Shown here: positions 1 through 64,000 of the stretch, in pieces | Layout: every line of letters begins with the position of its first letter | Numbering within the stretch: position 1 is the first letter of the stretch | Source of the DNA: Saccharothrix luteola | GTDB lineage: Bacteria; Actinomycetota; Actinomycetes; Mycobacteriales; Pseudonocardiaceae | Length of the DNA stretch: 64,000 nucleotides | Assembly (NCBI RefSeq): GCF_020859565.1 | Contig: NZ_JAJHUO010000013.1 | Coordinates: forward strand, 132,663 to 196,662 | Direction of reading: 5' to 3' | Made by a program: the position numbers and the translations under genes | Notes under the pieces: model-generated | Told to the model about the DNA's origin: nothing | Seen by the model: only the letters and a program-made list of their open reading frames with translations | The model's database searches: none

Positions 1-70
1 CCCCCCCGCCGTGGGCGGGGGGCGCCGGGGGGGGCGCGGGGCCCCCCCCCCCCCCCGGGGCCCCCCCCCC
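1..70. other. Low-complexity G/C tract at left edge
   Basis: The first 70 bases are almost pure runs of C and G, unlike the ordered coding sequence that begins directly after them. They sit just after the last adenylation-domain motif of the NRPS gene, where the carrier-protein domain should follow. This looks like a sequencing or assembly artefact at a contig end or gap rather than biology. Confidence 0.75.
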
Positions 71-2892
71 GACCGCAGCGCCGCCCGGTCCACCTTGCCG
101 CTGCGGTTCAGCGGCAGCTCCGGCAGCGGCACGTACCGCGCCGGGCAGAGGTAGGCGGGCAGCCGTTCCGCGACGTGCGCGCGCACGTCCTCGACCTCGC
201 ACGACCCGGTCGGCACGACGAACGCCACCAGGTGCCGCGCGTCGTCGTCCCCGATCGGCAGCACGGCCGCCGCGGCGACCGCGGGGTGCTCCCGCAACAC
301 GGCCTCGACCTCGGCCGGTTCCACCAGGAACCCGCGCACCTTGACCTGCCGGTCCGCGCGACCCAGGAACTCCAGCACGCCGTCCGGTCGCCACCGGGCC
401 AGGTCGCCGGTCCGGTAGAGCCGCCCGCCGGGCACGGCCCCGGGTGAATCGGGCGCGAACGGATCCGGCAGGAACTTCGAGGCGGTCAACCCCGGCGCGC
501 CCCAGTACCCGCGCGCCAGCCCGTCGCCGCCGGTGTACAGCTCACCGGGCACGCCCACCGGCACGGGTCGCATCGACTCGTCCAGCACGTACACCGTGGT
601 CCGCTGGATCGGCGTGCCGATCGGCACGGTCGCGCCGACGTCGTCGGCCGACCGCACGACGTGGCACGCGGTGAACGTGGTGTTCTCCGTCGGCCCGTAC
701 CCGTTGACCACCGGCTTCCCGCCGCGTGCCGCCAACGCCGCGCGCACCGCGTCGGGTGCGACCACGTCACCACCGGCGAGCAACTGCTCCACGTCGGCCA
801 CCAGCGACGGGTCGAGTTGGTGGAACAGCCCGGCGGTCAGCCACAGCACGCTCACCCGGTGCACGCGCAGCAACTCGGCCAGCACCGCCGGGTCGGGTGG
901 ACCGGACGGCGCGGCCACCACCCGGCCGCCGGTCAGCAGCGCGCCCCACACCTCCAGCGTCGTCAGGTCGAACGCGGTCGCGGACAGGTGCAGGAACGTC
1001 TGCCCCGGCCCGAACCGCGCGAACGTCGGCCGCGTGACCAGCCGGACCACACCCCGGTGCGGCACGGCGACGCCCTTCGGCTTGCCGGTCGACCCGGACG
1101 TGTAGTTGACGTAAGCCACGCTCAATGGATGCGCCCGGACCCCCGGAGATACCGGCGACTGCTCTGAAAGGTCCAATCCCGGCAAGACGACCGACGCCAC
1201 GCCGTCAGGCAGGGCGCGTGGCCGATCGGACACCACCAACGGTGTGCCGGACTCGCGCAACGCCACCGCGTCCCGGGCCGCCGGGTTCGCCGGGTCCAGC
1301 GGCAGGTAGGCCGCACCGGTCTTCAGCACGGCCAGCACCGCGGTCACGAAGTCCGCACCACGCGGCAGCGACAGGGCCACCGGGCGGTCCACCCGGGCGC
1401 CCCGCGCCAGCAGCACGTGCGCCAAGCGGTTCGACCGCTCGTCCAGCTCCGCGTAGCTCAGCCACCGCTCGCCGTCGAACACCGCGTCCGCGTCGGGTCT
1501 GTGCCGCACCTGCTCGGAGAACAGGTCGGGCACGGTCGCGTCCGCCGGGAAGTCGATCGCGGTGTCGTTCCACGCGGTCAGCACCCGCGCCCGGTCACGC
1601 GGCTCGGCCAGGTGCCGCACGGGCCGGTCCGGCGCTTCGGCCATGCCCGCCAGCAGGTCCCGGACGTGCGTCAACACCGCGTCCGGCGCCCAACCCGGGA
1701 ACCGGCCGGTGTCGTGGATCAGCTGGAAGCTCAGGTGCGGCTCGGCGAAGGCGTACAAGGTCAGGGCGTAACCGGGGGTGCGCAGGATGCGGACCCGCCT
1801 GCCCGGCGGCGCGGACGGCCGTGCGGCCAGCACCGTGCCGAGTTCGCGGTGCTCGAACAGCACGAGGCTGCGCATCAGCGACACGTCGTGCCCGGCCGCG
1901 CCCTGGATCACCGGCAGCGGGCACAGCTGGTGGTCGCGCGCCCGCACGGACCGCTCCCGCACGGATCGCAGCCAGTCGGCCACCGACGCGTCCCGGTCGA
2001 CCGGCAGCCGCAGCGGCACGGTCGCCAGCAGCAGGCCGAGCATCTCCTGCGCGCCTTCGACGGTGCCGTGACGTGCCGCCCGGGTCACCCCGAACACGGC
2101 CTCGTCGGCGTGCGCGTGCGCGGTCAGCACCAGGCCCCACGCGGCCAGCACCACGGTGTTCACCGTGACGCCCGCCCGTTCGGCCAACGCTCGCACGGCC
2201 CCGGTCTCGGCGTCGGACAGGTCGAGCGCGGCCGTGGCCATGACGGGTGTGCCGGGCCCCGCGTGCTCCAGCGGCAGGGGAGCGGGCTCGGCCGACCCCG
2301 CCAGCTCCGAGGCCCAGAACCGCTCGTCGGCCAGCCGTTGCGGGTGCTCGGGCGCGATCCGGGCGTCGTGCCACCGGGCGTAGTCGGCGAAGTCGGGGCG
2401 TGGCGCGAACTCCAGGGCGCCGCCGGCGAGCCTGGCCGCGTAATCGTCGTCGATCTCGCCCAGCAGCATCGCGAGCGACCGGCCGTCGAGGATCGCGTGG
2501 TGGAACGTCGCCACCACCACGTCGCCGGGCAGCGCCACGACCCGCAGCGGCGGCGCGGCCACCGGGTCCACCCCGGCCCGCCGGTCGGCGGCCAGGAACG
2601 CGTCCAGGTCCGTCACCGAGCCGTCGACCAGCAGCGGGACGTCGTCGGCGGGCCCCGGCCACTGGTCCATGCCGCCGTCCGACCGCCAGGTGAACCGGGT
2701 GCGCAACACCGGGTGCCGTTCGACGGCGGCGCGCCACGCCGCGAGGTACGCGGCGGTGTCCAGGCCGTGCGGCCAGTGCTGCACGCACTGGATGACGTCG
2801 GTCCCGGCCGACGGGTCGCGCAACCCGGCCGCGATCATTCCGCTCTGCAACGGCAGAGCGGGCGCGAGTCGCGGCGCAGAATCCGTGTGCAC
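1..2892 (-). CDS. Non-ribosomal peptide synthetase, C-A portion (3' end missing)
   Basis: Cytoplasmic NRPS that selects one amino acid as its adenylate and condenses it with an upstream donor. The reading frame starts with GTG at 2892, preceded by GGGGAGG about 4 bases upstream. A condensation domain comes first: LPLQSGM near residue 14 and the catalytic HHAILDG at residues 131-137. An adenylation domain follows: YTSGSTGKPKG near residue 597, NGYGPTE near 727, YRTGDLARW, and NRSGKVDR near 930. The gene then runs into the low-complexity tract, so the carrier domain and anything beyond it are not visible. Beginning with a C domain rather than A suggests it accepts an acyl chain (lipo-initiation) or a peptide from another synthetase; that is inference. 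I did not assign the amino acid, because the specificity pocket cannot be aligned safely by eye. The MbtH-like gene just upstream on the same strand is the usual partner. Confidence 0.93.
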   Translation of the reverse strand, partial: MHTDSAPRLAPALPLQSGMIAAGLRDPSAGTDVIQCVQHWPHGLDTAAYLAAWRAAVERHPVLRTRFTWRSDGGMDQWPGPADDVPLLVDGSVTDLDAFLAADRRAGVDPVAAPPLRVVALPGDVVVATFHHAILDGRSLAMLLGEIDDDYAARLAGGALEFAPRPDFADYARWHDARIAPEHPQRLADERFWASELAGSAEPAPLPLEHAGPGTPVMATAALDLSDAETGAVRALAERAGVTVNTVVLAAWGLVLTAHAHADEAVFGVTRAARHGTVEGAQEMLGLLLATVPLRLPVDRDASVADWLRSVRERSVRARDHQLCPLPVIQGAAGHDVSLMRSLVLFEHRELGTVLAARPSAPPGRRVRILRTPGYALTLYAFAEPHLSFQLIHDTGRFPGWAPDAVLTHVRDLLAGMAEAPDRPVRHLAEPRDRARVLTAWNDTAIDFPADATVPDLFSEQVRHRPDADAVFDGERWLSYAELDERSNRLAHVLLARGARVDRPVALSLPRGADFVTAVLAVLKTGAAYLPLDPANPAARDAVALRESGTPLVVSDRPRALPDGVASVVLPGLDLSEQSPVSPGVRAHPLSVAYVNYTSGSTGKPKGVAVPHRGVVRLVTRPTFARFGPGQTFLHLSATAFDLTTLEVWGALLTGGRVVAAPSGPPDPAVLAELLRVHRVSVLWLTAGLFHQLDPSLVADVEQLLAGGDVVAPDAVRAALAARGGKPVVNGYGPTENTTFTACHVVRSADDVGATVPIGTPIQRTTVYVLDESMRPVPVGVPGELYTGGDGLARGYWGAPGLTASKFLPDPFAPDSPGAVPGGRLYRTGDLARWRPDGVLEFLGRADRQVKVRGFLVEPAEVEAVLREHPAVAAAAVLPIGDDDARHLVAFVVPTGSCEVEDVRAHVAERLPAYLCPARYVPLPELPLNRSGKVDRAALRSGGGPRGGGGAPRPPRRPPPTAGG

Positions 2893-3032
2893 AAAGCCTC
2901 CCCGACGAATGTGTTTCGGGTGCGCACGACCGAACCGGCCGCCGGGAAATTCCCGGAGACCGATTCCGGACAGCGTGGGGCACCCTTTAGTGCGGGCGTG
3001 CGGTAATGCGCGAGGTGTGGTCGGGCGGAGCG

Positions 3033-3248
3033 TCAGCCGCGGTGCGCGGCGATGTGCTCGCGGACGCTGCGCGGGCGCATGTCCGTCCACACCCGGTCGA
3101 TGTGGGCCAGGCAGTCTTCCCTGGTGCCGCGCGTTCCCTCGGCCCGCCATCCCGGCGGGAGGTCCCGGTCGGCGAACCAGACCGAGTACTGCTCCTCGTC
3201 GTTCACCACGACGAGGAATTCGTGGTAATTGGCGTGCTCGTCAGTCAT
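3033..3248 (-). CDS. MbtH-like protein (NRPS adenylation partner)
   Basis: A 71-residue protein with the MbtH family signature: NDEEQYSVW, then LPPGW, then the tail region DRVWTDMRP. MbtH-like proteins bind adenylation domains and support their folding and activity. The ATG at 3248 has GGAG eight bases upstream. The frame stays open upstream, but the extra 35 residues do not look like the family and the length at 3248 is typical. The gene lies 140 bases upstream of the NRPS gene on the same strand, so the two are probably co-transcribed from a promoter in 3249-3480. Confidence 0.95.
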   Translation of the reverse strand: MTDEHANYHEFLVVVNDEEQYSVWFADRDLPPGWRAEGTRGTREDCLAHIDRVWTDMRPRSVREHIAAHRG

Positions 3249-3479
3249 GCAGTGATCTCCTGCCCTTGGCGGATGCGGGCGGGTTGCCGGTCCGCGCAAC
3301 GTTACGCCGCGCGTCTCGTAATGTGGAATCCTCTGAACGGTCGAACCCTTCATTCGTTTTGTGCGGTGAGCCTTATTTACCGTTCCTATGGAACGTCGCG
3401 CGCCGTGTCCGGTCGGTTACCAGAGGCTTTCCTGGGACCGCTGCCGGCCAATTCCGGGCAGGCCTGGAATGTGCACCCT

Positions 3480-3493
3480 TGTTATCGCTAACA
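3480..3493. promoter_or_regulatory. LacI-type operator, distal copy
   Basis: TGTTATCGCTAACA is a 14-base palindrome with a central CG and one mismatched pair, the form typical of LacI-family repressor sites. A sister site lies exactly 120 bases downstream. No LacI gene is present in the window. Confidence 0.6.
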
Positions 3494-3578
3494 GACGGGC
3501 ACGATGCGGCCGAACGGCCTAACGAGTCGAAACCCTTCGACCACAGCGCGGTGTGCGGCGAGCGAAGACGAGCCGCTA

Positions 3579-3613
3579 TTGAACCGTCGACGATCCTGCT
3601 GTTAGCGTTAACA
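3579..3613 (+). promoter_or_regulatory. LacI-type operator overlapping a candidate promoter for the GH43 genes
   Basis: TGTTAGCGTTAACA at 3600-3613 is a second CG-centred palindrome with one mismatched pair. It overlaps a possible -10 element (TAGCGT, 3603-3608) that lies 18 bases after a possible -35 element (TTGAAC, 3579-3584). A repressor bound here would block the promoter about 140 bases ahead of the first hydrolase gene. The promoter call is weaker than the palindrome. Confidence 0.6.
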
Positions 3614-3750
3614 GGTGCGAGGTCGAGTGGCCGGTGATCCCGTCCGCCCGCACCCGCCACCCGCCGCCAGCCCGTTCCACCGGCCCGCACCGGCTGCCAC
3701 GCCGGCGGGCCGACCGTGTTCGTCCATGCAGCGTCGCAGGGAGAGCAACC

Positions 3751-5223
3751 ATGAGATCGACTTATCGGAGCGCGCGCCGCGGCGGCGTCGTCCTCGCCAC
3801 CGTGGCCACGCTGCTCGGTGGGATCACCTCGGCTCTGCCGCCCACGGCGTCGGCCGCGGTGGTCGACACCAACGCCTCGTACGTGCTGGTCAACCGCAAC
3901 AGCGGCAAGGCCCTGGACGTCTACGACCTCGCCACCGCCGACGGCGCGCGGATCTCGCAGTACACGCGCAACGACGGCGCGTGGCAGCAGTGGCAGTTCG
4001 TGGACTCGGGCGGCGGCTACTACCGGTTGAAGTCGCGGCACAGCGGCAAGGTGCTGGACTTCGCCGACACCGCCGACCGCACCGGGCTGGCCCAGTGGAC
4101 CGACCGCAACGGCACCAACCAGCAGTTCCGGCTGGCCGACTCGGCGGGCGGGTTCGTCCGGCTGCTCAACCGGGCCAGCGGCAAGGCCGTCGACGTGCTG
4201 GACTTCTCCACCGCCGACGGCGCGCAGCTCATCCAGTGGCCGGACACCGGCGGCACGAACCAGCAGTGGCAGCTGGTCAAGCTGGGAGCGCCCACTCCGG
4301 GCACCTTCACCAACCCGATCAAGCGCAACGGGCCGGACCCGTGGATGCAGTACTACAACGGGTACTACTACCTCGCCACGACGACGTGGAACTCCACGGT
4401 CACGATGCGCCGATCGCGGACGCTGGCCGGCTTGTCGACCGCGGCCGACCAGGTGGTCTTCAACCTGACGCGCCCGAACGGGTGCTGCAACATGTGGGCG
4501 CCGGAGTTCTTCCTGCTCAACGGCCGGTGGTACCTGTACTACGTGGCCGGGCAGAACGTGTCGGACTACAACCCGACGCAGCGGCTGCACGTGCTGGAGT
4601 CCTCGGGCACCGACCCGATGGGCCCGTACTCGTTCAAGGCCGACCTGGGCAGCACGTGGGAGTTGGACCCGAGCATCCTGCAGCACAACGGCAAGCTGTA
4701 CCTGATGGGCAGCGCGATGGACGGCACCCAGTCGCTGACCATCACCCCGCTGTCCAACCCGTACACGATCAGCGGCGCGCGGCGCACCATCTCCCAGCCG
4801 ACGCTGTCCTGGGAGCGGCAGACCGCGGCGGTCAACGAGGGCGCCGAGCCGCTGTACCACAACGGGCGCACGATGATCGTGTACTCGGCCAGCGCGTGCT
4901 GGGGCCCCGACTACAAGCTCGGCCTGCTCACGCTGACCGGCTCCGACCCGCTGAACCGGGCGCACTGGACGAAGTCGCCCAACCCGGTGTTCCAGCGCAA
5001 CGACGGCAACGGGGTGTACGCGCCGGGCCACAACGGGTTCTTCAAGTCGCCCGACGGCACCGAGGACTGGATCGTCTACCACGCCAACGACTCCGCGTCC
5101 GGCGGCTGCGACATGAACCGGTCCACCCGCGCGCAGAAGTTCACCTGGAACGCGGACGGCACCCCGAACTTCGGCACGCCCGTCCGGCTCGGCACCACCC
5201 TCACCGCGCCCTCCGGCGAATGA
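3751..5223 (+). CDS. Secreted GH43-family arabinofuranosidase-like hydrolase with ricin-type CBM13
   Basis: A 490-residue exported glycosidase. The first ~35 residues form a Sec signal peptide with an arginine-rich start, a hydrophobic core and a TASA cleavage region. Residues ~40-180 form a ricin-type beta-trefoil with three repeats, each ending in a Q-x-W-like motif (QQWQF, QQFRL, QQWQL). The GH43 five-bladed propeller follows, with the expected acidic triad: Asp 196 in GPDPW, an Asp near 305 in WELDPS, and a Glu near 365 in NEGAEP. Such enzymes release arabinose or xylose from plant polysaccharides. The ATG at 3751 has AGGGAG about 9 bases upstream and gives a proper signal peptide. It is followed 62 bases later by a second hydrolase and probably shares the LacI-type control upstream. 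The exact sugar specificity within GH43 cannot be read by eye. Confidence 0.9.
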   Translation: MRSTYRSARRGGVVLATVATLLGGITSALPPTASAAVVDTNASYVLVNRNSGKALDVYDLATADGARISQYTRNDGAWQQWQFVDSGGGYYRLKSRHSGKVLDFADTADRTGLAQWTDRNGTNQQFRLADSAGGFVRLLNRASGKAVDVLDFSTADGAQLIQWPDTGGTNQQWQLVKLGAPTPGTFTNPIKRNGPDPWMQYYNGYYYLATTTWNSTVTMRRSRTLAGLSTAADQVVFNLTRPNGCCNMWAPEFFLLNGRWYLYYVAGQNVSDYNPTQRLHVLESSGTDPMGPYSFKADLGSTWELDPSILQHNGKLYLMGSAMDGTQSLTITPLSNPYTISGARRTISQPTLSWERQTAAVNEGAEPLYHNGRTMIVYSASACWGPDYKLGLLTLTGSDPLNRAHWTKSPNPVFQRNDGNGVYAPGHNGFFKSPDGTEDWIVYHANDSASGGCDMNRSTRAQKFTWNADGTPNFGTPVRLGTTLTAPSGE

Positions 5224-5285
5224 GATTCCCCCCGGGGCGGGTGTCCCCCGCCCGCCCCGGGGTTCCCCCGAAAGGCACACGGCTG

Positions 5286-6653
5286 ATGCTGCAACGACGC
5301 ACACTGCTGGCCGGAGGCCTGGCCTCGCTGGCGCTCGCCCGGACCGGGGTCGCCGCCGCGGCGCCCGGTGACTCCGCCTACGTGATGGGCTACTTCACCG
5401 AGTCCCCGAACAAGGTCGCCGACCGGTACGCGCTGCACCTCGCGGTGAGCACCGACGGGCTCACCTGGACCCCGCTCAACCAGGGCAACCCGGTCGCCAC
5501 GCCGACGGCGGGCACCGGCGGCCTGCGTGACCCGTTCATCATGCGCAAGCAGAACGGCGGGTTCGTCGTGCTGGCCACCGACCTCACCGGCACCGACTTC
5601 ACCAGGCAGAACCAGTACATCCACGCCTGGGACTCGGCCGACCTGCGGTCGTTCACCGGGTACCGCAGGCTCAAGATGCACTCGATGCCGACCCACACGT
5701 GGGCGCCGGAGGCGTTCTGGGACGCCGCGCGCGGCCAGTACGGGATCCTCTACTCGGCCAACAGCGGCGGCCGTGACGCGTTCTACGTCAACTACACCAC
5801 CGACTTCGTCACCGTCAGCGCGCCGCAGCTGTTCTTCGACCCCGGCTTCAACGTGCTCGACGCCACGGTGCACGTCGGCAACGGCGCCAACTACCTGTAC
5901 TACAAGAGCTTCGCCGACGGCCGGCTCTACGGCGCGCGGTCGAGCACGCTCAACCCCCGCAGCTTCGACCGCGGCACCTACACCGGCGGGGTCGTCAGCG
6001 GCGGCATCGAGGCGCCCATCGTCGTGAAGGCCCACAACCGCAACGAGTGGTGGCTGTGGGGCGACTCGTTCTCCCCGGTGAACGGCGAGCTGTACGCGTG
6101 GCGCAGCGGCGACATCAACGCCAACTCCTGGACACCGCTGACCAAGGCGCAGTACACCCAGCCGCTCAACGCCAAGCACCCCACCATCTGCGGCATCACG
6201 GCCACCGAGCACGCCAACCTGCTGTCCCGGTGGGGCGCGCCGACCTGGAACCGGATCAAGTCCTACAACTTCCCGGACCACCTGATCCGGCACGCCGCCA
6301 ACGTCGCGCGCATCGACCCGTACCCGTTCGACCCGTACCAGGACTCGCAGTGGCGCCTGGTCCCGGGTCTGGCGTCGTCGGCCGGGGTGTCGTTCCGCTC
6401 GGTAAACTTCCCGGACCGCTACCTGCGGCACGTGAACTACGCGGTCACGTTGGCGGCCGACGACGGCAGTCCGACGTTCGCCGCCGACGCCACCTTCCAC
6501 CGCGTCGCCGGCCTGGCCGACGCCGGGTGGACCTCGTTCCGGTCGCACAACTTCCCCGACCGCCACCTCCGGCACGCCGGTTACGTCCTGCGCATCGACC
6601 CGATCAGCACCACGTCGGACCGCGCGGACGCCACGTTCCAGGTCGGGCACTGA
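5286..6653 (+). CDS. Secreted GH43-like hydrolase with C-terminal AbfB (CBM42) domain
   Basis: A 455-residue exported protein. The N-terminus MLQRRTLLAGG plus an Ala/Leu-rich stretch reads as a twin-arginine-like signal peptide. The middle is a beta-propeller of GH43 type, with candidate acids in GLRDPF (near residue 81), VLDATV (near 191) and GGIEAP (near 241). From about residue 322 an arabinofuranosidase-B domain shows three related motifs, YNFPDHLIRH, VNFPDRYLRH and HNFPDRHLRH, which mark the arabinose-binding beta-trefoil CBM42. It probably acts with the preceding GH43 enzyme on arabinan or arabinoxylan. The start at 5286 has GAAAGG about 10 bases upstream. A strong hairpin follows the stop codon. 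Confidence 0.88.
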   Translation: MLQRRTLLAGGLASLALARTGVAAAAPGDSAYVMGYFTESPNKVADRYALHLAVSTDGLTWTPLNQGNPVATPTAGTGGLRDPFIMRKQNGGFVVLATDLTGTDFTRQNQYIHAWDSADLRSFTGYRRLKMHSMPTHTWAPEAFWDAARGQYGILYSANSGGRDAFYVNYTTDFVTVSAPQLFFDPGFNVLDATVHVGNGANYLYYKSFADGRLYGARSSTLNPRSFDRGTYTGGVVSGGIEAPIVVKAHNRNEWWLWGDSFSPVNGELYAWRSGDINANSWTPLTKAQYTQPLNAKHPTICGITATEHANLLSRWGAPTWNRIKSYNFPDHLIRHAANVARIDPYPFDPYQDSQWRLVPGLASSAGVSFRSVNFPDRYLRHVNYAVTLAADDGSPTFAADATFHRVAGLADAGWTSFRSHNFPDRHLRHAGYVLRIDPISTTSDRADATFQVGH

Positions 6654-6675
6654 CCCAAAGGTCGGTCCGATCGGG

Positions 6676-6714
6676 CTGTGGGCGCGGCACCTCGGCGGCG
6701 TGCCGCGCCCACAG
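6676..6714. terminator. Perfect 15-bp hairpin between convergent genes
   Basis: CTGTGGGCGCGGCAC at 6676-6690 pairs perfectly with 6700-6714 around a 9-base loop. It lies 22 bases after the AbfB hydrolase and 6 bases before the end of the reverse-strand gene, so it can serve both. There is no U tract, as is common in actinomycetes. Confidence 0.8.
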
Positions 6715-6720
6715 AGCTCC

Positions 6721-7660
6721 CTACCCCGGCAGCTGGGCCAGTGCGCGGGCGATGTTCTGCTCGACGATGTCGACCATCCCGGCGCGGTCGGGGAAGTCGC
6801 CGTCGAGCAGGCGCAGCGGACCCGCCACCAGTGAGAGGTAGGTGGCCAGGCGGTAGAGCGCCAGTCGGGCGGGGTCGAGGTCGACGCCCGGGTCGGCGAA
6901 GTGGTGGTAGTGCGGCCCGAAGCGCAGCTCCAGGAAGGCGTGCTCCCACTCGACGTCGAACGCCCTCACGCCCTCGATGTCGATGAGCACCGGCTCGTCC
7001 AGGTCAGCGTCGACCAGGACGTGGTCGGGACCCAGCTCGCCGTGCACCAGGCCGAACCGCGACCGCGGCGTGACGGCGGCGTGCCGCGACCGCAGCAGGT
7101 CGGCCAGCCGTTCCCGCGCGTCGGCGATCCGGTCGACGCGGGCGGCGGCTTCGGCGAGGTGGGTGAGCGCGTGGCTCAGCACGGCGTGCTCCACGCCGTG
7201 CTGAGCCGGGTCGGAGGTCCGGGAGTGCATCGCGCGCACCGCCGCGCCGAGCCGTGCGAGCACGCCTTCCGGCCCGCTGTGGATCACGGGTCGTCAACTC
7301 CTCCAGCGTGCCGCCGCGCACGTCCTCGACCACGGCGACGTCACCGAGCGGTCCACCGGGCTCGCGCAGGAGCACTCGGGGCACCCGGACACCGGCCGCC
7401 GACAGCTGTTGGTGCGCGCTCTCGAACAGGCTCAACCCGGTCGTGGACTGCGGGTCGGGCCAGAAGTCCTCGTCGGGGTGCCACACGCAGGCGACCGCAC
7501 CGGTGCCGTCGGCCGGGTTCAACCGGTAGACGCCCTTCCTGGTCCCACCCCGCAGCCGCTCGACCGACACCAACTCCCGTGCCCCGAACACCGCCCGCGC
7601 CACACCGCGCAGGTCATCGACCCCGAGGTGCTCCCGCCTCACGTTCTCGTCCGAAGCCAT
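6721..7660 (-). pseudogene. Frameshifted APH-type phosphotransferase
   Basis: The N-terminal half reads from an ATG at 7660 (MASDENV; a second ATG lies 9 bases upstream) and carries the nucleotide-binding lobe: a glycine-containing loop (LRGGTRKGVY), a beta strand and VAVVEDV in the hinge region. The frame is lost around 7265-7285, just after EELTTRD. The C-terminal half continues in another frame with the catalytic loop of the aminoglycoside/choline kinase fold, LVHGELGPDHVLVD and then LIDIEGV. Joined, the two halves give a normal-length kinase of about 300 residues. It is either a recent pseudogene or a single sequencing indel; the intact motifs on both sides favour a recent event. The substrate is unknown. 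Confidence 0.75.
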
Positions 7661-7753
7661 GCCGAGCATGATCACGCACGCGCGACCGCGTTGTCGTGGG
7701 ATTTCGGCCTCGTCGACGGGACGGTCGGGCATGATCAGGCTCGGGGGTGGGAG

Positions 7754-7951
7754 ATGGCCCGGGTTGTCACGTGGTCCGGGTGCGGGCTCGTCGTCGTCCT
7801 GGCCTTGGCGTGGGGCGTGTTGGCGCAACCGACGTCCGTGGCCGGTGAGGCCCACCCGTGGTCGGGCAACACGCCGTTGGTCGACTACGACTACTCCGAG
7901 CTCACCCACGAGGCGTTCGACGCGACCGGAGCGGTGATCCCCGGCCGATGA
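7754..7951 (+). CDS. Small putative secreted protein (hypothetical)
   Basis: A 65-residue frame with an N-terminal hydrophobic stretch (LVVVLALAWGVLA) that reads as a signal peptide, then a short polar region with no recognisable family. It lies between two reverse-strand genes and faces the SDR gene tail to tail. A purine-rich GGTGGGAG stretch abuts the ATG, so the ribosome site is not ideal. Codon use is GC3-rich and consistent with coding. It may be real or a chance frame. Confidence 0.4.
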   Translation: MARVVTWSGCGLVVVLALAWGVLAQPTSVAGEAHPWSGNTPLVDYDYSELTHEAFDATGAVIPGR

Positions 7952-7958
7952 GCCCGCG

Positions 7959-8762
7959 TCACGGCAGGATCGAGTCGACGTAACCACCGTCCACGCGCAC
8001 CGCGGCGCCGGTCGTCGCCGAGGCCTGCGGCGAGGCCAGGTACACCACCAGGTTGCCGATCTCCTGGGGTTCGATGAGCCGGCCGAGCAGGGACTGCGGC
8101 CGGTGCACGCGCATGAACTCCCGCTGAGCCTCCTCCCACGGCAGCGAGCGGTCCACCAGTTGGTAGACGAAGTCCTCCACCCCGCCGGTGTGCGTCGGCC
8201 CCGCGATCACGCAGTTGACCGTGACGCCGCTGCCCGCCGCCTCCTTGGCGAACCCGCGCGACACACCCAGCAGCGCCGTCTTCGACACGCCGTAGTGGAT
8301 CATCTCGGCCGGGATGACCACGGCCGAGTCGCTGGCGATGTACTGCACCCGGCCCCACCCGCGCTCCCGCATCCGCGGCAGGTAGGCGCGGGTCAGCCGG
8401 ACCGCCGCCAGCACGTTGACCTCGAAGTAGCGCCGCCACTCGTCGTCGGTGATCTCCAGCGCCGGTCGCGCGCCGAAGACGCCGACGTTGTTCACCAGCA
8501 CGTCCACCTCGGGCAGCGCCGCGACCAGCGACGCCGCACCCTCCGCCGTCGACACGTCCGCGGCGGCGCCGAGCACGTTCGCGCCCGGCACCACTTCCCG
8601 CAGCCGTGCCACCGACTCGTCGACGACGTCGGCCTTGCGCCCGTTCACCGCGGTGCGGGCGCCGGCCCGCGCCAGCGCCGCCGCGATCGCCTCGCCGATG
8701 CCCTGCGTGGAACCGGTGACCAGCGCCGTCTTCCCGCTCAGATCCAGGTGCATGGCGACCAT
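7959..8762 (-). CDS. Short-chain dehydrogenase/reductase (classical SDR)
   Basis: An NAD(P)-dependent oxidoreductase of 267 residues. It shows the Rossmann motif TGSTQGIG near residue 17, NNVG, a catalytic Ser in the YIASDS strand and the Y-x-x-x-K pair in YGVSK. The C-terminal region ends in VRVDGGYV, as usual for this family. Two in-frame ATGs (8762 and 8753) are possible and neither has a clear ribosome site. The substrate cannot be deduced. It is transcribed divergently from the EF-hand gene at 9067. Confidence 0.9.
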   Translation of the reverse strand: MVAMHLDLSGKTALVTGSTQGIGEAIAAALARAGARTAVNGRKADVVDESVARLREVVPGANVLGAAADVSTAEGAASLVAALPEVDVLVNNVGVFGARPALEITDDEWRRYFEVNVLAAVRLTRAYLPRMRERGWGRVQYIASDSAVVIPAEMIHYGVSKTALLGVSRGFAKEAAGSGVTVNCVIAGPTHTGGVEDFVYQLVDRSLPWEEAQREFMRVHRPQSLLGRLIEPQEIGNLVVYLASPQASATTGAAVRVDGGYVDSILP

Positions 8763-9066
8763 GATCGCGCAAATGGCGCAACGCCGCCGGTCGCCGACGC
8801 CCGCTCGCCGCGCTCACCAGTAGATCCCGCTCCGGGAATGGCTCGTCCCGGCGCGGTCTCCCGGTGGAGCCTTTCCGTTCTCGGCGCCATTGCGGGCGTG
8901 CCGACGCGATTTGTGCGGTGATCTCCACTCTCGGTCGTTGTCAAGATGCCGAGAAAACACCATCGAGTGATAGTCGAACCCGTATTCCTGCTGCCGGATG
9001 GCGGCGAGCCGTCAGTAGGCTGCCCATCGCGGACAGGCCGTGTCATCGATCGGAAGAGGGGCCTTC
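8763..9066. other. Divergent intergenic region
   Basis: About 300 bases between the SDR (reverse) and EF-hand (forward) genes. They are more AT-rich than the genes around them and presumably hold both promoters. I see no convincing operator or RNA structure. Confidence 0.5.
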
Positions 9067-9612
9067 ATGTCGGATCGGGTTCTGCTCGACAACATCGACC
9101 GGGTTTTCGCGATCCTCGACGTGGACGGCGACGGCGGGGTCAGCAAGGGCGATTTCACCTCGATGGGCGCCGGGGTGGCGAGGGAGTTCGGGTTCGAAGA
9201 GGACGCGCCGCAGGCCCGGAGCCTGATCGCGAAGTACGAGGGGATCTGGGACTGCATCTCCGGCGCGGACCTCGACGTCGACGGCGTGGTGGGTGCGGCG
9301 GAATTCCGCGAGGCCCACACGTCCGGGAGGGTGGACACCGAGGTGGTGGTCGAGAGGTGGCTGTCCGCGACGCACGGGAATTTCGAGGTGGCCGACCGGG
9401 ACGGTGACGGTTACATCGACCTGGACGCCTTCGCCGCCATCTACCGGGGAGCGGGAATCCCGGACCGGAAGGTCGCGGAGACGGCGTTCGGGGCGATGGA
9501 CGTCGACGACGACGGCCGCCTCGACTGGAATGAACTGTCCGCGCACGCGCGAGGTCTGTTCACGGCGACCGACGAGTCCGCGAAGGGCGTCCGAATGGTC
9601 AGCGGCGACTGA
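9067..9612 (+). CDS. Calerythrin-like EF-hand calcium-binding protein (copy 1)
   Basis: A 181-residue cytosolic protein with no signal peptide. Four EF-hand loops are visible: DVDGDGGVSKGD at residues 18-29, DLDVDGVVGAAE, DRDGDGYIDLDA (last ligand lost to Ala) and DVDDDGRLDWNE. The four-hand layout and length match prokaryotic calerythrin/sarcoplasmic calcium-binding proteins, thought to act as calcium buffers or sensors; no partner is known here. The ATG at 9067 follows GAAGAGGGG. Two further paralogues occur in this window, at 26482 and 43937. Confidence 0.92.
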   Translation: MSDRVLLDNIDRVFAILDVDGDGGVSKGDFTSMGAGVAREFGFEEDAPQARSLIAKYEGIWDCISGADLDVDGVVGAAEFREAHTSGRVDTEVVVERWLSATHGNFEVADRDGDGYIDLDAFAAIYRGAGIPDRKVAETAFGAMDVDDDGRLDWNELSAHARGLFTATDESAKGVRMVSGD

Positions 9613-9649
9613 CGGCGCCGGCGCATTCCGAACGGCGCCGGCGCATTCC
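9612..9649. repeat. Tandem 18-bp direct repeat after the EF-hand gene
   Basis: ACGGCGCCGGCGCATTCC occurs at 9612-9629 and again at 9632-9649. Each unit contains the self-complementary GGCGCC core. It directly follows the stop codon and may take part in termination between the convergent genes. Confidence 0.7.
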
Positions 9650-9691
9650 CGGTGCGGCAGCGGTCACCCGGTGGTGCGAACGCCCGGGTGT

Positions 9692-11092
9692 TCACGAGTA
9701 CAGCGCGCCCAGGAACTCCACCAGCAGTCGCTCCCGCAGCGCCGGGCTCGCCGCCGCGAGCAGCGTGTTCACCGTCGCCATCCGGTCGGGCAGCACGCCG
9801 TCGCCGCCGCCCATGCCCGCCGCCGCGAGCAGCCCGCCGAACTCCTCCGGCGTGAGCGAGTCCGGCTCCAACCCGCCGACGAACGCCACGATCTCCGGCG
9901 CCACTTGCACCGGCCCGGCCGCTACGGCGGCCTCCACCGACGCCCTCAGGTCGGCCAGGAGCTCCGACTCGTGCCCGGCGTTCGCCGCCGTCACGGTGAG
10001 GTGCAGGTTCGCGGGGGAGGAGCGGTGGGCGAACTGCGGCTGCACGTACCAGTTCCGCGCCTTCATCTCGTCGGCCACGGTGAACACGTCGAAGTCGTCG
10101 CGCGAGGCCGCGACCGCCAGCAACGTCGCCGACGGCTCGCCCAACACCCGCAGGCCGTCGATCTTCGCGATGCCCTCGCGCAGCACGCGTGTGCTCTCCA
10201 GGGCCTGGCGCGCGAGCGAGCGGTACCCGTCGTCACCGATGTGCCGCAGCACGGCCCACGCGGCGGCCAGCGGTCCACCTGATCGGGTGGACTGGGTGGT
10301 GGAGTTCAGCATCGTGTAACCGGGCCACGCGGCGGAGGCGAAGTACTGCGCCCGGCGCAGGTCGGCCGACGCGTGCAGCAGCACGGACGTCCCCTTCGGG
10401 CAGTACGCGTACTTGTGCAGGTCCACCGAGATGCTGGTGACCCCCGGCACGGCGAAGTCGAACGGCGGCGCGTCCGGCGCGTGCGGCAGCACCCACCCGC
10501 CGATGCACGCGTCCACGTGGCAGCGCACGCCGCGCTCGAGAGCGGCAGCCGCGATCTCGGGCACCGGGTCGACCACCCCGTGCGCGTACGACGGCGCACT
10601 GGCCACCACCAGCACGGTGGACTCGTCGATCGCCGCCGCCATCGCCGCCGGGTCCGCCCGGAACGTCCCCGGGTCCACCGGCACCGCGACCACCCGGACG
10701 CCGAAGTAGTGCGCGGCCTTGTGGAACGCCGCGTGCGCGGTCTCCGGCAGTACCATCGACGGTCGGGCGACGTCCGGCCGCGAGTCCCGTGCGGCGACCA
10801 CCGCGAGCAGGCACGATTCCGTGCCGCCCGACGTGACCGTGCCGACCGTCGCGTCACCGCCGCCCAGCAACCGCGCCGCCGTGCGGACTACGTCGTTCTC
10901 CAGGCGCAGCAGGCTCGGGAACGCGGTCGGGTCGAGCCCGTTCACCGAGGACGCCAGCGCGTGCGCGGACGCGGCCAACTCGTCCAGGCCCGGCAGCGCG
11001 CTGTCGTACACGTAGGCCAGCGTCCGCCCACCGTGCGTGGGCAGGTCACCGGCCCGCAACGCACGCAGCTCGGCCAGCACGTCCTCGGTCAC
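9692..11092 (-). CDS. PLP-dependent decarboxylase / sphingosine-phosphate lyase-like enzyme
   Basis: A 466-residue fold-type I PLP enzyme of the group II decarboxylase / S1P lyase group. Visible features are the cofactor phosphate loop TSGGTESC, an HVDACIGG strand with the PLP-binding Asp, and the Schiff-base lysine in SVDLHKYAYCPKG. The family decarboxylates amino acids or cleaves phosphorylated amino alcohols; the substrate is not evident. Its start overlaps the stop of the upstream MFS gene by 4 bases, so the two are translationally coupled. This suggests the transporter moves the substrate or product. Confidence 0.9.
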   Translation of the reverse strand: MTEDVLAELRALRAGDLPTHGGRTLAYVYDSALPGLDELAASAHALASSVNGLDPTAFPSLLRLENDVVRTAARLLGGGDATVGTVTSGGTESCLLAVVAARDSRPDVARPSMVLPETAHAAFHKAAHYFGVRVVAVPVDPGTFRADPAAMAAAIDESTVLVVASAPSYAHGVVDPVPEIAAAALERGVRCHVDACIGGWVLPHAPDAPPFDFAVPGVTSISVDLHKYAYCPKGTSVLLHASADLRRAQYFASAAWPGYTMLNSTTQSTRSGGPLAAAWAVLRHIGDDGYRSLARQALESTRVLREGIAKIDGLRVLGEPSATLLAVAASRDDFDVFTVADEMKARNWYVQPQFAHRSSPANLHLTVTAANAGHESELLADLRASVEAAVAAGPVQVAPEIVAFVGGLEPDSLTPEEFGGLLAAAGMGGGDGVLPDRMATVNTLLAAASPALRERLLVEFLGALYS

Positions 11093-12351
11093 GCGGTCTC
11101 CTCACGCAGCAGGGGCAGGGCCGCCAACGCCAGCACGGCCGGGATGACGGTGAAACCGAGCAGCGCGGCCGTCACCGCGCCGGAGGGCTGCACGGCCGAG
11201 CCGTCGGTGCTCGCGACGTACCCGCCGAGCGCCAGGACCAGCCCGTACACGCCGGGACCGAGCGCCAGCCCCAACGTCTCACCGGCCGTCCACACCCCGG
11301 AGAACAGACCCGCGCGGGTCGCGCCGGTCCGCCGCTCCTCCGCGGTGATCACGTCCGGCAGCATGGCCAGCGGGAACACCTGCATGCCCGCGTAACCCAC
11401 GCCGATCACGGCCATCAGCGCGAGCACCGCCGCCACCGGCAGCACCCGTGACGCGGTCAGCCCGGCCACCGCGACCGCGAACAGCACCGACGCCGCGACC
11501 AGCCCGACCCGCTTGCCGTGCCGCCGCCCGACGCGCTGCCACAGCGGCATCACCAGCAGCGCGGGCCCGACGAACCCGGCGAACAACGCGGTCTGCAGCC
11601 CCGGCTCGCCCACCACCAGCCGGGCGAAGTAGTCGACACCGGCGAGCATCGTGCCCAGGCCGACGGCCTGCACCACGAACGCGGCCAGCAGCAGCCGGAA
11701 CGGCCGCGAGCCGCGCACCGCCGCCACCAGCTCGCCCACGCCGGCCGCCGCGGGCACCCGCCGTGACGCCGGCGCGCCGCGCGTGCCCGCGACCGTGGCC
11801 AGCGTGCCGACCACCATCAGCGCCGCGACGGCCGCACCCATCCCCGGGTAGCCGACCGCGTCACGCACCGCCGGCGCGCCCGCGCCGCTGATCAGGATCG
11901 CCAGCGCCAGGAACGCCATCCGCCACGCCATCAGCCGGGTGCGCTCGTCGTAGTCCTCGGTGATCTCCGCGGCCATCGCCACGTACGGCACCTGGAAGAA
12001 CGCGTACGCCGTCGCACAGGCCAGGAACACCAGCGCTACGTACACGACCGCGCCCGTCCCGGTGAACGGCCCGGCGAACAGCAGCGCGAACAACACCGCC
12101 GTCGCCAGCCCACCGCGCAGCAGGAACGGCCGCCGCGCGCCGGCCCGGTCGCTGATCCGTCCCGCCACGGGGTTGAACAGCACGTCCCACGCCTTCGGCA
12201 CGAGCACGAGCAGACCGGCCACGGCGGCGGGCACGGCCAGGCCATCGGTCAGGTACGGCAGGAGCAGCAGACCGGGCACGGTGCCGAACGCGCCGGTGAC
12301 GAACGACCCGGTCGCGTAGCCCGCCCGGGTGCCGCGCGTGATCTGCCGCAT
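11089..12351 (-). CDS. MFS transporter, glycoside-pentoside-hexuronide (GPH) type
   Basis: A 420-residue integral membrane protein with about 12 hydrophobic segments and the MFS loop motif (GRISDRAGARRPFLLRG) between segments 2 and 3. The pattern VPYVAMAAEITEDYDERTRL is characteristic of the GPH cation-symporter group (MelB-like). It heads a two-gene operon with the PLP decarboxylase through a 4-base overlap. The cargo is unknown; an amine or a sugar is possible. Confidence 0.88.
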   Translation of the reverse strand: MRQITRGTRAGYATGSFVTGAFGTVPGLLLLPYLTDGLAVPAAVAGLLVLVPKAWDVLFNPVAGRISDRAGARRPFLLRGGLATAVLFALLFAGPFTGTGAVVYVALVFLACATAYAFFQVPYVAMAAEITEDYDERTRLMAWRMAFLALAILISGAGAPAVRDAVGYPGMGAAVAALMVVGTLATVAGTRGAPASRRVPAAAGVGELVAAVRGSRPFRLLLAAFVVQAVGLGTMLAGVDYFARLVVGEPGLQTALFAGFVGPALLVMPLWQRVGRRHGKRVGLVAASVLFAVAVAGLTASRVLPVAAVLALMAVIGVGYAGMQVFPLAMLPDVITAEERRTGATRAGLFSGVWTAGETLGLALGPGVYGLVLALGGYVASTDGSAVQPSGAVTAALLGFTVIPAVLALAALPLLREETA

Positions 12352-12408
12352 AGGCGGAAGAGTTTCGCATTCGCCCCCCTGCCTGCGCGAGGGCGACTTC
12401 GGGGGTGC

Positions 12409-12999
12409 TCAGGTCCGTGCCACCCGCCCGGCGGGCGGCACGACGCCCGTGAGCTCGGCGACCAGCGCCACCGCGACTTCGTCCGCCCTCTCGCCGCCGG
12501 GGTGCGCCGCGCTCGCGTACATGCCCTCGATGACGAGCCAGATCCGGTCCGCCAGCAGGTCCGGCCGGGCGGCGCCGGTCCGTGCGGCCAGGTCGGCGAT
12601 GTGCCCGCGCACGTCCGCCAGGTGGTCGGCGGCGAACCCGCCCACCCGGTGGTCCGGGAACTCGGTGAAGCAGTTGCGGAAGGCGCAGCCGCGGTAGTCG
12701 GGCTCCCGCACCTGAAGGGCCGCCAGCTCCGCGATCGCGACCAGTTGGGCCGCGGGGTCGTCGGCCAACGGCGCCGTGACCTCCTCGACCTGCGCCAGCC
12801 AGGTCGCGCGCAACCCGGCGAGGTGGGCGAGCACCAGGTCGTCCTTGCTCGGGAACTCGCGGTAGAGCAGGTTCTTGCCGCAGCCGCACTCGTCGACGAT
12901 CCGCTGCATGCCGACCGCCCGCACGCCGTGCGCGGTGAAGAGCCTGGCCGCGGTGTCGAGGATGCGGTCCCGGGTGTCCGGTGCCGGCTGACGAGCCAT
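12409..12999 (-). CDS. TetR-family transcriptional regulator
   Basis: A 196-residue repressor. The N-terminal helix-turn-helix is typical (RDRILDTAARLFTAHGV, then a recognition region ending NLLYREFPSKDDL), followed by an all-helical ligand domain. It is transcribed divergently from the NmrA-type gene. The intergenic region carries three copies of a GGACCG-centred palindrome, one close to its own start, so it probably represses itself and the divergent oxidoreductase. Cys residues (ECGCGKN, CAFRNCF) occur in both domains; a thiol or electrophile sensor is possible but speculative. Confidence 0.92.
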   Translation of the reverse strand: MARQPAPDTRDRILDTAARLFTAHGVRAVGMQRIVDECGCGKNLLYREFPSKDDLVLAHLAGLRATWLAQVEEVTAPLADDPAAQLVAIAELAALQVREPDYRGCAFRNCFTEFPDHRVGGFAADHLADVRGHIADLAARTGAARPDLLADRIWLVIEGMYASAAHPGGERADEVAVALVAELTGVVPPAGRVART

Positions 13000-13024
13000 T
13001 GCTGCCTCCCGTGCCGAGCTTAGC

Positions 13025-13038
13025 GGACCGTTCGGTCC
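13025..13038. promoter_or_regulatory. TetR operator, copy 1
   Basis: GGACCGTTCGGTCC is a palindrome with a single mismatched centre pair, lying 26 bases upstream of the TetR start codon. It suits autorepression. Confidence 0.7.
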
Positions 13039-13079
13039 GGTCGCCTTGACGTGACGGCCGCCGTCGGCACAGGATTGCC

Positions 13080-13108
13080 GGACCGATCGGTCCGGGACCG
13101 ATCGGTCC
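13080..13108. promoter_or_regulatory. TetR operator pair, copies 2 and 3
   Basis: Two perfect palindromes, GGACCGATCGGTCC, occupy 13080-13093 and 13095-13108, with centres 15 bases apart. They end 20 bases before the NmrA-type ATG, where they would cover the promoter or start site. Tandem sites suggest cooperative binding of two dimers. Confidence 0.75.
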
Positions 13109-13649
13109 GTTCAACGAGGGGATTCGCGATGTCGGCACCCGGGGTGCTCGTGTTCGGCTCCACCGGCAGGACCGGTGGCACCGTGGTGGACCGATTGCTG
13201 GCCGCGCACCGGGCCGGTGAGGTGCGGCTGATCGCGGCGGTCCGCCGTGCCGAGGCCGCGGCGGCGTTCGAGGCGCGGGGGATCGAGGCGCGGCACGTCG
13301 ACCTCGACTCGGCGGAGCGGCACGGGCCGGCCCCGATCGTCGCGGCGCTGCGGGACGTGCGACGGGTGTTCCTGGCGACCGGGTACGACGTGCGGATGCT
13401 GGGCCAGGCGAAGGCGGTGATCGACGCGGCACGGCCGGCGGGCGTCGACCACGTCGTCCACCTCGGCGTGCACGCGCAGCCGGACACCACCATCGTGCAC
13501 TTCGGCTGGCACCAGGTGGTGGAGGCCTATCTGGAGCGGTCCGGGCTCGGGCACACGAACCTCCACCCGACCTCCTTCATGCAGAACCTCCTGATGCCGG
13601 CCATGAGCGACGCGGGATCGGCCGTGCTCACCCACTACGTCGGAGACGC

Positions 13650-13686
13650 TGATCCTCCCCTGGTTGTGCGGAGTCGGGTTACTGGA
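13650..13686 (+). repeat. Left terminal inverted repeat of the IS3 element
   Basis: This 37-base end matches the reverse complement of the right end at 30 of 37 positions. There are two solid blocks: TGATCCTC at the tip and CGGAGTCGGGTT inside. Confidence 0.88.
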
Positions 13687-13723
13687 TGATCACTCATCTC
13701 AGTAGCCCGGAGGACAGCCCACG

Positions 13724-14026
13724 ATGCCCAAGCGGTACCCACCCGAGTTCCGGCGCAAGGTCCTCGACCTGGTCGCGTCCGGTCGCCGCGTCGCCCAGGT
13801 GGCGGCGGACCTCGACATCAGCGACCAGACGATCTACGCCTGGCGCCGCCAGGAGCTCATCGACTCCGGGCAACTACCCGGCACCACCAGCGCCGACAAC
13901 GCCGAGCTGGTCGCCGCGCGTCGTCGGATCGCCGAACTCGAGACCGAGGTCGCCGTCCACCGCCGCGCCGCCGAACTGCTCAAGGAGGGCAGCACCCCAA
14001 AAGGCGATACGAGGCGGTCACGGTGA
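13724..14026 (+). CDS. IS3-family transposase OrfA (helix-turn-helix subunit)
   Basis: A 100-residue protein starting MPKRYPPEFRRKVLDL. It has a helix-turn-helix (VAQVAADLDISDQTIYAWRR) that binds the terminal repeats, followed by a leucine-zipper-like segment (AELVAARRRIAELETEV) for dimerisation. It overlaps the OrfB frame by 4 bases and contains a -1 slippery site near its end, from which the full OrfAB transposase would be made. Confidence 0.93.
   Translation: MPKRYPPEFRRKVLDLVASGRRVAQVAADLDISDQTIYAWRRQELIDSGQLPGTTSADNAELVAARRRIAELETEVAVHRRAAELLKEGSTPKGDTRRSR
13996..14002 (+). other. Programmed -1 frameshift heptamer
   Basis: C-CCA-AAA in the OrfA frame fits the X-XXY-YYZ slippery rule. 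Slipping back one base continues as RRYEAVTVIASEGRS, reading directly into the OrfB frame and reproducing the usual OrfA-OrfB fusion junction of IS3 transposases. Confidence 0.65.
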
Positions 14027-14874
14027 TCGCCTCCGAGGGCCGGTCGATCCAACTCGCCTGCCGCGTGCTCGGAGTGTCCGAGTCCGGCTTCTACGACTGG
14101 CGCGGCCGCGCTCCCTCGCAGCGGGCGATCCGCCAAGCCTGGCTCGTCGACTTGATCCGCGAGATCCATGTCGAGTCGTTCCAGGTCTACGGCTCCCCGC
14201 GAGTGCACGCCGAGCTCACCCTCGGCCGCGGGGTCACCGTCGGGCACAACACCATCGCGCTTCTCATGCGCCGCAACGGAATCAAGGGCCTGCCCAATCG
14301 ACGCCGCCCGCGTTCGAGGCACGACACGCCCACCGCGGTGGACCTGGTCGAACGCGACTTCGCCCGCGCCGCGCCGAATCAGCTGTGGGTCACCGACATC
14401 ACCGAGCACCCCACCCGTGAGGGAAAGGTGTACTGCGCGGTCGTGCTCGACGTCCATTCCCGCCGTGTCGTCGGCTGGTCGATCGACTCCAGCCAGACCG
14501 CCGCATTGGCCACCAACGCCCTCGGGATGGCGATCTCGAACCGGTCTCCGCTGTCGGACACGGTGATCCACTCCGATCACGGAGTCCAGTTCACGTCATG
14601 GACTTTCACCAGGCGTGCCAGGGATTCCGGGCTTCTGCCGTCGATGGGTTCGATCGGTGACTGCTACGACAATGCCATGATCGAATCGTTCTGGGGACGC
14701 GTGCAGACGGAGCTGCTCGACCGCCGACGATGGCGCACCCGGCTCGAGTTGGCCAACGCCCTGTTCGAGTACCTCGAGATGTTCCACAACCGCCGTCGAC
14801 GCCACACCGCACTCGGAATGCTCACCCCGATCGAGTACGAACTCCGACACGCCAGGATCGCTCCAGTAGCCTGA
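14023..14874 (+). CDS. IS3-family transposase OrfB (DDE integrase core)
   Basis: The catalytic part of the transposase, 283 residues from the GTG at 14023. The N-terminal HTH_21-type region (YGSPRVHAEL) is followed by the rve integrase fold with the acidic triad: Asp in WVTDITE, Asp in HSDHG and Glu in NAMIESFWG. The frame looks intact, so the element may still be active. It is most likely made as an OrfAB fusion by -1 frameshifting rather than from its own weak GTG start. Confidence 0.94.
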   Translation: MIASEGRSIQLACRVLGVSESGFYDWRGRAPSQRAIRQAWLVDLIREIHVESFQVYGSPRVHAELTLGRGVTVGHNTIALLMRRNGIKGLPNRRRPRSRHDTPTAVDLVERDFARAAPNQLWVTDITEHPTREGKVYCAVVLDVHSRRVVGWSIDSSQTAALATNALGMAISNRSPLSDTVIHSDHGVQFTSWTFTRRARDSGLLPSMGSIGDCYDNAMIESFWGRVQTELLDRRRWRTRLELANALFEYLEMFHNRRRRHTALGMLTPIEYELRHARIAPVA

Positions 14875-14876
14875 AC

Positions 14877-14913
14877 TCCAGCAACCCGACTCCGTCAAAC
14901 GGGGTGAGGATCA
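14877..14913 (-). repeat. Right terminal inverted repeat of the IS3 element
   Basis: Inverted partner of 13650-13686. It ends in GGATCA immediately before the CGC target duplicate. Confidence 0.88.
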
Positions 14914-15316
14914 CGCCGAGACCAGCTGGGTCGACACCGAGGACGTCGCGGAGGTCGCGTCGGTCGTGCTGCGGTCGCCCGCGGAACACCGGGGCCGCAG
15001 CTACGGGCTGGGCACGGAGACCGCCACGATCGGCGGGATCGCCGCCGTGCTCTCGGACGTGACCGGCCGGGAGTGGAGGTACGAGCCGAAGGAGCCGGCG
15101 GAGTTCTTCGCGGCGATGACGGCGGCCGGCGCGGACCCGCTCTACATGGCCTGCGTCCGCACGGTCTTCGAGCGGACCAGGGAGGGGTCGTTGCCCGAGA
15201 CCGCGGCCACGTTCGACACGGTCGAGCGGATCACCGGGCGGCCCGGCGCCTCGCTGCGGGACTTCCTCGAGCGCCACCGCGCGCACTTCGCGCCGGCGAC
15301 CTCCTGAACGCGGGCG

Positions 15317-15346
15317 CCCGGGCCGGGCGACGCCGCCCGGCCCGGG
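15317..15346. terminator. Perfect 13-bp GC hairpin between convergent genes
   Basis: CCCGGGCCGGGCG at 15317-15329 pairs perfectly with 15334-15346 across a 4-base loop (ACGC). It stands between the end of the NmrA-type gene and the end of the GH16 gene and would stop transcription from both sides. Confidence 0.82.
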
Positions 15347-15352
15347 GCCGGC

Positions 15353-16735
15353 TCAGCTCGCGGGCACCGTGTCGACGTGGTCCACGCCGGACGTGCGGTA
15401 GCCCGCCACGCGCGACTGCACCTGGGCCGGGCTGAGCACCTGGTCCTTGGCGAAGTACACGTAGTCCACGTGCTGCTGGTAGGCGCGGTCACCGGGCGCG
15501 CCCGCCAGGCCGCCGGAGATGAACCACAGGTTGAAGTTGAGCGACATCGGGGTCTCCGGGTAGTACTTGTCACCGTGGTCGGCCACCTGCGCGCCGTCGA
15601 TGAAGTACTTCACCCGGCCGCCGGACACCTGGATCACCAGGTCGTGCCAGCCGGCGTAGCTCTGCCGCTGTTCGGTGTGGACGTTGTCGGCGATCCAGGG
15701 CTCGTTCTGGTAGGTCTCCCAGGTCGTCTCGTACATGATGTTGGCCGGCTCGCCCCACCCGCCGTTGGGCAGGTACTCGAAGTCCAGCTCGCCGTAGTTC
15801 GGGTCCAGGTTGCTGTTCAGCGGCGTGATGGTGAAGAACGTCTGCACCACGTGGTCGCCATCGGGGCCGTAGACCGGCGCGTCGGAGAACTTCACCCGCG
15901 CCGCGTACGTGCCCTCGAAGAACTTCCGCTGGTGGTACAGCTCGGTCTGCCGCGCGGACGAGCCGTTGTTGGACGACTCCAGCCGCATCGACTTCTGGCC
16001 GTCCACGGTCGGGAACGTCACCATCGCGGGGTCCCACACCGCGCCCGGCACGCCCGGACCGCCGCCGCCCGAGCGGACCGTCCAGCCGCGCTGGGAGATC
16101 CGCGAGTCGCCGGAGCCCGTGTAGTTGAAGTCGTCGAACAACGCCGGGCCGTTCGGGTTCGGCGGGGTCGTCGTCGTGGTGGTCGTGGTCGGACCGGTGC
16201 CGCCGGGAGGCGTGCCCCACAGCAGGGTCGCGCCCCGGTGCACGGTCACCTTCGACCACGCCGAGTAGGCACTGGCCGAGCGGAACGAGTAGTCGTCGGA
16301 CTGGGTGATCGGCCCCCAGTTCGACCGGTAGAACCGCAGTTGCAGGTCACCGCTGTCGGCGCCGGGCGCGAGCGAGCCCGCGCCCGCGGTGAACCCGACC
16401 TCCAGGTACCGGTCGGCCGGACCGCCGGTCAGCGTGCCGAACGTGCCGGTGACGTTGCCGCAACCGCGCACCGCCCACGAGCACGCGAAGCGGTAGCCGA
16501 CGTCCGGCGTCTCGCTCTTGAAGTAGTAGCGGACCTTCACCTCGGCCAGCGGCACGGTCGTGCCGCCGGTGTTGACCAGCTTCAACCACGGTTCGACCTG
16601 GTCGGTCGTCGCACCGGACGCGCTGGTCCGGTACTGGGCGGTGACCACGTCGGCGGCCAACGCCATCGGGGCGGCCACCAGCGCGGCGACGGACACCGCG
16701 GCGGCTCCGATCGCGGCGATCATGCGTGCGTGCAC
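15353..16735 (-). CDS. Secreted CBM3-GH16-type glycoside hydrolase
   Basis: A 460-residue exported protein. A signal peptide (residues 1-27, ending MALAAD) is followed by a cellulose-binding CBM3-like domain (ending TVHRGATLLWGTPP near 175). Next come a Pro/Thr linker with a run of eight Thr, and a beta-jelly-roll catalytic region with the GH16-type ELDFEY motif holding nucleophile and acid/base. GH16 enzymes cut beta-1,3/1,4-glucans and related polymers; the target here is not certain. The GTG at 16735 has GAGGAGG eight bases upstream, so it is preferred over the ATG four codons later. It lies 18 bases downstream of the GH20 gene on the same strand. Confidence 0.87.
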   Translation of the reverse strand: MHARMIAAIGAAAVSVAALVAAPMALAADVVTAQYRTSASGATTDQVEPWLKLVNTGGTTVPLAEVKVRYYFKSETPDVGYRFACSWAVRGCGNVTGTFGTLTGGPADRYLEVGFTAGAGSLAPGADSGDLQLRFYRSNWGPITQSDDYSFRSASAYSAWSKVTVHRGATLLWGTPPGGTGPTTTTTTTTPPNPNGPALFDDFNYTGSGDSRISQRGWTVRSGGGGPGVPGAVWDPAMVTFPTVDGQKSMRLESSNNGSSARQTELYHQRKFFEGTYAARVKFSDAPVYGPDGDHVVQTFFTITPLNSNLDPNYGELDFEYLPNGGWGEPANIMYETTWETYQNEPWIADNVHTEQRQSYAGWHDLVIQVSGGRVKYFIDGAQVADHGDKYYPETPMSLNFNLWFISGGLAGAPGDRAYQQHVDYVYFAKDQVLSPAQVQSRVAGYRTSGVDHVDTVPAS

Positions 16736-16753
16736 TTCGTGTTCCTCCTCAAG

Positions 16754-18238
16754 TCAGCAGGGTGGGACAGGGGAGCGGGCGTCGTCCTCCTTCCTCGACA
16801 GGGGCACGGACAGCGCGCTCAGGCGGCCGGTGTGCGCGCGCATCCGTTCGGTGAAGTCGGTCCAGGAGGGGCGTTGCGCCCAGAGGGTGTCGGCCAATGC
16901 CGCCAGCCGGGGGTACGCCAGCCGTTCCAGGTGGTGCGCGGTCGGCACGTACTCCGTCCACAGCGCGCACTGGGCGCCGAGCACGCCGTCCGGCAAGGGC
17001 AGGTCGTAGACGTCCTGCGCGGTCACCACCAGGCCGGGCTGCCCGGCGGGCTCGTCGGGGTCGGCGGACTGCGGGTAGTCCAGGTAGGTCGACCGGTGCG
17101 GCGCCATCACCACGTCGTGCCCGAGGTCCAACGCCGTGCGCGCGTCCGCCGCGTCACGCCACGGCATCACCACCACGCGCGGGTCGCCGATCGGCTCCCA
17201 CGACACCGGCACCCGTCCGCGTGCCACCACGTGGTCGGCCATCGCGCGCAGGAACCAGCCGTGCAGCTCGTGCGGCCCGGCCAGCCCTTCCCGCCGGACC
17301 CGCCGTGACGCACCGGGGCCGGCCTCCCACTCCGAGGTCGGGCACTCGTCGCCGCCGAGGTGCACGTGCCGGCCGGGGAACACCTCGATCACCTCGTCCA
17401 GCACGTCCCGGCAGAATTCCAGCACGGCGTCGTCCACGCCGAACACCTCGTCGCTGATGCCCCAGCGCGTCCACACCGGCAACCTCCGCCGGGGGAAGTT
17501 GCCCAGGTGCGGGTAGGCGGCCAGGGCGGCACGGGCGTGACCGGGCATCTCGATCTCCGGCACGATCCGGACGCCGCGTTCGTCGGCGTAGGACACCAGC
17601 GCGGCCAGCTCCGCGCGCGTGTACGAACCCCCGTGCGGCACACCGTCGCCCATGGTCTCCGCACGCCACCCGCCGACCGAGGTCAACCGCGGGTGGCGCG
17701 GCACCGGCATCCGCCAGCCCTGGTCGTCGGTCAGGTGCAGGTGCAGCACGTTCAGCTTGTGCACCGCCATCAGGTCGACGAACCGGCGCACCACGCCGAC
17801 CGGCTGGAAGTGCCGTGCCACGTCCAGCAGCACGCCCCGCCAGGGCAGCCGCGGCGCGTCCCGGACGTCCACCCCGGGCAACGTCCAGTCCACACCGGAC
17901 ACCGGCCGCGAGCCCAACGCCGTCGGCGCCACCAGCTGCCGGATCGTCTGCACGCCGTGCGCCAGCCCGTGGCGCGTCGCCGCGCGCAACACCACCGCGT
18001 GTTCGTTCACGGTCAGCGCGTAGCCCTCGTCACCGAGCCCGACCAGCCGGTCGTCCAGCGCGAGCACCACCCGGCCGTCCTCGTGCAGCGGCAACGGCAA
18101 GCCGGTTGCCGGGCGCAGCAGCGCGCGCAGCAGCCGGGCCGCGCCCTGGGCGCCGGGCGTGGCCCGGATCGCCGTGTCGCGGTCGAGCGCGAACCGGCCG
18201 TGCCGCCGGATCAGCCGGGTCGGTCGTGGCACGATCAC
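16754..18238 (-). CDS. Beta-N-acetylhexosaminidase, GH20
   Basis: A 494-residue GH20 enzyme that releases terminal GlcNAc from chitobiose-type oligosaccharides by substrate-assisted catalysis. The catalytic Asp-Glu pair stands in HLGGDECP. The GH20b N-domain precedes the TIM barrel (WRGVLLDVARHF, LHLHLTDDQGWR). No signal peptide is visible, so it is probably intracellular and acts on imported sugars. The GTG at 18238 fits GGAGG 5 bases upstream; a TTG four codons earlier would overlap that site. It follows the ABC importer genes on the same strand, which supports an amino-sugar role for the operon. Confidence 0.92.
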   Translation of the reverse strand: MIVPRPTRLIRRHGRFALDRDTAIRATPGAQGAARLLRALLRPATGLPLPLHEDGRVVLALDDRLVGLGDEGYALTVNEHAVVLRAATRHGLAHGVQTIRQLVAPTALGSRPVSGVDWTLPGVDVRDAPRLPWRGVLLDVARHFQPVGVVRRFVDLMAVHKLNVLHLHLTDDQGWRMPVPRHPRLTSVGGWRAETMGDGVPHGGSYTRAELAALVSYADERGVRIVPEIEMPGHARAALAAYPHLGNFPRRRLPVWTRWGISDEVFGVDDAVLEFCRDVLDEVIEVFPGRHVHLGGDECPTSEWEAGPGASRRVRREGLAGPHELHGWFLRAMADHVVARGRVPVSWEPIGDPRVVVMPWRDAADARTALDLGHDVVMAPHRSTYLDYPQSADPDEPAGQPGLVVTAQDVYDLPLPDGVLGAQCALWTEYVPTAHHLERLAYPRLAALADTLWAQRPSWTDFTERMRAHTGRLSALSVPLSRKEDDARSPVPPC

Positions 18239-18256
18239 GAGTTCCTCCAACGAACG

Positions 18257-19078
18257 TCAGCCCTTGACCGCGCCGCCGACGATCCCGGTGGTCACCCGGC
18301 CCTGGAGCACGAGGAACACCACCAGCACCGGCAGCATGAACAGCGTCGAGGCGGCCATGGTCGCGCCCCAGTCCGTGCCGAACGTGTTGCTGAACGAGGA
18401 GAGCCACACCGGCAGGGTGCGGTCGTCCTGGTCCTTGATGATCAGCACGTTGGCGAAGGCGAACTCGTTCCACGCGGTGATGAACCCGAACAGCGAGGTC
18501 GCCAGCAGACCCGGCGCGAGCAGCGGGAACACCACCCGCCGGAACGCCTGCGCCCGCGAGCACCCGTCCACCAGCGCCGCCTCTTCGAGGTCGACGGGGA
18601 TGGCGGCGAGGAACCCGCGCAGCGTCACGACGGTGAACGGCAGCGTGATCATGAAGTAGACCAGCGTGAGCATCCAGAGCGTGTCGAGCATCCCGGTGTC
18701 CCGGGCGATCACGTAGATCGGGATGAGCAGCGCCTCCCACGGCGTCATCTGCGCGACGAACACCATCAGGATGAACCCGCGCCGCCCCTTCCACCGCAGC
18801 CGCGCCACCGCGAACGCCGCCAGCAGCGCCACCACCAGCGACAGCAGCACCGCGCCGCCGGCCACCAGGACGCTGTTGCGCCAGAACGACCAGAACCCCT
18901 GGGCCGAGACCGCCGTGCCGAAGTGCTCGAACGTCAACGACAGCGGAAGGAACGTCGGCGTCTCCGCCTGGATGTCGCGCGTCGGCTTGAACGCCGTCAG
19001 CACCATCCAGTACACGGGGAACACGGACACCACGAACACGACCACCGCCGCGACACCGCGCAGCACCCGCCCCGTCAC
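18257..19078 (-). CDS. Sugar ABC transporter permease, MalG/DasC type
   Basis: A 273-residue inner-membrane permease with about six membrane segments. The EAA loop that docks the ATPase is visible (EEAALVDGCSRAQAFRRV, then FPLLAPG). The GTG at 19078 overlaps the stop of the first permease (GTGA), so translation is coupled. It pairs with the MalF-type permease and lipoprotein upstream. No ATPase is encoded, as in das-type systems that borrow a shared MsiK-like ATPase. Confidence 0.93.
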   Translation of the reverse strand: MTGRVLRGVAAVVVFVVSVFPVYWMVLTAFKPTRDIQAETPTFLPLSLTFEHFGTAVSAQGFWSFWRNSVLVAGGAVLLSLVVALLAAFAVARLRWKGRRGFILMVFVAQMTPWEALLIPIYVIARDTGMLDTLWMLTLVYFMITLPFTVVTLRGFLAAIPVDLEEAALVDGCSRAQAFRRVVFPLLAPGLLATSLFGFITAWNEFAFANVLIIKDQDDRTLPVWLSSFSNTFGTDWGATMAASTLFMLPVLVVFLVLQGRVTTGIVGGAVKG

Positions 19079-20028
19079 GAGGCCTCCTCCTGCCGGTACA
19101 TCTGCCGGAAGTACGCCAGCAGCACCAGCACGAGCAGCAGCACCATGAGCATCGACACCGCCGCGCCGAGGTCGTAGCGCTGCAACGACTGCGCGACCTG
19201 GAACGCGTACACGGGCAACGTCGTGGTCGCCTGTCCCGGCCCGCCCTGGGAGATGACCCAGATCTGCACGAACGCCTTGACCACCCAGATCACTTCCAGG
19301 CACGTGATCAGCCCGAACATCGCCCGGAGCATCGGGAACGTGATGGCGGCGAACACCCGCCACGCGCCCGCGCCGTCCATCCGCGCCGCCTCGTACAGCT
19401 CGGACGGGATCGTCACCATCGCCGCGTACAGCGACAGCGCCGCGAACGGCACGGACTGCCACACGATCAGCGCGACCAGGATGGCGAACGTGGCGGGACC
19501 GTCGGCGAACCACGTGTAGTCCCGGTAGCCGTCGAACCCCAGCTCGACCAGCGCCCAGTTGACCACCCCGAGCCGGGACTGGAACAGCCACTGGAACACC
19601 GTGGTCGCCGCGATCACCGGCGTCGCCCACACCAGCACGAGCCCGGACATCACCAGCAGCCGCGTCCACTTCCCGAGCCGCACCAGCAGCAACGCGACCT
19701 GGGTGGACAGCACCATGATCAGCACGACGTTGATCGCGGTGAACACCAGCGTCCGCCGCACGACGGCCCAGAACTCCGGGTCGCCCAGCACCCGGGCGTA
19801 GTTCGCCGGGCCGACGAACCGCGCGTCGCCGCGCACCAGCTGCGGCAGGCCGAACTCCTGCACCGAGATGACCACGTTGCGCACCAGCGGGTACAGCAGC
19901 AGGAACCCGGTGGCCAGCACGGTCGGCGCGATCAGCAGGTAGGGCCACCAGGACGTGCGGCGGCGGCGCGGCGGGGGAGGGGACGGGGGCGGGCGGCGCT
20001 CGATCGCCCGCGTCAACGTCGTCGTCAT
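19075..20028 (-). CDS. Sugar ABC transporter permease, MalF/DasB type
   Basis: A 317-residue permease. A Pro/Arg-rich cytoplasmic N-terminus precedes about six membrane segments, with an EAA motif (YEAARMDGAGAWRVF, then FPMLRAM). The ATG at 20028 lies two bases after the stop of the solute-binding protein, consistent with one operon. It forms the channel together with the next gene. Confidence 0.93.
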   Translation of the reverse strand: MTTTLTRAIERRPPPSPPPPRRRRTSWWPYLLIAPTVLATGFLLLYPLVRNVVISVQEFGLPQLVRGDARFVGPANYARVLGDPEFWAVVRRTLVFTAINVVLIMVLSTQVALLLVRLGKWTRLLVMSGLVLVWATPVIAATTVFQWLFQSRLGVVNWALVELGFDGYRDYTWFADGPATFAILVALIVWQSVPFAALSLYAAMVTIPSELYEAARMDGAGAWRVFAAITFPMLRAMFGLITCLEVIWVVKAFVQIWVISQGGPGQATTTLPVYAFQVAQSLQRYDLGAAVSMLMVLLLVLVLLAYFRQMYRQEEAS

Positions 20029-20030
20029 CG

Positions 20031-21275
20031 CTAGGCGCCCGAGTTGAGCGCCTGGGTGATCACCTTGTCCGCCTCGGCCGCGGCGGTCGCCGGGTCGGCG
20101 CCGGTCAGCACCGCGGTCAGGAACTCCTTGATCGGGTTGCGCGCCTCGACCGCCGCCCAGTTCGGTGAGTTCGGCGTGGCGCGCCCGTTGACCGCGCCGG
20201 CCGCCATCGCCGCCGCGCCGGGGTCGTCGCCGACCGCGTCCGCGAGCGACGTCCGGTTCGGCACGTAGTTCATCGCCTTGGCCAACTCGACCTGCCACTT
20301 CTCCCCGGCCAACGCCTTGACCACGGCGTACGCGCCGTCCTGGCGGGTGGAGGCCAGTGGGATGATCAGGTCCGAGCCGCCGGTGAACACCGCGCCCGGC
20401 GTGGTCGCGGTCTTGCCGGGGATGGGGAAGAAGCCGAGCTGGTCGGCCAGCGCGGGGTTGGCCTTGGCGACGAGCTTCGCCGCGCCCGGCACCGCGATGA
20501 ACTGCGCGACCTCGCCGCCCGCGACCACGTCGGTCTGCTGCGGCTTGGCCTCGTCGGAGTCCTTCGGCCCGTCGCCCAGCGCCTGCAACCGCCGGTAGAA
20601 GTCCGCGCCCGCCAACGCCTCCGGCGTGTTCAACGAGCCGGACCACTCGCCGCCGTCCTGCTTCGCCAAGTCGCCGCCCTCGTCCCAGACGAAGCCGGAC
20701 AGCACGTACCAGTTCTGGCCGGGCAGGTAGATGCCCTGCGTGTCGCCCTGGTCCAGCTTCCCGGTGGCGGCCAGCCACTCGTCCCGCGTCGTCGGCGGCG
20801 TCACGCCCGCCGCCGCGAACAGGTCCTTGCGGTAGATGACGACCCGGTTGGCCGCGTAGAACGGGATGCCGAACTGCTTGCCGCCCACCGCGCCCGGCTC
20901 GGCGAGGCCGGGGATCCAGTCGCCGCCGCCGAGCTCGCCGACCTTGCCGGACAGGTCGGTGACGCCGTCGCTGGACGCGTACTGGGCGACCTGCGTGTTG
21001 CCGACCTCGATTACGTCCGGCGGGTCGGTGCTGGCCAGCGCGCTGGTCACCTTCTGCGTGATGCCGTTCCACTCCTGGATCTGGATCTTCAGGTCGAACT
21101 CGGGGTGGTCGCGCTCGAACTCGGTCTCGAAGCGGCTGACGAGGTCGTCGGTGGCCGTGTCCTTCATCAGCCAGACGGTGATCTCCTGCTTGCCGCCGGA
21201 CGCGCCCGGATCGGGACCACAGGCGGACAGGGCGAGCGACGACGCGAGGACGAAGGCGACGGAGCGGTTCGGCAC
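20031..21275 (-). CDS. Extracellular sugar-binding lipoprotein of an ABC importer (DasA-like)
   Basis: A 414-residue substrate-binding protein. The signal ends in a lipobox (LALSAC), so the mature protein is lipid-anchored. The fold is that of family 1 sugar-binding proteins (ITVWLMKDTATDDLVSRFE; PDVIEVGNTQVAQYA). A GTG start at 21275 follows GAGGTGAG. Context (two permeases, GH20, GH16, divergent GntR/UTRA) suggests chitobiose or GlcNAc uptake, but the ligand cannot be read from the sequence. Confidence 0.92.
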   Translation of the reverse strand: MPNRSVAFVLASSLALSACGPDPGASGGKQEITVWLMKDTATDDLVSRFETEFERDHPEFDLKIQIQEWNGITQKVTSALASTDPPDVIEVGNTQVAQYASSDGVTDLSGKVGELGGGDWIPGLAEPGAVGGKQFGIPFYAANRVVIYRKDLFAAAGVTPPTTRDEWLAATGKLDQGDTQGIYLPGQNWYVLSGFVWDEGGDLAKQDGGEWSGSLNTPEALAGADFYRRLQALGDGPKDSDEAKPQQTDVVAGGEVAQFIAVPGAAKLVAKANPALADQLGFFPIPGKTATTPGAVFTGGSDLIIPLASTRQDGAYAVVKALAGEKWQVELAKAMNYVPNRTSLADAVGDDPGAAAMAAGAVNGRATPNSPNWAAVEARNPIKEFLTAVLTGADPATAAAEADKVITQALNSGA

Positions 21276-21292
21276 GTCTCACCTCTTATCTG

Positions 21293-21302
21293 ACCAATTG
21301 GT
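21293..21302. promoter_or_regulatory. GntR operator candidate near the importer promoter
   Basis: ACCAATTGGT is a perfect 10-base palindrome lying 18 bases upstream of the lipoprotein start. ACCA/TGGT half-sites are those of DasR/HutC-type GntR regulators. Confidence 0.55.
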
Positions 21303-21402
21303 AAACTCGCTGGAGCCACCCGAAGATGGCATAGACCAATGTGGCAGTCAACACCCAGTTCACGGCCGTGAGAGCGCTCTCGATCTTGGTGATTATCGAC
21401 TT

Positions 21403-21413
21403 GACCACTGGTC
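21403..21413. promoter_or_regulatory. GntR operator candidate near the regulator promoter
   Basis: GACCACTGGTC is a perfect dyad about a central base, and the stretch also contains the half-site ACTGGTCT known from DasR sites. A further ACTGGTC follows at about 21420. It lies about 40 bases before the GntR start and would allow autoregulation. Confidence 0.55.
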
Positions 21414-21454
21414 TGACATACTGGTCGACGACCGGCAAGACGAAGCGAGGCTGC

Positions 21455-22267
21455 ATGGCCGAACCGATCCTCAAGCGCGAACGGGTGCGCGACTACCTGC
21501 TCGAACTCATCGAGACGCACCCGCCCGGCGCGCCCATCCCGGCCGAACGGGTGCTGTGCGCGCAGCTGTCGGTGTCCCGGCCCACGCTCCGCTCGGCGGT
21601 GGACGAACTGGTCAACACCGGCCTGCTCATCCGCCAGCACGGCCGCGGCACGTTCGTCGCGCCCGCCAAGATCACCCAGGAGCTGGTGTCGGCCGACCGC
21701 GCGATGACCGTGCCGCAGGCCGGCGGCGCGTGGACCAGTCGGGTGCTGGAGCACGCCCGCATCCCGGCGGGCGCCCGGGTCGGCCGCAGGCTGCGCGTGT
21801 CGCCGGCGGCCGAGATCACCTACATCGCCCGGCTGCGCCTGGTCGACGGCGCGCCGATGGCGATCGAGTACCTGCACGTCCCGGTCGCCGTCGCGCCCGG
21901 CCTCACGGTGGCGGACATGGAGTCGGGCAACTTCTACGACCGGCTCGCCGACCACGGCGTGCACGTCAGCGACGCGGTGCAGTCCATCGAGCCGACGGTC
22001 ACCAACGACGCCGAGTCGGAACTGCTCGGCGTGCCGGTGTTCGCGCCCGCGCTGCTGTTCGAGCGGCTGACCAACGACACCACCGGCCGTCCCGTCGAGT
22101 ACGTGCACTCGCTGTACCGGGGCGACCGCTACCGGATCGTCTCGAAGCTGTCGCTCGCGCCGTCCGCGCCCACGCCCGGCGCGCGGACCGGCCACCACCC
22201 CGGCATCCCGCCCGGCGACCTGTCCTCCGGCCAGGTCCGCTCGGCCACCACCGGTGACGTCCAGTAG
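21455..22267 (+). CDS. GntR-family regulator with UTRA sensor domain (DasR-like)
   Basis: A 270-residue HutC/DasR-type regulator. The winged helix (VLCAQLSVSRPTLRSAVDEL, then HGRGTFVA) is followed by a UTRA ligand domain (ITYIARLRLVDGAPMAIEYLH), which in this family senses phosphorylated sugars such as GlcN-6-P. It is divergent from the sugar importer, with ACCA/TGGT palindromes between them, so it most likely represses the importer operon. The C-terminus is extended by a Pro/Gly/Ser-rich tail of about 35 residues, unusual for the family. The start chosen (ATG 21455) gives the normal N-terminus. Confidence 0.9.
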   Translation: MAEPILKRERVRDYLLELIETHPPGAPIPAERVLCAQLSVSRPTLRSAVDELVNTGLLIRQHGRGTFVAPAKITQELVSADRAMTVPQAGGAWTSRVLEHARIPAGARVGRRLRVSPAAEITYIARLRLVDGAPMAIEYLHVPVAVAPGLTVADMESGNFYDRLADHGVHVSDAVQSIEPTVTNDAESELLGVPVFAPALLFERLTNDTTGRPVEYVHSLYRGDRYRIVSKLSLAPSAPTPGARTGHHPGIPPGDLSSGQVRSATTGDVQ

Positions 22268-22345
22268 CCCCTGGTGCCTTCCCCTGCGGCCGGTGGCCGG
22301 TGCTGCCAGGATGGGCCCGCCCTTACGACCTCCGAGGAGGACACG

Positions 22346-22753
22346 GTGACCTCTCGACTCAACCCGTACATCAGCTTCGCGGGGAACGCGCGCGAGGCGA
22401 TGGAGTTCTACGAATCGGTCTTCGGCGGCACGCTGCGGCTCAACACGTTCGGCGAGTACGGCCAGGCCGACGCGCCGGAGGCGGAGAAGATCATGCACGC
22501 CATGCTGGAGACGCCGAGCGGCTACACGCTGATGGGCGCCGACACCCCGCCCGGGATGCCGCACAACCCCGGCGACAACATCACCGTCAGCCTCAGCGGC
22601 GACGACGTCGACGAACTGCGCGGCTACTTCGAGAAGCTGTCCGACGGCGGCACCGTCACCGTGCCGCTGGAGAAGCAGATGTGGGGCGACGAGTTCGGCT
22701 CCTGCCAGGACCGGTTCGGCATCTTCTGGATGGTCAACATCAGCGGCGCGTGA
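22346..22753 (+). CDS. VOC-fold protein (PhnB-like)
   Basis: A 135-residue protein of the vicinal-oxygen-chelate superfamily, PhnB-like branch: LNPYISFAGNAREAMEFYESVFGG at the start, and MWGDEFGSCQDRFGIFWMVN at the end. Members include glyoxalase-like enzymes and binding proteins; a specific reaction cannot be named. The GTG at 22346 follows GAGGAGG with 5 bases between, which decides the start. Confidence 0.9.
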   Translation: MTSRLNPYISFAGNAREAMEFYESVFGGTLRLNTFGEYGQADAPEAEKIMHAMLETPSGYTLMGADTPPGMPHNPGDNITVSLSGDDVDELRGYFEKLSDGGTVTVPLEKQMWGDEFGSCQDRFGIFWMVNISGA

Positions 22754-22783
22754 GCCCGCCCGCCGCCACTCCTCGTAGGATCG

Positions 22784-22798
22784 CCACGTGACACGTGG
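22784..22798. promoter_or_regulatory. Perfect 15-base dyad upstream of the BlaI-type gene
   Basis: CCACGTG-A-CACGTGG is an exact palindrome ending 9 bases before the BlaI-type start codon. It may be an operator, but it differs from the ACTACA/TGTAGT dyad found further downstream, so it may belong to another regulator. Confidence 0.45.
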
Positions 22799-22807
22799 AG
22801 GCGGGCG

Positions 22808-23158
22808 GTGACCGGGCTCGGCGAGCTGGAACGGGCCGCGATGGACGTCCTGTGGGACCGCGACGAGCCGGTCGCGGTGCGGGACGTCGTACGTGCGCTC
22901 GCCGACCGCGATCTCGCCTACACGACCGTGATGACGGTGCTGAACCGGTTGGCGAAGAAGGGTTTCGTCCGCCGCGAGGCGGGTGAGGGCCGTGCCTGGT
23001 ACTACACGCCGGTTGCCAGCCGCGAGCAGTACGTCGCGCGGCTGATGCTGGACGCGTTGTCGCTGACCGGCGACCGGGAGACCGCCCTGGCGCACTTCGC
23101 GCAGTCGATGACCGCGCCCGAGGCGGAAGCGCTGAGCCAGGCGTTGGACGAGCGGTGA
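22808..23158 (+). CDS. BlaI/MecI/CopY-family transcriptional repressor
   Basis: A 116-residue winged-helix repressor: LGELERAAMDVLWDRDEPV, then AYTTVMTVLNRLAKKGFVRRE, the usual recognition region, and a short C-terminal dimer helix. BlaI proteins are usually inactivated by proteolysis triggered by a BlaR-type sensor. Its stop codon overlaps the start of the M56 protease gene (GTGA), the standard BlaI-BlaR arrangement. The GTG start has GGAGG 6 bases upstream. Confidence 0.94.
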   Translation: MTGLGELERAAMDVLWDRDEPVAVRDVVRALADRDLAYTTVMTVLNRLAKKGFVRREAGEGRAWYYTPVASREQYVARLMLDALSLTGDRETALAHFAQSMTAPEAEALSQALDER

Positions 23159-24036
23159 ACGCCGCGCTGCACCTCGCGGCGACGCTGGTGCTGTGCGTGG
23201 CGGCGGCGGGCCCGCTCGCCCGCGCCCGATGGGTGTGGCGGGCGCCGCGCACCGGGATCCTGCTGTGGCAGATGCTCGGCCTGTCGTGGGCGCTGTCCGC
23301 GGTCGGGCTGCTGCTCGCCCTCGGTCTCGCGCCCTACGACGCGCCCATTCCGGTGGCGTTGGGACGGTGGGTGGACGACGCGGTGCGCGGCGACGTGACA
23401 CCGCTCGCCTTGCTGGTCGTGCTCGGCCTGCTGTCCGCGTTGGACCTGGTGATCGGGCTGCTGTGGACCTGGGGCTCCGTGCTGCGGGTGCGCCGGCGGC
23501 ACCGCGACGTGCTGGCGCTGGTGGCCCGCCGTGACGACGCGGCGCCCGGCGCGTTCGTGCTCGACCACCCGCACGTGGTCGCCTACTGCGTGCCCGGCGC
23601 GCGGTCGGCCGTCGTGCTCAGCTCGGGCGCGCTGACCGCGTTGACCCGCGACCAGGTGGACGCCGTGCTCGGCCACGAGCACGCGCACGGGCGCGAGCGG
23701 CACGACTTGGTGCTGCTGCCGTTCAGCGCGTTGTGCTCGGTGCTGCCGAAGGTCCGCCTGGTGCGGTCGGTGGCGCGGGCCGTGGCGCTGCTGGTGGAGA
23801 TGCGCGCCGACGAGAGCGCGAGCCTGCGCCACGGCGCCCAGCCCCTCGCCGCGGCACTGCGCGCGTTCGGCTCGGCGCGTCCGCCCGAGGGCGCCCTCGG
23901 CGCGGCCGACGTCGCGGTGGCGGCACGGCTGGTCCGCCTGGCCGGGCTGCCGCCGCTGCCCGCGGTCCTGCGGTGGTCCGCCCTGGTGGGCGGACTGGTG
24001 CTGGTCGCAACCCCGCTGAGCTTTTTGGTGTGGTGA
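23155..24036 (+). CDS. M56-type membrane metalloprotease (BlaR1-like, no sensor domain)
   Basis: A 293-residue membrane protein with hydrophobic segments at the N-terminus, near residues 80-105 and at the C-terminus. It carries a zinc protease site HEHAHGRERHD with a downstream Glu in EMRADES. The large penicillin-binding domain of true BlaR1 is absent, as in mycobacterial BlaR-like proteins. It is coupled by a 4-base overlap to the BlaI-type repressor and probably relieves its repression. The inducing signal is unknown. Confidence 0.9.
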   Translation: MNAALHLAATLVLCVAAAGPLARARWVWRAPRTGILLWQMLGLSWALSAVGLLLALGLAPYDAPIPVALGRWVDDAVRGDVTPLALLVVLGLLSALDLVIGLLWTWGSVLRVRRRHRDVLALVARRDDAAPGAFVLDHPHVVAYCVPGARSAVVLSSGALTALTRDQVDAVLGHEHAHGRERHDLVLLPFSALCSVLPKVRLVRSVARAVALLVEMRADESASLRHGAQPLAAALRAFGSARPPEGALGAADVAVAARLVRLAGLPPLPAVLRWSALVGGLVLVATPLSFLVW

Positions 24037-24045
24037 CCCCTCTCC

Positions 24046-24089
24046 GAGGACTACTACAACGTGTAGTGCTACGTTGCGTAGTAGTCCTC
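24046..24089. promoter_or_regulatory. BlaI-type operator inside a large inverted repeat
   Basis: GAGGACTACTAC at 24046-24057 pairs exactly with 24078-24089, and the flanks extend the symmetry imperfectly. Nested inside the left half, ACTACA-ACG-TGTAGT (24053-24067) is the TACA/TGTA dyad typical of BlaI/MecI operators. The structure separates the protease gene from the next gene, starting 17 bases before its ATG. It could act both as a terminator and as the operator of the downstream pair. Confidence 0.7.
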
Positions 24090-24105
24090 TCGGAGGGGTT
24101 CCTCG

Positions 24106-24486
24106 ATGATCCAAGTCCTGGCGACCGCGTTGACGGTCGTCGCGTTGGCCGCCGCGGCCTGGGCGCTGGCGCTGGCCGTGCTCGACCACCCGATCACGTT
24201 GCGCACCAAGCCGACGCTCGGGTTGGCGGTGGTCGTCCTGCTGCTGGAGGCGGGACTGCTGGTGCAGGCCGTGGCGGGTGTGGTGGCGATGCTCGGCTCG
24301 GACCGCGAGCTGGACCGGGCGACGTTCGTCGGCTACCTGGTCGGCGTCGCGGTGGTGCTGCCGCTCGGCGCGGTGTGGTCGGTGGCCGAACGGTCCCGGT
24401 GGGGCGCGGGGGTGCTGACCGTGACCTGCCTGAGCGTGCCGGTGATGATCCTGCGGCTCGACCAGTTGTGGGCCGGCCATGGGTGA
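24106..24486 (+). CDS. Small integral membrane protein (hypothetical)
   Basis: A 126-residue protein with four probable membrane helices, of no family I recognise. Its stop overlaps the start of the CcsB-like gene by 8 bases, so the two are coupled and probably work together at the membrane. The BlaI-type operator lies directly upstream, which places the pair under BlaI control by inference. Confidence 0.78.
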   Translation: MIQVLATALTVVALAAAAWALALAVLDHPITLRTKPTLGLAVVVLLLEAGLLVQAVAGVVAMLGSDRELDRATFVGYLVGVAVVLPLGAVWSVAERSRWGAGVLTVTCLSVPVMILRLDQLWAGHG

Positions 24487-25378
24487 CCGCCTCGCCGTGC
24501 CCGCCCTGCTCAGCGACTGGCTGTTCACCAGCGCGTTCGGCGTCTACATGTTCGCCGCCCTGCTCTGCTCCGCCGAGTACGCGCTGACCCGGCACGCGGC
24601 GAACCCGCCCGCGTTCGCCGTGCGCGTCGGGCGTGCCGGCGTCGCGCTGACCGTCCTGGGTGGACTGCTGCACCTGGGATCGGTGGTGCTGCGCGGTGTG
24701 GCGACCGGCCGCGTGCCGTGGGGCAACATGTACGAGTACCTGTCGGCGGTGGGGCTCATCGCCGTCGTCGCCTGGCTGTACGTGGTGTCCCGGTACGACA
24801 TGCGCCGGATGTCGGTGTTCGTGCTGCTGCCGATCGCGTCGCTGCTGTTCCTGGCGGGCAACCGGCTCTACGCCGAGGCCGCGCCGCTCGTGCCGCCGCT
24901 GCGCTCGTACTGGATCGTCGTCCACGTCGCCGCGGCGATCATGGCCAGTGGCGTGTTCCTGCTGTCCGGTGTGGTCAGCGCGCTGCACCTGGTCAGCTCG
25001 GGCGAGTTCTCGAGGAAGGGCGACGAGCTCTCGGGGAAGGGCGGGCCGAGCCGTCGGCTGCCACCCGTCGAGCACCTGGACAAGATCGCCTACCGCACCG
25101 GCGCGGTCGGGTTCCTGACGTTGACGTTCGCGATCATCACCGGCGCGGTGTGGGCGGAGCAGGCGTGGGGCCGGTTCTGGGGTTGGGACCCGAAGGAGAC
25201 GGTCGCCTTCGTGTCGTGGGTCTGCTACGCCGCCTACCTGCACGCGCGGGCCACGGCGGGCTGGCGCGGCCGGCGCTCGGCGTGGCTCAACGTCGTCGGC
25301 CTGGTCGTGGTGCTGTTCAACCTGTTCTTCGTCAACCTGGTCGCGGTCGGCCTGCACTCCTACGCGGGGGTCGACTGA
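24479..25378 (+). CDS. ccsB: Cytochrome c biogenesis protein CcsB (CcsA/ResC type)
   Basis: A 299-residue multi-spanning protein of the CcmC/CcsA family that handles haem for cytochrome c maturation (System II). The tryptophan-rich haem motif WGRFWGWDPKET is present, with conserved histidines (LHLGS, VVHVAAA, YLHARA). Note WGNMYEY in the second segment, the usual early signature. The partner ResB/Ccs1 is not nearby, so this may be a second copy or belong to a special regulon. It ends 19 bases inside the 3' end of the opposing GlxA-type gene. Confidence 0.93.
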   Translation: MGDRLAVPALLSDWLFTSAFGVYMFAALLCSAEYALTRHAANPPAFAVRVGRAGVALTVLGGLLHLGSVVLRGVATGRVPWGNMYEYLSAVGLIAVVAWLYVVSRYDMRRMSVFVLLPIASLLFLAGNRLYAEAAPLVPPLRSYWIVVHVAAAIMASGVFLLSGVVSALHLVSSGEFSRKGDELSGKGGPSRRLPPVEHLDKIAYRTGAVGFLTLTFAIITGAVWAEQAWGRFWGWDPKETVAFVSWVCYAAYLHARATAGWRGRRSAWLNVVGLVVVLFNLFFVNLVAVGLHSYAGVD

Positions 25379-26322
25379 GCCGGACGCCGGAAGGCCGAGC
25401 GGTAGGCGTGGGGGTTGGTGCCGACGACCCGCTTGAACCGGTCCCGGAACGCGGTGGGCGAGCCGAAGCCGACCCGTGCGGCGATCCGGTCCACCGGGTG
25501 GTCGGTGGCCTCCAGCAGGTGCTGCGCCCGGCGGATGCGCGTGCGGTGCAGCCACTGCAACGGCGTGGTGCCGGTCTGCTCGCGGAAGCGGCGGTTGAGG
25601 GTGCGGGTGCTCATGCCCGCGTGCGCGGCGATGTCGGCCAGGCCGAGGTCGCGCGCGCAGTTGTCCGCCATCCACCGCAGCACGGGTTCGAGCACGGAGC
25701 CGCGGGTCGTCGGCGGCTGCTCGTGCACGATGAACTGCGCCTGCCCGCCTTCGCGCTCCAGCGGCATCACCGACAGGCGGGCGGCGTCGGCGGCCACCGC
25801 GGAGCCGTAGTCCTGGCGGATCAGGTGCAGGCACAGGTCGAGCCCGGCGGCGGCGCCGGCCGACGTGAGCAGCCGCCCGTTGTCCACGTAGAGGACGTCG
25901 GGGTCGACCTCGATCCCGGGGTGGCGCGCGGCCAGCGCGTCGGCCGCCGACCAGTGGGTCGTGGCGCGCAACCCGTCGAGCAGGCCGGTGGCCGCGAGGA
26001 TGAACGCGCCGGAGCAGATCGACGCGAGCCGAGCGCCACCCGCGGCGGCGGCCCGGAGGGCGTCGAGCACCTCGTCCGGGATCGGCGCGGTCGCGTCGGC
26101 GCAGCCGGGCAGGATCACGGTGTCCGCGTCGGCCAGGGCGTCCAGGCCCCACGGCGGTTGGAGGGTGAACGCGCCCGCGTCGACCGTCGGCGTGGCGCCG
26201 CAGACCAGCACGCGGTAGGCGGGCTCGCCGCCGGGGAGTCGGGTGCGGGTGAACACCTCGATCGGCGTGGACAGGTCGAACGGGACGACCCGGTCGAGGG
26301 CGAGGACGGCCACCGTGCGCAT
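25360..26322 (-). CDS. GlxA-family regulator (DJ-1/PfpI domain plus AraC HTH)
   Basis: A 320-residue transcriptional regulator. The N-terminal DJ-1/PfpI-like domain includes the nucleophile-elbow-like SICSGAF. A C-terminal AraC double helix-turn-helix follows (LADIAAHAGMSTRTLNRRF; VDRIAARVGFGSPTAFRDRF). GlxA-type proteins act mostly as activators responding to small molecules. The target is unknown; the adjacent convergent CcsB gene is not an obvious one. Confidence 0.93.
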   Translation of the reverse strand: MRTVAVLALDRVVPFDLSTPIEVFTRTRLPGGEPAYRVLVCGATPTVDAGAFTLQPPWGLDALADADTVILPGCADATAPIPDEVLDALRAAAAGGARLASICSGAFILAATGLLDGLRATTHWSAADALAARHPGIEVDPDVLYVDNGRLLTSAGAAAGLDLCLHLIRQDYGSAVAADAARLSVMPLEREGGQAQFIVHEQPPTTRGSVLEPVLRWMADNCARDLGLADIAAHAGMSTRTLNRRFREQTGTTPLQWLHRTRIRRAQHLLEATDHPVDRIAARVGFGSPTAFRDRFKRVVGTNPHAYRSAFRRPAQSTPA

Positions 26323-26436
26323 GCGGGAACCGTAGCCGCGCGGCCGGTCACGTCGGACGGCGCGCCTCGGGGTCTCGCGGCGCGGCCGGCTGTCACCCGG
26401 TCTCGTGACCTGCCCGGAGATCGCCGGAAACCTGAT

Positions 26437-26475
26437 CCTGCCGGGTGTGGCCGATCGCCGTCCGCACCCGGCAGG
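26437..26475 (-). terminator. 11-bp hairpin after EF-hand copy 2
   Basis: CCTGCCGGGTG at 26437-26447 pairs perfectly with 26465-26475 over a 17-base loop. It lies just 6 bases beyond the stop of the reverse-strand EF-hand gene. Confidence 0.7.
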
Positions 26476-26481
26476 CCGGGG

Positions 26482-27039
26482 TCAGGCCGCGATCGGCCCG
26501 AAGATCCAGTTTCCCCTGGCGCCCTCCTCCGTGCTGCGGAAGAACTGCTCGTTGGCGGCGTGCAGTTCGCCGCGGTCGAGCGAGCCGTTGCCGTCCAGGT
26601 CGAGCTTGTCGAACGCGGCGTTGCCCGCGTCCTCGGACAGGCGGAAGGCGCTGGCCGCCATGCGCACGTACTCGGTCCTGGTGATCCGGCCGTCGCCGTC
26701 GACGTCCATCAGGTCGTAGAAGGCGTCCGCGACCGGTGCGATGTGGGTCTGGTAGCCGCCGTCGGACGCGGTCACGAACCGGTCCATGCCCGAGGAGTAC
26801 TCGTCGACGTCGACGCGGTCGTCCCCGTCGGCGTCCATCGGGCGCGTGACCGCCTCCCACAGCGCGTTGTAGCGGTCCCGGACGAGTTCGCTCTCGGGCG
26901 AGCCCGGCGCGTACCCGAACGCGGTGACGAGCCGATCGGCGGACGCCGTGTAGTCCATCCTGTCGATGGTCCCGTCGTCGTCCACGTCCAGCAGGGCGAA
27001 GAGGTGTGCGAGTTTCCGTTTCAGCAGTTCGTTGAGCAT
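26482..27039 (-). CDS. Calerythrin-like EF-hand calcium-binding protein (copy 2)
   Basis: A 185-residue protein with four well-preserved EF loops: DVDDDGTIDRMD, DADGDDRVDVDE, DVDGDGRITRTE and DLDGNGSLDRGE. It is the best conserved of the three copies in the window. The start at 27039 follows GGAGAAAGG. It diverges from the reductase/FAAL/ACP operon with only 84 bases between start codons, so the two may share control. Role in calcium buffering or signalling is from the family, not from direct evidence. Confidence 0.94.
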   Translation of the reverse strand: MLNELLKRKLAHLFALLDVDDDGTIDRMDYTASADRLVTAFGYAPGSPESELVRDRYNALWEAVTRPMDADGDDRVDVDEYSSGMDRFVTASDGGYQTHIAPVADAFYDLMDVDGDGRITRTEYVRMAASAFRLSEDAGNAAFDKLDLDGNGSLDRGELHAANEQFFRSTEEGARGNWIFGPIAA

Positions 27040-27123
27040 GCGATGGTCACCTTTCTCCGGCGGCGTATTACGCTGGCGACGTGAACGCTACTGTTTGCGC
27101 TGTGACCACGGTAAGGTTGCCGA

Positions 27124-28182
27124 ATGGCTGACCATGTGGTAGACGGAGCCAATGGGTTTGTCGCCTCACATCTGATCGGTGCGCTCGTGGCCCGCGGTGA
27201 CGCGGTGGTCGCCTTGGCGCGCGCCAGTGAGGAAGTGGTCAGGAGGAAGGTCTCCGACGCGCTGGTCACGCTGCACCTGGACCCTTCCCTGGCGAGGAAG
27301 GTGCAGGTCAGGCAGTTCTCGCTGGCCGAAAAGGAGCTGGGGATATCGGCTTCCGACGTGTTCGTCGAACCGTGCACGTATTGGCACAGCGCCGCCCTCA
27401 TCACGTTCTTCCCGCGTCGCGAGGCCGAGTTGCACGCGGTCAACGTGGTCGGCTCCACCAATGTCACCGCCGCGTTCGCCAGGCACGCCAAACCCGGTTC
27501 CCGTTATGTCCACGTCAGCACGGCCTACCAACACGGGACCACGGACGGTAGAGCGCTCGAGCAATGGCCTGAATACGCTCACCCGTCCGAGTTCCGGAAT
27601 GACTACGAACACTCGAAAAGATTGGCCGAAGTAGAGCTCTCTCAGACCGGATTAGCTCACAAGGGTGACGTGCTCGTCGCCCGATTGGGCGTCATGGTCG
27701 GCCACTCCGGGACCGGCCGGGCGCTGACCGACCTCGGGATGTACGACTTCCTCAGGGTCATCGCGCTGTTCGCCAGGCGCACCCCCGGCCAACGCGTCCG
27801 CTTCGTCTGCCACCCGAGGGCCGCTCTGCACCTGACACCGGTCGACGGCACCGTGGACCGGATGCTCGCGCTGGCGAGCGGCCCGCTCGACCGGCCGGTG
27901 CGCCACCTCGTGCCCCCGACCGCGGTGCCGGTGACCGACCTGTTCGCCGCGATCTCCGCGCACCTGCCCGTCGAGCTGGTCGCGGTCACCGCCGCGGAGG
28001 TCGAAGCCGAGCCCTTCAGCAGGTTCGAGGCGATCGTCAACATGCGGTGCAAGTTCACCTCCCCGTACCTGCGCTACGAGTACCAGTTCGAGTCCCACGC
28101 GGACGCCGAGCCGCCACCCGTCACGCCTCGCATCCTCGACCTCCTGATCTCCTGGTACACCCGCGAGGGGCTCCCCGAATGA
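27124..28182 (+). CDS. Thioester reductase-like NAD(P)-binding protein (extended SDR)
   Basis: A 352-residue protein of the NAD_binding_4 / thioester-reductase group. It shows the dinucleotide motif GANGFVASH at residues 8-16, the core strand HVSTAY with Ser 132, and the catalytic pair Tyr 161 / Lys 165 in NDYEHSK. Relatives reduce acyl thioesters to aldehydes or alcohols (NRPS termination domains, carboxylic acid reductases, fatty acyl reductases). It is followed with a 4-base overlap by an acyl-AMP ligase and then an ACP, so the likely substrate is an ACP-bound acyl chain. The order is reversed relative to carboxylic acid reductase, where reductase comes last. It could instead be an epimerase-like enzyme; the operon favours reduction. 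Confidence 0.85.
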   Translation: MADHVVDGANGFVASHLIGALVARGDAVVALARASEEVVRRKVSDALVTLHLDPSLARKVQVRQFSLAEKELGISASDVFVEPCTYWHSAALITFFPRREAELHAVNVVGSTNVTAAFARHAKPGSRYVHVSTAYQHGTTDGRALEQWPEYAHPSEFRNDYEHSKRLAEVELSQTGLAHKGDVLVARLGVMVGHSGTGRALTDLGMYDFLRVIALFARRTPGQRVRFVCHPRAALHLTPVDGTVDRMLALASGPLDRPVRHLVPPTAVPVTDLFAAISAHLPVELVAVTAAEVEAEPFSRFEAIVNMRCKFTSPYLRYEYQFESHADAEPPPVTPRILDLLISWYTREGLPE

Positions 28183-29858
28183 CGGACTTCGTCACCCGCT
28201 TCCGCGCCCGCCCGCGCCCCGACCGGAAGGTCACCTACCTGCCCGAAGGGCGGCCGGCGGCCGAACTGACCCACCTGGAGCTCGACCGGAGGGCCAGGGC
28301 GGTGGCGTCCTGGCTGACCGGGTCCGGGATGGCGGGCAGACCGGTGCTGCTGCTCTACCCCGCCGGACTGGACTTCCTCGTCGCGTTCCTGGGCTGCCTC
28401 TACGCGCGTGCCGTGGCGGTGCCCGCGCCCCTGCCGCTGTCCGGCGCCTCGCGAGTGGACCGGGTGGACCGCCTGCTCGAGGACTCGGGCGCGCGACTGG
28501 TGCTCACCGACGGGGCGCACGTGGCCGCGTTGGACGGGCTGTCGGCGCGGACCTTCGACGAGACGCCCGCCCCCGACTCGTGGGAGCCGTCGGAGGCGGG
28601 CACCGGCACCGTCGCCTACCTCCAGTACACCTCGGGGTCGACCAGCCGGCCGCGCGGCGTCGAGGTCACCCGCGGCAGCCTGACGCACAACCTCGAGCTG
28701 TTCGGGAAGATCGCCGGCGACGTCCCCGTCCGGCGCATCGGCGGCTGGCTGCCGCACCACCACGACATGGGGCTCGTCGGGCTCCAGCTGCAGGCGCTGC
28801 ACGCGGAAGCCGACCTGGTCCTGCTGTCACCGGAGGCGGTGGTGGCCCGGCCGATCCGCTGGCTGCGCGCGATCAGCGACCACCGGGTGGACTGGACCGT
28901 GGCCCCCGACTTCGGCTACGCGTGGGCGACCCGCCGAATCGGTGACGAGGAGCTCGAAGGACTCGACCTGTCGTGCCTGACGATGGCGGTCAGCGGAGCC
29001 GAGCCGATCCGGATCGCCACGCTGGACGCGTTCGCCGAGCGGTTCGCGCCGGTCGGGTTCCGGCGCACCGCGCTCAACCCGGGGTACGGCCTCGCCGAAT
29101 CCACCCTGGTGGTCACGTGCACCTCACGTGGACTCGGACCGACCGTGCGCTCGTTCGCCTCGGCGTCGCTGGCAGCCGGGGTGGCCGTGCCCACGTCGGA
29201 CGCGGACGGCGTGCCGCTGGTCGGGTGCGGCGAGCCGGGCGACATGGAGGTGCGCATCGTCGACCCGGTTGTGGGCGGCGAGGTGGGCGACGGCACGATC
29301 GGGGAGATCAGGGTGGCCGGGCCCAGCCTGGCCGCGGGCTACCACCGCGACCCCGCCGCGACGCGCGCCACGTTCGTCACCGACTCGGCCGTCCGGTGGC
29401 TGCGGACCGGCGACCTGGGCTTCCTCCTCGACGGGCAGCTGTACGTCACCGGGCGGCTGAAGGAACTGATCATCGTCCGCGGCCGGAACCTGTACCCGCA
29501 GGACTTCGAGTTCTCGGCGCGGGAGGCGCACCCGGACGCGGGCCGGGGCGCGGCCTTCGGCGTGCGGGCCGCCGACGGGGAGGAGCAAGTGGTGCTGGTG
29601 CAGGAGTTGCGCCGCGCCTCGCGGGTGGACCCCGCCGAGTTCGCCGACGCCGTGCTCGACGTCGTGACCAAGCAGTTCGGCGTGTCGGTGAGCCTCGTGG
29701 TCGTCCGTCCGAACACGATCCGCCACACCACGAGCGGCAAGGTGCGTCGGGGGCACATGCGCGACCTGTTCCTCGGCGGCGGGCTGTCGGCGCTGCACCG
29801 CGAGCTGTCACCCGCCGTCGCCGCCGTCCTCGCCGTCCCGGAGGTCGACCATGCCTGA
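28179..29858 (+). CDS. Fatty acyl-AMP ligase (FAAL-like)
   Basis: A 559-residue adenylate-forming enzyme. The ATP loop YTSGSTSRPRG, the FAAL-typical LPHHHDMGL, the adenine/aryl motif NPGYGLAEST, the TGDLG hinge and a C-terminal TTSGKVRRG lysine are visible. FAALs activate free fatty acids as adenylates and pass them to an ACP rather than to CoA. The ACP gene starts inside its last codons, which supports that transfer. The ATG at 28179 overlaps the reductase stop, giving strict translational coupling through the operon. Confidence 0.92.
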   Translation: MTDFVTRFRARPRPDRKVTYLPEGRPAAELTHLELDRRARAVASWLTGSGMAGRPVLLLYPAGLDFLVAFLGCLYARAVAVPAPLPLSGASRVDRVDRLLEDSGARLVLTDGAHVAALDGLSARTFDETPAPDSWEPSEAGTGTVAYLQYTSGSTSRPRGVEVTRGSLTHNLELFGKIAGDVPVRRIGGWLPHHHDMGLVGLQLQALHAEADLVLLSPEAVVARPIRWLRAISDHRVDWTVAPDFGYAWATRRIGDEELEGLDLSCLTMAVSGAEPIRIATLDAFAERFAPVGFRRTALNPGYGLAESTLVVTCTSRGLGPTVRSFASASLAAGVAVPTSDADGVPLVGCGEPGDMEVRIVDPVVGGEVGDGTIGEIRVAGPSLAAGYHRDPAATRATFVTDSAVRWLRTGDLGFLLDGQLYVTGRLKELIIVRGRNLYPQDFEFSAREAHPDAGRGAAFGVRAADGEEQVVLVQELRRASRVDPAEFADAVLDVVTKQFGVSVSLVVVRPNTIRHTTSGKVRRGHMRDLFLGGGLSALHRELSPAVAAVLAVPEVDHA

Positions 29859-30096
29859 CGAGTCGTTGAGGGCGTGGCTCGTCGACGCCGTGGCGGGATA
29901 CGTGGGTCTGCCGCCCTCGCGGGTCGGCACCGGGGTGGCGCTGCGCTCGCTCGGCTTCGACTCCGTGCACGCCATGGGTCTGTGCGTCGACATCGAAGAG
30001 CGCTGGGGCGTTCTCGTGGAACCCACGCTGGCCTGGGACTTCCCGACCATCGACACCATCGTGGCGCACCTCGGCCCGCAGATCGACCGGACGTGA
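29851..30096 (+). CDS. Stand-alone acyl carrier protein
   Basis: An 81-residue ACP with the phosphopantetheine site at Ser 38 in LGFDSVHAMGL and the usual four-helix pattern. It overlaps the FAAL gene by 8 bases and is most likely its acyl acceptor. Together, the ligase, ACP and reductase could convert a fatty acid into an aldehyde or alcohol, or deliver an acyl group elsewhere. Confidence 0.94.
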   Translation: MPDESLRAWLVDAVAGYVGLPPSRVGTGVALRSLGFDSVHAMGLCVDIEERWGVLVEPTLAWDFPTIDTIVAHLGPQIDRT

Positions 30097-30160
30097 GCCG
30101 TCGCGGTGGGCGCGACCGGCGCCACGTCGACCGGCCGGGTGGTCGCCGTGGGCGGCGGGC

Positions 30161-31081
30161 TCACGCGGCGTCGGCTCGACGGAGGCGTTCGGTCGCCTGC
30201 GCGCGGACGGCCTCACCGGACACCGGCGTGCTGCCGTGCAGGGCCTCCCAGCGGGCGTTGTGCGCCGCCTGCCAGAGGCTCGCCGCCCACGCGACCTCCA
30301 GCTCCTCCGCGGTGAACCGGCGTCCCCGGAGGTCCTGGTAGGCGTCGAGGAACGCGGCGGAGCTCTCGATCGGGGCCAGCGTCGGCGGTGACGCGTGCAC
30401 GAACGACCCGCACGCCGCGCCCACCAGCGCCGCCTCCGGCTGCCAGGCCAGGCTGTCCCAGTCGTGCACGACCCACACCTCCCCGTCCCGCCAGCGGAGG
30501 TTCTGCCCCTCGTAGTCGGCGTGCCCGAGCACGCACGGCAGGTCGGCGGCCAGGAGCCGCTTGCGCACCCGGGCCGCCGTGTCGACGACGTGCTCGGGCA
30601 CGGCCGCCTGGTCCCGGTCGTCCAGCAAGGGGACCGCCGGCCACAGCCCCGGATCCGCGTGGTCCCACCGTGCCCAGCGCGGGTTCGGCAGCGGCGGCGG
30701 GACGGTCACGTCGACCAGGCCGGCCATCAGGCGGGCGAACACCTCCGCGTAGCGGGCGGCGACGTCCGGCGAGTCGCCCATCAGCGGCTCGCCGCCCGGC
30801 CGGTACTCCTCGGCGTGCACGGCCAGCGCGCCCACGGTGTCCGCGGGCGTGAGCGGCCGGGCACACGGGAAACCCCGCTCCGCCAGCCTGGCCTGCGCGG
30901 CGACGCACGACGCGGCACGGCCGTCGTCCTCGCGCGCCTTCACCACGACCTCGCGCCCGCCGGCCAACCGCAGCCCGAAGACCGCCGACATCTGCCGCAC
31001 CTCGAACAGGACGCCGACCGGCTCGGCGCCCAACCGGTCCGCGCACCACGCCGGCAACCAGTCCGGCAGGCCGTCCGACAT
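30161..31081 (-). CDS. APH/choline kinase-like phosphotransferase
   Basis: A 306-residue kinase-like protein with the catalytic loop LGHADYEGQNLRW and the metal Asp in VVHDWDSL. The start is placed at the ATG at 31081 (MSDGLPDW). The frame is open upstream but without a better ribosome site. Family members phosphorylate small molecules including aminoglycosides; the physiological substrate is unknown. Neighbouring genes give no clear clue. Confidence 0.87.
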   Translation of the reverse strand: MSDGLPDWLPAWCADRLGAEPVGVLFEVRQMSAVFGLRLAGGREVVVKAREDDGRAASCVAAQARLAERGFPCARPLTPADTVGALAVHAEEYRPGGEPLMGDSPDVAARYAEVFARLMAGLVDVTVPPPLPNPRWARWDHADPGLWPAVPLLDDRDQAAVPEHVVDTAARVRKRLLAADLPCVLGHADYEGQNLRWRDGEVWVVHDWDSLAWQPEAALVGAACGSFVHASPPTLAPIESSAAFLDAYQDLRGRRFTAEELEVAWAASLWQAAHNARWEALHGSTPVSGEAVRAQATERLRRADAA

Positions 31082-31191
31082 CACGACGACCACTGTGCCA
31101 GGCGGGGGCTTGCCCGCGTGTCCTGGATCACCTACCGTCGAGTAAAGGTGAAGACGTTTCGCGTATGGGTGAACCGGGTCGGGGAGTGCGG

Positions 31192-33198
31192 ATGCGGGTC
31201 TCGCGACGGTCGTTGGCGGCAACGGCGCTGGTCGGCGCGCTGGTCGTGGTCGGACTGCCGGTCGCGGACGCCGCGCCGCAGCCGTACCTGGTGGGTCGCG
31301 GCATCTCCGACGTCACCGGTCCGGCCGCCGAGAACGGGATGATGGGCTACTCGGCGTTCGACCAGAAGACCACCGGCATCCACCAGCGGCAGCGCTCACG
31401 CGCGTACGTCGTGGTCGACCAGGCCACAGGCAAGCGCGTCGCGTACGTCAACGCGGACCTGGCGATGATCTTCCGGGCGGTGCAGGAGGCGGTGCTGGCC
31501 AAGCTCCAGGCCCGGTACGGCTCGCTCTACACCCGCGAGAACGTGCTGCTGTCCGCCACCCACACGCACGCCGGGCCCGGCGGCTACTCGCACAACCTCG
31601 CCTACAACCTCTCGATCCTGGGCATGCAGCCGCAGACGCTGGCCGCGATCACCGACGGCATCACGGAGTCGGTCGTGCGCGCGCACGAAGACCTCAAGCC
31701 CGGCGAGCTGACCCTGGGCCGCGGCGAGCTGACCGACGCCAGCGTGAACCGCTCCCGGGTCGCGTTCGAGCGCAACCCCGACAAGGGCCACTTCCCCCGG
31801 GCGATCGACCCCGCCATGACGGTGCTGCGGTTCCGGCAGAACGGCGCGGACGTCGGCGCGATCAGCTGGTTCGCCACCCACAACACGTCGATGACCAACA
31901 AGAACACGCTGATCAGCCCGGACAACAAGGGTTACGCGTCCTACCAGTGGGAGCACGACGACCGGGGCGTGCGGTACCTGGAGGACCGGCCCGGGTTCGT
32001 CGCCGCGTTCTCCAACACGAACGCCGGCGACATGTCGCCGAACCTCAACCTGCGCCCCGGCTCCGGTCCGACCGAGGACGAGGTGGAGAACACCCGGATC
32101 ATCGGCGAGCGGCAGAACCGCAAGGCGCAGCAGGTGTTCGCGGGCCCGCAGACACCGGTCACCGGAGCGGTGGACTACCGGATGCGGTTCGTCGACATGG
32201 CCGCGGTCGCCGTCGACGGCCGGTACACCACCGACGGGCGACCCGGCACCACGTGCCCCGGCGTCGTCGGCGCGTCCACCATGGCGGGCAGCGTCGAGGA
32301 CGGCCCGGCGATCCCCGGCTTCCGCGAGGGCATGACCAGCCCGTGGAAGGCGCTGTTCGAGCCCTTGGACGTCGAGGTCCCGCAGTGGCTGCGGGACTGC
32401 CAGTACCCGAAGGCGTCGCTGGTGCCGACCGGCCTGGTGCAGGCCACGCCGAACGTGCTGCCGCTTCAGGTGGTGAAGATCGGGCCGCTGCACCTGGTCG
32501 CCGTTCCGGGCGAGGTGACGATCGTGGCGGGCCTGCGGATCCGGCGCGCGGTGGCCGCCGAGGCGGGCGTGCCGCTGGAGGACGTGCTGGTGCAGGGCTA
32601 CGCCAACGACTACAGCCAGTACGTGACCACGCCGGAGGAGTACGACCTCCAGCAGTACGAGGGCGGCTCGACGCTGTTCGGCCGCAACACCCTGCCCGCC
32701 TACCAGCAGGAGTTCGCCAAGCTGGCCGCGTCCCTGCGCGCCGGCACACCCCTCGCGCCCGGCGCCACGCCGACCAAGCCACCGTTCACCGAGCTCAACC
32801 TCCAGACCGGGGTGGTGTTCGACGACAAGGCGCCGTGGCACTCCTTCGGCCAGGTGCTCACCGAGCCGGCCGCCGGCTACGCCCGCGGCCAGACCGCCAC
32901 GGCGGTCTTCGTCACCGGCCACCCGAAGAACAACCTCCGCCGCAACGGCACGTTCCTGGAGGTGCAGCGCCTGGTCGACGGCGCCTGGACCAGGCACGCG
33001 GACGACGGCGACTGGTCCACCCGCTACCGCTGGCAGCGCGACGGCGTGGCCAACTCGAACGCCACGGTCACCTGGACGATCCCGGCCGACACGCCCGCGG
33101 GCACCTACCGCATCGTCCACCACGGCGACTGGAAGAGCGGCTGGACGGGCGCGATCACCCCGTTCACCGGCGCAACGAGGACGTTCACCGTCGGCTAA
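31192..33198 (+). CDS. Secreted neutral/alkaline ceramidase
   Basis: A 668-residue exported hydrolase that cleaves the amide bond of ceramide to sphingosine and fatty acid. The ATG at 31192 (GGGGAG five bases upstream) opens a signal peptide (MRVSRRSLAATAL, ending VADAAP). The zinc and catalytic motifs of the family are present: THTHAGPGGYS, the serine region NAGDMSPN, and an Ig-like C-terminal domain ending FTGATRTFTVG. Actinomycetes rarely make sphingolipids, so the enzyme probably acts on external lipid. It ends 4 bases inside the convergent gene. Confidence 0.95.
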   Translation: MRVSRRSLAATALVGALVVVGLPVADAAPQPYLVGRGISDVTGPAAENGMMGYSAFDQKTTGIHQRQRSRAYVVVDQATGKRVAYVNADLAMIFRAVQEAVLAKLQARYGSLYTRENVLLSATHTHAGPGGYSHNLAYNLSILGMQPQTLAAITDGITESVVRAHEDLKPGELTLGRGELTDASVNRSRVAFERNPDKGHFPRAIDPAMTVLRFRQNGADVGAISWFATHNTSMTNKNTLISPDNKGYASYQWEHDDRGVRYLEDRPGFVAAFSNTNAGDMSPNLNLRPGSGPTEDEVENTRIIGERQNRKAQQVFAGPQTPVTGAVDYRMRFVDMAAVAVDGRYTTDGRPGTTCPGVVGASTMAGSVEDGPAIPGFREGMTSPWKALFEPLDVEVPQWLRDCQYPKASLVPTGLVQATPNVLPLQVVKIGPLHLVAVPGEVTIVAGLRIRRAVAAEAGVPLEDVLVQGYANDYSQYVTTPEEYDLQQYEGGSTLFGRNTLPAYQQEFAKLAASLRAGTPLAPGATPTKPPFTELNLQTGVVFDDKAPWHSFGQVLTEPAAGYARGQTATAVFVTGHPKNNLRRNGTFLEVQRLVDGAWTRHADDGDWSTRYRWQRDGVANSNATVTWTIPADTPAGTYRIVHHGDWKSGWTGAITPFTGATRTFTVG

Positions 33199-33632
33199 CC
33201 CTCGCGGTCCAGGGGGCCCCACGACGTGGCGGCGTGCTCCTCGACCAGGCGCTCGCACTCGGCGAGCGCCTCGTCCGTGATCCACCCGATCGGGTGAAGG
33301 CACTCGACCAGGGGCTCGTTGTCCGGGCCCCGACCGACCTCGGTGCCTTCCAAAATCCACGGTCGCGTGCCCGGCCCGCGGCGTTCCCGCAGGTGGCGGT
33401 AGTCGTGCAGGCGACGGGCCACCCAGAGCCGCAGTGGTCTGTCGCCCCACCAGGGTTCGACCGTCAGCGCGTTGGCGGACAGGCCGGGCAGCCGCACGCC
33501 GCTCAACCCGTCCCGGCTGCACCGGTCGCTGTCCGCCTCCGGACCGCGCGACCAGCGCACGTACAGCTCACGGGCGGGCGCGCGGTCCTCGACCAAGGCG
33601 ACCAGGTCGGCGAGATCGGCGAAGGTGCGCAT
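33195..33632 (-). CDS. Small conserved-type protein (resembles DUF6098)
   Basis: A 145-residue soluble protein without signal or membrane segments. The phrase VRLPGLSANALTVEPWW followed by a Trp/His/Arg-rich region resembles what I remember of DUF6098, a family of unknown function; I cannot verify this. It faces the ceramidase gene tail to tail. Confidence 0.75.
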   Translation of the reverse strand: MRTFADLADLVALVEDRAPARELYVRWSRGPEADSDRCSRDGLSGVRLPGLSANALTVEPWWGDRPLRLWVARRLHDYRHLRERRGPGTRPWILEGTEVGRGPDNEPLVECLHPIGWITDEALAECERLVEEHAATSWGPLDREG

Positions 33633-33693
33633 GCGCCGGGGTTACCGCAGGAACGGAGGTTCGAACACGGAACGCCCGGGTATGAGCTAGAGC

Positions 33694-35202
33694 ATGACGG
33701 AAGCGACCACGACCGCCCGCCACTCGCTGTGGTCCGAGGCGATACCGCACGGCCGGTTCCCCGTGCTCACCGGTGAGACGGCGGTGGACGTGGCGGTGGT
33801 CGGCGGTGGCATCACCGGCATCACCACCGCGTTGCTGCTCAAGCGCGCGGGCCTGCGGGTCGTGGTGGTCGAAGCCGACCGGGTCGGCAGCGGCGTCAGC
33901 GGCAACAACACCGCCAAGGTGACCGCCCTCCAGTCCACTGTGTACTCGACCATCGAGCGCAAGCACAACGCCGAGGCGGCGGCCGACTACGCCTCCGGCA
34001 ACGCCGCCGCCGTCGAGCGGGTCGCCGCGCTGGTGTCCGAGGTGGGCGTCGACTGCGACCTGCGCCGGATGCCCGCCTACACCTTCGCGTTCGACGACCG
34101 GGAACTCGACGCGGTCGAGGAGGAGGCCTCCGCCGCCGCGAAGGCGGGCCTGCCGGTGTCACGCGACCGCGGCGAGCAGATGGGCGTGCCGTTCCCGATC
34201 GCGGGCGCGGTGCGGCTGGACGACCAGCTGGCGATCCACCCGGTCAAGTACGTGCGCGGCCTGGCGGAGGCGGTGGACGGCGACGGGTCGCGGGTCTACG
34301 AGGCGAGCCGGGTGCTGCGCATCGAGGACGGAACGCCGTGCCGCGTCCACACCGACGAGGGCACCGTCGTCGCCGAGCGCGTGGTGATCGCCACGCACTA
34401 CCCGATCCTGGACCGCGGCCTGTACTTCGCGCGGCTGGAGCCCGTGCGCTCCTACTGCGTCGCGGTCCGGTTGGCGTCGGGCACGCCGCCGACGGGCCTG
34501 GGCATCAGCGCGGGCAGCACCACGTGGTCGCTGGCGAGGTCCGGCGACCTGCTGATCGTCGCGGGGCGCGGCCACGCCGCTGGCTCGTCGCCGGGCGAGC
34601 CGTACGACGAGCTGACGAAGTTCGCCGCCGAGCACTGGGACATCGCCGAGGTCACCCACCGCTGGTCCGCGCAGGACCCGACGTCCTACGACAACCTGCC
34701 GATGATCGGCCCCTACCTGCCGGGCTCGTCCACGTTGTACGGCGCGACCGGGTTCATGAAGTGGGGCCTGAGCAACGGCACCATGGCCGCGGAACTGCTG
34801 ACCGACCTGATCGTGGGCCGGGAGAACCCGCTGGCGGCGCGGTTCAGCCCGCACCGGCTGACCCTGGGCGCCACGCCGAAGCTGGCGATGATGAACGCGA
34901 AGGTGGCCGTCGACCTGGTCGGCGACCGGCTGAAGTCCGCCGAGGTCGACTCGGTCGCGGACGTGCCGGCAGGGCAGGCGCGGGTGGTGCGTGACGGCAC
35001 GGGCAAGGCGGGGGTGTACCGCGACGAGGCGGGCGGCGTGCACGGCGTGTCCCTGCGCTGCACGCACTTGGGCTGCCTGGTGCGGTTCAACCCCGCCGAA
35101 CGCAGCTGGGACTGCCCGTGCCACGGGTCGCGGTTCGACGTGGACGGCGCCGTGCTGGAAGGCCCGGCGACCAAGCCGCTGCCGCGCCGCGATCCCGCCT
35201 GA
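33694..35202 (+). CDS. FAD-dependent oxidoreductase with C-terminal Rieske domain
   Basis: A 502-residue fusion. The DAO-type FAD domain starts with [12 protein letters not shown] near residue 33 and covers about 370 residues. A Rieske [2Fe-2S] domain sits at the end, with ligands in CTHLGC (near 455) and CPCHGS (near 474). Such fusions pass electrons from an amine or acid substrate through the Rieske centre; the substrate is unknown. The stop overlaps the start of the next gene (TGATG), coupling it to the carboxylate-amine ligase. Confidence 0.92.
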
Positions 35203-36275
35203 TGACGGTGGGCGTCGAGGAGGAGTTCCTCCTCGTGGACCCGGCGACGCGTCGTCCCTCGGCGCGTGCGGCGGATGTGCTGGCACGCGTGCGGGACCTG
35301 CCGCCGGGCGCGCACGTCCACCTCGAGCTCAGCGCCGTGCAGGTGGAGTTCGCCAGCGGTGTGTGCGGCGGCCTGGACGAGCTGCGCGACCAGCTGACGG
35401 CCGGTCGGCGTGCGTTGGCCGAGGCCGCTCACGCCGAGGGGTTGTGGCTGGTCGCGGCGGGTGCACCACCGTTGGCCGACCCGCGACCGGCGTTGAGCGC
35501 GGGGGAGAGGTTCGAGCGGGTCGGGTCGATGTACGGCGCCCAAGTGGACGGCTACCAGTGCTGCGGCTGTCACGTGCACGTCGGCGTGCCGGACCGGGAG
35601 ACGGCCGTGCACGTGGTCAACCACCTGCGGCGATGGCTGCCGACGCTGCTGGCGCTCGGCGGCAACTCGCCGTTCGACCGGGACCGCGACACCGGCTACG
35701 CGAGCTGGCGGATGATGGACCAGGCGGCGTTCCCAGGCTCGGGCGTGCCGCCGTTCTGCCGCACGGCCGCGGAGCAGGACGCGCGCGTGGCCCGGCTGGT
35801 GGACTGCGGCGCGCTGGTGGACGCGAGCCAGACGTTCTGGCTGGCCAGGCCGTCACCGCGCTACCCGACCGTCGAGGTCCGGGCCGCCGACACCGCGGCC
35901 ACCGTGGACGACGCCCTGCTCCAAGCGGGCCTGACCAGGGCGCTCGTCGACACGGCGCGCACCGCCGGAGCCGCGCCCGAGCTGGACGACCAGGTGCTGG
36001 CGGCGGCCGTGTGGTCGGCGGCCCGGCACGGGCTGTCCGGTCCGGGGGTCGACCCGGTCACCGCACGTCAGGTGCCCGCCGTCGAGCTCGTGGAGGCGTT
36101 GCTGGCGCACGTGTCCGAAGCGCTGGGCGACGACCGCGAGCTGGTCCACGCGCTGGTGCGCGACGTGCTCGACCGGGGAACGGGCGCGCAGCGGCAGCTG
36201 AGGGCGGGATCACCGGAAGCCGCCGTGGAGCTGCTCGCGTGCACCCCGGCGGGAACGGGTAGTCCACGGTCATGA
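35202..36275 (+). CDS. Carboxylate-amine ligase of the GCS2 / YbdK-EgtA type
   Basis: A 357-residue ATP-dependent ligase of the glutamate-cysteine ligase 2 group. It begins at the family signature [24 protein letters not shown] and CHVHVGVPD are further family landmarks. Known relatives join glutamate to cysteine (EgtA, GshA type) or act on unknown carboxylate-amine pairs (YbdK). The ATG at 35202 overlaps the upstream stop, and its own 3' end overlaps the diiron gene by 4 bases. The operon context with a diiron oxidase and Fe-S protein suggests a specialised small-molecule pathway. Confidence 0.9.
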   Translation: MTVGVEEEFLLVDPATRRPSARAADVLARVRDLPPGAHVHLELSAVQVEFASGVCGGLDELRDQLTAGRRALAEAAHAEGLWLVAAGAPPLADPRPALSAGERFERVGSMYGAQVDGYQCCGCHVHVGVPDRETAVHVVNHLRRWLPTLLALGGNSPFDRDRDTGYASWRMMDQAAFPGSGVPPFCRTAAEQDARVARLVDCGALVDASQTFWLARPSPRYPTVEVRAADTAATVDDALLQAGLTRALVDTARTAGAAPELDDQVLAAAVWSAARHGLSGPGVDPVTARQVPAVELVEALLAHVSEALGDDRELVHALVRDVLDRGTGAQRQLRAGSPEAAVELLACTPAGTGSPRS

Positions 36276-37276
36276 CCACTGTGGACCCTGCTGTCGACCG
36301 AGCGGTGCTGCCCGCGCCGCGCGGCCCCCTGTCCGCCGCCGTCCTGGACGCCCTGCGCGGCGACCCGCCCGCGGCCGGCCTGCCGTCGCACGTGTCGGCC
36401 GAACCCTACGGCGAAGACCTGCACCTGGCCCTGCACGTGTGCTACGAGCTGCACTACCAGGGCTTCGCGGACGTCTCGGACTCCTGGGAGTGGGATCCAG
36501 GGCTGTTGGGCTTCCGCGCTGCGCTGGAACAGGTGTTCCTGAACGCGTTGCGCGCCGACGTGCCCGGCGGCGCGGACATCGGCGGTGTGCTGGACGAACT
36601 GCTGGTGGAGCCGGTCGACGGCGTCGGCGTGAGCCACTTCCTCAAGGACGAGGGGGAGTGGTGGCACATGCGCGAGTACATGGCGTTGCGCTCGATCTAC
36701 CACCTCAAGGAGGCGGACCCGCACGCGTGGGTGATCCCGCGCCTGCGCGGTGCGGCGAAGGCGGCGCTGGTGGCCGTCGAGTTCGACGAGTTCGGCGGCG
36801 GACGCGGCGACCGCATGCACTCGCGGCTGTTCGCCGACCTGCTCGCGGGCGCCGGGCTGGACAACGGCTACCTCCGGTACCTGGAGCACGCTCCCGCGGT
36901 GATGCTGGCGACGGTCAACCTGATGTCGTTGTGCGGACTGCACCGGTCGTTGCGCGGCGCGCTGGTGGGGCACTTCGCCGCCGCCGAGATCACCACCGCG
37001 CCCAGCGCCACGCGCATGGCGAAGGCGTTGGAACGGCTGGACGCGCACCCCGACTGCGTGGAGTTCTTCACCGAGCACATCGAGGCGGACGCGGTGCACG
37101 AGCAGGTGATGCGGCGGGACGTGATCGGCGACCTGCTGGCCCGTGAGCCGGAGCTGACCGAATCCGTCGTGTTCGGCGTGCAGGCCACGGAACTGCTCGA
37201 ACAACGGCTCGGCGACCACCTCCTCCGCGCGTGGGAAGAGGGGCAGACGGCGTTGCGCCTGCCCCTGCCCCTCTGA
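36272..37276 (+). CDS. Haem-oxygenase-like diiron protein (iron-containing redox enzyme family)
   Basis: A 334-residue all-helical protein of the haem-oxygenase-like diiron oxidase type. Candidate metal ligands recur on separate helices: E59/H61 in CYELHYQG, E147/H151 in KEADPH, E170/E173 in VEFDEFGGG, H183, E239, and E268/H269/D273/H276 in TEHIEADAVH. Characterised members oxidise C-H, C-C or N-H bonds (UndA, SznF-like chemistry). The reaction here is unknown. It overlaps the ligase gene by 4 bases and converges on the CDGSH gene. Confidence 0.87.
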   Translation: MTTVDPAVDRAVLPAPRGPLSAAVLDALRGDPPAAGLPSHVSAEPYGEDLHLALHVCYELHYQGFADVSDSWEWDPGLLGFRAALEQVFLNALRADVPGGADIGGVLDELLVEPVDGVGVSHFLKDEGEWWHMREYMALRSIYHLKEADPHAWVIPRLRGAAKAALVAVEFDEFGGGRGDRMHSRLFADLLAGAGLDNGYLRYLEHAPAVMLATVNLMSLCGLHRSLRGALVGHFAAAEITTAPSATRMAKALERLDAHPDCVEFFTEHIEADAVHEQVMRRDVIGDLLAREPELTESVVFGVQATELLEQRLGDHLLRAWEEGQTALRLPLPL

Positions 37277-37286
37277 CGGACATCGG

Positions 37287-37478
37287 TCAACGTCGTTTGC
37301 GGTGGCTCGTGTCGCACAGCGGGTAACGCTTGCTGCGGCGGCACGCGCACACCGCGACGACGAACCGGTCCGAGCACACCACCTCGCCGTCCTCCAGCCG
37401 CAGTTCGACCGGCCCCTCCACCAGGATCGGCCCACCGGGCACGACGGTCACCACCCGGGCGTCACGCTGCGTCGGCAC
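37287..37478 (-). CDS. CDGSH-type [2Fe-2S] protein
   Basis: A 63-residue mitoNEET-like protein with the motif C-x-C-x2-S-x3-P-x-C-D-x2-H at Cys 44, Cys 46, Cys 55 and His 59. The 3Cys-1His cluster usually transfers electrons or clusters. Its start lies inside the end of the methyltransferase gene, so the two are coupled. It is likely the redox partner of the diiron or Rieske protein next door; that is inference. Confidence 0.92.
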   Translation of the reverse strand: MPTQRDARVVTVVPGGPILVEGPVELRLEDGEVVCSDRFVVAVCACRRSKRYPLCDTSHRKRR

Positions 37479-38109
37479 GGATCACCACCAGTTCCTCGTG
37501 CTCCTGCTCGTGGTCGATGAGCCCGCGCCGGGCCAACCACTCCGCCCGCTCGCGCATCACCGGCCCGAACGGGACCGTGCGGCGGGCCACCACCGACGCC
37601 TTCAGGCCACCGCCGCGCAACTGCCTCAGGGTGACGTCCGGGTCGCACAGCCCGGAGTGCACCACCAGCCCCATGCCCTTGTCCGCCAACAACAACGGCA
37701 TCACCGCGCACAACCGGTCGAGCAGGGAACGGCCGTTCGGCCCCGCGTCCCAGGCCCGCGCGGGCCCTCGGTCCGGCACGCCGTCGCTGGGCACGTAAGG
37801 CGGGTTGGCCGTGATGACGTCGAACTTGCCGTGCCCCACCAGGTCGCCGAAGTCACCGCGCCGCACGCGCACCGACATGCCGCGCACCCGGGCGTTGGCC
37901 CAGGCGGCGAGGAGGGCGCGTCTGCTCACGTCCACCACGGTGATCTCACGCGCTCCCGCCAATCCCGAGGCGACCGCCAGCGCGCCGGTGCCGGTGCACA
38001 CGTCGAGCACCCGGCCGCCACTCGGTATGCCGGCCTCCTCCAGCGCCTCGGCCATCAACCACGTGTCTTCCTGGGGCCGGTAGACGCCCGGCGGCCTCAA
38101 CAACCACAT
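37462..38109 (-). CDS. HemK-like / MTQ2-type SAM-dependent methyltransferase
   Basis: A 215-residue class I methyltransferase. The SAM loop is VLDVCTGTGAL, and the catalytic NPPY motif of glutamine/adenine N-methyltransferases follows (TANPPYVPSDG). The N-terminal release-factor-binding domain of PrmC is missing, as in HemK2-type enzymes. It could methylate a glutamine or a small molecule. It overlaps the CDGSH gene by 17 bases on the same strand. Confidence 0.9.
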   Translation of the reverse strand: MWLLRPPGVYRPQEDTWLMAEALEEAGIPSGGRVLDVCTGTGALAVASGLAGAREITVVDVSRRALLAAWANARVRGMSVRVRRGDFGDLVGHGKFDVITANPPYVPSDGVPDRGPARAWDAGPNGRSLLDRLCAVMPLLLADKGMGLVVHSGLCDPDVTLRQLRGGGLKASVVARRTVPFGPVMRERAEWLARRGLIDHEQEHEELVVIRADAA

Positions 38110-38204
38110 AGGACTGTTGTTCCCGGCCTTCCGGCCGACAAACGGAAGGAATGGATCGCCGTGGATCGGGGAATCCCAGTGGCCCGGCGACGCAGGGAGG
38201 TCGG

Positions 38205-38966
38205 ATGAGTGCGGTCGAGGTGCCTCGTGCGGTGGCCGGCGAACAGGTGCTGGTGGCTTTGCTCGGCATCCCGCGCTTGTTGGCCCATCCGGCGTGGCGC
38301 GCCGTCGACCGGGACGAGGGACGCGGGCTCGGCGTGGTGCTGGTGCCGGGTTTCGGGTTCGGCGACTGGAGCCTGCGACTGGCCAGGACCTGGCTGCGCA
38401 AGCGGGGTTACGCGCCGATCGGCGCGCGGATCGGGATGAACGTCGGCTGCACGTCGGAGTTGGTCGACCGGTTGGAGCGCAGGCTGGAGAAGCACGTCGA
38501 GGCGACCGGCGGGCCGGTGGTGCTGCTCGGGCAGAGCCGCGGCGGTGGTCTGGCCAGGCTGGTGTCGGTGCGCAGGCCCGAACTCGTGCGTGGTCTGGTC
38601 ATGCTCGCCAGCCCGGTGCTGGACCAGCTCGGCGCGCACCCCAGCGTGATGCGGGTCGCGCGGACCATGGCGCGGCTGTCGAGTGCGGGCGTTCCGGGCC
38701 TGTTGAACGAGGAGTGCTTCGCGGGCACGTGCTACGACACCAACTCCGCCGCGATGGGGCAGCCTTTGAAGGTGCCGGCCATCGCGGTGTTCTCCCGCAA
38801 CGACCTCATCGCGCCGTGGGAGCTGTGCGCCGACCCGTGCGCGGATTGCATCGAGGTGAGCAGCACGCACACCGGCATGGGCCTCGACCCCGAGGTGTAC
38901 CGGCTCCTCGCGCCGCGACTGGCCGAATGGGCGCGGAGCCGGGAACCGGTGTCGGCGACGAGCTGA
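38205..38966 (+). CDS. Alpha/beta hydrolase
   Basis: A 253-residue hydrolase with the nucleophile elbow GQSRGG, an acid near FSRNDLIAPWE and a late histidine in SSTHTGMGL. LVPGFGFGDWSLRLA at the start matches the oxyanion region. Specificity is unknown. GGGAGG stands four bases before the ATG at 38205. Confidence 0.88.
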   Translation: MSAVEVPRAVAGEQVLVALLGIPRLLAHPAWRAVDRDEGRGLGVVLVPGFGFGDWSLRLARTWLRKRGYAPIGARIGMNVGCTSELVDRLERRLEKHVEATGGPVVLLGQSRGGGLARLVSVRRPELVRGLVMLASPVLDQLGAHPSVMRVARTMARLSSAGVPGLLNEECFAGTCYDTNSAAMGQPLKVPAIAVFSRNDLIAPWELCADPCADCIEVSSTHTGMGLDPEVYRLLAPRLAEWARSREPVSATS

Positions 38967-39033
38967 CACGCGGCCCGGAAGCCTCCCCGGCCGGCGACCG
39001 TGGGAAGATCGATCCGCGGGTGCGGGAGAAGGT

Positions 39034-39564
39034 GTGGTTCTCCGGGCTGGTGATCCCGTTGTCCGCGGATCGGGGTCCGGAGGTGAGCACGTCATCGAAC
39101 CGTCGTCGCGCTTGGAGGCGTTCGGGAACCAGCTCGTGCAGGCGCACATCGCGCTGCGCGAACGGCTGGAGGCGTTGAGCGACGGCTTGGCCGACGGGGC
39201 GCGCGTCACGGACCTGTGGTCGCACTGCCTCTCGTTCTGCGCCGCGCTGGAGCGGCACCACACTGCCGAGGACGACGGCGTGTTCCCCGTGCTGGCCCGC
39301 GAGCACCCGGAGCTGCGGCCGGTGCTCGACGAGCTGGGCCGTGATCACCGGATCGTGTCGGACGCCCTGGCCGCGCTGGGGGAGTTGGGCGACGCCGAGC
39401 CGGAGGTGCTGCAACGCGAGCTGGCCGGCGTGGCGGCGTTGATGGAAACGCACTTCACGTACGAAGAGCGCAAGATCGCGGACGTGCTGTCGGCGTTGAC
39501 CGGGCGGCTCGGTGAGACCGACGCGGAGCTGATCACGCGCGCCACCACGGGGTACGACGCTTAA
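39034..39564 (+). CDS. Hemerythrin-like diiron protein
   Basis: A 176-residue helical protein with hemerythrin ligands: LERHHTAEDDGVFP, RDHRIV, and ETHFTYEERKI. Bacterial members bind oxygen, nitric oxide or iron, or act in stress sensing. The start is uncertain: the GTG at 39034 has GGAGAAGG ahead, but a shorter start within the first 30 residues is possible because a second good ribosome site lies near 39080. Confidence 0.85.
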   Translation: MVLRAGDPVVRGSGSGGEHVIEPSSRLEAFGNQLVQAHIALRERLEALSDGLADGARVTDLWSHCLSFCAALERHHTAEDDGVFPVLAREHPELRPVLDELGRDHRIVSDALAALGELGDAEPEVLQRELAGVAALMETHFTYEERKIADVLSALTGRLGETDAELITRATTGYDA

Positions 39565-39710
39565 CTGCTCTCAATAGCTTCAGTGTTGACTAAAAGTCGT
39601 TCGTTCTCGTGACGATTGTTCCGTGATCATTCACTCGAACGTGTGATCTTTCGTGCGATCCTGCCTGCGTGCGGCAACCCTGCGCCGCGCTCGGGAGGAG
39701 ACACCCCATC

Positions 39711-40886
39711 GTGCGACCACGACCCCTGCTGAATCCCCTTGCCGTTGTCGTTTCCGTCGTCGCCGTCGCAGCGGCCCTGCTGATCCCCACCGCTGCCGCC
39801 GGCGCGACGCCGATCACCGTAGCCCAGGCCATCGGCCAGCAGAACGGCGCGTCCGCGACCGTGCGCGGCTACGTCGTCGGGCAGCCCACCGCCACCAACA
39901 CCGTGGTGCGGTCCGGTTTCCCGTCCGACTACGCGTTGGCGCTGGCCGACTCGCCGACCCAGACGAGCACGAGCCAGATGCTGTACGTGCAGATCACGTC
40001 CGCGTTCCGGGCCCAGTGGGGCCTGCGGACCAACCCCGGCCTGCTCGGTGCGCGGATCGACGTCACCGGTCCGCTGAACGCGTACTTCTCGCACGCGGGC
40101 CTCACGTCGCCGACCGCGTTCGCCAACGCGGGCACCACGCCGACGTCCACCACGACCCGGCCCACCGCCACGTCCACGACGACTCCGGGCGGCGGCTACG
40201 ACGACACGTACTACCGCAACGCGCTCGGCAAGACCGGCGCGTCGTTGAAGACGGCCCTGAACGGGATCATCCGGACCAACACCAAGCTGTCGTACGACCA
40301 GGTGTGGGAGGCGTTGAAGGTCACCGACCAGGACCCGAACAACAGCGCCAACGTGATCCTGCTCTACACCGGTCGTTCGCAGGGCAAGACCACCAACGGC
40401 GGTGACCCCGACGACTGGAACCGCGAGCACGTCTGGGCCAAGTCCCACGGCGACTTCGGCACCGCGACCGGTCCGGGCACCGACATCCACCACCTGCGTC
40501 CGACGGACGTCTCGGTGAACGCCGAGCGGGGCAACAAGGACTTCGACCTCGGTGGTTCGCCGGTCGGGGAGGCTCCCGGCAACTACACCGACGCCGACTC
40601 GTGGGAGCCGCGCAACGCGGTGAAGGGCGACGTCGCGCGGATGCTGTTCTACATGGCGGTGCGGTACGAGGGCGGCGACGGCTACCCGAACCTGGAGATG
40701 AACGACAACGTCAACAACGGCACCGCGCCGTACCACGGCAGGTTGTCGGTGCTGCTGCGGTGGAACGCGCAGGACCCGCCGGACGCGTTCGAGAAGCGTC
40801 GCAACCAGGTGATCTACGACTCCTACCAGCGCAACCGCAACCCGTTCGTCGACCACCCCGAGTGGGCGGCGTCGATCTGGGGCTAG
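39711..40886 (+). CDS. Secreted endonuclease I-type nuclease
   Basis: A 391-residue exported nuclease. The GTG at 39711 follows GGGAGGAG and starts a signal peptide (hydrophobic run LAVVVSVVAVAAALLIP, then TAAAGA). Residues ~32-135 form an OB-fold-like domain (ITVAQAIGQQNGASATVRGYVVG), then comes a Thr-rich linker, then the endonuclease I domain with NREHVWAKSHG and DIHHLRPTD. It probably degrades extracellular DNA for nutrients. A clear terminator follows. Confidence 0.92.
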   Translation: MRPRPLLNPLAVVVSVVAVAAALLIPTAAAGATPITVAQAIGQQNGASATVRGYVVGQPTATNTVVRSGFPSDYALALADSPTQTSTSQMLYVQITSAFRAQWGLRTNPGLLGARIDVTGPLNAYFSHAGLTSPTAFANAGTTPTSTTTRPTATSTTTPGGGYDDTYYRNALGKTGASLKTALNGIIRTNTKLSYDQVWEALKVTDQDPNNSANVILLYTGRSQGKTTNGGDPDDWNREHVWAKSHGDFGTATGPGTDIHHLRPTDVSVNAERGNKDFDLGGSPVGEAPGNYTDADSWEPRNAVKGDVARMLFYMAVRYEGGDGYPNLEMNDNVNNGTAPYHGRLSVLLRWNAQDPPDAFEKRRNQVIYDSYQRNRNPFVDHPEWAASIWG

Positions 40887-40899
40887 GTCGGCGCTCGAG

Positions 40900-40943
40900 A
40901 CGCCCGGTCCGGACTCCCCGGTCGAGGGGTCGGGACCGGGCGT
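40900..40943 (+). terminator. Hairpin after the endonuclease gene
   Basis: ACGCCCGGTCC at 40900-40910 pairs exactly with 40933-40943, with extra pairing inside (CTCCCC against GGGG). Confidence 0.75.
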
Positions 40944-41040
40944 TCGCGCGTCGCCGGGCAGTGGATCACCCGGTCCGGTGTTGACCGCTCACGCCTCCTC
41001 TGTTCGAATGAACGCATCGCTTGTTCACGGAGGGGGAGTC

Positions 41041-41916
41041 ATGCGCGCCGGGATCACGATCCTGCCGGAGTACCGCTGGGCCGAGGCGAAGCCGCGGTGG
41101 TTGGCGGCGGAGGCGTACGGGTTCGCTCACGCGTGGACGTTCGACCACTTGGGGTGGGGTCCGCTGGTCGGCCACACGTGGTTCGGCTCGGTGCCCACGT
41201 TGAGCGCGGCGGCGTTGGCAACGTCGCGGATCGAGCTGGGGTTCATGGTCGCGTCGCCGAACTTCCGCCACCCGCTGCCGTTCGCGCGGGACGTGCTGGC
41301 GTTGGACGACCTGTCGGACGGCAGGATCTCGGTGGGCATCGGCGCGGGCGGGGTGGGCGGTTATGACGTCGAGGTGTTCGGCGGCGCGACCAAGGCCGCG
41401 AGCCCGGCGCGCCGGTACCAGGAGTTCGTCGAGCTGTTGGACGCCTTGCTGACCAGGGATCGGGTCGACTACTCCGGCGAGTACTACACGGCGGTCGAGG
41501 CCCGGAACGCGCCTGGCTGCGTGCAACGGCCTCGCACACCGTTCATCCTGGCCGCGGACGGGCCGAGGGGGCAGGCGTTGGCCGCGAAGCACGGCCAGGG
41601 GTGGGTGACCCTGGGTTCGGCGCGGGATTCGCTGGACTCGTGGTGGAAGTCGTTGGCCGAGTTGTCGGCGCGGTTCGACGAGGCGCTGGCCGCCGAGTCC
41701 CGCGACCGCGCGTCGGTCCGCCGGTTCCTGCAGACCGACGCCGCGCCGGTGTTCTCGCTGTCGAGCGTGGAGTGCTACCGGGACTTCCTGGGCAGGGCGG
41801 ACGAGCTGGGCTTCACCGACGTGCTGGCGCCGTGGCCGAGAGCGGACGGCCCGTTCGCCGGTGACGAGTCGATCCTGGACACCGTGGCCGCCGACGTGCT
41901 GCCGACGTTGTCCTGA
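41041..41916 (+). CDS. LLM-class flavin-dependent oxidoreductase
   Basis: A 291-residue bacterial-luciferase-like TIM barrel (GITILPEYRWAEA; AWTFDHLGWG; LDDLSDGRISVGIGAG), probably using F420 or FMN. The ATG at 41041 follows GGAGGGGG. No linked substrate clue is present. It is the last clearly intact gene before a gene-poor, decayed stretch. Confidence 0.92.
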   Translation: MRAGITILPEYRWAEAKPRWLAAEAYGFAHAWTFDHLGWGPLVGHTWFGSVPTLSAAALATSRIELGFMVASPNFRHPLPFARDVLALDDLSDGRISVGIGAGGVGGYDVEVFGGATKAASPARRYQEFVELLDALLTRDRVDYSGEYYTAVEARNAPGCVQRPRTPFILAADGPRGQALAAKHGQGWVTLGSARDSLDSWWKSLAELSARFDEALAAESRDRASVRRFLQTDAAPVFSLSSVECYRDFLGRADELGFTDVLAPWPRADGPFAGDESILDTVAADVLPTLS

Positions 41917-42931
41917 GGGGCCGGGCCCCGCTCGGCTGTAGGGTTCGCGGCATCATCTGCTTGGCCAGCGGCGGTGCGGTGAGCAGGCGACGGCGTAGCC
42001 GAACTGGCGGCATCCTGCCCGTCAATCGTCGCTGATCTTGTGCATGGAGCGGACTCCAACACCCCCGCCTGCTCACCCGTCGAGAGCTCGACATCGTCGG
42101 TCCGGTGGCGAAAGCCCGGGTGTGGACGTCGCCGAGCCCGAACCTCGACGCCGACCACCGCACGGTCTCCCGTTTCGCCTCGGACGCGGCAGACGCGTCC
42201 GAGGCGGCCGGGCTGTGGGTCGAACGCCGCCGGCAACCAGTCGCCGGCCATGCCCGCCGGCGTTCCGCCGCGGGTGCCGAGCCCGAAGCGCCGGGGCTCG
42301 GCGGACGCGGAGAATCCCACCTCGCCACCGGGCACGGCGGGAAGGTCGGGCAGGGGCACCACCGCACTTCCCGCCGCACCTGCCCGCCCGCTCAAGCCAC
42401 CGGACTCGGACCCCGTCGGCCCGTTCGCCATCCCTGGCCGCAGGAGTAGGGACCTCCGCGTCGTCCCCCGCCTATACCGAAGGCCGCCGTCACCCAGGTG
42501 GTGGGTCCAGTCACTCCTCGTAGGTCCTTTGTGGACCACGTTGCGACGTCACCCTGGCGCTCCTTCACCGTGCGTAGTCGGTCGCCGGTCGCCGTTCGGG
42601 CCCCGGCGGATCGTCCGCCGGCCAGCCGGTGCGAGCGCTCGTCCGTGCGGTGAGGTGCCTGCCGTGACCGCCGTCTTGCGGGTTCGTCACGGGCTGCGTC
42701 TGACATTTCTCTTGACCAATCGGAAAGTCCGGTGAGTGTCACTCGAACTCGTGAATTCGGACGGTGGTCGGATCACCGACAACCACCCCTGCCACGCGTC
42801 CGATGACCATCCGGATGAACTACCGCGGAAGATCGCAACCTGCCCGAGTGGTGTTCGGTTCAACTACTGCCACTTCCTCTGGGTGACTGTTAGCTTGCCA
42901 TCAGCGATTACGTCTGGTGAGGAGGCAAGGG
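41917..42931. other. Gene-poor stretch of about 1 kb with decayed coding traces
   Basis: No intact gene is recognisable. Roughly 42075-42230 has almost pure G/C third positions in one forward frame (LTRRELDIVGPVAKARVW and on), as a real gene would. The frame then loses its pattern and I cannot assign a family. The remainder lacks coding character, and its last ~250 bases are AT-richer and promoter-like. It is most likely the debris of a lost gene followed by a regulatory region. Confidence 0.5.
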
Positions 42932-43051
42932 GTGAAGCGCTTGTTCGGCGTGGTGCTCAGTGCATTCGCCGCCGCTGTACTGCTGCCCGTGAGCCCGGCG
43001 GCGCAGGCGGCCGCCGACGTGCCCGTGCACGGCACGTCCTTCAAGGCCTGA
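42932..43051 (+). CDS. Signal-peptide-only ORF (39 aa), probably a truncated secreted protein
   Basis: GTG at 42932 follows a strong GAGGAGG and opens a textbook signal peptide (VKRLFGVVLSAFAAAVLL, then PAAQAAAD). It stops after only about 12 mature residues. This looks like the 5' remnant of a longer exported protein whose remainder has been deleted, or a very small exported peptide. Confidence 0.5.
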   Translation: MKRLFGVVLSAFAAAVLLPVSPAAQAAADVPVHGTSFKA

Positions 43052-43093
43052 CCGCGGTGGTGGTCAACCCCAACCGATGTGGAGAGGGCGCAC

Positions 43094-43841
43094 GTGTCCT
43101 TCGATCTGGTCGTGGTCGGAGTCGGCTGCGTAGGGCTGCCGCCGGCGGCGGCGACCGCTGCGGGTACGGCGGTGGCGGGTACGAAACCGATCCGGCCGTG
43201 ATCGCGGGCGCCGACACCGTGGTGATCTGCGTGCCCACCGGTCTGGCGCCTGACGGGCGACCCCCGATCCTGGAGCGGCACGGCCACGTGGCCGGTGAGG
43301 ACTTCCCGCTCGGCTGCTCGCCGGAACGCATCGACCCCGGCAACCGCACCTTCGGCATCCGCACCACGCCCGAGGTGATCAGCGGGCACACCCCGTTGTG
43401 CACCAAGCACTGCGCGACCTTCTCCTGCCGGGTCGTCGACTCCGTCGTGGTGGCTCGCGGCACCCGCGAGGCCGAGATGGTGAAACTGCTCGAGAACACC
43501 TGCGGGTACGCGAAACCGTTCGGCTTCCAGCCGTTCACCCCCGGACCGGGCGTGGGCGGTCACTGCATCCCCGACGACCCCGCTACCTGCTGGACAAGGC
43601 CCGTCGTGAGGGCGCGCGGCTGGGCGTGGCGGAGGCGGCCCGGCGGGTCGACCCCGTCGCGGGGGAGGTGCCCGCGCTCGGGTCGTCCGCCGACGACCTG
43701 GAGTCAGCGCTGCGCGCGAGCGACGCGACCGTGCTGCTCGTCGCGCACAGCGGTTACAAACTCGGCCACCTGGCCAGGAACTCCCGGCGCTTGCTGGACG
43801 TCACGGGCAGCGTGCCCGGAGGGGAGGTCATGCGCCATTGA
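43094..43841 (+). pseudogene. Decayed nucleotide-sugar dehydrogenase (UDP-ManNAc/GlcNAc dehydrogenase type)
   Basis: Fragments of a UDP-sugar 6-dehydrogenase appear in order but in several frames and with internal deletions. The NAD motif start VSFDLVVVGVGCVGLP stops early. YETDPAVIAGADTVVICVPT, SPERIDPGNRTFGIRTTPEV and VKLLENT follow. PFTPGPGVGGHCIPDDP is the sugar-binding motif, then a C-terminal piece VLLVAHSGYKLGHL. The catalytic Cys motif itself (GGHCIP) survives, but the frame breaks on both sides. Intact relatives make uronic-acid nucleotide sugars. It is a clear relic, and it links this region to aminosugar or uronic acid metabolism. Confidence 0.85.
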
Positions 43842-43936
43842 CATCCCCCTGACGGGGGAGCAGGTCTGCGGACCGGCTCAGCACGTCCAGGTTCGCCGAG
43901 AACCACCTCATCATTCTTTAGGAGTGTCCGAAGGTC

Positions 43937-44473
43937 ATGTCCACGACGGTCAAGGGCGATCGGCTCAAGAAGCGCTTCGAGAAGTGGGACGTCAACGGCA
44001 ACGGCCGGATCGGGAAATCCGATTACGAGGCCGAGGCGCGTCGCATCATCGAGGCGTTCGGCGAGGACGCGTCGTCACCGCAGGCGCGAGCGCTCACCGA
44101 CTCCTACATCTCCATGTACGAGTTCTTGGCGACCAAGGCCGGTGTGGGCGCGGACGGCTCGATGACGGAGGAGCAGTTCCTCAACGTGGTCGAGGCGCAG
44201 GTGTTCGCGGAGGGTGACGCCGGGTTCAACCGCGTGGTCCGGCCGACGGTCGCGGCCATGGTGGGCCTGTGCGACACCGACGGCGACGGCGAGGTGGGCC
44301 CGCCGGAGTTCCACAAGTGGCTGGAAGCGATCGGGGTGGACCCGTCGGCGGCGGTCGAGGCCTTCCGGACCATCGACTCCGACGGCAGCGGGACGTTGAC
44401 CGTGGACGAGCTGGTCGCCGCGGTGCGCGCCTACCACTTCGGCACCCTGGACGTGCCGCTCCTCGGTCGCTGA
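43937..44473 (+). CDS. Calerythrin-like EF-hand calcium-binding protein (copy 3)
   Basis: A 178-residue protein. Loops 1, 3 and 4 are good (DVNGNGRIGKSD, DTDGDGEVGPPE, DSDGSGTLTVDE); loop 2 (GVGADGSMTEEQ) has lost ligands. The pattern of degenerate hands differs from copy 1, so the copies are not recent duplicates. It lies intact between the dehydrogenase relic and the sugar-oxidoreductase operon and ends at a strong hairpin. Confidence 0.93.
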   Translation: MSTTVKGDRLKKRFEKWDVNGNGRIGKSDYEAEARRIIEAFGEDASSPQARALTDSYISMYEFLATKAGVGADGSMTEEQFLNVVEAQVFAEGDAGFNRVVRPTVAAMVGLCDTDGDGEVGPPEFHKWLEAIGVDPSAAVEAFRTIDSDGSGTLTVDELVAAVRAYHFGTLDVPLLGR

Positions 44474-44484
44474 GCCGACGAACA

Positions 44485-44522
44485 CGACGGCGCCTCGGGA
44501 CAGTCTCCCTGGGGCGCCGTCG
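44485..44522. terminator. 10-bp hairpin between convergent genes
   Basis: CGACGGCGCC at 44485-44494 pairs perfectly with 44513-44522. The inner GGG/CCC stretch extends the stem. It separates EF-hand copy 3 from the reverse-strand operon. Confidence 0.8.
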
Positions 44523-44529
44523 GCGTCGG

Positions 44530-44849
44530 TCAGAACGCGGGGCTGAACAGGACGTCCACCTCGGGGCGCAGGCCGAGTTCCGGCCCGGTCTCGCCGTCGC
44601 ACCACGCCTCGTCGCCGCGGTCGATCACGCCGGCGTTGGCGATCTCCACGAGTCCGAGGAACGCCACCCGGTCGATCCGCGCGCCCGCCGCCGTGTCGTC
44701 GTGGTCGGTGGTCACCAACTCGTGCACCTCGCCCGGCGCACGCAGCGGCTCGCGAACGGCTCCAGGCTCATCCCGCGGTCGTCGCGGCGGTGCGCCGGCA
44801 CCTTGAAGACCCGGCTGCCGACCGCCCGCTTCTCGCCGTCCTCCAGCAT
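44530..44849 (-). pseudogene. Frameshifted small conserved protein (possibly DUF6917-like)
   Basis: The first part reads MLEDGEKRAVGSRVFKV and continues to SRCVRRA. The sequence then continues in another frame as GEVHELVTTDHDDTA and AGVIDRGDEAW. A single missing base around 44733 would restore RRGEVHELV. The style resembles what I recall as DUF6917, but this is unverified. The C-terminus also looks altered. The start overlaps the upstream Gfo/Idh stop by one base, so it was the last gene of the operon. A sequencing indel is possible. Confidence 0.65.
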
Positions 44850-45835
44850 CACGCACCCTCTCGTCGGTACACTTCGTCCACCAGGTCCAACGCGGCCAAC
44901 CCGCCGTCGCGCCACGCCGACCGCGCCGCCACGGCCGACGCGAAGTCCCGCAGGACGGCCTCGTACTCGTGCCACAGCGAGCCCTCGAACTCGTCGTAGC
45001 CCTCGAGCACGTCCGCCCGCAGCACGGTCCCGTCGGCGAGCCGCGCGGTCACGTCCTTCGTCTCGCCGGCGTGCGACCAGCCCAACTCCACCACCGCCGG
45101 CGCGGAGCCGCGCACGTGCAGCACCGCCTGCCGGTCGACGCCCGCGACCCGCGTGACCAGCGCGGACTCCAGGGTCAGCTCGTCGAGGAACAGCCGTGCC
45201 AGGTCCAGCGCGTTCGGCCCGTTGTCGGCCACGCACCCGCCGCCGGACCGCGCCGGGTCGAGGTACCAGCGGTCGTCGGCGACGTGCTCCTCGATCCGCT
45301 CCAGGTAGCGCACGGTGAGCTGCTCGATCGGCGCGGCGCCCGCGAGCTTGTCCCGCAGCGCGAGCACGTTCGCGTTGTACCGGCGGTGGAAGGCGGTGAA
45401 CAGCGCCACGTCCCGCGCCCGCGCCGCCTCGGCCACCGCCAACCCGTCACGCAGCGTCGTGGCCAGCGGTTTCTCCACGCACACCGGCAGGCCACACCCG
45501 ATGGCGTCCGCCGTGACCGCGGCGTGCACGTCGTGGGGCGCGGTCACCACCACGGCGTCCAACCCGCCCGCGTCGAGCATCTCCCGGTGCGACCGGTAGG
45601 CGGGCACGTGATGGCCCGCCAACGCCCGCTCGTCGACATCGCACACGGCGGCCAGTTCGAAGCGCGGCGAGGACGCGATCGCGGCCAGGTAGAACCGCGA
45701 GATCACGCCCAACCCGACCACGCCCAGCCGGATCACCGGCGGCGCGCCCGCCCGTGAACCGCTCGATCCCGCCTCACCCCCGCGCGGTCCACTCGTCCGC
45801 GGTCGGCCCGACCCGCCCGCTTCCGACCCGGTCAT
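44849..45835 (-). CDS. Gfo/Idh/MocA-family oxidoreductase (operon gene 5)
   Basis: A 328-residue NAD(P)-dependent sugar/cyclitol dehydrogenase: Rossmann motif GVVGLGVISRF after a Ser/Gly/Pro-rich lead of about 30 residues, and the substrate motif CVEKPLATT. The ATG at 45835 overlaps the preceding stop (ATGA). Family members oxidise hydroxyls of nucleotide sugars or inositols. A second, unrelated Gfo/Idh gene heads the same operon. Confidence 0.9.
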   Translation of the reverse strand: MTGSEAGGSGRPRTSGPRGGEAGSSGSRAGAPPVIRLGVVGLGVISRFYLAAIASSPRFELAAVCDVDERALAGHHVPAYRSHREMLDAGGLDAVVVTAPHDVHAAVTADAIGCGLPVCVEKPLATTLRDGLAVAEAARARDVALFTAFHRRYNANVLALRDKLAGAAPIEQLTVRYLERIEEHVADDRWYLDPARSGGGCVADNGPNALDLARLFLDELTLESALVTRVAGVDRQAVLHVRGSAPAVVELGWSHAGETKDVTARLADGTVLRADVLEGYDEFEGSLWHEYEAVLRDFASAVAARSAWRDGGLAALDLVDEVYRREGA

Positions 45836-46884
45836 CCGGCGGCCCGCAGGGCGGGCGCGATCGAGCGCAACTCCTCGTACAGCTCGTCCGGCACCGGGAC
45901 GCCGTGCACCCGCCGCCACCGCGCGCGTTCGCCCTCGTGCCAGCCCGGGTAGCTCACCGGCTTGCGCGGGTCGACCGGCTTGGCGCCCGCCACCGCGCCG
46001 AACATCGCCGCCGCGTCCTCCCAGAACCCCGGCCGCAGCGCCGACGGCGCGAACACCAGCGCCGTCACCCCGATGTCGTCATCCCGCGACACCGACGACA
46101 ACGGCCCGGTCGCCGCACCCGGCACCAGCGCCGCCAGCACCTCCACCAGCAGGCCCAGCCCGAAACCCTTGTACGCGCCCGTCTCCGGCGTCCCTCCCAG
46201 CCACAGCAGCCGCCCGTCACCCCGGTCGAACGCCGCCGGGTCGGTCACCGGCGTGCCGTCGTCGGCCGCCAACCACCCCGGCGGGATCGGCTCACCGGCC
46301 CGCGCCGCCGCCCGCACCCGGCTCGTCGGCACCACGGTCGTGGTCATGTCCAGCACGAACGGCGGCCGGTCGCCCGCCGGGCAGGCCAACGCCAGCGGGT
46401 TCGTGCCCAGCAACGGCTCCCGGCCGTCCGGCGCGGGCGCGATGCGCTGCCCGCCGCAGCTCGACGCGATCAGCCCGACCATCCCGTGCGCCGCCGCACG
46501 TGCCGCGTGGTACCCGGCGCAGCCGATGTGCGTCGCACCGCGCAACGTCACCATCCCGATCCCGTACCGCGCGGCCCGCGCCGAGGCCAGCTCCACCGCC
46601 TGGGACGCCGACCACAACCCGAGCGCCCGACGCGCGTCGGCCAGCACGGACGCCCCGAGATCGGCCACCACCGCCATGTCGGCCGCCGGCTCCGTCCGGC
46701 CGGAGTCGAACAGCGGCAGGTACAGCCGGGTCAGGTTCACCAGCCCGTGGGTGCTCAAGCCGGTCAGGTCGCCGTGGCACAGCGCCTCCGCCGCGACCGC
46801 CGCCCGGTCCGGCGGCACACCACGCGCCCGGAAGACACCGGTGACGGTGTCGAGCAGGGTCGGGTAGGGCACCAGGACGGTCAT
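45832..46884 (-). CDS. Ldh2/malate-lactate-type NAD(P)-dependent dehydrogenase
   Basis: A 350-residue protein of the Ldh2 family (malate, ureidoglycolate, 2,3-diketogulonate or cyclic imino acid reductases). The active-site His lies in LSTHGLVNL; TLRGATHIGCAGYH and NPLALACPAGDRPPFVLDM are family landmarks. The ATG at 46884 has GGAA close by. It is separated from the M20 gene by about 135 bases, so it may have its own promoter within the operon. Confidence 0.9.
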   Translation of the reverse strand: MTVLVPYPTLLDTVTGVFRARGVPPDRAAVAAEALCHGDLTGLSTHGLVNLTRLYLPLFDSGRTEPAADMAVVADLGASVLADARRALGLWSASQAVELASARAARYGIGMVTLRGATHIGCAGYHAARAAAHGMVGLIASSCGGQRIAPAPDGREPLLGTNPLALACPAGDRPPFVLDMTTTVVPTSRVRAAARAGEPIPPGWLAADDGTPVTDPAAFDRGDGRLLWLGGTPETGAYKGFGLGLLVEVLAALVPGAATGPLSSVSRDDDIGVTALVFAPSALRPGFWEDAAAMFGAVAGAKPVDPRKPVSYPGWHEGERARWRRVHGVPVPDELYEELRSIAPALRAAG

Positions 46885-47019
46885 GTTCCTGCTTCCTGTT
46901 CCTTGATCGGAGTTGATCGGGTTCGCGTGGTCCCGCGCCGCCGGCGGTCGGTGCGGGACCACGTCAGGTCCTCGACCGGGCTGTGGTCGGACCGGACGAG
47001 TCGCGTCCCGGAACGGGCA

Positions 47020-48258
47020 CTAGACCGCCCTTCCGTTCCGCGCGAACCCCACGACGATGTCGCGCACCACGTCGGCGAACCGGTCGAGGTCGGCGACGTC
47101 GGCGTGCTCGCCGCGCGCGTGGGCCTGGTTGCCCTCCAGCGAGCCGGGGCCGAGGACGGCGGTGTGCGCGCCCGGCACGTCGGCCAGCCAGATCGCGTCG
47201 CAGGTGAACGCGGGCTCGTGCGCGGGCCAGCGCGGCACGATGCCGTCCAGCAGCGGCACGTCCTGCGGCGGCAGGGCGGGCAGCCCGCGCTTGCGCCACA
47301 CCAGTCGGGTGATCAGGGCCGCGTCGACGGCCGTGCGGTGGAACGGCGGCACGCCGCGGAAGCGGGCGGTGAACTCGGCCAGCCCTTCGCGCAACGCGGC
47401 GTCCAGCGCCACGGCCAGCACCCGCGCGGACGCCGTGCTGCCGTAGGAGAGGTTGAGCAGCAGCTCGCCGCCGCCGTACACGCGGTCGTGCATCCGGCCC
47501 GTGTGCAGCCCGGCCACGCACACCCGGCCGTCCGGCACGCGTCCGGCGAGCGCGCCCGCCAGGTGCTGGGCCAGGAACCCGAGCAGCACGGTCGCGTTGT
47601 GGCCGGCCTGCGGCTGGTCGTCGATCGCGTCCTCGCCGCGCACCTGCACGCACGCGGTCATCGCGGCCGTGGACCGGGGCAGGTAGCGCATCCCCGTCGG
47701 CTCGCAGAACACGTTCAGGCTGCCGTGGTACCCGGCTTCGACCAGCGGACGGGTGCCGAACACGCCCATCGCGCCGCCCTCCTCGCCGGACACCGCCTGG
47801 ATCAGCACGCTCACGTCCCGCCCCACCGCCGGATCGGTCATCGCGGCGCGGACACCCGCCAGCAGCGCCACCGCGGGCCCCTTCGCGTCGATCGCGCCGC
47901 GGCCGTGGAACCGGATGCCGTCGAACCCGGCCGGCTCGAACGGCGCGACCGTGTCCAGGTGCACGTTGAACATCACCACCGGCTCGGCGTGGCCGACCCG
48001 CAGCACCAGGTTCGGCTGCCGGGCCAGGAAGTCCGGGTCCTCGGCGATCGCCTCCCGCACCACGGCTGGCACGTCGTGCCGCAGCACGTCGGCCTCCCGC
48101 GCGGGCCCCAGGTGCACGGTGCGCATCCCGAAGCACTCGGCCGCCTCGGAGTACGCGTGCACCGCGTCCCACAGGCACACCTCGTCGGTGGTCTCCAGCG
48201 GACCCGCGGTCGGCATCGCCAGCAGCCGCAGCAACAGGTCGCGGTCCTCGCCGATCAC
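47020..48258 (-). CDS. M20-family metallopeptidase/deacylase (ArgE/DapE type)
   Basis: A 412-residue zinc hydrolase. The metal-binding sites NVHLDTV, AIDAKGP and SGEEGGAMG are in order, with a further Glu in FCEPTGM. Members remove acyl or aminoacyl groups from amino acids and small amides. The GTG at 48258 follows GAGGGGAG with 7 bases between, while the frame further upstream is inside the next gene. In this operon it may deprotect an N-acylated intermediate. Confidence 0.9.
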   Translation of the reverse strand: MIGEDRDLLLRLLAMPTAGPLETTDEVCLWDAVHAYSEAAECFGMRTVHLGPAREADVLRHDVPAVVREAIAEDPDFLARQPNLVLRVGHAEPVVMFNVHLDTVAPFEPAGFDGIRFHGRGAIDAKGPAVALLAGVRAAMTDPAVGRDVSVLIQAVSGEEGGAMGVFGTRPLVEAGYHGSLNVFCEPTGMRYLPRSTAAMTACVQVRGEDAIDDQPQAGHNATVLLGFLAQHLAGALAGRVPDGRVCVAGLHTGRMHDRVYGGGELLLNLSYGSTASARVLAVALDAALREGLAEFTARFRGVPPFHRTAVDAALITRLVWRKRGLPALPPQDVPLLDGIVPRWPAHEPAFTCDAIWLADVPGAHTAVLGPGSLEGNQAHARGEHADVADLDRFADVVRDIVVGFARNGRAV

Positions 48259-48289
48259 CGCACGGCTCCCCTCGCCGCCCAGGGTCCGA

Positions 48290-49108
48290 TCACCGCACCA
48301 GCCCGGCCATCGCCCGACCGGCCGCCACGAACGCGGGCGCCGAGTCCGGTGCGCGCGCGCCCGACTCGTGCGGGCGCAGCGACACGTGCGGCTCCAACGA
48401 CCACGCGCCTCGATAACCGCCGGCGCGCAACAACTCCACGCAGTCGGCCACCCGTGCGTCACCCGAACCGGGTAGCACGAACCGGTCACCCGACGCGTCC
48501 TTCACGTGCACGTGCTCGACGTGCGCGACCACCTCGCGCAACAGCGCGTACCCGTCGTAGCCGTGCGCGACGCCGTTGCCGGTGTCGAACAGCAGCCGCA
48601 ACGCGGGGTTGTCCACCGCGTCGAGCAGGTCCAGCGCGCGCTCCGCGCTCGCGCCCGCCCACCCGGAGCAGTTCTCGTGCAGCAGCACGACCCCCGCCGC
48701 ATCGGCGAGCTCGGCCAGCATCGACACCCGCGTGATCACCCGGTCGCGCCACCGCCGCTCGGACAGGCCCGCGTTCGGGTAGGACATGATCCGCACGTAC
48801 CGGGTGCCCAGCGCGGCGCAGCGGCGCAGCAGCACGTCCAGCTCTGCCAGGTCGTCCTCGAACGGCGTGCTGATCGGCCGGGCCCACCCGCCGATCCGCG
48901 AGGCCAGGCACACCACCCGCACACCCCGCGCCGCCAGCTCCTTCGCCACCACCGCGAACTCGTCGTCGTCCAGGTCCGCCGCCGCCCGGCCGTCCACGGT
49001 GCGCAGCTCGAGGTGCGACCAGCCCAGCTCGGCGAGCACCGCCAACTGGCCCGCCAGGTCCGGCGCGGCCTCGTCCGCGATGCCCGCCAGCACCGGCTCA
49101 GCGGACAT
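48290..49108 (-). CDS. Sugar phosphate isomerase/epimerase-like TIM barrel
   Basis: A 272-residue AP_endonuc_2 / xylose isomerase-like protein. Metal-binding residues of the family are seen in LLHENCSGW, LLFDTGNGVAHG, HVHVKDA and WSLEPHVS. Relatives isomerise keto sugars or inososes. It starts 11 bases inside the upstream Gfo/Idh gene, which fits a cyclitol or sugar pathway. Confidence 0.9.
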   Translation of the reverse strand: MSAEPVLAGIADEAAPDLAGQLAVLAELGWSHLELRTVDGRAAADLDDDEFAVVAKELAARGVRVVCLASRIGGWARPISTPFEDDLAELDVLLRRCAALGTRYVRIMSYPNAGLSERRWRDRVITRVSMLAELADAAGVVLLHENCSGWAGASAERALDLLDAVDNPALRLLFDTGNGVAHGYDGYALLREVVAHVEHVHVKDASGDRFVLPGSGDARVADCVELLRAGGYRGAWSLEPHVSLRPHESGARAPDSAPAFVAAGRAMAGLVR

Positions 49109-50135
49109 GCGCGGCCACCGGGCCCGGTGAGGCCTCGCCACGCGCCGCGGGTATCACCGGCTCGGCGCAGATGTTCTTGGCCACCGACAGCAGCTGCACC
49201 ACGTCCGTGGCGAACGAGAACCCCCGCGCGTGCTGGTCGCCCGCCGCGTGGAACAGCCGGTAGGCGCGCAGCACCCACTCGGTGAGCGAGTCGTCGCGCA
49301 GCACCTCGTGCTCGCGCCGCCCGTTGAGCGTGACGGTGAGCTGCGCGTGGTCGTCGTCGTCGCTCACCGCGAAGTGGCCGACCGCGCTGCCCTTCTCGAA
49401 CTCCACCGTGATCCGGCGCTCCCGCACCGGCGAGGTGAGGTCCGAGCCGATCTCCGTGCGCACGCCGCTGTTGTGCCGCAGCCCGATCCGGGCGCCACCC
49501 ATTCGAGGCACGACCACGTCGCCCACGGTCAGGTCGTACCCGGCCGCGTGCGTGACCCGCGCGCTGCCCGCCAGCCGCAGCGCCAGGGCCACGCCGTGCG
49601 GCAGCTCCACGTCGAACGCGGTCAGGTGGCTCGGCCTGGTCAGCGACCGGCGGAAGCGCGGCTTGTTCTGCACGATCGAGATCGACTTCGGCTCGCCGAG
49701 CGTGCCGCCGCGCATCAGCTCCATCAGCCGCGCGGTGAGCGAGCTGGTCAGCCACGGCTCGACCACCGCGATCCGCAGGCCGTGCTTGCGGCGCAGCCGG
49801 ATCACCCTGGCCAGGTCGTCGGTGTCGGCGGCCAGCGGCTTCTCCGCGATCACGTTGCGGAAACCGCGTTCGGCGAGCTCGGTCATCACCTCGGCGCGCA
49901 CGGACGGCGGTGTGCACAGGTGTGCCACCGTGTCCCCGGGGTCGAGCAGGGTGGCGGCCTCGGCGAGGCTGCCCACCATCGCCAGGCCCGGTCGTTCCGC
50001 GGGCAGCCGCCGCGGGTCGCACGCCACGATGGGTCGGTCGTCGAACAGCTGTCGGACTGAGGTCCGCGCCCTGGCCAGCACCGGCAGGTGCAGTTCCGCA
50101 CCGGCTCGGCCCAGTCCCACGACGAGTGTGCGCAC
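49098..50135 (-). CDS. Gfo/Idh/MocA-family oxidoreductase (operon gene 1)
   Basis: A 345-residue protein from a GTG at 50135 (VRTLVVGLGRAGAELH), with the substrate motif VIAEKPLAAD. An ATG 13 codons upstream (50174) is possible but has no better ribosome site. It heads the reverse operon and diverges from the relic cluster on the right, across a region with two inverted repeats. Specificity unknown. Confidence 0.88.
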   Translation of the reverse strand: MRTLVVGLGRAGAELHLPVLARARTSVRQLFDDRPIVACDPRRLPAERPGLAMVGSLAEAATLLDPGDTVAHLCTPPSVRAEVMTELAERGFRNVIAEKPLAADTDDLARVIRLRRKHGLRIAVVEPWLTSSLTARLMELMRGGTLGEPKSISIVQNKPRFRRSLTRPSHLTAFDVELPHGVALALRLAGSARVTHAAGYDLTVGDVVVPRMGGARIGLRHNSGVRTEIGSDLTSPVRERRITVEFEKGSAVGHFAVSDDDDHAQLTVTLNGRREHEVLRDDSLTEWVLRAYRLFHAAGDQHARGFSFATDVVQLLSVAKNICAEPVIPAARGEASPGPVAAHVR

Positions 50136-50236
50136 TAGTGAGCCCCGTCTTGTCTCGTCCGGTCTCGAAGGCATCGGGAATGAGCGATGTCAGCTCTCAA
50201 TTGATGGCCCCGACGTTGTCCCAATCGCGAAGGTGT

Positions 50237-50261
50237 GTCAACTCCACGAGGGTGAGTTGAC
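50237..50261. promoter_or_regulatory. Inverted repeat GTCAACTC ... GAGTTGAC
   Basis: Two perfect 8-base arms (50237-50244 and 50254-50261) with a 9-base spacer lie about 100 bases upstream of the Gfo/Idh start. They are a possible operator for the reverse operon; no linked regulator gene is present. Confidence 0.5.
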
Positions 50262-50314
50262 CAGGAAGAGTGAACCGGCCGGTGGTCGGTCGCCGGCCCG
50301 GTGACCTGCCATAC

Positions 50315-50349
50315 GCTCACCTCCGGAAGCGGTGACCGCGGAGGTGAGC
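50315..50349. promoter_or_regulatory. 11-bp inverted repeat around the relic aminotransferase start
   Basis: GCTCACCTCCG at 50315-50325 pairs exactly with 50339-50349 over 13 bases. The hairpin contains the presumed GTG start and ribosome-binding purines of the DegT relic, so it could have acted at the RNA level. Confidence 0.5.
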
Positions 50350-50545
50350 GCGCTGACGGTGCCATTCTGCACGCAATCGGCGACATTTTCCGGATTGTGG
50401 CCGATAACGCGACGGCACATTGTGGAAGTCATCGACGACGGCAAGTGCTCGCACGGGCGGAAAGTGCAGGAATTGGAACGGACGCCGGCCGCCCACGCCG
50501 GGGCCGCGCACGTCGTCGGCTGCGGCGGCTGGGACACCTGGCCAG
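50332..50545 (+). pseudogene. N-terminal remnant of a DegT/DnrJ/EryC1-type aminotransferase
   Basis: From the GTG at 50332 about 70 residues resemble the start of a sugar aminotransferase: RRHIVEVIDDGKCSHGRKVQELE, then AHAGAAHVVGC, where intact members continue NSGTDAL. The remainder, including the PLP lysine, is gone. The frame runs straight into debris of another gene, which implies a deletion joining the two. Confidence 0.7.
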
Positions 50546-50549
50546 GAGG

Positions 50550-50910
50550 AGCGCGGCCGACACCGAACGCCCCGAGGCGTCCCGGGTGGGCGGGGCCACC
50601 GTCGCCGAGTTCTGCGCGCCCTACCACCGCGACGTGCTGGAGTACCTGTGCCAACCGGTGGTGTCGGGGTTCTTCGGGTGGCAGCCGGAACGCTCGGCCG
50701 CCGAGCCGAGCGCTTCGTGCCCGGCCTGCGTGCCGCCGTGACCGGATCGGTCGTGCACCGGTGCCGTCACGGCCTGCCCGAAGCCACACCGCACGCCCTG
50801 GCGCTGCGCGGCGAGTTCGTGTCCCGCCTCGGCGGGGTCGTGGACGACGCGGGCGACTGGGTGACCCTGACCCCGTGCAGCGAGCCGGCCGCCGTGCCGC
50901 CGCACGGGTC
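50550..50910 (+). pseudogene. Remnant of an FAD-dependent amine oxidase / PPOX-like enzyme
   Basis: Fragments in two frames match the middle and end of flavin amine-oxidase-like proteins: FCAPYHRDVLEYLCQPVVSGFFGW followed in another frame by VHRCRHGLPEATPHALALRG and DDAGDWVTLTPCSEPAAV. The FAD-binding N-terminus is missing. It is clearly non-functional and immediately precedes the intact AMP ligase gene. Confidence 0.65.
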
Positions 50911-50951
50911 CACACCGCGTCCCCGCGGACCGGCACGAGGAGGCAACCCGC

Positions 50952-52238
50952 ATGAAGCCGCACGACATGTCCGGCCACCTCACCGACGACGTGCTGGAGG
51001 TCCTGCTCAAACGGCTCGACCCGGCCGTGCTGGTGACCGACCGCGTGCCGCCCGTCGGACTGGCGCGGCGGGTGCTGTCGCTGGGCCCGCCCGTGCCGGG
51101 CGCGTTGACGTTGGACGACGTGCGCGGCGCGCGGGTGCCCGCGCCCCGGCGCAGGCACGACGACGCCCCGCTGGTCGTCACCCACACCTCGGGCACGACC
51201 GGTGTGCCCAAGCTCGCCGTGCACACCACCCGCACGATCATCCACCGGCTGGCCCGGTTCGAGGCGGTGCGCCGGCCCGTGATCGGCGTGCGCCGAGACG
51301 ACGTGGTCGCCAACGCCAGTTCCTACGCGCACGGCCGCACGTTCTGCTGGACGGCGAGCGTGTTCTGCCTCGCGCCGCGCAAGGTCGTGGTGCTCAGCGA
51401 CCCCGAGTCGGCCGCACCGGTGCTGGCCCGGCACCGACCGACGACGGTGGAGGCGCTGCCGTCGGCCTACGTGCGGTGGCAGCCGCCGGCGGCGCGGCCG
51501 GACAACCCGTTCCGCGAGGTGCGGCTGTTCGTCAGCACCTACGACGCCATGCACCCGCCGGCGATCCGGGCGATGCTGCACGCCTCCCGGCGCAGGCGTC
51601 CACTGTGGATGCAGGGCTGGGGCCAGACCGAGACGGGCCCGCTGACGTTCCGCTTCCTCACCCGCCGCGCCCTCGACCGGTCGCCGGACGCCCGCGACCT
51701 CGGACGTCCGGTGCCCGGCCGGACCCGGCTGCGCGTGGTGGACCCGGTGACGCTCACCCCCGTGCCGCGCGGGCACAGCGGCCTGGTGCCGGCCCGCACG
51801 GCGGCCCGGTGCGCCGGGTACGTCGGCGAGCAGGACCGGTGGCACGCCAAGAACATCGGGGCGTGGTGGAACACCGGCGACCTCGGCGTGCTGACCCGCG
51901 GCGGCGCGGTGCGGCTGCTGGACCGCGAGGTGGACGCCGTACCGGGACTGAGCTGCCTGCGGGTGGAGGACCTGGTCGAGGACCGGCTGCCCGAGGTGGT
52001 CGAGTGCGTGGTGCTCGGCACGCCGGGCAGGCCGCCGATCCCCGTGCTGGTGACGTCCGGCCCGCTGGACCCGGTGGCGTGGCGGAACGCGGTGGCCGAC
52101 CTGCCGCCGATGGCCGATCCGCACGTGCTGGCCTGGGACGACGTGCCGCGCACCGGCACCGGCAAGGTGCGAAGGCTCGACCTGCTCACCCGGCTGGCCG
52201 GCACCGCCGAGACCCACGGCAGCGGGCGGTGGACGTGA
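50952..52238 (+). CDS. Compact AMP-dependent synthetase/ligase
   Basis: A 428-residue adenylate-forming enzyme with the ATP loop THTSGTTGVPKL, the motif GWGQTETG, NTGDLG and a C-terminal GTGKVRR lysine. Only about 75 residues precede the ATP loop, about half the normal number, so the N-domain is shortened or atypical. The start is firm: AGGAGG nine bases before the ATG at 50952. It activates a carboxylate of unknown identity for transfer to CoA or a carrier. It is one of two apparently intact genes among relics. Confidence 0.83.
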   Translation: MKPHDMSGHLTDDVLEVLLKRLDPAVLVTDRVPPVGLARRVLSLGPPVPGALTLDDVRGARVPAPRRRHDDAPLVVTHTSGTTGVPKLAVHTTRTIIHRLARFEAVRRPVIGVRRDDVVANASSYAHGRTFCWTASVFCLAPRKVVVLSDPESAAPVLARHRPTTVEALPSAYVRWQPPAARPDNPFREVRLFVSTYDAMHPPAIRAMLHASRRRRPLWMQGWGQTETGPLTFRFLTRRALDRSPDARDLGRPVPGRTRLRVVDPVTLTPVPRGHSGLVPARTAARCAGYVGEQDRWHAKNIGAWWNTGDLGVLTRGGAVRLLDREVDAVPGLSCLRVEDLVEDRLPEVVECVVLGTPGRPPIPVLVTSGPLDPVAWRNAVADLPPMADPHVLAWDDVPRTGTGKVRRLDLLTRLAGTAETHGSGRWT

Positions 52239-52272
52239 CGACTTCCGCGTTCGACCACGGGCGGTGGTCGGC

Positions 52273-53664
52273 ATGACCTCGACGTTGACGGCGACGCCGT
52301 GGTCCGGGCCGGTCGACCTGCCGCTGGGCGGCGAGCTGGACGTGCAGGCGGCGTGCGGGATCATGCACGTGCACGGCAGGCGGTTCGGGCGGCCGACGGC
52401 GCTCGGCCTGGACTACGCCTCGATCCTGGCCGCCGAACTCGACGCGATCGGGGTGTCGGCGCTGGACGTGGCGCTGTTGCGCGGTGTCCCGCTGGAGGCG
52501 GTGTCCACGTCGGTCGCGCAGGCGGCGCTGCTGGCCGTGTCGCAGTACCTGGCGGCGGCCACCGCGGACGAGCCTGGCCCGGTGCCGGCGGGGGTCGGCG
52601 GGCCGCCGTTCCTGTCCTCCGACGGGGTGGCGTTCGAGGTCGAGGCGTCGGACGCCGAGGTGTGGCGGCGGTTCTGGGCCGCGTTGGACGCGGACCCCGG
52701 TGTGGTGGCGTCGGCGTGGCGGCCCTTCCAGCACCGGTTCGCCACGGCGACGTGCCCGTTGCCGCCGGAGCTGACCGGGCTGACCGCGCGGCTGCCGCTC
52801 GTGCGGCTGGAACGGGTCGCCGTGTCGACCGGGATGACGTTGGTGCGGGTCGCGCACCGGGCGGTCGACGACGTGCCGCCGTACGTCGTGCGGCCGTTGG
52901 GCCCGGGCGCGGGGCCGGTCGGGTCGCCGCGGCCGGGCGCGCTGCCGTTGACGGGGGTGGTGGTGCTGGAGTCGTGCCGCCGGGTGCAGGGGCCGATGGC
53001 CGGGCACCTGCTGTGGCAGCTGGGCGCGTCCGTGGTGCGGGTCGAACCGCCGGGCGGCGACCTGCTGCGAGGCGTGCCGCCGATGGCCGGTGCCGTGTCC
53101 GCCCGGTTCCACGCGCTGAACCGCGGTAAACGGGTCGTGACCGTGGACCTCGCGACCGTGGCCGGGCGGCGTGAGCTGCTGGAGCTGGCGTCCGGCGCGG
53201 ACGTGTTCCTGCACGACTGGGGGCCGGGGAAGGCCGCCGCGTGGTCGTTGCGGGCCCGTGACGTCGCCAGGGTGCGGCCCGGGATCGTGTACGCGCACGC
53301 GTCCGGCTGGGGTGACGCCCTGGGCCCGCGACCGCCGTTGGGCACGGACTTCGTGGTGCAGGCGCACGCCGGGGTGCCGCCGTCGTTGATGACGATCGTG
53401 GACGTGTTCGGCGGCGTGGTGTGTGCCCGCGGTGTCGTGGACGCCCTCGCGGTGCGGATCCGGTCGGGGACGGGGCAGTCGGTGGCGTCGTCGTTGCTGT
53501 CGGCGGCTTCGCGGCTGAACGCGCGGGCGACGCGGCGGTGCACGGCGCCGTTGAGCGTGCCGGTGTGCACGGACCTGGCTTCGCTGGCGCGGGATCAGCG
53601 GTTCGCGCGGGCGTTGGTGTCGGACGGGTGCGTGGTGCCGAGGTCGGCTTGGGAGTTCGGATGA
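52273..53664 (+). CDS. CaiB/BaiF-type (class III) CoA-transferase with extra N-terminal half-domain
   Basis: A 463-residue protein. The C-terminal two thirds carry class III CoA-transferase features: RRVQGPMAGHLLWQLGA, VRVEPPGGDLLRG, LNRGKRVVTVDL and the TDFVVQAHAG region with the usual catalytic Asp position. The first ~210 residues look like a second, degenerate copy of part of the fold (QAACGIMHVHGRRFGRPTALG). The gene starts 34 bases after the AMP ligase. Transfer or racemisation of an acyl-CoA is likely, with the substrate unknown. Confidence 0.8.
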   Translation: MTSTLTATPWSGPVDLPLGGELDVQAACGIMHVHGRRFGRPTALGLDYASILAAELDAIGVSALDVALLRGVPLEAVSTSVAQAALLAVSQYLAAATADEPGPVPAGVGGPPFLSSDGVAFEVEASDAEVWRRFWAALDADPGVVASAWRPFQHRFATATCPLPPELTGLTARLPLVRLERVAVSTGMTLVRVAHRAVDDVPPYVVRPLGPGAGPVGSPRPGALPLTGVVVLESCRRVQGPMAGHLLWQLGASVVRVEPPGGDLLRGVPPMAGAVSARFHALNRGKRVVTVDLATVAGRRELLELASGADVFLHDWGPGKAAAWSLRARDVARVRPGIVYAHASGWGDALGPRPPLGTDFVVQAHAGVPPSLMTIVDVFGGVVCARGVVDALAVRIRSGTGQSVASSLLSAASRLNARATRRCTAPLSVPVCTDLASLARDQRFARALVSDGCVVPRSAWEFG

Positions 53665-54755
53665 CGTGGACCTCGTCGACCGGGGTGGTGTTGCGGGATT
53701 TGATGCCCGCCGCGCTGCGCCGGTCCTGGGTGGGACTACGGGTGGTTGGACCGGGCGGTGAGGTGGCAGGCGAGGTTACTCCGTGGTTATGGCCCGTCCG
53801 ACATCATCGGTGTCGAGGTGCCGAACGGGAGAGGGGGTGGTGGCGGAACTGGCGGCGGTCGGCGGTGTGGCGGTGCACCTGCCCGACGGCGGTCCGCCGG
53901 TGGCGATCGACCCGGAGGCTCCGCCGCAGATCCTGGTGTCGTCGGGCACGGAGTCCGCGCCGAAGCTGGTCGCCTACTCGCACAACCGCGTTCGGAGGTG
54001 GTCGGGGCAACCATGTGCGGGCGGTGCACGGTGCCACGGCGGTGCCGCGCGACTTGGTGCTGGTGCCGTTGGCGTCGGCGTTCGGGTCGTTCGGCGCGGC
54101 GATCACGCTGTGCGGGTGGGGCGGGACGGTGCTGCTGATGCGGCGGAGCACCGGCCGACGCACGTGTTCGGTGCGCCCACGATGCTGCGGCGGATGGCGG
54201 GGCTGCGTCCACTGTGGACACCTCGTGGTGGACGGCGATATCTGCGCGCTGGGGCCGATGACGCCGCTGTGCTACGTCGACGCACCCGAGCTGGACCGGC
54301 GGCACCGCCTGCCGGGCGGTTGGGTCCGGACCGGCGACGAGGGCTTCTTCGACGCCGACGGCACGCTGCACGTGGTGCGCCGGCTGAAGCGGGTGATGAT
54401 CCGCGGCGGGTACACCATCAGTCCGGCCGAGGTGGAACGTGCGCTGGACGGGCACCCCGAGGTGGCGTGCGTGCCCGTGCCGGACCCCGACCTGGGTGAG
54501 CGGCTGTGCGTGTGCGTGGCCGCGCGCCCCGGCCGACCCGCGCCGTCGCTCGGGCAGCTGACCGCGTTCCTGCTCGAACGCGGCCTCAGCCGCCGCAAGC
54601 TACCCGAACGCGTGGTGGTGCTGCCGGAACTGCCGCTGGGCCGGACGGGGGAAGGTCTGCCTGGCCACGGTCACCCGGCTGGCCGTCGAAGGACTGGGTG
54701 TCGAACGGCAGCGTGTCGGCCGGCAGGGGTCGACGCGCTGGGCCTTCAGGGTTGA
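53661..54755 (+). pseudogene. Decayed acyl/aryl-AMP ligase
   Basis: Pieces of an adenylate-forming ligase lie in correct order but in changing frames: VLRDLMPAALRRSW, GYGPSDIIGVEVPNG, then QILVSSGTESAPKLVAYSHN (the ATP loop), LASAFGSFGAAITLCGWGG, HVFGAPTMLRRMAGL, and a long clean C-terminal part GWVRTGDEGFFDADG to RMKR-like VMIRGGYTISPAEVE. A final frameshift hits the catalytic lysine region (GRTG, then KVCLATV). The ATG overlaps the CoA-transferase stop, so it was once the next gene of the operon. Confidence 0.85.
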
Positions 54756-54787
54756 CGTGGCCTGGGGTCGGCTGGCACGCGGTAGGG

Positions 54788-55218
54788 ATGGTGGATTCTC
54801 TGGAGAGGCGGTGGTGGGACTCGATCCGTTCGCCGGCCGGGTTTCGCGGCGTTGGGGGAGTTGGCCAGGGCCGTGGACGACGTGGACCTGCCGGTCGGGT
54901 TCGTCGAACTGCTGCGGTTGCGGTGCTCGCAGCTCAACGGGCGCACCTACTGCATCCGGTTGCACGGCGACGCGGCCGTGGCGGTGGGGAGACGCGTGAC
55001 GTCTCCTCCTGGCGGACCGACCGGCGTTCACGGAGCCGGAACGGGCTGTGGGGGCGTTGGCCGGGGTGGTGACCCTGGTGCACGACGGGCGCGTGCCGGA
55101 CAGCGTCCTCGACGCGGCGATCCACGCGGTGGGGGAGGTGCGGACGCAGCAGGTCGTGTGGGCGGTGACCGTGGTCAACGCCTACGACCGGCTGGCGATC
55201 AGCCCGCGGCTCACGTGA
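54788..55218 (+). pseudogene. Frameshifted AhpD/carboxymuconolactone decarboxylase-like gene
   Basis: The order GLDPFA, SPAGFR, ALGELARAVDDVDLPVGFVELLRL, CSQLNGRTYCIRLHGD, FTEPERAVGALAGVVTLVHDG and VVWAVTVVNAYDRLAIS is that of an AhpD-like protein, but at least three frameshifts separate the pieces. The active-site motif normally reads C-x-x-C; here the first Cys is replaced by Arg (GRTYC). The gene is therefore inactive twice over. Confidence 0.8.
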
Positions 55219-55240
55219 GGGTGGCCGGCCCGCCAGGCCA

Positions 55241-57115
55241 TCAGCCCGTCAGCCCGACCACCGCGGCGGGCGTGCCGCCGAACGTCGTGCGGGTGACCAC
55301 GATCGCGCCGGGCACGGAGACGAGCCGGACGTCGCGGCGGCCACGCGAGCCGGAGCCGTCGAGCCGGACCGGGGTGGCCGTGGGCGGCGAGCCGTCCAGC
55401 GGCTGCGTCACCACGGTCAGCTCGCGGCCGTTGTCCTCGCACGCGCGCAGGTAGGTGGTGCGCGTGGTGAGGTCGACCGTGCGCCGGGGGCAGGCCTCGA
55501 TCGACAGCGGCGTGGTCGCGCCGGTGGTCGGGTCGAGCGCGAGGAGGCCGGTGACCTGGCCGGCTTCCGCCCGCTCCACCAACGGTGCGAGGCCGACGTC
55601 GGCGCGCACGGTCCACGGTTCTTCCGGCCGGGTCAGCACCCGTCCGGTCTCGGTGTCCAGCAGCCCGTTCGGCACCGCGTCCGGCGTGGCCGCCGCGCCG
55701 AAGGTCTGGAAGAGGACGACGGCACCGTCCGGCGTGGCGCGCAGCCGGACGTCCTGCCGCTCGCCGTTCGCCTCACCGCGCCGGACCTCGTGCCGCCACC
55801 GCTCCCGACCGGTCACCTCGTCGAGGGCGGTGACACCCAACGTGTCCGCGCACTCCACGGGCACCAGGACGGTCGTGCGGCCCCAGGCCACCTGACCGAA
55901 CCACGACGAGCAACCGGCGGGCGGCGACCAGTGCCACCGCGCCCCGCCGTCGCCGATGTCGTAGCCGGTGATGACCTCGTGGTCGCGCACCGTCAGCATC
56001 CGCGTGCCGGGCATCAACTGGTCGGTCTCCACGAGCACGGACCGGACCACCATCTCGAACCGGGGCGTGCCGGTGTCCGCGTCCAGCACCACCACCGACT
56101 GCGCCCTGGTGTCGTGCACCGACCGGAAGGACACCACGACGGTCCGCCGGTCCATCGACGCCACCAGCGAGCCGACCGGCGCGCCTGGCCGCGCGTACCG
56201 CCAGTCGACCCGTCCGTCGCTCCCGTTCAACGCCACCACAGCCCCGTCCCGGGTGGCCACGGCGACCCCGTGCAGGACCGGCACGACCTCCACCACGTCG
56301 GTGGGCGGCTGCCAAGCCCACTGCCGCGCACCGGGCCGCTCCACCAAAGGCTCCGGCGGGAAGTTGCGAGCATCCCGCGTCTCGGACCGGACGATCACCG
56401 CCTGAGCCCCGGCCGGCGCCAAGAATGCCGCGACCACAACCAACACCGCCGCGAGAACGCCAACGGGCCGCACCCGCCACCCACCGGACCGGGCCCGCCT
56501 CGTCGACCAACCACCGGCCGCCTGCCCACCGGACCGCACCTGACCCGTCGACGAACCACCGACCACCGCCTGCCCACCGGATCGGGCCTGCCGCGTCACC
56601 TCATCGCCGGACGCCTCCGCACCCCCGGCCGAGTGCGCCTGCGGTTCGGGCTCGCCTCCGGCCGCCGCCCCAGGTGGGTCCTCTGCCGCAACCCCGACCG
56701 GCGCTTGCTGTTCCGCCGAACTCCGGATCGACGGGTCAGGACCTTTCCCCGAGCCGGCCGCCGCCGGTCGTTCCACCGAGCCACCGACCGCCTGCGAGCG
56801 CCGTCCCGCCAACCCGACCGCGCCGACCGCCACCGCGAGCGAACCCACCGCCAGCACCGGCAAGTCGTCGCCGGTCAAGCCGATCAGCAGGTCCGCCACC
56901 AGGAGCCACCACACCACGCCGGCCACCCCGACACCCGCCACCGCCGCGAACACCCGGGCCGGGCGTCCGCCGCCCACCGCCAGCGCGGCCACGAGCACGA
57001 CACCCACCGCCAACCCGATCACCGTCACGTCCGCCTCCGGCCGGGGCACCCCACCCGACCGGAACGGCGCCCACGCGGCGCACAACGCACCCGCGACCGT
57101 CATGTAGCGCAGCAT
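55241..57115 (-). CDS. Membrane-anchored PQQ-like beta-propeller protein
   Basis: A 624-residue protein. Three or four hydrophobic segments occupy the first ~110 residues, followed by a low-complexity Gly/Ser/Arg/Ala linker (~110-215), another membrane segment (GVLAAVLVVVAAFLAPAG) and a C-terminal extracytoplasmic beta-propeller with repeated strands such as GAVVALNGSDGRVDWRYA and ALDEVTGRERWRHEV. No catalytic residues are evident; it may be a scaffold or sensor. The ATG at 57115 follows GGAGG. Confidence 0.85.
   Translation of the reverse strand: MLRYMTVAGALCAAWAPFRSGGVPRPEADVTVIGLAVGVVLVAALAVGGGRPARVFAAVAGVGVAGVVWWLLVADLLIGLTGDDLPVLAVGSLAVAVGAVGLAGRRSQAVGGSVERPAAAGSGKGPDPSIRSSAEQQAPVGVAAEDPPGAAAGGEPEPQAHSAGGAEASGDEVTRQARSGGQAVVGGSSTGQVRSGGQAAGGWSTRRARSGGWRVRPVGVLAAVLVVVAAFLAPAGAQAVIVRSETRDARNFPPEPLVERPGARQWAWQPPTDVVEVVPVLHGVAVATRDGAVVALNGSDGRVDWRYARPGAPVGSLVASMDRRTVVVSFRSVHDTRAQSVVVLDADTGTPRFEMVVRSVLVETDQLMPGTRMLTVRDHEVITGYDIGDGGARWHWSPPAGCSSWFGQVAWGRTTVLVPVECADTLGVTALDEVTGRERWRHEVRRGEANGERQDVRLRATPDGAVVLFQTFGAAATPDAVPNGLLDTETGRVLTRPEEPWTVRADVGLAPLVERAEAGQVTGLLALDPTTGATTPLSIEACPRRTVDLTTRTTYLRACEDNGRELTVVTQPLDGSPPTATPVRLDGSGSRGRRDVRLVSVPGAIVVTRTTFGGTPAAVVGLTG
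56481..56600. repeat. Imperfect 45-48-bp tandem repeats in the propeller-protein linker
   Basis: Units beginning CCACCGG start at 56481, 56526 and 56574. In the protein they encode repeats of the type RSGG-Q-A with variable residues, all in frame, so unit length varies by whole codons. They are likely to expand and contract by slippage. Confidence 0.65.
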
Positions 57116-57331
57116 CTCGGCACCTCCCCGCGTGGGACGGCGAGCACGGGGCATCCGTTCCACCCGGTCCGCGTGCCGATCGCCTCGAGCGAGGTGAAAT
57201 CTCGGTGACGGGCCGGTGTCCTCCCGGACGCGTCGGCCGGCGGCACGGCCGTGGACCCCCGAGGCGCGGCAGGCCGTCGAGGAAACCGCAGGTGGGCCGC
57301 CCGCCACCGGCCATGGGGCAGAATCTGCCCG

Positions 57332-58555
57332 GTGAGCACCAACTGGGCAGGCAACTTCACCTTCTCCGCCGCGCGCACCGCGCACCCCACGTCCGTCGAG
57401 GAACTCCAGGACGTGGTCAGGACCGCCGGGGCGGCACGCGTGGTCGGCGCGGGGCACTCGTTCAGCACGATCGCCGACACCGACGGCACGCTGATCAGCC
57501 TCGACCGGATGCCCGAGGTGTTCGAGGTCCGCGCCACGTCGGTGCGGGTGGCCGCCGGCACGCGGTTGGCGCGGCTCGCCGAACGGCTGCACGCCGCCGG
57601 CCTCGCGCTGCCCGCCATGCCGTCGTTGCCGCACATCACGATCATCGGCGCGTGCGCCACCGCCACCCACGGCTCCGGCAACGACATCCCGTCGCTCGCG
57701 AGCCTGGTCCGCTCGCTCGACCTCGTCGCGGCCGACGGCACCATCCGCACCCTGACCAGGGGAGACGCCGGTTTCGACGGCGCCGTGGTGGCGTTCGGCT
57801 CGCTCGGCGTGGTGGTGGCCGTCGAGCTGGACGTCGTGCCGACCTTCGACGTGGAGCAGCGGGTCTACCAGGACATGCCGTTCGACGCCCTGGTCGAGAA
57901 CGTGGACGCCGTGTTCGGCAGCGCCTACAGCGTCAGCGCCTTCACCACCTGGCAGGGTGTGGCCCACGTGTTCGCCAAGCACCGCACGACCGACACCAGG
58001 CACGACCTGACCTGGACGGGCGCGACGCCCGCCACCGCGCCGGTGCACCCGGTGCCCGGCCAGCCCGCCCTGCACTGCACGACCCAGCTCGGCGTGCCGG
58101 GCCCCTGGCACGAACGGCTGCCGCACTTCCGCGCCGACTTCACCCCGAGCGTCGGCCGCGAGCTGCAGTCGGAGTACTTCGTGGCCCGCGAGCACGCGGC
58201 CGACGCGCTGCGGGCGCTCAACGACCTGTCCGCCGAGATCGCGCCCGTGCTGCTGACCTCCGAGGTCCGCACGATCGCCGCCGACACCCAGTGGCTCAGC
58301 CCGGTGCACGGCCGGCCGAGCGTGGCGTTCCACTTCACCTGGCACCCGGACGACGCGGCCGTGCGCGCCGTGCTCCGCAAGGTCGAGGCGGCGCTGAGCC
58401 CGTGGCGACCCCGCCCGCACTGGGGCAAGTTGTTCGAGCTGGCCGACCCCGGCGAGCGTTACCCGGAGTGGGCGCGCTTCGCCGCTCTGCGCGACGAGCT
58501 CGACCCCACCCGCACCTTCCGCAACCCCTTGATCGACGGCTGGTTCACCGCCTGA
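57332..58555 (+). CDS. FAD-linked alditol/aldonolactone oxidase-like enzyme
   Basis: A 407-residue oxidase of the VAO/GlcD fold with an ALO-type C-terminal domain. The FAD-domain motif VVGAGHSFST with the flavin-linking histidine position, ATATHGSG, and the C-terminal HWGKLFELA and WARFAALRDELDP resemble Streptomyces alditol oxidase. It would oxidise a sugar alcohol and reduce oxygen to peroxide. The GTG at 57332 (VSTNWAGN) is the natural start. Confidence 0.9.
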   Translation: MSTNWAGNFTFSAARTAHPTSVEELQDVVRTAGAARVVGAGHSFSTIADTDGTLISLDRMPEVFEVRATSVRVAAGTRLARLAERLHAAGLALPAMPSLPHITIIGACATATHGSGNDIPSLASLVRSLDLVAADGTIRTLTRGDAGFDGAVVAFGSLGVVVAVELDVVPTFDVEQRVYQDMPFDALVENVDAVFGSAYSVSAFTTWQGVAHVFAKHRTTDTRHDLTWTGATPATAPVHPVPGQPALHCTTQLGVPGPWHERLPHFRADFTPSVGRELQSEYFVAREHAADALRALNDLSAEIAPVLLTSEVRTIAADTQWLSPVHGRPSVAFHFTWHPDDAAVRAVLRKVEAALSPWRPRPHWGKLFELADPGERYPEWARFAALRDELDPTRTFRNPLIDGWFTA

Positions 58556-58562
58556 GCGCCGC

Positions 58563-60365
58563 TCACAACCGCGCGAATCGCCGCAGCCCCTCCAGATCGG
58601 GCACGACCACGTCGCGCCGCAGGTGGCTGACCACCACACCGGCCTTGCGCAGGTCGGCGAACGCCTTCTCGGCCGTGCGCGGCTTCATCCCGGCGATGGA
58701 GGCCAACTCCACCTTGGTCAACGGGATGCCGAGCACCCACCCGCCGACCTCCTGGCGGCCGTGCGCGCCGACCAGCTCGGCCAGCACACGGGCCACCCGC
58801 TCGGCGGCGGTGTGCGACAGGAAGTCGCGCCGCCGCCGGTTGGCCCACCGCAGCTGGTCGTCGATGACGCCGATCAGCTCGACGAACCCGTCGTTGCGGC
58901 GGTGCAGGAACCCGTGCAGCTCGGCGCTCGTGATCAGCTTCGCCGACACGTCACCGCACGTCACGACGGTCGCCGACCGCGGCTTGTGGTCCAGTGCGGC
59001 CAGCTCGCCCACCAGGTCGCCCGCGACCCGCACGGTGAGCACCGCGGTGTCCCCGCTCGCGTCGTTGACCAGCACCTTCACCACGCCTTCGAGCAGCAGG
59101 AACACGTGCGTGTCGGTGGCGTCCTGGACGATGAGCTCCCGGTCGGCGGCGTAGCGGACCGTGGTGCCGAGCGACATCAGCTCCTGGCGGCTGCTCTCCC
59201 GCAGCCGCGCCAGCAACGTGCCCGGCGGCCACTCCGGCATCGCCACGTGCTGCCGCGCCGCGGGCGTGCTCGGCTTCGCCGTGGCCAGCGATCGGCCCGC
59301 GTCCGCGAACGACGCGTAACCCCGCTCGAACGACGGATCGGGCCCCACCCCGGACAGCAACGCCTCGCACGCCCGCCGCTGCTCGTCCAGCGCCCGCACG
59401 GCCGGGTGGTCCGCGCCCAGCGCCGACACCGCCCGCATCGACGCGTCGCGCACCACGTCCAGCAGCCGTTGCGCCTGGCCGCGGGTGCCGTCGAGGTGGG
59501 CGAGCTCCAGCTCGGCCGACGCCAGGTTCGACGTAGCGATCACCGCGTGCGGGTGGTCGGCGCCGAGCCGGGTGGCGGTGCGGTCCGCGGCCGAACGCAG
59601 GCTGGGCAGGGCGAGCCGGGCCCGTTCGGCGGACCGGCGCACCCTGGCCAGCTCGAACTCCGCCGACGCCAGGTTCGCCTGCGCGACCAACGCCCGCGGG
59701 TGGTGCGCGCCCAGCGCGTTCAGCGCCCGGTCGGTGGCGTCACGCAGGTCCGTCAGCGACTCGGCGACCTCCTCGGCGTCACCGTGGTCGCGGGCGATCC
59801 GGAACCGCGCGCACATCAGGTTCAGCCGCAGCACGCACGTCTGCGGGTGGTTCGACCCGAGCACCGCCGCGTTGCGCTGTAACGCCAGCTCCAGCGCGCC
59901 CGTCTCGCTCGGTTTCGCCATTTCCACGGCCACCGCCACCGACCCGACCGCGACCGGGTCGGCCACCGGCAGCGGGTCGAGGAAGTCGCCGACCACCTGG
60001 CGCAACGGCGCGCCGCGGCCGAACGCCGTGGTCGGGGGCCTGCGGCGCACCTGGCGCGGCGCCGTCGTCCCCGGATCCCGCCGACCCCTGGCCACGGACG
60101 CCAACGCCTGCAGGTCGCGCACCCGTGACGCCTCCGGCCCGGTCGGGTCGACCAGCGCCAGCATGGCGATCAACAACGCGTCCGCGGCGTCGGCGGAGCC
60201 GATCCGGGTCAGCGCGGCGGCGCAGCGCAGCAGGCGGTCCACGTCGCGGCGCGCGCTGAGCGCGTCCAGCGACCGCGCGAGGTCCACCGCGAGGCGGCGG
60301 GCCGCCTGCCGGTCCGGCGCGGACCGGGCCAGTACTGCTTCGAGTTCGACCATTCGGCTGTTCAT
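58563..60365 (-). CDS. TPR-repeat protein fused to a CRP/FNR-type regulator
   Basis: A 600-residue protein in two parts. Residues ~1-350 are helical repeats with a recurring LGxxHPxAL pattern about every 50 residues (SNHPQT, AHHPRAL, ADHPHAV, ADHPAV), like the TPRs of NB-ARC regulators. Residues ~375-500 form a cyclic-nucleotide-binding fold (ADRELIVQDATDTHVFLLLEG; AGDLVGELAALDHKPRSATV). The C-terminus is a CRP-type winged helix (LTKVELASIAGMKPRTAEKAFADL). It may bind a partner protein through the TPRs and DNA through the CRP part. ATG 60365 is used; ATG 60353 is an alternative. It is divergent from the SARP regulator. Confidence 0.88.
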   Translation of the reverse strand: MNSRMVELEAVLARSAPDRQAARRLAVDLARSLDALSARRDVDRLLRCAAALTRIGSADAADALLIAMLALVDPTGPEASRVRDLQALASVARGRRDPGTTAPRQVRRRPPTTAFGRGAPLRQVVGDFLDPLPVADPVAVGSVAVAVEMAKPSETGALELALQRNAAVLGSNHPQTCVLRLNLMCARFRIARDHGDAEEVAESLTDLRDATDRALNALGAHHPRALVAQANLASAEFELARVRRSAERARLALPSLRSAADRTATRLGADHPHAVIATSNLASAELELAHLDGTRGQAQRLLDVVRDASMRAVSALGADHPAVRALDEQRRACEALLSGVGPDPSFERGYASFADAGRSLATAKPSTPAARQHVAMPEWPPGTLLARLRESSRQELMSLGTTVRYAADRELIVQDATDTHVFLLLEGVVKVLVNDASGDTAVLTVRVAGDLVGELAALDHKPRSATVVTCGDVSAKLITSAELHGFLHRRNDGFVELIGVIDDQLRWANRRRRDFLSHTAAERVARVLAELVGAHGRQEVGGWVLGIPLTKVELASIAGMKPRTAEKAFADLRKAGVVVSHLRRDVVVPDLEGLRRFARL

Positions 60366-60750
60366 CCGGCACCCCAGGTGGTTGCTCGGTCCGCGACGGC
60401 GCGGTTCCTGCGTTCGGACGCCGTGTTCCGGCGTTCGGGCGCGGGGACTCGTGCCGCCGGAGTGGAATCCTCGTCCATAGCGGCGATATCGGTTGCTCCG
60501 GGCATTCGTTAGCGCATCCCTGACATTGTTACGGTACGAATGGTCGGATGTCCGAGTGTTATCCGCACTATTGCGGAGAACCGTGCAAGTTTTTTGTCGT
60601 AGTGAACCCCCTGTGACCGGTCTTGGCGAGATCGACCTTCCGCACGGGAGCACTCCTCGGATTTCCGGCCGTGCCGACACGCGACCAGCGCCGGTGGAAC
60701 GGCCGGTGGGGCGCGCCGCCGTCCACCGGCCGCCGTGGCACAGTGATCGC
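60366..60750. other. Divergent intergenic region between two regulators
   Basis: About 385 bases with an AT-rich middle (around 60470-60610, including TTTTTTG), which likely hold both promoters. I see no clear CRP palindrome and no SARP direct repeats by eye. Confidence 0.5.
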
Positions 60751-63700
60751 ATGCGGGTGGGGGTGTTGGGGCCGCTGGAGGTCACGGTGGACGGCACGGC
60801 GATCGAGGTCGGCGGCGCCAGGGTGCGCGCGCTGCTGGTCCGGCTGGCGGTCGCCGCCGGCCGCGTCGTCACCACCGAGGAACTGGCCGACGCGCTGTGG
60901 CCGGACGACCGGCCGTCCGACGAGGTGGCCGCGGTCCGGTCGCTGGTGTCCCGGCTGCGCCGCGCCCTGCCCGCCGACGTGCTGCGGTCCGCGCACGGCG
61001 GCTACCGGCTCGACCTGCCCGCCGACGCGGTCGACGCGCTCCGGTTCGACCGGCTCGCCCGCGAGGCCAGGGCCGCGCTGACCGCGGGCGACCCGGCCAC
61101 CGCGCGACGGCTGGCGGCGGACGCGGCGGCGCTGTGGCGCGGACCGGCGTTGGCCGACGCGGCGGGCGCGCCGTTCGCGGTCGGCTACGTCGCGGGCCTC
61201 GACGAGACGCGGCTGGCGGTCGTGGAGGACGGCGCCGCGGCCGACCTGGCGTGCGGCCGGGCCGAGCACCTGGTCGCCGACCTCACCGACCTCGCCGCCC
61301 GTCACCCGCTGCGCGAACGGCTGCAAGCCCTGCTGCTGCGCGCCCTCGTCGCCACCGGCCGCCCGGCCGAGGCCCTGGTCGCCTACGAGGAGGTCCGCCG
61401 CCGGATCGCCGACGAACTGGGCACCGACCCCGGCCCCGAACTGCGCGAGACGCACCGGGAGATCCTCCGCGCCGAACCCGCCGACCAGCCGCGCCCCGGC
61501 AACCTGCGGCTGCCGCTGACCAGCCTGGTCGGCCGGTCCGCCGACGTCGAACGGGTCGTCGGGCAGCTCGCGGGCCACCGGCTGGTCACCCTCGTCGGAC
61601 CGGGCGGCGCGGGCAAGACCCGCCTCGCCACCACGGTCGCGGCCCGGCTGCCCGGTGGCGCGTGGCTGGTCGAGCTGGCGTCGGTGACCGACCCGGACGA
61701 CGTCGCGCCCGCCGTGCTCGGCGCGCTCGGCCTGCGCGACCAGCGCGCCGTCGACCGCCCCGTGGCGCCGGTCGACACGATGACCCGCCTGGTGGACGTG
61801 CTCTCGCGCACCGAGGCCGTGATCGTGCTGGACAACTGCGAGCACCTGGTCGACGCGGCGGCCCGGTTCACCGACGAGCTGCTCGGCCGCTGCCCGCGGC
61901 TGCGCGTGCTGGCCACCAGCCGTGAACCGCTCGGCGTGTACGGGGAGGTGGTCAGCCCGGTGCCGCCGCTGGACGGCGACGCGGCCGTGCGGCTGCTCGC
62001 CGAACGCGCGGCGGCGGTGCGGCCCGGCTTCGCCGTGACGCCGGACAACGCCGAGACCGTCGCGGAGGTGTGCCGGCGGCTGGACGGCCTCCCGCTGGCG
62101 ATCGAACTGGCCGCCGCCCGGCTGCGGTCGTTGTCGATCGAGCAGCTCGCCGCCCGCCTCGACGACCGGTTCCGCCTGCTCACGGGCGGCAGCCGCACCG
62201 CCATGCCCCGCCACCAGACGCTGCGCGCGGTGGTGGCGTGGAGCTGGGACCTGCTGTCGGAGCCGGAACGGGACTTCGCCGAGCGGCTGGCCGTGTTCCC
62301 GGCCGGCCTCGACCTGGAGGCCGCCGAACGGCTCGCCGGCGCCGACGCGTTCGACCTGCTCGCCGCCCTGGTCGACAAGTCGCTGGTGCAGGTCGTCGAC
62401 GGCGCCCGCTACCGGATGCTGGAGACGATCCGCGAGTACTGCCTGGAACGGCTGGCCGAGGGCGGCCGGGTCGCCGCGGCGCGGGCCGAGCACGCCGAGT
62501 ACTTCCGCGACCTGGCCGAGACCGCCGAACCGCACCTGCGCGGCAAGGAGCAGCTGACCTGGATCGCCCGGCTGGAAGCCGAGCGGGACAACCTGATCGC
62601 CGCGCTGCACTTCGCCGCCGACAACGGTGACGCGGACACCGCCGTGCGGCTGGCCGCCGCGATGGGCATGTTGTGGACCATGCGCGGCAACCGGGCCGAG
62701 TCGGTGCCGTGGCTGCGCCTCGCGCTGTCCGTGCCGGGGGACGCGCCCGCCACGGCACGGCAGGTCGCCTCCGCGTTCCTGCTGGTCAACAACGCGGTCA
62801 CGGGCGGCTTCACGGACCTCGACCACCACATCGCCCGGCTCGCCGAGCTGGTCGCCGAGTCCACCGGCGACGACCACCCGGTGCTCGTGCTGCTGGAGCC
62901 GATGCTGGGGCTGTTCCTCGACGACGCGGAACGGGCGTTGGCGGCGGTCGACCGGCGGCTGGACGTGCCGGACCCGTGGGCGCGGGCCGTGCTGTGGATG
63001 GTGCGCAGCGCGGTGCGGGAGAACGAGGGCGACCTGCGCGGCGCGCGGGAGGACGTCACCACCGCGATCACCGGGCTGCGCGAGGTGGGCGACCGGTTCG
63101 CGCTGGCGCAGGCGTTGACCGGCGCGGCCGAGGCGCACCTGGGCTTCGGCGAACCCGAGGAGGCGATCGCGGCACTGGAGGAGTCGATCCGCCTGCTCGC
63201 CGAACTGGACGCCGACGACGACGCGGCGCACGAACGGATCCTGCTGGCCACCGCGCACGTGCAGCTGGGCGACGTGGCGCGGGCCCGTGCGGACTGCCTG
63301 GCGTTGACCAAGCCGACGTCGCAGCCGTGGTCGGCGCGCGGTGTCGCGTTCGCCTGGCTCGTGCTCGGCGACCTGGCCCGGTACGAGGGCGACCTGGCGG
63401 ACGCGGAACGGCAGTACGAGGCGGCCCGGGAGTCGCTCAGGGGCGAGCCGTTGGTGATCCCGCAGTTCCACGCGCGGATCCTGACATCCCGCGCGCACCT
63501 CGCCGTGGAGCGTGGTGACCGCGAGGCGGCCGCGGAGGCGGTCCGCGCGGCCTTCGAGAAGGCGATGTCCGCCAAGGACATGCCGGTCCTGGCCAGGGTC
63601 GCGGTCGCCGAGGCGGCCGTGCACGCCTACTTCGGCAACCCGACCGACGCGGCCAAGGCGCTGGGCGCGGCCGAGCACCTGCGCGGCGCGCCCGACGCCC

Positions 63701-63834
63701 GCAACCCCGAGGTGGCCCGCCTCGCCGCCCGCCTGCGCGCCGACATCGGCGACGCCGCCTACGACCTCGCCCACGCCACCGGCGTGGCCCTCGACCGCGC
63801 CGACGCCATCGCCCTGATCCACCCCGACACCTGA
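60751..63834 (+). CDS. SARP/AfsR-type regulator with NB-ARC ATPase and TPR domains
   Basis: A 1027-residue regulator. The N-terminal OmpR-like winged helix (GVLGPLEVTVDGTAIEVGG) and BTAD domain (ending AYEEVRRRIADELGTDPGPEL near 240) define a SARP. An NB-ARC/STAND ATPase follows, with Walker A GPGGAGKTRLA near 285, Walker B IVLDNCEHLVD, and the ATSREPLGVYGE and GLPLAIELAAAR motifs. The last ~400 residues are TPR-like helical repeats. Such proteins activate antibiotic clusters. A target is not visible, but the NRPS and relic clusters are candidates. Confidence 0.95.
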   Translation: MRVGVLGPLEVTVDGTAIEVGGARVRALLVRLAVAAGRVVTTEELADALWPDDRPSDEVAAVRSLVSRLRRALPADVLRSAHGGYRLDLPADAVDALRFDRLAREARAALTAGDPATARRLAADAAALWRGPALADAAGAPFAVGYVAGLDETRLAVVEDGAAADLACGRAEHLVADLTDLAARHPLRERLQALLLRALVATGRPAEALVAYEEVRRRIADELGTDPGPELRETHREILRAEPADQPRPGNLRLPLTSLVGRSADVERVVGQLAGHRLVTLVGPGGAGKTRLATTVAARLPGGAWLVELASVTDPDDVAPAVLGALGLRDQRAVDRPVAPVDTMTRLVDVLSRTEAVIVLDNCEHLVDAAARFTDELLGRCPRLRVLATSREPLGVYGEVVSPVPPLDGDAAVRLLAERAAAVRPGFAVTPDNAETVAEVCRRLDGLPLAIELAAARLRSLSIEQLAARLDDRFRLLTGGSRTAMPRHQTLRAVVAWSWDLLSEPERDFAERLAVFPAGLDLEAAERLAGADAFDLLAALVDKSLVQVVDGARYRMLETIREYCLERLAEGGRVAAARAEHAEYFRDLAETAEPHLRGKEQLTWIARLEAERDNLIAALHFAADNGDADTAVRLAAAMGMLWTMRGNRAESVPWLRLALSVPGDAPATARQVASAFLLVNNAVTGGFTDLDHHIARLAELVAESTGDDHPVLVLLEPMLGLFLDDAERALAAVDRRLDVPDPWARAVLWMVRSAVRENEGDLRGAREDVTTAITGLREVGDRFALAQALTGAAEAHLGFGEPEEAIAALEESIRLLAELDADDDAAHERILLATAHVQLGDVARARADCLALTKPTSQPWSARGVAFAWLVLGDLARYEGDLADAERQYEAARESLRGEPLVIPQFHARILTSRAHLAVERGDREAAAEAVRAAFEKAMSAKDMPVLARVAVAEAAVHAYFGNPTDAAKALGAAEHLRGAPDARNPEVARLAARLRADIGDAAYDLAHATGVALDRADAIALIHPDT

Positions 63835-63949
63835 ACCACCTCACGACCACCACCGCGCGCGAGAGTCCTGGAGCGCCATCCGGAGTGGGGTCGTCGTACA
63901 CGTCCATGACCGCGTCGGGGTCACGACGAGGAAGCGGTGAGGTAGCTGA

Positions 63950-64000
63950 ATGAATGCTCCCACCAAGCGGAGCAAGGCTGAATATCAGGTCGGTGCGAAT
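63950..64000 (+). CDS. Start of a gene leaving the right edge (unidentified)
   Basis: An ATG at 63950, with GTGAGG upstream, opens 17 codons (MNAPTKRSKAEYQVGAN) up to the window end. A second ATG four bases later opens another frame. Too short to identify, and it might not be coding. Confidence 0.4.
   Translation, partial: MNAPTKRSKAEYQVGAN

Follow-up and report, generated by a model that had tools for sequence, protein, structure and literature searches.

What brings five genes for redox and transfer enzymes together between positions 33694 and 38109 of a 64,000-nucleotide stretch of Saccharothrix luteola DNA (the window)? The set is intact. On the forward strand, gene A (33694..35202) encodes an FAD-dependent oxidoreductase of the DAO fold with a C-terminal Rieske [2Fe-2S] domain (PF01266 DAO and PF00355 Rieske), B (35202..36275) a GCS2/YbdK-type carboxylate-amine ligase (PF04107, 1e-43), and C (36272..37276) a predicted heme-oxygenase-like diiron protein (PF14518, 1.4e-58). 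On the reverse strand, D (37287..37478, GTG start) encodes a CDGSH-type [2Fe-2S] protein with the motif CACRRSKRYPLCDTSH (PF09360, 8.6e-16) and E (37462..38109) a HemK2/MTQ2-like methyltransferase with an NPPY motif (TIGR00537). A and B overlap by 1 nt, B and C by 4 nt and D and E by 17 nt, and the stop codons of the converging C and D genes are 10 bp apart. The coordinates and family matches thus bear out the compact arrangement, the overlaps and the 10-base convergence that a preliminary description had reported. In an NCBIfam scan no model matched C or D.

The grouping is more than chance, as revealed by conserved linkage in three sets of loci. The named set consists of the best 80 of 484 confirmed matches to C, all actinomycete loci and, being the best matches, near relatives; the less biased sample is a draw of 296 genomes across the phylum, which yielded 51 C loci; 34 other PF14518 loci served as the control. 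In the named set (best 80 of 484), every locus has D within 2.5 kb of C, 73 have E and 40 have B, whereas A is found in only 8 within 2.5 kb and 15 within 5.5 kb, which makes it an accessory member. These loci display 18 gene arrangements. E is missing near C in L053, L057, L067, L069, L077 and L082; L028 is a short contig. The CDGSH pattern itself occurs within 2.5 kb of C in 79 of the 80 best matches, D of L064 being detected by tblastn only, but in none of the 34 control loci, which rules out a CDGSH partner common to all PF14518 proteins. Across the phylum, an HMM search placed D close to C at 32 of the 51 loci (including L153, at 2.7 kb), and the CDGSH motif occurs within 2.5 kb in 30; near the other 19 C genes D was not found. 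C is present in 50 of the 296 genomes and E in 22, of which 21 also possess C, with E detached from C in 5 of these 21. D is retained even though its orientation relative to C requires six changes on a quick tree. The core is therefore C-D, usually with E, and the linkage of the module is well supported. The preliminary description had treated all five genes as belonging together; this is supported, with A as an occasional member and B present in half of the loci. It had also named scattering of the genes in relatives as the outcome that would speak against it, yet most relatives keep the C, D and E genes side by side, the exceptions including the five genomes with a detached E.

At C loci without D, no shared redox partner emerged from the 10 of 120 predicted neighbours scanned; three of the 10 are MFS transporters. 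No paper was found that joins CDGSH with 'iron-containing redox enzyme' or 'heme oxygenase-like', or with Streptomyces and 'biosynthetic gene cluster', and the module is not described in those parts of the 'iron-containing redox enzyme' literature that were available. SCO1086-1089 were considered as a Streptomyces coelicolor copy and rejected because the annotations disagree.

The most informative member is C. Residues E147, E173, H183, E239, H269, D273 and H276 have counterparts in the alignment with SznF and RohS; those in SznF we take to be its metal ligands, and the ligand positions of C are named on this basis. All seven are conserved in 81 of 81 rows of near relatives and in 51 of 51 phylum-wide rows, except that the last three are seen in 50 of 51, one row being incomplete. 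The predicted structure (pLDDT 94.4) has HrmI, SznF and RohS, all N-oxygenases, as its nearest solved folds (Foldseek E 2.8e-10 to HrmI and 8e-9 to SznF), at 15-21% identity in the structural alignments, and comparison with the C profile gave E 1.5e-26 for RohS and 6e-20 for SznF. Its modelled heme-oxygenase-like helical bundle and its putative 3H/4C ligand set would place C among the HDO diiron enzymes, which have 3H/3C or, with an extra Glu, 3H/4C. According to the available text of one article, SznF was the first enzyme in which a 3H/4C set was observed, and HrmI is 3H/3C (PMC13108848). Judged by sequence, C holds all seven ligand positions of an SznF-type 3H/4C diiron site, with putative iron binding and O2 activation. 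Other HDOs of the same fold catalyze C-C cleavage, desaturation or rearrangement, so that N-oxygenation by C is guesswork based on its closest structural matches. Two further residues stand out: Y62, which is nearly invariant (81 of 81 near rows, 50 of 51 phylum-wide), and Q278, two residues past the ligand H276, which never varies among the 81 near rows.

E belongs to the HemK2/MTQ2 family by its class I SAM fold, its NPPY motif and its TIGR00537 score (97.7 bits, cut-off 87). N102, P103, P104 and Y105 are conserved in 73 or 74 of 74 rows, and the best solved match is human N6AMT1. N6AMT1/HemK2 methylates the side-chain amide of a protein glutamine. The family's target is a glutamine in a release factor; we know of no eRF1 in bacteria, so the substrate of E should differ from that of HemK2/N6AMT1. 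Of the 71 loci with E upstream of D on a shared strand, 57 show an overlap between the two genes, a count that depends on the choice of start codons.

D, at 63 residues, is a small protein that has CDTSH where CDGSH is usual and fits, by reading and by Pfam, the pattern C-x-C-x2-[STA]-x3-[PF]-x-C-[DEN]-x-[ST]-H. To our knowledge, bacterial CDGSH proteins are little understood. In A, residues C456/H458/C474/H477 are identical in 16 of 16 aligned rows. Thirteen of the 80 named loci (best 80 of 484) have an FMN reductase no more than 2.5 kb from C, compared with 1 of 34 control loci; the partial matches L084 and L086 were kept in this count and L098, 5 kb away, was left out. None of the 15 named loci with A (best 80 of 484) has an FMN reductase, an exclusion that is not significant (Fisher p 0.11), and phylum-wide the reductase accompanies just 2 of 51 loci. 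The earlier suggestion that [2Fe-2S] proteins feed an oxidation at a diiron centre agrees with the ligand set and the neighbours of C.

B scores 340 bits with NF010041 (cut-off 332) and 223 bits with TIGR02050 (cut-off 176) but does not match TIGR03444 (EgtA) at E 0.001. An EgtA-like gene is located on another contig of the same genome (TIGR03444, E 2e-79), a fragment that falls below the cut-off because the matched stretch alone was scored. B is thus ruled out as the ergothioneine ligase, and mycothiol synthesis, as far as we know, does not use its ligase family; the housekeeping role that the preliminary description had set against its own proposal does not apply. Where B occurs within 5.5 kb of C, it is directly upstream on the same strand in 40 of 41 loci, with gaps of -26 to 95 nt for the starts chosen. 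It was not found within this distance in 35 of the 73 E-containing loci (best 80 of 484), so ligation at the locus is not a universal step. On one Kitasatospora plasmid a dimethylargininase gene lies between the ligase and C. Tblastn found none in the 80 named (best 80 of 484), 51 phylum-wide or 34 control loci, and an arginine-derived substrate, hinted at by that single plasmid, was not adopted.

A clue to function is provided by the DNA in front of A. A SigB/SigF-type promoter match (33658..33683, forward strand; GGTT, a 16-nt spacer, GGGTAT) ends 10 nt upstream of the ATG start codon. It is the only one in the 64 kb, where 0.14 are expected and 12 of 100 shuffles have one, and the full motif is kept in four of five same-genus relatives with A, the fifth having GGGTAG. 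In the available text of PMC8346170 the SigB consensus is GNTT or GNNT with GGGTAY about 12-15 nt past the -35 hexamer, a spacing that the window promoter fits if parsed as GGTTCG-N14-GGGTAT. By promoter sequence, the window operon thus resembles members of the SigB/SigF regulon. Family-wide, the -10 box GGGTAY precedes the C operon in 40 of 81 near loci but only 61 of 847 control genes, and the full motif in 23 of 81 and 22 of 847, respectively. Because the 81 loci are related, p-values for this enrichment are too small. The control genes are predicted genes with an upstream gap of at least 60 bp; among all 1127 predicted genes, 72 have GGGTAY. The reverse-strand control is also raised (26 of 81 versus 62 of 847), in part because GGGTACCC is palindromic. 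GGGTAY was not found upstream of the other 41 of the 81 operons, and by genus it occurs in 0 of 2 Prauserella, 0 of 2 Actinopolymorpha, 4 of 12 Amycolatopsis, 3 of 11 Nocardia and 3 of 10 Lentzea loci; phylum-wide, 6 of the 14 near loci and 8 of the 37 distant ones have it within 220 bp, counted without a matched control. No promoter of this type was found for the E-D pair in the window, and the module is absent from the S. coelicolor SigB promoters in the available part of PMC8346170.

The surroundings add to this picture. SigB/SigF, STAS, SpoIIE, CsbD or gas-vesicle genes lie near the module in three of four annotated plasmid records. A copy comprising C, D and E is carried by pSCAT of Streptantibioticus cattleyicolor. 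SigB/SigF-like genes were seen in the flanks of 9 of 80 named loci (best 80 of 484), 6 of 51 from the phylum-wide draw and 1 of 34 controls; for SpoIIE-like genes the counts are 16 of 80 (best 80 of 484), 5 of 51 and 1 of 34. These counts lend weak support, since the flanks differ in length and, among the 15 sigma genes, only that of L078 was checked by family. Stress control of the module is fairly supported, and the promoter together with the stress-gene contexts, both overlooked in the preliminary description, suggests a role in general stress protection and not a specialised-metabolite cluster of the classical kind.

The gene set, its linkage, the ligand positions, the fold and the promoter motif are computational results, and from them we propose, with about an even chance of being right, a general-stress (SigB/SigF-type) oxidation module that makes a protective small molecule. 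Osmotic, drying or oxidative stress would induce the A-B-C operon and the facing E-D pair. C would reduce O2 at its 3H/4C diiron site and oxygenate a nitrogen atom in a substrate resembling an amino acid or a guanidine. D would act as its dedicated electron donor and would itself be fed by a flavin enzyme, here the FAD/Rieske protein A and in Nocardia and Streptomyces the FMN reductase adjoining C. E would N-methylate the product or an intermediate and B, if present, would add glutamate to an amine; the order of these steps is conjectural, and the end product would be a small protective molecule. The earlier scheme of ligation, oxidation and methylation is partly supported, its metabolite and its order of steps being conjectural. 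A fuller version, a conserved actinobacterial stress pathway under SigB/SigF control in which the CDGSH protein is the obligate donor of a 3H/4C oxygenase and, with E, a new N-oxygenated and N-methylated protective metabolite arises, is possible but doubtful.

The module might instead protect the cell directly, with C as a terminal oxidase or peroxidase that receives electrons from D and removes O2 or H2O2 when cells are stressed or dry out, while E and B act elsewhere, for example in protein repair or modification, and no new metabolite is made. The frequent SigB/SigF-type promoters would suit this role, as would the loci in which C and D have neither E nor B nearby (L069, L077 and a Curtobacterium plasmid, judged by the locus only). 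The model is the HDO DtpC of Acinetobacter baumannii, which is co-transcribed with katE, limits peroxide and desiccation damage and requires its HDO ligand residues, according to the available text (PMC13232832). The CDGSH protein mitoNEET takes electrons from FMNH2 and, with flavin reductase, passes them to O2, as stated in the accessible part of PMC9490426. Yet E, superfluous for a pure scavenger, is nearly always accompanied by C (21 of 22 genomes), the spacing of the quoted DtpC residue numbers past the second histidine differs from that of C, and in the text seen the DtpC authors themselves weigh a protective small molecule (PMC13232832). We regard direct protection as unlikely.

Of the remaining explanations, a specialised-metabolite cluster, with B joining glutamate to an amine or thiol and with C and E oxidising and methylating the conjugate into an antibiotic- or siderophore-like compound, agrees with the enzyme types and with the position of B immediately upstream of C. 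In the sections available, the HDOs studied to date are mostly natural-product enzymes (PMC13108848) and one resides in the azaserine cluster (PMC10445470). Loose clustering of the neighbouring genes places MFS transporters beside C at 11 of the 81 loci, under 7 genus labels; a cluster of ABC-transporter genes turns up at 20 of the 81, chiefly in Streptomyces. The wide distribution of C, the promoter type and the neighbouring stress genes nevertheless make such a cluster improbable, and no peptide or polyketide synthetase is found among the annotated representatives of the ten side clusters that recur most often. A protein-modification or cofactor system, in which C or D is itself the substrate, seems very unlikely. 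E might methylate a glutamine of C or D, as suggested by the E/D gene overlap and by the protein glutamine methylation of N6AMT1/HemK2, or C might cut its own tyrosine, for which Y62 would be available. CADD cuts its own tyrosine to yield p-aminobenzoate. Arguing against these possibilities, Q278, the obvious candidate, does not track E across 37 distant relatives and was rejected as a signature of methylation by E, and the nearest folds of C are small-molecule N-oxygenases, with CADD ranked lower.

The protective-metabolite reading matters because so few HDOs are understood: out of more than 10,000, about a dozen have an assigned function, as given in the available text of PMC13108848, and the DtpC authors, in the part seen, know of no other HDO tied to oxidative stress or desiccation (PMC13232832). 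If correct, the module would be a second stress-linked case, far more widespread than DtpC. The locus joins an HDO to a CDGSH protein across actinobacteria, with a methyltransferase rarely found without the oxidase and a general-stress-type promoter often in front. It raises hypotheses on the reductant of HDO diiron enzymes, the role of bacterial CDGSH proteins and a novel actinobacterial stress metabolite; linkage and promoter evidence are pointing to a stress-protection pathway not yet described.

Each component resembles a known system and departs from it. C is likened to DtpC by its predicted HDO class and stress context, DtpC being an HDO linked to survival under stress and dependent on its metal ligands, but the partner of DtpC is the KatE catalase in a two-gene operon (available text of PMC13232832), and the term 'CDGSH' is absent from the main text of that paper. 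E shares with HemK2/N6AMT1 (MTQ2) the NPPY motif and the W..G..GR stretch but is almost confined to genomes with C. B is a member of the GCS2 family, like YbdK and EgtA, but is not EgtA. D has the three Cys-one His motif (CxC...CDxSH) of mitoNEET/CISD but is bacterial and genetically tied to one diiron enzyme. C resembles SznF, RohS and HrmI in its predicted fold and shares its ligand positions with SznF and RohS; unlike these enzymes, it is a stand-alone protein, lacking the cupin domain of SznF, with a linked CDGSH partner, a HemK2-like methyltransferase and an operon with a general-stress-type promoter.

The five genes occupy positions 33694-38109 of the window, in a genome of 10.3 Mb. On the plus strand lie A, a FAD-Rieske enzyme (33694-35202; Pfam), B, a YbdK/GCS2-type carboxylate-amine ligase (35202-36275; Pfam and NCBIfam), and C, a heme-oxygenase-like diiron protein (36272-37276; Pfam PF14518). 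The minus strand carries D, a CDGSH protein (37478-37287; Pfam PF09360), and E, a HemK2/MTQ2-like methyltransferase (38109-37462; NCBIfam TIGR00537). C and D are without a matching NCBIfam model. The coordinates bear out the preliminary description of three overlapping forward and two overlapping reverse genes that converge over 10 bases: A and B overlap by 1 nt, B and C by 4 nt and E and D by 17 nt, and the stops of C and D are 10 bp apart. The Rieske CxH...CxxH of A, GCHVHVG of B, CxC...CDTSH of D and NPPY of E are intact, as are all seven ligand positions of C. Upstream lie a neutral/alkaline ceramidase gene and an adjoining DUF6098 gene (31165-33632), the latter kept beside A in 5/5 same-genus relatives with A. 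A hemerythrin-domain protein downstream (39034-39564) is present in three same-genus relatives (L229-L231) and near C in 0/80 named loci (best 80 of 484). A thioester-reductase-like gene (PF07993) is followed by acyl-AMP-ligase-like and small carrier-protein-like genes, these two recognized by eye only (27124-30096), and at 42736-44217 inspection by eye suggested fragments like those of a UDP-glucose dehydrogenase gene, with the reading frame changing between them.

The grouping of ligase, diiron protein, CDGSH protein and methyltransferase, for which a neighbourhood survey had been proposed, proved to be conserved. Among the named actinomycete loci found by a search with C (best 80 of 484 confirmed matches), with Saccharothrix species nearest, D is found no more than 2.5 kb from C in 80/80, under 20 genus labels, E in 73/80 and B in 40/80; A does so in 8/80, and in 15/80 within 5.5 kb. 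Four of five other window neighbours tested were found at 0/80 of these best loci and DUF6098 at 2/80. When the ORFs around C (81 loci) were clustered with no families chosen beforehand, only the C, E, D and B families reach at least 13 genus labels, the next family having 7. In 79 of the best 80 of 484 loci the vicinity of C contains the CDGSH motif, which is absent from 1.1 Mb of flank farther away and found at 0/34 control loci of other PF14518 proteins. Eighteen arrangements were distinguished, the commonest being C> E> D> in Streptomyces and Nocardia and B> C> <D <E, chiefly in Pseudonocardiaceae; on a quick tree with 50/129 weak inner branches, the orientation of D relative to C requires six changes and its presence five. 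One genome (G008) contains C twice (L010/L237 and L016/L238), one copy adjoining D and E, the other a ligase, with no D or E found. In another (G000), contigs C39 and C45 each carry one GCS2 gene with identical scores, a duplication or an assembly artefact (listed contamination 8.84).

In a less biased, phylum-wide sample of 296 genomes (thresholds E<=1e-30 for C, E<=1e-40 for the methyltransferase), C is present in 50 and, by HMM, D is beside C at 32/51 loci, at one of them 2.7 kb away. The methyltransferase is present in 22 genomes, 21 of which also have C (Fisher p 2e-17, ignoring kinship). Since in 5 of these 21 it lies on a different contig from C or at a distance of more than 150 kb, the association goes beyond physical linkage. 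Residue 268 of C, beside ligand H269, is mostly Thr or Val in distant loci without D and Glu in those with D. A divergent C group without CDGSH nearby reads DTHVVADA (L165-L167, L170, L172, L176, L180-L185), whereas most CDGSH-linked C proteins have DEHVEADA or a close variant.

The profile of C matches the solved structures of RohS (E 1.5e-26), SznF (6e-20) and HrmI (1e-14), and these are also the nearest folds to its AlphaFold2 model (pLDDT 94.4); all three are N-oxygenases. The seven residues aligned with the ligands of SznF are invariant in 81/81 near rows and 51/51 phylum-wide rows, one of the latter ending before the last three positions. This 3H/4C set was first found in SznF, and roughly one in four heme-oxygenase-like diiron oxidases/oxygenases (HDOs) is estimated to have it (PMC13108848).

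Diiron oxygenases require electrons, and D, which accompanies the near relatives of C, is probably its natural donor. FMN reductase genes lie within 2.5 kb of C at 13/80 loci (best 80 of 484; Nocardia, Streptomyces, Actinocorallia; two partial), at 2/51 phylum-wide loci and at 1/34 control loci; none is found in the 15 loci with A among the best 80 of 484, an exclusion that is not significant (p 0.11). MitoNEET, of the same CDGSH family as D, accepts electrons from FMNH2 produced by flavin reductase, as described in PMC9490426. Because D tracks C, mitoNEET takes electrons from FMNH2 and FMN reductase recurs, it is proposed that D would relay electrons from flavin to C, A being the putative flavin/Rieske source in Saccharothrix. 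E would carry out an N-methylation and B, at loci that have it, a glutamylation; speculatively, the gamma-glutamyl amide from B resembles the glutamine side chain methylated by HemK enzymes. A Kitasatospora plasmid (NZ_CP108290, 5914-9972) has YbdK ligase, dimethylargininase, C, CDGSH and HemK2 genes in a row. The dimethylargininase, which had no match at the other loci searched, hints at an arginine-derived substrate.

Of four annotated plasmid records, three show the module close to genes for SigB/SigF sigma factors, STAS, SpoIIE or CsbD proteins, universal-stress proteins or gas vesicles, and a promoter motif was therefore tested; the fourth, a Curtobacterium plasmid, has no such genes near the module. 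The sole GGTT-N15-17-GGGTAY match in the 64 kb (33658-33683) ends 10 nt upstream of the start codon (ATG) of A. Four of five same-genus relatives with A have the full motif and the fifth GGGTAG, the -35 and -10 being conserved while the spacer drifts. GGGTAY lies upstream of the operon with C at 40/81 loci (17/19 in Streptomyces) versus 61/847 control genes, permuted hexamers at 14, 4, 7 and 5 of 81; the reverse-strand control is likewise raised (26/81 versus 62/847), in part because GGGTACCC is a palindrome. The full motif is found at 23/81 loci versus 22/847 control genes. Phylum-wide, GGGTAY is within 220 bp at 6/14 near and 8/37 distant loci, a comparison without matched control. SigF-like genes are in the flanks of 9/80 loci (best 80 of 484), 6/51 phylum-wide loci and 1/34 controls, the control flanks being shorter and the family having been checked for one gene only. 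The motif fits the promoters of S. coelicolor SigB homologues described in PMC8346170, but the module is absent from those listed in the text available.

Each protein family of the module is already known, and NCBI names the genes singly; the literature searched, as far as its texts were available, gave no description of the module as a whole. DtpC of A. baumannii is the sole HDO in that literature with a reported role in oxidative stress (PMC13232832). What seems new here is that an HDO comes with a CDGSH partner of its own, a HemK2-like methyltransferase that depends on C and, in many cases, a promoter of the general-stress type.
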